Of a stretch of 13,152 nt of DNA, positions 1-13,152 are shown one piece after another. A program made the position numbers and the translations under genes. This stretch comes from Gallionella sp. Lineage in GTDB: Bacteria > Pseudomonadota > Gammaproteobacteria > Burkholderiales > Gallionellaceae. Position 1 is the first letter of the stretch; the number at the start of each line of letters is the position of its first letter. The notes below the pieces were generated by a model. It was not told where the DNA came from, searched no databases, and saw only the letters and a program-made list of their open reading frames with translations. Location: assembly GCA_025362155.1 (NCBI GenBank), contig JANYHX010000300.1:1-13152 (forward strand), written 5' to 3'.

Positions 1-440
1 CCTGCCTGATAGCTCACCTGCTCGCCTTTGGGGTTATACAAATAGCTGACCGGCAAAACATCTACCGCGCCGATTTGCGCAGTGATCTTGCGGTTACCCA
101 TTATTACCGGATAGCTGATGCCATGTGCCCGCGCAAAGTCGATGACTGTTTTGCTTGAGCCGGAATCCATCGCAATACCCATCACAACCAAGTCTTTTTT
201 CTGGTGTGCGTTGTGCAAGCTGATTAATTCCGGTATCTCTCTCAAACATGGCGGACACCAGGTTGCCCAAAAATTTACCAGCACCCACTTACCTCGATAA
301 TCCGATAAGCGGTGTGTTTTGCCCTGCATATCTTCTACCGAAAAATCCGCAGCATGGCCTAGCCATGAACAAGCAAGCAGAGCAGCAAACACAAGAACGC
401 GCATACTGTTTGTCGTAACCTGCACAGGATTAGAGTTCAT
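1..440 (-). CDS. TlpA/ResA-type periplasmic thioredoxin-like protein (C-terminus beyond window)
   Basis: Translating the minus strand gives a hydrophobic signal segment (MRVLVFAALLACSWLGHA, probable cleavage before AD), then a redoxin domain with NFWATWCPPCLREIPEL. The WCPPC active site is typical of TlpA/ResA/DsbE exported thiol-disulfide reductases. Further on come GIAMDSG and a VLPVSYLYNPKGE stretch holding the cis-proline. Such proteins reduce disulfides in the periplasm, for example in cytochrome c maturation or repair; the substrate here is unknown. The first ATG (440) overlaps the end of the upstream YqhA-like gene by 11 bases, suggesting translational coupling. A second in-frame ATG at 404 begins directly at the signal peptide and is an equally good start, since neither has a clear ribosome site. 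The reading frame stays open through base 1, so about 146 residues are visible and the end is missing. Confidence 0.88.
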   Translation of the reverse strand, partial: MNSNPVQVTTNSMRVLVFAALLACSWLGHAADFSVEDMQGKTHRLSDYRGKWVLVNFWATWCPPCLREIPELISLHNAHQKKDLVVMGIAMDSGSSKTVIDFARAHGISYPVIMGNRKITAQIGAVDVLPVSYLYNPKGEQVSYQA

Positions 441-702
441 GTTGTTCAGGTGCGTCAGGACTGATTTCCATTTTGTTCTGGTCTGGTTCATCGCCATGTC
501 CGAAATACATTTCAAGCGCGACAAATGCAATGGCCGCCCCCACAAACCATATCCAGCTGCCCTCCAGAGACGCATTCATCGCATCCACAGTAGCCATGTA
601 ATAACTCCCCAAACCCACTAGCAGACAGCAAATCGCCGCTGCGACAATCACGAATGGATTTTTCCACTTAATGCGCTTAAATATAGAGCCCGAACGTTTC
701 AT
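430..702 (-). CDS. Short YqhA/UPF0114 paralogue with internal deletion (two membrane helices)
   Basis: A 90-residue membrane protein. The start is the ATG at 702, preceded by AAGGA at good spacing; the longer open frame running to 852 would overlap the neighbouring gene and looks non-coding. Residues about 15-42 (NPFVIVAAAICCLLVGLG, then YYMATVDAM) match the first helix of the full-length YqhA-like protein just upstream (FVIIAAVIGSLLAG, then FYMATVDVV). Residues about 50-73 and the charged tail (ALEMYFGHGDEPDQNK) match its last helix and tail (ALALYFSHAAEPNQEK). The two central helices and the connecting loop, roughly 105 residues, are absent. Similarity is visible in the DNA as well (about 597-661 against 1247-1312, and 484-547 against 834-902), so this is a tandem duplicate that lost its middle, not an unrelated gene. 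It overlaps the downstream TlpA gene. Its function is unknown; a helper or dominant subunit of the full-length protein is possible but speculative. Confidence 0.75.
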   Translation of the reverse strand: MKRSGSIFKRIKWKNPFVIVAAAICCLLVGLGSYYMATVDAMNASLEGSWIWFVGAAIAFVALEMYFGHGDEPDQNKMEISPDAPEQHEL

Positions 703-784
703 CAAGTTTTCCTTACCTACGGCTTCAATATTGATGCCTTGTGTTTTGCACAGTCTAAACTCAGCACTAAATTCCATCGAACGA

Positions 785-1360
785 TTAGTGACCGTGCCGC
801 TCAGGTTCAGCTGACCCGCCTTCTTTTTTTTCTTGATTCGGCTCTGCGGCATGGCTGAAATACAATGCCAGCGCGATCAACGCAATGCTCGCTCCCAAAT
901 AAACCAGATCCAGCGGTGTAGTCAGCTTCATATTGATTGCCTCTTCGAACAACGTGACGATCAGGATCATCAATATCACTTTGGCCAAACGCGACTTGAG
1001 ATCATCCAGGCTGCTGATGACCAGAATCTTGCTTGATGCCTTACTGCCATGGGCCTGATCAATGTCGCTAATAAATAATTCGTAAAGCCCCAGCGAAAAA
1101 ATCAACATTACAGTGGCGAGCAAATATCCATCTACCACCTCCACAATGTGTGAAACAGTGCTGTCGTGCAACACCTTGCGGGCTTCCTCAGTCAGGCTGG
1201 AATCAGCATAATGCAAGGCATGCAGGCACAAGTTCACCACATCCACAGTCGCCATGTAAAAAATCGCAAAGCCCGCCAGCAGACTGCCTATCACCGCAGC
1301 AATAATCACAAAGCGGCTATTCCATAAGGCGCCCTCAAATATAACTTCTAAAAACTTCAT
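785..1360 (-). CDS. yqhA: UPF0114 / YqhA family inner-membrane protein
   Basis: A protein of 191 residues (E. coli YqhA is about 164) with four predicted membrane helices: residues about 16-41, 78-97, 127-144 and 151-170. Family features include the N-terminal LEVIFEGALWNSRFVI region, the VDGYLLATVMLIFSLGLYELFIS helix-loop (residues 76-98) and SSLDDLKSRLAKVILM after the long loop. The C-terminal tail is charged and rich in Glu, Lys and His. The start ATG follows AGAGGA. A second ATG four bases upstream is in another frame. UPF0114 has no established biochemical function. This is the first gene of a three-gene minus-strand group with its short paralogue and a TlpA-type thioredoxin, so a shared envelope or redox role can be suggested only from context. 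Confidence 0.85.
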   Translation of the reverse strand: MKFLEVIFEGALWNSRFVIIAAVIGSLLAGFAIFYMATVDVVNLCLHALHYADSSLTEEARKVLHDSTVSHIVEVVDGYLLATVMLIFSLGLYELFISDIDQAHGSKASSKILVISSLDDLKSRLAKVILMILIVTLFEEAINMKLTTPLDLVYLGASIALIALALYFSHAAEPNQEKKEGGSAEPERHGH

Positions 1361-1397
1361 TCATTCCTCTAGTTTCAAAGATTAATCATCAGCGCGC

Positions 1398-1426
1398 ATT
1401 AAAACGCAATTAATCACATCGAACAA
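1398..1426 (-). promoter_or_regulatory. Putative sigma70-type promoter of the yqhA group
   Basis: On the minus strand TTGTTC (1421-1426) is separated by 17 bases from TTTAAT (1398-1403), close to TTGACA/TATAAT. It lies in the 81-base gap between the yihY stop and the yqhA start and would give a leader of about 30 bases. Assigned by eye only. Confidence 0.35.
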
Positions 1427-1441
1427 GCATAACCCCGTCCC

Positions 1442-2643
1442 TCAGGCAACCTGTCGAGCAAATAATTCCTGCAACGTGATATCCGTGCGCTGATCAAATT
1501 GTTCAATGCACACCTCTAGCCATTGCCGCAACGGATCATCAGCGGGTAGGCCCTTTAGTGAGCCATGATCCAGCACGAACAGGTGCAACAATTCCGTAGC
1601 ACGAACATGGTTCATATCGCGCATTAACAGCCAGCCGTTTCCTTCAGCTTTACGCACGATGTCCGCACTGACCAATCTCTCGAGAATGTTTACCAGAACA
1701 TCATAGCCGAGACGCAAAGATCGAGATAGCTCCGGCAAGGTAATCAACCTCCCCTGCTGTAAACCATTTGCCATGCTCTGCAACACGCGCAGGGCATCCA
1801 GAAATTGGGCGGCAGGCGCAAAATGTTGTGCGGCAGGAGTGCGCCAATACGAAAGTGAAGCGGCGATGACGGCACCGAATAAAATGGTAAACCAGGAGGA
1901 ATAAATCCACATTAAAAAAATCGGCACACTGGCAAATGCGCCATACACCAGGGTGTAGGTGGTGAAATGAATGATGAAATAACCGAATACCCTGATCATG
2001 GTTTCAAATACCACCCCAGCCAGTAATGCGCCAATCAGCGCATGTGGCCAGGGTACATGACGATTAGGTACTACCCTGAATAACAAGGTAAAGGCCAAAG
2101 TCGTAAACACTACCGGCAAGGTTTTCAGTACTGCAACACCGAGTGACGACACCAGCTTGGCGTGCCCCATGGACAGCCCAACCATCCATGAAGTCAACGA
2201 TAAGCTCGCCCCAATCAACAACGGCGCAATCGTGAGTACTGCCCAGTACATCACCAGCCGTTTGATTAGCGGACGAGGTTGAGTGACTCGCCAGATAACA
2301 TTAAAAGCCTGGTCTATAGTCAACATCATCAGCATCGCGGTGACCGTTAGAAAAACAATACCGACCGCGGTCAGGCGGGCCGCGCTATCAGAAAATTGTT
2401 GCATATACTGGCTAATGGCCCCGGCATTTTCCGGTAACAGATTCTTCAACAAAAAAGTTTTGGTCTGGAGCGAAAAATCTTCGAATACCGGAAAAGCCGA
2501 AAACACCGTCAACGCGATGGTTATCATAGGTACAAGTGCCAATAACGTAGTAAAGGTCAAACTCGCGGCCGTGTCTGCGCAGCGGTCTTGTATAAAACGT
2601 GCCACAATAAAACGGATCAAAGCATGAACATCTTGAAAAAGTT

Positions 2644-2650
<7 letters not shown>
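1442..2650 (-). CDS. YihY family inner-membrane protein (formerly called ribonuclease BN)
   Basis: A 402-residue protein with the YihY/virulence-factor BrkB fold. A cytoplasmic N-terminus carries DRCADTAASLTFTTLLALVP, the family hallmark (residues about 22-41). Six membrane helices follow: about 33-52, 91-113, 132-158, 170-193, 203-227 and 235-268. The last contains FASVPIFLMWIYSSW, also characteristic. Residues about 275-402 are soluble and resemble the winged-helix C-terminal extension seen in longer proteobacterial members. The old name ribonuclease BN is a misassignment; that enzyme is RNase Z, and the true activity of YihY is unsettled. The start ATG has AAGGAAG and a closer AGGGAC upstream. 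It is divergent from wrbA with only 39 bases between the start codons, so the two promoters must overlap. Confidence 0.92.
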
Positions 2651-3292
<642 letters not shown>

Positions 3293-3299
3293 GGTGCTC

Positions 3300-4013
3300 A
3301 TGACTACCACTAACGAAGCCAGGCAAATGTTGCGTGCACACCGCTATGGCGTGCTCAGCACCCTGTCGAAAAAATTTGACGGCTATCCTTTCGGCTCGAT
3401 TACACCCTATCTGGTGGATCACGACGCCACCCTGCTGATACTCATCAGCACGCTCGCCGAACACACCAAAAATATCCTGCAAGACCCTCGCGTCAGCCTG
3501 ATTGCGCATGACCAACACAATCCCCATATCCAGTCTCAGGGACGCATCACCGTGGTCGGCAACGCTGCGCCGGAAGCTGGGCGCGAACCTGGCCGCGAAC
3601 AGGCCGCACTTCGATATCAGCGCTATTTTCCTGAATCTCAGGCTTACTTCGCGATGCATGATTTTTCCTTCTACCGCATACGCCCGATTGCGATTCGCTA
3701 TATCGGCGGATTTGGTCGCATCCACTGGGTGGACATGGAAAATTATGTAGTACGGCCCTATCCGTTAATCGAACAGGAATCCGACGTAATTGCGCACATG
3801 AATTCAGACCATCAGGACACGATGCGAAACTATTGCCAGCATTTCCACCAATGCGCTACGCTGGATGTGGAAATGCTGGGCATAGACCTGGATGGTTTTG
3901 ATGTGCGCGCCGATGGCAATGTATTACGGTTTGATTTTGCGCAGCCGGTGAGGGATGCTCAACAGGCGCGAATGGCGCTGGTGGAAATGGCACGGGTCGC
4001 CAAGCCAGCGTAG
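3300..4013 (+). CDS. HugZ-family protein: FMN-type split barrel plus DUF2470 domain
   Basis: A 237-residue protein from the ATG at 3300, which has AGG six bases upstream, overlapping the wrbA stop region. A GTG at 3294 in the same frame lies within that ribosome site and is rejected. Residues about 5-145 form a pyridoxamine-5'-phosphate-oxidase-like split barrel (RYGVLSTLSKKFDGYPFGS near 15-33; FYRIRPIAIRYIGGFGRIHW near 123-142). Residues about 155-237 form the DUF2470-type domain with the typical VIAHMNSDHQDTM motif. HugZ proteins of Helicobacter and Campylobacter bind heme and help release its iron. In Betaproteobacteria the role is not established, so a heme- or flavin-related function is inferred from the family. 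Co-transcribed with wrbA. Confidence 0.88.
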   Translation: MTTTNEARQMLRAHRYGVLSTLSKKFDGYPFGSITPYLVDHDATLLILISTLAEHTKNILQDPRVSLIAHDQHNPHIQSQGRITVVGNAAPEAGREPGREQAALRYQRYFPESQAYFAMHDFSFYRIRPIAIRYIGGFGRIHWVDMENYVVRPYPLIEQESDVIAHMNSDHQDTMRNYCQHFHQCATLDVEMLGIDLDGFDVRADGNVLRFDFAQPVRDAQQARMALVEMARVAKPA

Positions 4014-4081
4014 TACGTTTGCCATGGCGTGCGGAAAAGCAGAAGTAAGACCGGAGAAAAAACGTTGAAGCCTAATCGTTA

Positions 4082-4117
4082 GATGTCGTCCACCCCGTTG
4101 TCCAGGCGAACGACATC
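4082..4117. repeat. Inverted repeat between convergent genes
   Basis: GATGTCGT (4082-4089) and ACGACATC (4110-4117) are perfectly complementary across a 20-base loop. It sits in the 131-base gap between the ends of the HugZ-like gene (plus) and the outer-membrane protein gene (minus). It lacks a T-run, so it is not a standard intrinsic terminator; a Rho-assisted or mRNA-end-protecting hairpin is possible. Nothing else stands out in this gap. Confidence 0.35.
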
Positions 4118-4144
4118 AGACTTTAAGAGTGGCTGGGCACCTGC

Positions 4145-4861
4145 TTAGAAACGGAAACCCAGTTTGGCGCTGTAGGAGGGTGCTGAACCGGTTTTGTCAT
4201 ATTCCAGCGCAATATTGGTAATTCCAAAATTGAAATTTCCACCCACAAAAATTTTATTTTGCCGGAAGCTTTCTTTCTTCAGCGTGCTCACCCCATTAGG
4301 AGTGCTGTCAGACCAGACCATGCCTAGCCCCGCATAGGGGGTAAATATCGCAAACCCTTTGGAAATGGATATATCCAGACTTTTAGTGCTGAAGTCCAAT
4401 TGATTCACCCCGCTCAATTTTGTCAAGGCACCGCGAATGCCGACTGCGGGCAAAGCCATACCACCCTCAAGAATTGCATAGCGCAATTCCCCGCCATACA
4501 ACTTGATGTTGGTGCTGGGTACTGCGGAGTAAAAAGCGCCTATATCAATATTAAGCGGCAGTCCTTTATAAATGTGTAATTTGGGAACCACGACATTACT
4601 CATGGAACTGCCCGTGGCATCAATCCACAATTGCGAATTTTGCACTTTAGTTGAAGATGCTTCCAGGCCAATATCAAAACCTGTAACGCCCAACGGCGTG
4701 GGCGGTGTAATGGCTTTATAACTGAGCGCCGAACCCAAATCTTCCGAAAAAGACCTAAACTTCGCCTGCGAAAATCCCGCCGTCCCCAGGTTGATATTGG
4801 CTGCCAACGCAGATTGTGCAAAGCAACTCGAAACAGCTAGCAACAATATTTTTTTCTTCAT
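4145..4861 (-). CDS. Predicted outer-membrane beta-barrel protein, unidentified family
   Basis: A 238-residue exported protein. The start ATG at 4861 follows GAAAGG with 7-base spacing and opens a classic signal peptide (MKKKILLLAVSSCFAQSALA, cleavage before ANINLG). The longer frame reaching 4942 adds 27 residues that do not suit a secreted protein. The mature part shows alternating hydrophobic and polar stretches and ends in KLGFRF; a terminal Phe preceded by alternating residues is the usual BAM recognition signal of outer-membrane barrels. No specific family was recognised with confidence. It lies downstream of leuA by 98 bases, with its own ribosome site and no evident functional link to leucine synthesis. 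Confidence 0.78.
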   Translation of the reverse strand: MKKKILLLAVSSCFAQSALAANINLGTAGFSQAKFRSFSEDLGSALSYKAITPPTPLGVTGFDIGLEASSTKVQNSQLWIDATGSSMSNVVVPKLHIYKGLPLNIDIGAFYSAVPSTNIKLYGGELRYAILEGGMALPAVGIRGALTKLSGVNQLDFSTKSLDISISKGFAIFTPYAGLGMVWSDSTPNGVSTLKKESFRQNKIFVGGNFNFGITNIALEYDKTGSAPSYSAKLGFRF

Positions 4862-4959
4862 GGTAAAGCCTTTCTCGTGGTTGATGGTTTGGTATTGCTC
4901 AGTACAGGTCACAGCGTAACGCAATTTATGGGGTTTATCCACAGCAACAACTCTTCCTC

Positions 4960-6519
4960 TTAAATCTGCGGATGCGCCCGCTCCAGCCTGCTGTGCAATT
5001 TATTGAGTGCATTCAGATAAGCCTTGGCGGAAGCCACCACAATGTCGGTATCGGCGCCCTGCCCGTTCACAATGCGACCACCTTTGGACAGCCGCACGGT
5101 CACTTCGCCCTGTGCATCCGTGCCGCTGGTGATGTTATTCACTGAGAATAATTGTAACTCCGCACCGCTCTTGACGACCTGCTCTATCGCTTTGAAGGTG
5201 GCATCCACCGGTCCGCCGCCTTGCGCATCGGCCTGATGCTCAGCGCCGTCTATGCTCATCACCACACGCGCCGTAGGCAGGGCTCCGGTTTCGGAATGCG
5301 CACGCATCGCGACCAATCGATAATATTCGCTGATCTGCGCTATCGCTTCGTCGCTGACCAATGCTTGCAAATCTTCATCGAAAATTTCGTTCTTGCGATC
5401 TGCCAATTCCTTGAAGCGCTGAAAGGCGGCGTTGAAGGCTTCTTCAGAAGCAAACTCGATATTCAACGCAGTAAAACGCTGACGCAATGCATTGCGACCG
5501 GAGAGTTTACCCAGAGTTAATTTGTTGGCGTTCCAGCCCACGTCTTCAGCACGCATGATTTCGTAGGTCTCGCGATGCTTGATCACACCGTCCTGATGGA
5601 TGCCAGACTCATGTGCAAATGCATTCGCCCCGACAATCGCCTTATTCGGCTGCACCGGATAACCGGTGATGCTGGACACCAGCTTGGAAGTCGGGACGAT
5701 CTGGGTGGTATCGATGCGCGTATCGAGGTTAAATATATCGCGGCGGGTTTTCACCGCCATGACCACTTCTTCGAGTGAAGCGTTGCCGGCACGCTCGCCC
5801 AGGCCATTAATGGTGCATTCCACCTGACGTGCACCGTTTAACACTGCCGACAAGGAATTCGCCACGGCGAGACCGAGATCATTATGGCAATGGGTGGACC
5901 AGATCACCTTGTCTGAATTCGGCACACGCGCAATTAACTGCCGCATGCGCTCGCCCCATGCTGCTGGAATAGAATAACCCACCGTGTCCGGCACATTCAG
6001 CGTCCTGGCGCCGGCCTGTATCGCCGCATCGAACACGCGTACCAGAAAATCCATGTCTGAGCGCACCGCATCCTCGGCAGAAAATTCCACGTCGTCGGTA
6101 TATTCCAGCGCCCATTTCACCGCGCTGATTGCACGCTCGACCACCTGATCCTCATTCATGCGCAATTTGTGCTGCATGTGGATAGGGCTGGTGGCGATGA
6201 AGGTATGGATGCGGCCCGATTTAGCTGATCGAATCGCCTCCCCGGCGCGGCGCACATCATTTTCCATGGCACGCGCCAACGAACATACTGTGGACTCCTT
6301 AACGGTTTTGGCCACCGCACTCACCGCCGCAAAATCTCCCGGACTGGCTGCGGCGAAGCCTGCTTCGATGATATCCACGCCCAATTTTTCCAGTTGACGG
6401 GCAATGCGGATTTTCATTTCCTGCGTCATCGCTGCGCCTGGGCTCTGTTCGCCATCGCGCAAGGTGGTATCGAAAATTATCAATTTGCCATTCATGTTAC
6501 TTGCCATTTTATTTTCCAT
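4960..6519 (-). CDS. leuA: 2-isopropylmalate synthase
   Basis: Catalyses the first committed step of leucine synthesis: acetyl-CoA plus 2-oxoisovalerate gives 2-isopropylmalate. A 519-residue protein of usual length. The TIM-barrel catalytic domain covers residues about 12-280 with [14 protein letters not shown] (16-29; Asp17 is a metal ligand), [15 protein letters not shown] (208-222; His210 and His212 metal ligands) and [13 protein letters not shown] (239-251; Asn246). A linker with [13 protein letters not shown] (299-311) follows, then the C-terminal regulatory domain (about 395-519) expected to give leucine feedback inhibition. The start chosen is the ATG at 6519, with GGAG six to seven bases upstream. 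An in-frame TTG at 6531 sits inside that ribosome site. Further ATGs follow at 6507 and 6495. The gene is preceded by its own promoter and a Leu-rich leader peptide, so attenuation-type control is likely. Confidence 0.97.
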
Positions 6520-6535
6520 GCTGAACTCCAATGAA

Positions 6536-6583
6536 ATAGGTTAAATCCAATAAATAGATCAAGCTTGGGGAACCTATACGGTT
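6536..6583 (-). promoter_or_regulatory. Competing RNA pairings in the leuA leader
   Basis: In minus-strand RNA, AACC (6580-6583) can pair with GGTT (6571-6574) across a short loop. The stretch ATAGGTT (6571-6577) can instead pair with AACCTAT (6536-6542), a perfect 7-base match just upstream of the leuA ribosome site. The two pairings share GGTT and exclude each other, as expected of an attenuator-like switch between the leader peptide and leuA. No GC-rich hairpin with a T-run was seen, so the switch may act on ribosome access or Rho instead of intrinsic termination. This is inference from base pairing alone. Confidence 0.45.
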
Positions 6584-6617
6584 GCCGCGCTCGCTTCAAA
6601 CTTGTGTGGGGTATTGA

Positions 6618-6698
6618 TTAGCGCGCGCTACGCAGCAGCAGCGCAGCCAGCAGGCTGAACGTGGATTGGAGTGTTGCGATGTAGGTTGAAAAGTGCAT
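6618..6698 (-). CDS. leuL: Leucine-rich leader peptide of leuA (leuL-like)
   Basis: A 26-codon frame, too short for routine gene calling, that starts MHFSTYIATLQSTF and continues SLLAALLLRSAR before TAA. Six of 26 codons are Leu (positions 10, 16, 17, 20, 21, 22), five of them clustered near the end, the pattern of attenuator leader peptides such as E. coli leuL. It ends 98 bases before the leuA start. Translation stalling at the Leu codons when charged tRNA-Leu is scarce would change folding of the following RNA. No ribosome site precedes the ATG. The upstream -10 box ends 7 bases before it, so the transcript probably begins at or next to the AUG (leaderless), as known for the rhizobial trpL leader. 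The Leu codons are mainly CTG, with one CTC. Confidence 0.75.
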   Translation of the reverse strand: MHFSTYIATLQSTFSLLAALLLRSAR

Positions 6699-6705
6699 GG
6701 ATGAG

Positions 6706-6734
6706 AATATAACGGCTTTGCCGCGACGGTGCAA
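6706..6734 (-). promoter_or_regulatory. Promoter of the leuL-leuA transcript
   Basis: Minus strand: TTGCAC (6729-6734), exactly 17 bases, then TATATT (6706-6711). The predicted start falls at 6698-6699, the first base of the leader-peptide ATG. It lies downstream of the srkA stop, so leuA does not depend on read-through from srkA. Confidence 0.6.
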
Positions 6735-6775
6735 TATTTTTATAGTGAACAAAAAAGCAGATACTTCGCCTCCCC

Positions 6776-7756
6776 CTACGATACCCATAACGGCGGTTCA
6801 TCCATCAGCGCGATTTGTTCGCGCAATTCCAGGACGCGGTCTTGCCAGTAACGTTGGGTGTTGAACCACGGGAAGGCAACGGGAAAGGCTGGATCATCCC
6901 AGCGCCGCGCGATCCACGCGGCGTAATGGATCAGACGCAAAGTACGCAACGCCTCAACCAGATGCAGCTCGCGCGGATCGAAGTCGTAAAAATCTTCGTA
7001 GCCCGCCAGAATATCCGCGAACTGCCGTGTCATGTCGGCGCGCTCCCCGGACAACAGCATCCACAAATCCTGAATAGCTGGGCCCATGCGGCTGTCATCA
7101 AAATCCACGAAGTGTGGCCCGGCATCCGTCCATAGCACGTTGCCAACATGGCAGTCGCCGTGCAGACGCAACATTCGAACTGTGCCCGCGCGGTCGACGC
7201 AGCGCTGCACACCATCCAGCGCCTGCGCGACCACGCCGCGATAAACTTCGATGAGTTCTGCCGGAATAAAATCGTGCACCAGCAAATAAGTGCTCGGTTC
7301 TACACCGAAGCTCTGAATGTCCAGCGTGGGACGTTCAAAATAAGGTTCCAGCGCGCCGACGGCATGGATGCGGCCAATGAAGCGTCCCATCCATTCCAGC
7401 GTTTCGCGGTTATCCAGTTCCGGCGCACGTCCGCCGTGTTTGGTGAAAACAGAAAAACGAAAGCCATTAAACGCGTGCAGCGTGTGACCGTTGATTTCCA
7501 ACGCGGGGACGACAGGAATTTCGCGCTCGGCAAGCGTCGCGACAAACGCGTGCTCCTCTAGAATGCCCGCATCAAGCCAACGTGCAGGGCGATAAAACTT
7601 GGCGACCAGCGGCGGGCCGTCTTCCATGCCCGCCTGATAGACGCGGTTTTCATAGCTGTTAAGCGCAAGCAAGCGACCATCTCCGCGCAGGCCGATGCTG
7701 TCCAAAGCATCAAGCACGGCATCGGGGGTGAGCGCAGTAAAAGGTTGGATGTGCAT
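6776..7756 (-). CDS. srkA: Stress response kinase A (SrkA/YihE/RdoA)
   Basis: A Ser/Thr kinase with the aminoglycoside-phosphotransferase fold, 326 residues (E. coli SrkA 328). In E. coli it protects cells from stress-induced death linked to reactive oxygen and the MazEF pathway. Matching features: ALNSYENRVYQ (residues 31-41), VAKFYRPARW (51-60, with the ATP-binding Lys), ILEEHAF (65-71), RLHGDCHVGNVLW (197-209; catalytic Asp201 and Asn206), FVDFDDSRMGPAIQDLWML (216-234; metal-binding Asp218) and the conserved end EPPL. The start chosen is the ATG at 7756, matching the E. coli N-terminus. A further upstream frame to 7852 runs antisense through a transposase remnant and is rejected. There is no strong ribosome site before 7756. 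The region upstream, where its promoter should lie, is partly made of IS3 remnant DNA. Confidence 0.95.
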   Translation of the reverse strand: MHIQPFTALTPDAVLDALDSIGLRGDGRLLALNSYENRVYQAGMEDGPPLVAKFYRPARWLDAGILEEHAFVATLAEREIPVVPALEINGHTLHAFNGFRFSVFTKHGGRAPELDNRETLEWMGRFIGRIHAVGALEPYFERPTLDIQSFGVEPSTYLLVHDFIPAELIEVYRGVVAQALDGVQRCVDRAGTVRMLRLHGDCHVGNVLWTDAGPHFVDFDDSRMGPAIQDLWMLLSGERADMTRQFADILAGYEDFYDFDPRELHLVEALRTLRLIHYAAWIARRWDDPAFPVAFPWFNTQRYWQDRVLELREQIALMDEPPLWVS

Positions 7757-7785
7757 GGGCGGGATTGTACGGCATGCGGTTTGAA

Positions 7786-7884
7786 CAAGACGACAGCCTT
7801 GGACGAGGTGGTTGGGTGATGTTCTACAACCACAGAAGGCTGCACTCGACACTAGGCTATATCAATGCAGTCCGAGCAAACTGA
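7786..7884 (+). pseudogene. Remnant of IS3-family transposase OrfB (C-terminus only)
   Basis: Plus-strand codons from about 7813 read WVMFYNHRRLHSTLGY then INAVRAN and stop at 7882-7884. FYNHRRLHSTLGY is the highly conserved C-terminal signature of IS3-family DDE transposases. Just upstream a different frame reads TALDEVVG (about 7786-7809), which fits the preceding OrfB residues, so there is a frameshift near 7810. No inverted-repeat ends or remaining orfA were seen. The remnant fills part of the 203-base gap between srkA and pssA; the rest of that gap (7885-7959) shows nothing recognisable. Confidence 0.8.
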
Positions 7885-7959
7885 GGGATGTCGCATGAAC
7901 GCGCTAAGGGACATGGAGTTCAGGGGCAAGATCGTTCTGTTCAATAACAACTCAGAAAA

Positions 7960-8703
7960 TCAAGGTTGTCGTTTACCGCGCCGCCGCCAAGCCCACAACA
8001 CATAACCGGACAAGGCATAGCACATGAACAATCCAAACAAAACACCCGGTGGATAGCTGGAAATAACAATAAAAAATACTGCGGCCATAAAGATCACCAT
8101 AAACGGCACACTCTTTCGCATATTGAAATCCTTGAAGCTGTAAAACGGAAAGCTGCTGACCATGCTCAATCCGGCAAAGACAGTTAACGCACAGGCATAC
8201 CAGCGCACCGACTCTCCGCTAATATCAAAGTCATGCATTACCCACACGAACCCGGCGATGAGTGCCGCCGCTGCCGGGCTGGGTAGCCCTTGGAAATAAC
8301 GTTTGTCTACCACGTCGATATTGGTGTTGAAGCGCGCCAGGCGTAACGCGGTCGCAGCACAATAAATGAAAGCAGCAAACCAGCCCCATTTTCCCAGCCC
8401 TTTCAATGCCCATACATATATCACCAATGAGGGCGCGACTCCGAATGAAACCATGTCAGACAGGCTGTCGTATTCCGCACCAAATTCGCTTTGTGTATGG
8501 GTCAAACGCGCCACACGTCCATCCAGACCGTCCAACACCATGGCGATAAATATCGCGACTGCCGCAGATTCAAACCTGCCATTCATTGCCTGGACAATCG
8601 CGTAGAAGCCCGCAAATAGCGCACCGGTGGTAAACAAGTTGGGCAACAGGTAGATGCCGCGCTTGCGCAAATTCATCGGTTTTCGAGTATTAAATTCGTC
8701 CAT
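7960..8703 (-). CDS. pssA: CDP-diacylglycerol--serine O-phosphatidyltransferase
   Basis: An integral membrane enzyme that makes phosphatidylserine from CDP-diacylglycerol and serine, the first committed step to phosphatidylethanolamine. A protein of 247 residues with the CDP-alcohol phosphatidyltransferase signature D-x2-D-G-x2-A-R-x8-G-x3-D-x3-D at residues 58-83 (Asp58, Asp61, Gly62, Arg66, Gly75, Asp79, Asp83). About seven to eight hydrophobic helices and a basic C-terminus (WRRRGKRQP) complete it. This is the Bacillus-type integral enzyme, not the E. coli phospholipase-D-like one. The start is either ATG 8703 or ATG 8676 (MNLRKRGIYLLPN); neither has a strong ribosome site. It begins 18 bases after the psd stop, so psd and pssA form one transcript and act in sequence in the pathway. 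Confidence 0.95.
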   Translation of the reverse strand: MDEFNTRKPMNLRKRGIYLLPNLFTTGALFAGFYAIVQAMNGRFESAAVAIFIAMVLDGLDGRVARLTHTQSEFGAEYDSLSDMVSFGVAPSLVIYVWALKGLGKWGWFAAFIYCAATALRLARFNTNIDVVDKRYFQGLPSPAAAALIAGFVWVMHDFDISGESVRWYACALTVFAGLSMVSSFPFYSFKDFNMRKSVPFMVIFMAAVFFIVISSYPPGVLFGLFMCYALSGYVLWAWRRRGKRQP

Positions 8704-8721
8704 GCAGCTAGAGTAACCGTT

Positions 8722-9363
8722 TTACGCCAACACTGCCAAAATGGTAGTGGTCGCCGAGACCTTGTCGCCGATACTGACTTTCACACTGGCATTCAGCGGC
8801 AGATATACATCCACGCGCGAACCAAAGCGAATAAAGCCATAGCGTTGCCCGCGTGTCAGCACCTCGCCCGCTTTGATGTAGCACAGGATACGCCGCGCAA
8901 TCAGCCCGGCCACCTGCACTGAAGTAATATCAGTTCCGTTGCTGGTTTTCAGCCACACCGCGTTACGCTCGTTTTCGGTAGAGGCTTTGTCCAAATCTGC
9001 GTTGACGAATTTGCCGGGGAAATACCAGATTTGCTGCACCGTGCCATCAACCGGACTGCGGTTTGAATGCACGTTAAATACGTTCATGAACACGCTGATC
9101 TTGATTGCCTCGCGCTGCACATAGGGATCGTTGATGCGTTCTACCGCGACGATCCGTCCGTCCGCCGGTGATAACACCACATTGGCCTGCTGCGGAATTT
9201 CGCGCGGTGGGTCGCGGAAGAATTGCAATATGAATAGTGCAACGATCCAGACCGGGATAGACCAAGCTGCACACCAAATGGTGGCTGCAATCGCCAAAAT
9301 GATCGATATGGCCACAAACGGCCAACCCTCGCGGGCAATGATAGGGTGGGGATAATTTTTCAT
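8722..9363 (-). CDS. psd: Phosphatidylserine decarboxylase proenzyme (short type)
   Basis: Converts phosphatidylserine to phosphatidylethanolamine at the inner membrane. A 213-residue member of the short Psd class. An N-terminal membrane segment (about 15-48) is followed by [10 protein letters not shown] (48-57), [12 protein letters not shown] (64-75) and [19 protein letters not shown] (91-109). The self-cleavage site is [11 protein letters not shown] (179-189), where Ser182 should become the pyruvoyl group, splitting the chain into beta and alpha subunits. The N-terminus [13 protein letters not shown] is conserved in close relatives, so the ATG at 9363 is the start although no ribosome site precedes it. 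A REP palindrome begins only 8 bases upstream and may have replaced the original leader. Confidence 0.95.
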
Positions 9364-9371
9364 AAGAAAAT

Positions 9372-9459
9372 GTAGGGTGGGTTAGCGTCGCGTAACCCAC
9401 CATCATCAGTGAGTTACAACTGTGGTGGGTTACGGCGCGTTGTGCCTAACCCACCCTAC
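9372..9459. repeat. Paired inverted REP elements (BIME-like) between ilvC and psd
   Basis: Two palindromic units face each other. Unit 1 (9372-9401): GGTGGGTTA (9376-9384) pairs with TAACCCACC (9393-9401). Unit 2 (9424-9459): GGTGGGTTA (9424-9432) pairs with TAACCCACC (9447-9455). The outer ends GTAGGGTGGGTTA (9372-9384) and TAACCCACCCTAC (9447-9459) are also perfect 13-base complements. The sequence is of the GTAGGGTGGGTTA type seen dispersed in many bacterial genomes. It starts 3 bases past the ilvC stop and ends 8 bases before the psd ATG, filling the gap between the genes, and could dampen read-through or protect the ilvC mRNA end. Confidence 0.9.
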
Positions 9460-9462
9460 GCT

Positions 9463-10530
<1,068 letters not shown>

Positions 10531-10595
10531 TTTTGTGCAGATATTTGCTCACCGCCTACATATTACTCCGTAAACGGCGGGGAATTGAACCCGAA

Positions 10596-10743
10596 AGTAT
10601 TCAACCCAGATTGTCCATTAGGAAGGAATGAACCCGTAGCCCCCCTCTAGCTCCCCTTGTCGGGGGAAGAACCGCCCCGCTCCTCCCCTGATAAGGAGAG
10701 GTTAGGAGGGGTTGGTGGCTAATGGGCTATCTGGGTCAAAATA
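10596..10743. mobile_element. MITE-like long imperfect palindrome
   Basis: Terminal inverted repeats ACCCAGATTGTCCATTAG (10604-10621) and CTAATGGGCTATCTGGGT (10719-10736) match at about 16 of 18 positions, with weaker similarity a few bases further out. The interior is itself nearly self-complementary: a C-rich arm (about 10640-10668, CCCCTCTAGCTCCCCTTGTC) pairs with a G-rich arm (about 10680-10711, GATAAGGAGAGGTTAGGAGG). The whole 130-150 base block could fold into one long hairpin. It encodes no protein. This is the organisation of non-autonomous MITE or REP-derived elements. It lies between the ilvC leader and hicB, in an otherwise featureless gap of 293 bases (10480-10772). Confidence 0.65.
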
Positions 10744-10772
10744 TCAACCGAGCCTGATCTGTCCCGCTGATT

Positions 10773-11096
10773 CTAACTGTGTACTGCTTCTTTAAGCACG
10801 TTAGCCGCCCACTGATTGAGGCTTTGCCCCGAAGCATGAGCAGCGATCAATGCTGCTGTATGCACTTCGCTGGGGACGCGCAACATCAATTTTCCCGAAG
10901 CAGGTTTTTGCGGGGTCGGGTTAGTGCTTAAGTAAAAATCAATCGCATGACGAAAATCAGTGCGCAGTGCATTGACTGTTGTACCATGGAAACTAATCAC
11001 ATCTTCAATACCCAGTACGCGACCGACAAAAATGTTGTCGCGGTCATCAAAGTCGATACGGGCAGTGTAGCCTTTGTAAGTCATGGAATTTTTCAT
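10773..11096 (-). CDS. hicB: HicB-type antitoxin
   Basis: A 107-residue protein. The N-terminal part (about 5-57) is a HicB partial RNase-H-like fold: MTYKGYTARIDFDDRDNIFVG, then GIEDVISFHGTTVNALRTDF and HAIDFYL. After a short proline-rich linker (NPTPQKPASG), residues about 68-107 form a ribbon-helix-helix DNA-binding domain (KLMLRVPSEVHTAALIAAH, then SLNQWAANVLKEAV). It should bind and neutralise HicA and repress the operon. Its ATG overlaps the hicA stop by four bases (ATGA type), which couples translation. Toxin-first order is usual for hicAB. Confidence 0.92.
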   Translation of the reverse strand: MKNSMTYKGYTARIDFDDRDNIFVGRVLGIEDVISFHGTTVNALRTDFRHAIDFYLSTNPTPQKPASGKLMLRVPSEVHTAALIAAHASGQSLNQWAANVLKEAVHS

Positions 11097-11347
11097 TGCT
11101 GAATCCCCATTGTTAAAAACCAGTCGCGTATATTTTCCACTTGATACCTTTTTGCTTCTTTGCCCGGATGTGGCCGGTGCGCATCCATGCGCTTTCCATT
11201 TAATATAAATGCCATGCGTGAACCACTGCCTTCAATAATTTCACCACCCAAAGCAATAACCAACGCTTCAATATCTGAAAACACCAAAGAAGCCAAGGTA
11301 GGCTTGGTAAATATTGCTTTGAGCGTCTTGGCGTGTTTGGTCTTCAA
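11093..11347 (-). CDS. hicA: HicA-type mRNA interferase toxin, TTG start
   Basis: An 84-residue HicA with a double-stranded-RNA-binding-like fold: KAIFTKPTLASLVFSDIEAL, GSGSRMAFILNGKRM and HRPHPGKEAKRYQVENIRDW (residues 57-76). HicA toxins cleave mRNA in the ribosome-bound or free state and cause growth arrest. In the classic subgroup the catalytic His lies in a G-S-H motif; here that place reads GSGSR, as in the HRPHP subgroup, so the catalytic residue may be a His of HRPHP. The only usable start is TTG at 11347: an in-frame stop lies 21 bases further upstream and no early ATG exists. There is no ribosome site, and the predicted transcript start is within a few bases of the TTG, so the message is nearly leaderless, which would keep toxin synthesis low. 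Confidence 0.88.
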   Translation of the reverse strand: MKTKHAKTLKAIFTKPTLASLVFSDIEALVIALGGEIIEGSGSRMAFILNGKRMDAHRPHPGKEAKRYQVENIRDWFLTMGIQQ

Positions 11348-11354
11348 GGTGGGG

Positions 11355-11383
11355 ATGATAGAAAGTTAATCGGCAAAATGCAA
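11355..11383 (-). promoter_or_regulatory. Promoter of hicAB
   Basis: Minus strand: TTGCAT (11378-11383), a 17-base spacer, TATCAT (11355-11360). The -10 box ends only 7 bases before the hicA TTG. The -35 box lies inside the palindromic operator. Confidence 0.6.
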
Positions 11384-11400
11384 TCATTATTTGATTGCAT
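11378..11400. promoter_or_regulatory. Palindromic operator, probable HicB site
   Basis: ATGCAATCA (11378-11386) and TGATTGCAT (11392-11400) are perfect 9-base inverted repeats around TTATT. The site overlaps the -35 box of hicAB, the expected place for autorepression by the ribbon-helix-helix domain of HicB. Confidence 0.7.
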
Positions 11401-11428
11401 ATTAAGCTGCTACAGTCCAGTGGCGTCC

Positions 11429-11455
11429 AAAAAAACGGGGAGTGGCTCAGACCCG
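11429..11455 (-). terminator. Intrinsic terminator at the end of the RAYT gene
   Basis: Minus-strand RNA: CGGG and CCCG (11436-11439 with 11452-11455) pair, and an inner GAG/CTC stem forms after a 3-base bulge. Seven T follow (11435-11429). The stem starts inside the last codons of the RAYT gene. It separates that gene from hicAB transcription. Confidence 0.6.
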
Positions 11456-12157
11456 ATTGATTTTAAATTGCTCCGATTTCCTATCCCCGCCCTTAGCTGC
11501 CGGCTCAACCCGCCTCCCCAATTTCTGCTGAATACGCCGCTTGAAGCGATCATTACCCAACACCCAGGCTTTATTGGTGGCATCCCTTATTTCGGCCACG
11601 CCGCTTTCAGGAATGTGATGCTTGAATAGCTGGCGGTATGCAGTCTGACGCGCCTTGTCTATCTTGCCCAAACGCCGGTATTCGAGATGCGTGGTCACCA
11701 ACTCATTCGGCTGTCCCAGCGCATTGTAATGATAGCTCGACCAAGGATATTCAGACGGATGAGATACCATGTCTGCGCGCACCGGATTCAATTCGATGTA
11801 GCGCATGCAGGTTAACAAATAGGTTTCGCTATCGATCAAGGTGGCTTTGTATCGGCCTTCCCACAATGTGCCGGTGCGCTGATAGCAATAGTTGTAGTAT
11901 TGCACATAGTAACGCCCCAGCATTTGCATGGCTTTGGAGAGGCTTTGTTGTTCATGGGGAGTAACCAGCAAATGTACATGGTTGGTCATCAGCACATAGG
12001 CGTGAACATCGCAGCCGTGTGCGACGCAGGCCAACTGCAATTTTTCAAGGTAGAACCGGTAATCGGCATCGGCGCAGAATATCTCGCTGCGATTATTGCC
12101 CCGCACGATCACATGCTGCGGTTGCCCGGGGAGGACAAATCTGGGTAGGCGCGCCAT
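11447..12157 (-). CDS. REP-associated tyrosine transposase (RAYT, IS200/IS605-like Y1)
   Basis: A 236-residue single-strand DNA transposase of the Y1 HUH class, thought to act on REP/BIME palindromes. Visible features: the N-terminus MARLPRFVLPGQPQHVIVRGNNR typical of the family, HUH motif TNHVHLLV (His60, His62), GRYYVQYYNYCYQRTGTLWEGRYKA (residues 81-105), and RYIELNPVRADM (119-130) with the probable catalytic Tyr120. A basic C-terminal extension ends KINRV. The ATG at 12157 has GAGGTG at 5-base spacing, partly tied up in a hairpin. The gene appears intact. Its 3' end carries ATCAATCGGGTCTGAGCC, and a related GGGTTGACTC lies near 12211-12219 upstream, both similar to the signature beside a second, decayed copy at 12883-12987. 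Confidence 0.93.
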   Translation of the reverse strand: MARLPRFVLPGQPQHVIVRGNNRSEIFCADADYRFYLEKLQLACVAHGCDVHAYVLMTNHVHLLVTPHEQQSLSKAMQMLGRYYVQYYNYCYQRTGTLWEGRYKATLIDSETYLLTCMRYIELNPVRADMVSHPSEYPWSSYHYNALGQPNELVTTHLEYRRLGKIDKARQTAYRQLFKHHIPESGVAEIRDATNKAWVLGNDRFKRRIQQKLGRRVEPAAKGGDRKSEQFKINRV

Positions 12158-12164
12158 CGGGACA

Positions 12165-12185
12165 CCTCAAATTTCACAAATGAGG
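12165..12185 (-). promoter_or_regulatory. Hairpin covering the RAYT ribosome site
   Basis: In minus-strand RNA CCUCA (12181-12185) pairs with UGAGG (12165-12169), with an inner UUU/AAA stem and a two-base bulge. UGAGG overlaps the GAGGTG ribosome site, so the fold could limit transposase translation, a known strategy for IS200-type transposases. The stem is short; this is inference. Confidence 0.35.
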
Positions 12186-12212
12186 CACTCTACAAGGCGT
12201 ATTCATCTTGAG

Positions 12213-12548
12213 TCAACCCAAAGCAGACAACGCCGCCTCCGGTGCTTTGTCCAGCACTTTCAACAGAGCCTTGGCCGCCCCCGTCGGGCGACGTTTGCCT
12301 TGTTCCCAATTGCGTATCGTTTCGAGCGAGACATCAATACGATGAGAAAATTCAAGTTGACTCAATCCCAAACGGCGGCGCACGCGACGTGCAAATTTTG
12401 CCGCATCTTGCATGGCATCTTTACCGTCCTTGGTCATTTGCAAGGCGATGTCACTCTCACTCGTGGCATCCAAGCGATTCTTGTTTACACGGCCTCGTGG
12501 CAATCCAGTAAGCGTCACGGAGTCAATTTTCACGTTCACTGTTTTCAT
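12213..12548 (-). CDS. XRE-family helix-turn-helix antitoxin paired with BrnT
   Basis: A 111-residue protein. The N-terminal half (about 1-45, MKTVNVKIDSVTLTGLPRG and beyond) is charged and is probably the toxin-binding part. Residues about 50-107 are a Cro/C1-type domain: FARRVRRRLGLSQLEFSHRI, then DVSLETIRNWEQGKRRPTG and AAKALLKVLDKAPEAALSAL. The start chosen is the ATG at 12548, nine bases after AGAGG. An ATG at 12554 is too close to that site. It overlaps the 3' end of brnT by 26 bases, indicating coupled translation. The canonical partner BrnA has a ribbon-helix-helix domain, so this is a variant pairing. The stop codon lies within a GGGTTGACTC motif resembling the RAYT boundary signature. 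Confidence 0.85.
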   Translation of the reverse strand: MKTVNVKIDSVTLTGLPRGRVNKNRLDATSESDIALQMTKDGKDAMQDAAKFARRVRRRLGLSQLEFSHRIDVSLETIRNWEQGKRRPTGAAKALLKVLDKAPEAALSALG

Positions 12549-12822
12549 AATCATCTACCTCTCGTTGGTTAGCTTTACGTGCTGAAATGATCCGGAGTAC
12601 CGTGCCACGAATGGTGTACGCAACAAAGAAAACTCGCCCATCAATGGCACCAAGCAATTGATAACGAGCTTCTCCATAATCCCAACGCGTGTCCTTGTGG
12701 ATCAATCGATCCGCATCCATAAATGCGTGCAGCACATAAACGAAGTCGAATCCTCGTTCGGCAAAGCACGCATCGCTCTTGTCCTGATCCCATTCAAATT
12801 CCATGCGTGCATGGTAGGCCAT
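12523..12822 (-). CDS. brnT: BrnT-family ribonuclease toxin
   Basis: A 99-residue RelE-like-fold toxin of the BrnT type; characterised members cleave RNA and stop growth. Conserved features: MEFEWDQDKSDACFAERGFDF (residues 7-27, EWD-x-x-K), the D-x-R-x-DYGEARYQLLGAIDGRVFFVAYTIRG region (about 44-73) and the C-terminal RIISARKANQREVDDYEN. The ATG at 12822 has a weak AGG four bases upstream. An ATG at 12804, matching the usual MEFEWD start, has no ribosome site, so either is possible. The gene comes first and overlaps the XRE antitoxin, the usual order for BrnT modules. Confidence 0.9.
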   Translation of the reverse strand: MAYHARMEFEWDQDKSDACFAERGFDFVYVLHAFMDADRLIHKDTRWDYGEARYQLLGAIDGRVFFVAYTIRGTVLRIISARKANQREVDDYENSEREN

Positions 12823-12840
12823 TGGCCTATGTCAGGTCAA

Positions 12841-12890
12841 GCGGTTATCTGATGCTGACGAGATACATGTTGCTGTTATCTGGATGACGA
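12841..12890. repeat. Direct repeat upstream of brnT
   Basis: GCGGTTATCTG (12841-12851) and GCTGTTATCTG (12872-12882) match at 10 of 11 bases. Similar ATG-ACGA tails follow, and the spacing is 31 bases, close to three helical turns. The position just ahead of brnT makes a tandem binding site for the XRE antitoxin possible, but this is not shown. Confidence 0.35.
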
Positions 12891-12987
12891 ATTTGGGTAA
12901 GCGCGCCATCAACCCCCTCTCGTTCGCAAATGAGGCAGTCTACAGCACAATCGTTCAAGAATCAATCGAGTCTGACCCTATTGATTT
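12883..12987 (-). pseudogene. Decayed 5' end of a second RAYT copy with boundary signature
   Basis: Minus-strand ATG at 12909 reads MARLPKFVIQ, matching MARLPRFVLP of the intact RAYT, and then diverges and stops at 12832. Upstream non-coding DNA also matches: GCGCGCCATC and CAAATGAGGCAGTCTACA here, against GCGCGCCATC and CAAATGAGGCACTCTACA at 12151-12195. Beyond it lies ATCAATAGGGTCAGACTC with flanking ATCAAT/ATTGAT repeats (12961-12987), related to ATCAATCGGGTCTGAGCC at the 3' end of the intact copy. So the relic keeps the element's 5' edge and about ten codons. The rest was lost. Confidence 0.7.
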
Positions 12988-13152
12988 ATTTGGCCTCCGC
13001 CTTCAGTCGCCATCGATTTGCATCGATAATCTTCCCTACCTCGATCAAGGTTTTTTTGCGAATCGGCAAATCGCCCGCCGCCTGCATGAAGTCTGCATTG
13101 CTCACCAAGTCCAGCATCTCGTCAATGATCGCCGTTGCCTCGCTCTCTTTCA
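12986..13152 (-). CDS. C-terminal part of an unidentified protein
   Basis: An open minus-strand frame enters at the window edge (first full codon at 13150) and ends with TAA at 12986-12988 after 54 visible residues. It reads KESEATAIIDEMLDLVSNAD, then FMQAAGDLPIRKKTLIEVG and a basic end ANRWRLKAEAK. It is soluble and likely alpha-helical, and no family was recognised. Its stop overlaps the RAYT-relic boundary motif, so the natural C-terminus may have been altered by that insertion. Confidence 0.55.
   Translation of the reverse strand, partial: KESEATAIIDEMLDLVSNADFMQAAGDLPIRKKTLIEVGKIIDANRWRLKAEAK

Follow-up and report, generated by a model that had tools for sequence, protein, structure and literature searches.

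The leuA gene of the window (the whole 13,152-nt stretch of Gallionella sp. DNA analysed here) is preceded by an element that very probably encodes a leader peptide responding to leucine and controlling leuA in cis, and for which we infer the transcription start, the stalling, the sign of the response and the output. An earlier note, made from the DNA letters alone, had read the element as a leaderless leucine leader peptide, and comparison with relatives strongly supports this reading at the level of sequence, with support for the promoter-to-ATG geometry, the ORF with its run of Leu codons, the hairpins, the C-rich segment, the scarcity of terminators and the position ahead of leuA.

All features of the element lie on the minus strand. 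The leuA gene (2-isopropylmalate synthase; 4960..6519, ATG at 6519) was identified by the NCBIfam models NF002087 and TIGR00973, both above cutoff, and a Shine-Dalgarno (SD) site, TTGGAG, can be read before it at 6526..6531. Upstream, a -35 hexamer TTGCAC (6729..6734), the TTGC of which is invariant in the family alignment (n=53), is separated by a 17-nt spacer from a -10 hexamer TATATT (6706..6711); the spacer carries an AAA (6717..6719) placed 6-8 nt upstream of the -10, and 7 nt lie between the -10 and the ATG of a 26-codon ORF, MHFSTYIATLQSTFSLLAALLLRSAR (6618..6698; ATG at 6698, TAA at 6620-6618). There is no SD-like site in the sequence before this ATG, and direct reading confirms both the promoter and the frame lacking a ribosome site that had been described. 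Leu codons occupy positions 16, 17, 20, 21 and 22 of the ORF (6633..6653, the putative control region), codon 22 being CTG in 71/71 copies, and the end of the ORF is predicted to fold into a hairpin over this Leu run (GCGCTGC-TGCTGC-GTAGCGC in the window; 6625..6644). Directly 3' of the stop follow 20 nt of C-rich, almost G-free sequence (6598..6617), then a hairpin designated H2 (GGCAACC-GTATA-GGTTCC; 6569..6586), which was delineated by covariation, fold and alignment, and finally AACCTAT (6536..6542), which stands 4 nt before the leuA SD and is an alternative partner of ATAGGTT (6577-6571). The leader stop is 98 nt from leuA.

In the window, leuA comes after ilvC, psd, a pssA-like gene and a gene for a kinase. 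The kinase gene, of the serine/threonine type (NF008738; 6776-7852), is found between the pssA-like gene and leuA, whereas in relatives such as L002 the leader follows the apparent end of pssA, as judged by eye. Two toxin-antitoxin pairs, HicA/HicB and BrnT with an HTH partner, are located at 10773-11347 and 12213-12822, with an IS200-like Y1 transposase gene (11447-12157) between them. The window copy also has an extra stretch before the leuA SD (6526-6565), in which CTATTTATTGGA and CTATTTCATTGGA are repeated and which is absent from the aligned relatives, and its H2 is shortened compared to most of them.

The geometry of the promoter and the ORF was examined in a pooled set of 221 unique leaders (of 247), 95 of them of the family type, i.e. 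91 found by peptide motif and 4 from other sets. The start codon is ATG in all 221, and no SD-like site precedes it in any of the 95 family-type or the 126 other leaders. In all 95 family-type leaders the gap between the -10 and the ATG is 6-8 nt (4-11 were allowed), distributed as 6 nt in 39, 7 nt in 55 and 8 nt in 1, and the base at -1 of the ATG is a pyrimidine (C or T) in 94/95. This geometry places the transcription start on the A of the leader ATG, and we take the transcript to begin there, as far as promoter sequence can indicate it. An AAA in the spacer, 4-14 nt upstream of the -10, accompanies 95/95 family-type and 104/123 other leaders, with the qualification that the leaders pooled under "named" and "order" were picked by promoter patterns, so that their promoter statistics are biased. 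The promoter common to these leaders approximates to TTGC, a spacer bearing AAA and CC, TATATT, and a gap of 6-8 nt to the ATG. The AAA(A) of the spacer, with CC after it, is conserved across families nearly as well as the hexamers, and may be either a site for a regulator or a part of the promoter. A simple sigma-70 scan did not list the leader promoter of the window, because TTGCAC shares just 3/6 bases with TTGACA.

LeuA was found in 135/150 family genomes, and 110 upstream regions, the window's own included, were taken out of 143 LeuA places. Conservation of the frame had been set beforehand as one of the points on which the reading could fail, and the frame is conserved: it lies ahead of leuA in 92/110 family regions, 91 by a peptide motif search that demanded no promoter, together with L069, where the leader is present with one motif residue changed, as seen by eye. 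The 91 include imperfect matches: L032 carries an insert, the ends of L065 and L080 are altered, and L043 has diverged. In the order sample, comprising 121 genomes with LeuA and 100 fetched upstream regions (that of L239 being 101 bases), a strict scan for a short Leu-clustered frame with correct -10 and -35 spacing matched 36/100 regions, while the reverse strand gave 0 matches and each of ten dinucleotide shuffles gave 0-2. The matches fall in 25/45 families; L159, L167, L177 and L185 have a similar frame that fails the strict rule. Applied to the family, the same scan matched 71/110 regions, its controls giving 0 (reverse strand) and 0-2 (per shuffle).

A sequence model of promoter plus frame (R1) gave matches in 117/300 order genomes at E 0.01, the weak ones often partial, and at E <=5e-4 in 74/300 order genomes as opposed to 0/231 others in a class-wide draw, where the 231 include at least 2 genomes of the order, the class draw required 90% completeness while the order draw did not, and both large searches used stricter filters that lose weak matches. 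All 22 non-family loci from the R1 search sit upstream of a leuA motif, and in an exact pattern scan of named genomes a leuA motif lies <=260 nt downstream in 99/118 among the matches listed. The carriers among the matches listed include Nitrosomonas, Nitrosospira, Nitrotoga, Gallionella, Sulfuricella and Methylophilaceae, names by which the order would be the betaproteobacterial one.

The leader is wholly missing from 15/110 family upstream regions, and it decays in some lineages. Repeat-like inserts interrupt the leader ORF in L072 and L032; in L017 such an insert replaces both promoter and ORF, with the C-rich segment and H2 retained; and L073 and L079 have ACG in place of the start codon, together with a shortened frame. 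In G020, a genome lacking the frame and the one genome so checked, no leader copy matched elsewhere. The 15/110 family regions without leader, together with the 64/100 order regions that fail the strict scan, imply that the leader is dispensable.

The mechanism that can be hypothesized begins with transcription at the A of the leader ATG, upon which a ribosome would initiate on the leaderless 5' end and make the Leu-rich peptide. When charged tRNA-Leu is scarce, the ribosome would stall at Leu codons 16-22, and the stalled ribosome may then alter the fate of the RNA downstream, that is, of the ORF-terminal hairpin, the C-rich segment and H2, such that leuA is expressed. The parts of RNA invoked here recur in relatives. 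A stem of >=5 pairs is present in the last 8 codons of 93/95 family-type and 54/56 other leaders, where permuted-codon controls gave means of 57 and 24 and maxima of 64 and 30, respectively. A stable hairpin, sought between +15 and +75, starts at a median of 24-30 nt 3' of the stop, and the post-leader region folds on average beyond shuffled sequences (mean z -0.97 in the family and -1.41 in others); the window's own leader fold barely beats shuffles (z -1.22, with 27/200 shuffles folding as well). Two other candidates for pairing were discarded: the ORF hairpin CAGCC-TGCT-GGCTG, with zero double changes and one pair failing in 13/40 sequences, and the small hairpin AGGT-TTA-ACCT, little above shuffles.

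The claim that no intrinsic terminator is involved is supported by comparison. With a terminator defined as a perfect stem >=5 plus 6 T in 8, one was found between leader and leuA in 0/91 family leaders and 2/130 others, and an intrinsic terminator was rejected as the output. A terminator pattern scan of the window returned a single site on the minus strand, which falls within the promoter 5' of the leader. L127 and L130, of one family, have a post-leader hairpin followed by a U-rich tract, the nearest look to an intrinsic terminator.

For the output we lean slightly towards Rho-dependent premature termination over translational control of leuA, the two being near even. In the former, which we consider a fair way short of established but quite possible, the C-rich segment would serve as a rut-like entry site, and stalling just upstream of it would modulate Rho. 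Consistent with this, the fraction of G in the 20 nt after the stop is 0.075 in family-type leaders, compared with 0.265 further on, and 0.062 compared with 0.257 in other families, being lower in 93/95 and 121/126 leaders, respectively, and the near absence of intrinsic terminators points the same way. The arrangement of a leader ORF and then immediately a candidate Rho site, without a U-tract, recalls Rho attenuation of the tna type; however, tnaC arrests at its stop codon in response to tryptophan, unlike the stall at Leu codons proposed here, and the Rho site of the leuA leader is a candidate. Against Rho, the segment of ~20-25 nt is short for a Rho primary site, and a ribosome stalled at Leu 20-22 would extend no further than roughly the last codons, leaving the C-rich segment uncovered, which means that the sign of Rho regulation is not obvious.

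The other output, translational control of leuA, is possible but slightly less likely, and the scarcity of terminators would suit it too: the position of the ribosome would decide whether H2 forms (AACC:GGTT) or whether its GGTT pairs with the AACC on the side of the leuA ribosome-binding site (RBS), and leuA translation would follow. The two exclusive pairings posited in the earlier note are both present. In the window, AACC-GTATA-GGTT (within 6586-6569) excludes the pairing of ATAGGTT (6577-6571) with AACCTAT (6542-6536), the latter adjoining the leuA RBS. Double-change cells of H2 number 18 in the 40 sequences of the genus compared with 10.7 in shuffles (covariation 0.164 vs 0.114) and the alternative pairing has 5 compared with 1.0 (0.197 vs 0.127), so that both exceed shuffles; in L028 all three pairing segments have changed together. 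However, pairs of H2 changed on both sides number 4 vs 3.4 shuffled and are not above expectation, and covariation is much the same (0.175, 0.183) when the partner is slid by one column, though far fewer cells are then paired. The energies are likewise close to those of shuffles even in the genus: the mean z is -0.15 in the genus and 0.16 and 0.01 elsewhere for the 3' arm of H2 with downstream sequence, and -0.62 in the genus and -0.06 and -0.12 elsewhere for the ORF end with the 5' arm of H2. An energetic enrichment of competing pairings was accordingly not adopted, its values being near zero with a best of -0.62. The ORF-end pairing, with 92.5% of cells paired and zero double changes, is neutral either way. 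The pairing switch is thus plausible in the window's genus and unproven in general.

Predictions of SD openness divide in a similar way. In the family, the predicted openness of the leuA SD is 0.21 in naked RNA and rises to 0.37-0.42 once the leader is occupied by a ribosome, and with the ribosome at the last Leu it is more than 0.2 higher than in naked RNA in 36/91 leaders and lower in 3, which favors control of leuA translation as had been proposed. On the other hand, a stall at the last Leu and a ribosome at the stop are not separated (3 up, 7 down of 91), and the C-rich segment equally suggests Rho, so that translational control is one putative output. Family SDs are predicted to pair with the 5' half of the ORF (0.676) as opposed to its 3' half (0.023; 0.183 in other families). 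Shuffling of the ORF shifts SD openness little, from 0.214 to 0.261, with the native value lower in 58/91; sequestration of the SD by the ORF was not adopted, given this small effect and the lack of matching two-sided changes by eye.

A further function may reside in the peptide itself. In most copies, Leu stands at codons 16-17 and 20-22, a control-codon cluster for the product amino acid, and the remainder of the peptide is also conserved: His2, Phe3 and Ile7 are unchanged in 71/71 copies of 26 codons while third bases vary, and Ser12 and Thr13 are kept in 70/71 family copies. For codons 2-13 the median dN is 0.21 and the median dS 1.1 (the latter computable in 338/600 pairs), while codons 14-26 have medians of 0.081 and 0.175, a pattern which implies that codons 2-13 are held as peptide and that the Leu-rich half is held also as nucleotides. 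That the N-terminal half, lacking the Leu run, is conserved as amino acids with synonymous sites free would fit an action of the nascent chain in the ribosome tunnel, or of the peptide in trans, by analogy with Sinorhizobium, where the leaderless peTrpL peptide itself is reported to act (PMC7298713). Nevertheless, we regard this as rather unlikely, since the N-terminus in question was seen in one family only, and elsewhere the same C-terminus is joined to unrelated N-termini; moreover, second in-genome matches to R1 are partial and cover mostly the Leu-run part (e.g., G035: 1.1e-5, positions 77-120). Outside the family, the C-terminal part of the peptide alone is shared: in 56 non-family leaders that were not selected by the CTGCTGCG pattern, LLR is present near the C-terminus in 52/56 and 41/56 end in R, and across families the leaders consist of a Leu-run frame, mostly ending LLRxxR and bearing a GC hairpin. 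That the promoter is simply a second leuA promoter and the small frame incidental to it, as its high conservation and the several genomes without the frame might suggest, is very improbable, considering that the frame, the Leu run, the fixed gap and the selection pattern are kept across many families.

The leucine-responsive leader can be compared to several known systems. In the enterobacterial leuL the ORF is SD-led and there is an intrinsic terminator, and this leu attenuator is what we take to be covered by the Rfam leu leader and the Pfam Leu_leader. It shares with the element described here a Leu-rich peptide ahead of leuA as the presumed stalling sensor, and differs in the SD (0/95 and 0/126 here) and in the terminator (0/91 and 2/130 here). 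Searches of Rfam at gathering thresholds gave no match on the window or on the loci of nine relatives, and at E 5 the region 6400-6800 matched one microRNA model, far below cutoff and on the other strand, and no leu leader; Pfam and NCBIfam gave no match for three leader peptides. Annotation by these libraries would therefore miss the leader.

The closest precedent seems to be actinobacterial. It had been suggested that a leaderless leader without terminator would be a design different from the enterobacterial one; such a design has a precedent, as the Streptomyces lividans LeuL1 is reported to be a leaderless leuA leader peptide lacking a typical intrinsic terminator (PMC8079986), and its authors point to other Actinobacteria. 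A LEU element had been proposed for Actinobacteria (PMC1262725). A Leu-run peptide ahead of leuA is common to the actinobacterial leaders and those described here, and the promoter geometry and terminator counts given above would fit a leaderless, terminator-less design here as well. However, the peptides differ, and the published base stem of the actinobacterial LEU element pairs the Leu run with the leuA SD, whereas the corresponding predicted values here are 0.023 (family) and 0.183 (others). The C-rich segment, the ORF-terminal hairpin and the AAA of the spacer are features seen here, and the actinobacterial likeness rests on others. Corynebacterium diphtheriae has a leaderless ilvB leader and a leuA leader, MNRANLLLLRRGGSQA, with a Leu run and then Arg (PMC5784534), both reminiscent of the present element; that leuA leader was assigned no start, and candidate Corynebacterium ilvB leaders overlap terminators (PMC1262725). 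A proteobacterial precedent for a leaderless ORF is provided by the trpL attenuator of Sinorhizobium meliloti, where the first codon of the leader ORF, ATG, opens the rnTrpL transcript (PMC7298713); it differs in sensing Trp instead of Leu and in having a transcription terminator. A Neisseria paper (PMC3032703) had no bearing on a leuA leader, and in the open-access literature, as far as its accessible parts reveal, no recognisable report of a betaproteobacterial leuA leader peptide was found.

Considering these comparisons, a leaderless, terminator-less leuA leader is known from Actinobacteria, and what appears new at the level of sequence is a betaproteobacterial form with a parallel design. 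A more inclusive and tentative proposal is a betaproteobacterial attenuation class with a dedicated promoter, leaderless sensing of Leu and a Rho or translational output, to which the Gallionella-type N-terminus adds a nascent-chain or trans function. If the leucine-responsive reading is true, a leaderless amino-acid sensor would stand at a central biosynthetic gene in many betaproteobacterial families, where such sensors have so far been described, in the literature accessible to us, for Actinobacteria and a rhizobium. It would also offer a natural system in which to ask how a ribosome on leaderless RNA controls expression without an intrinsic terminator.
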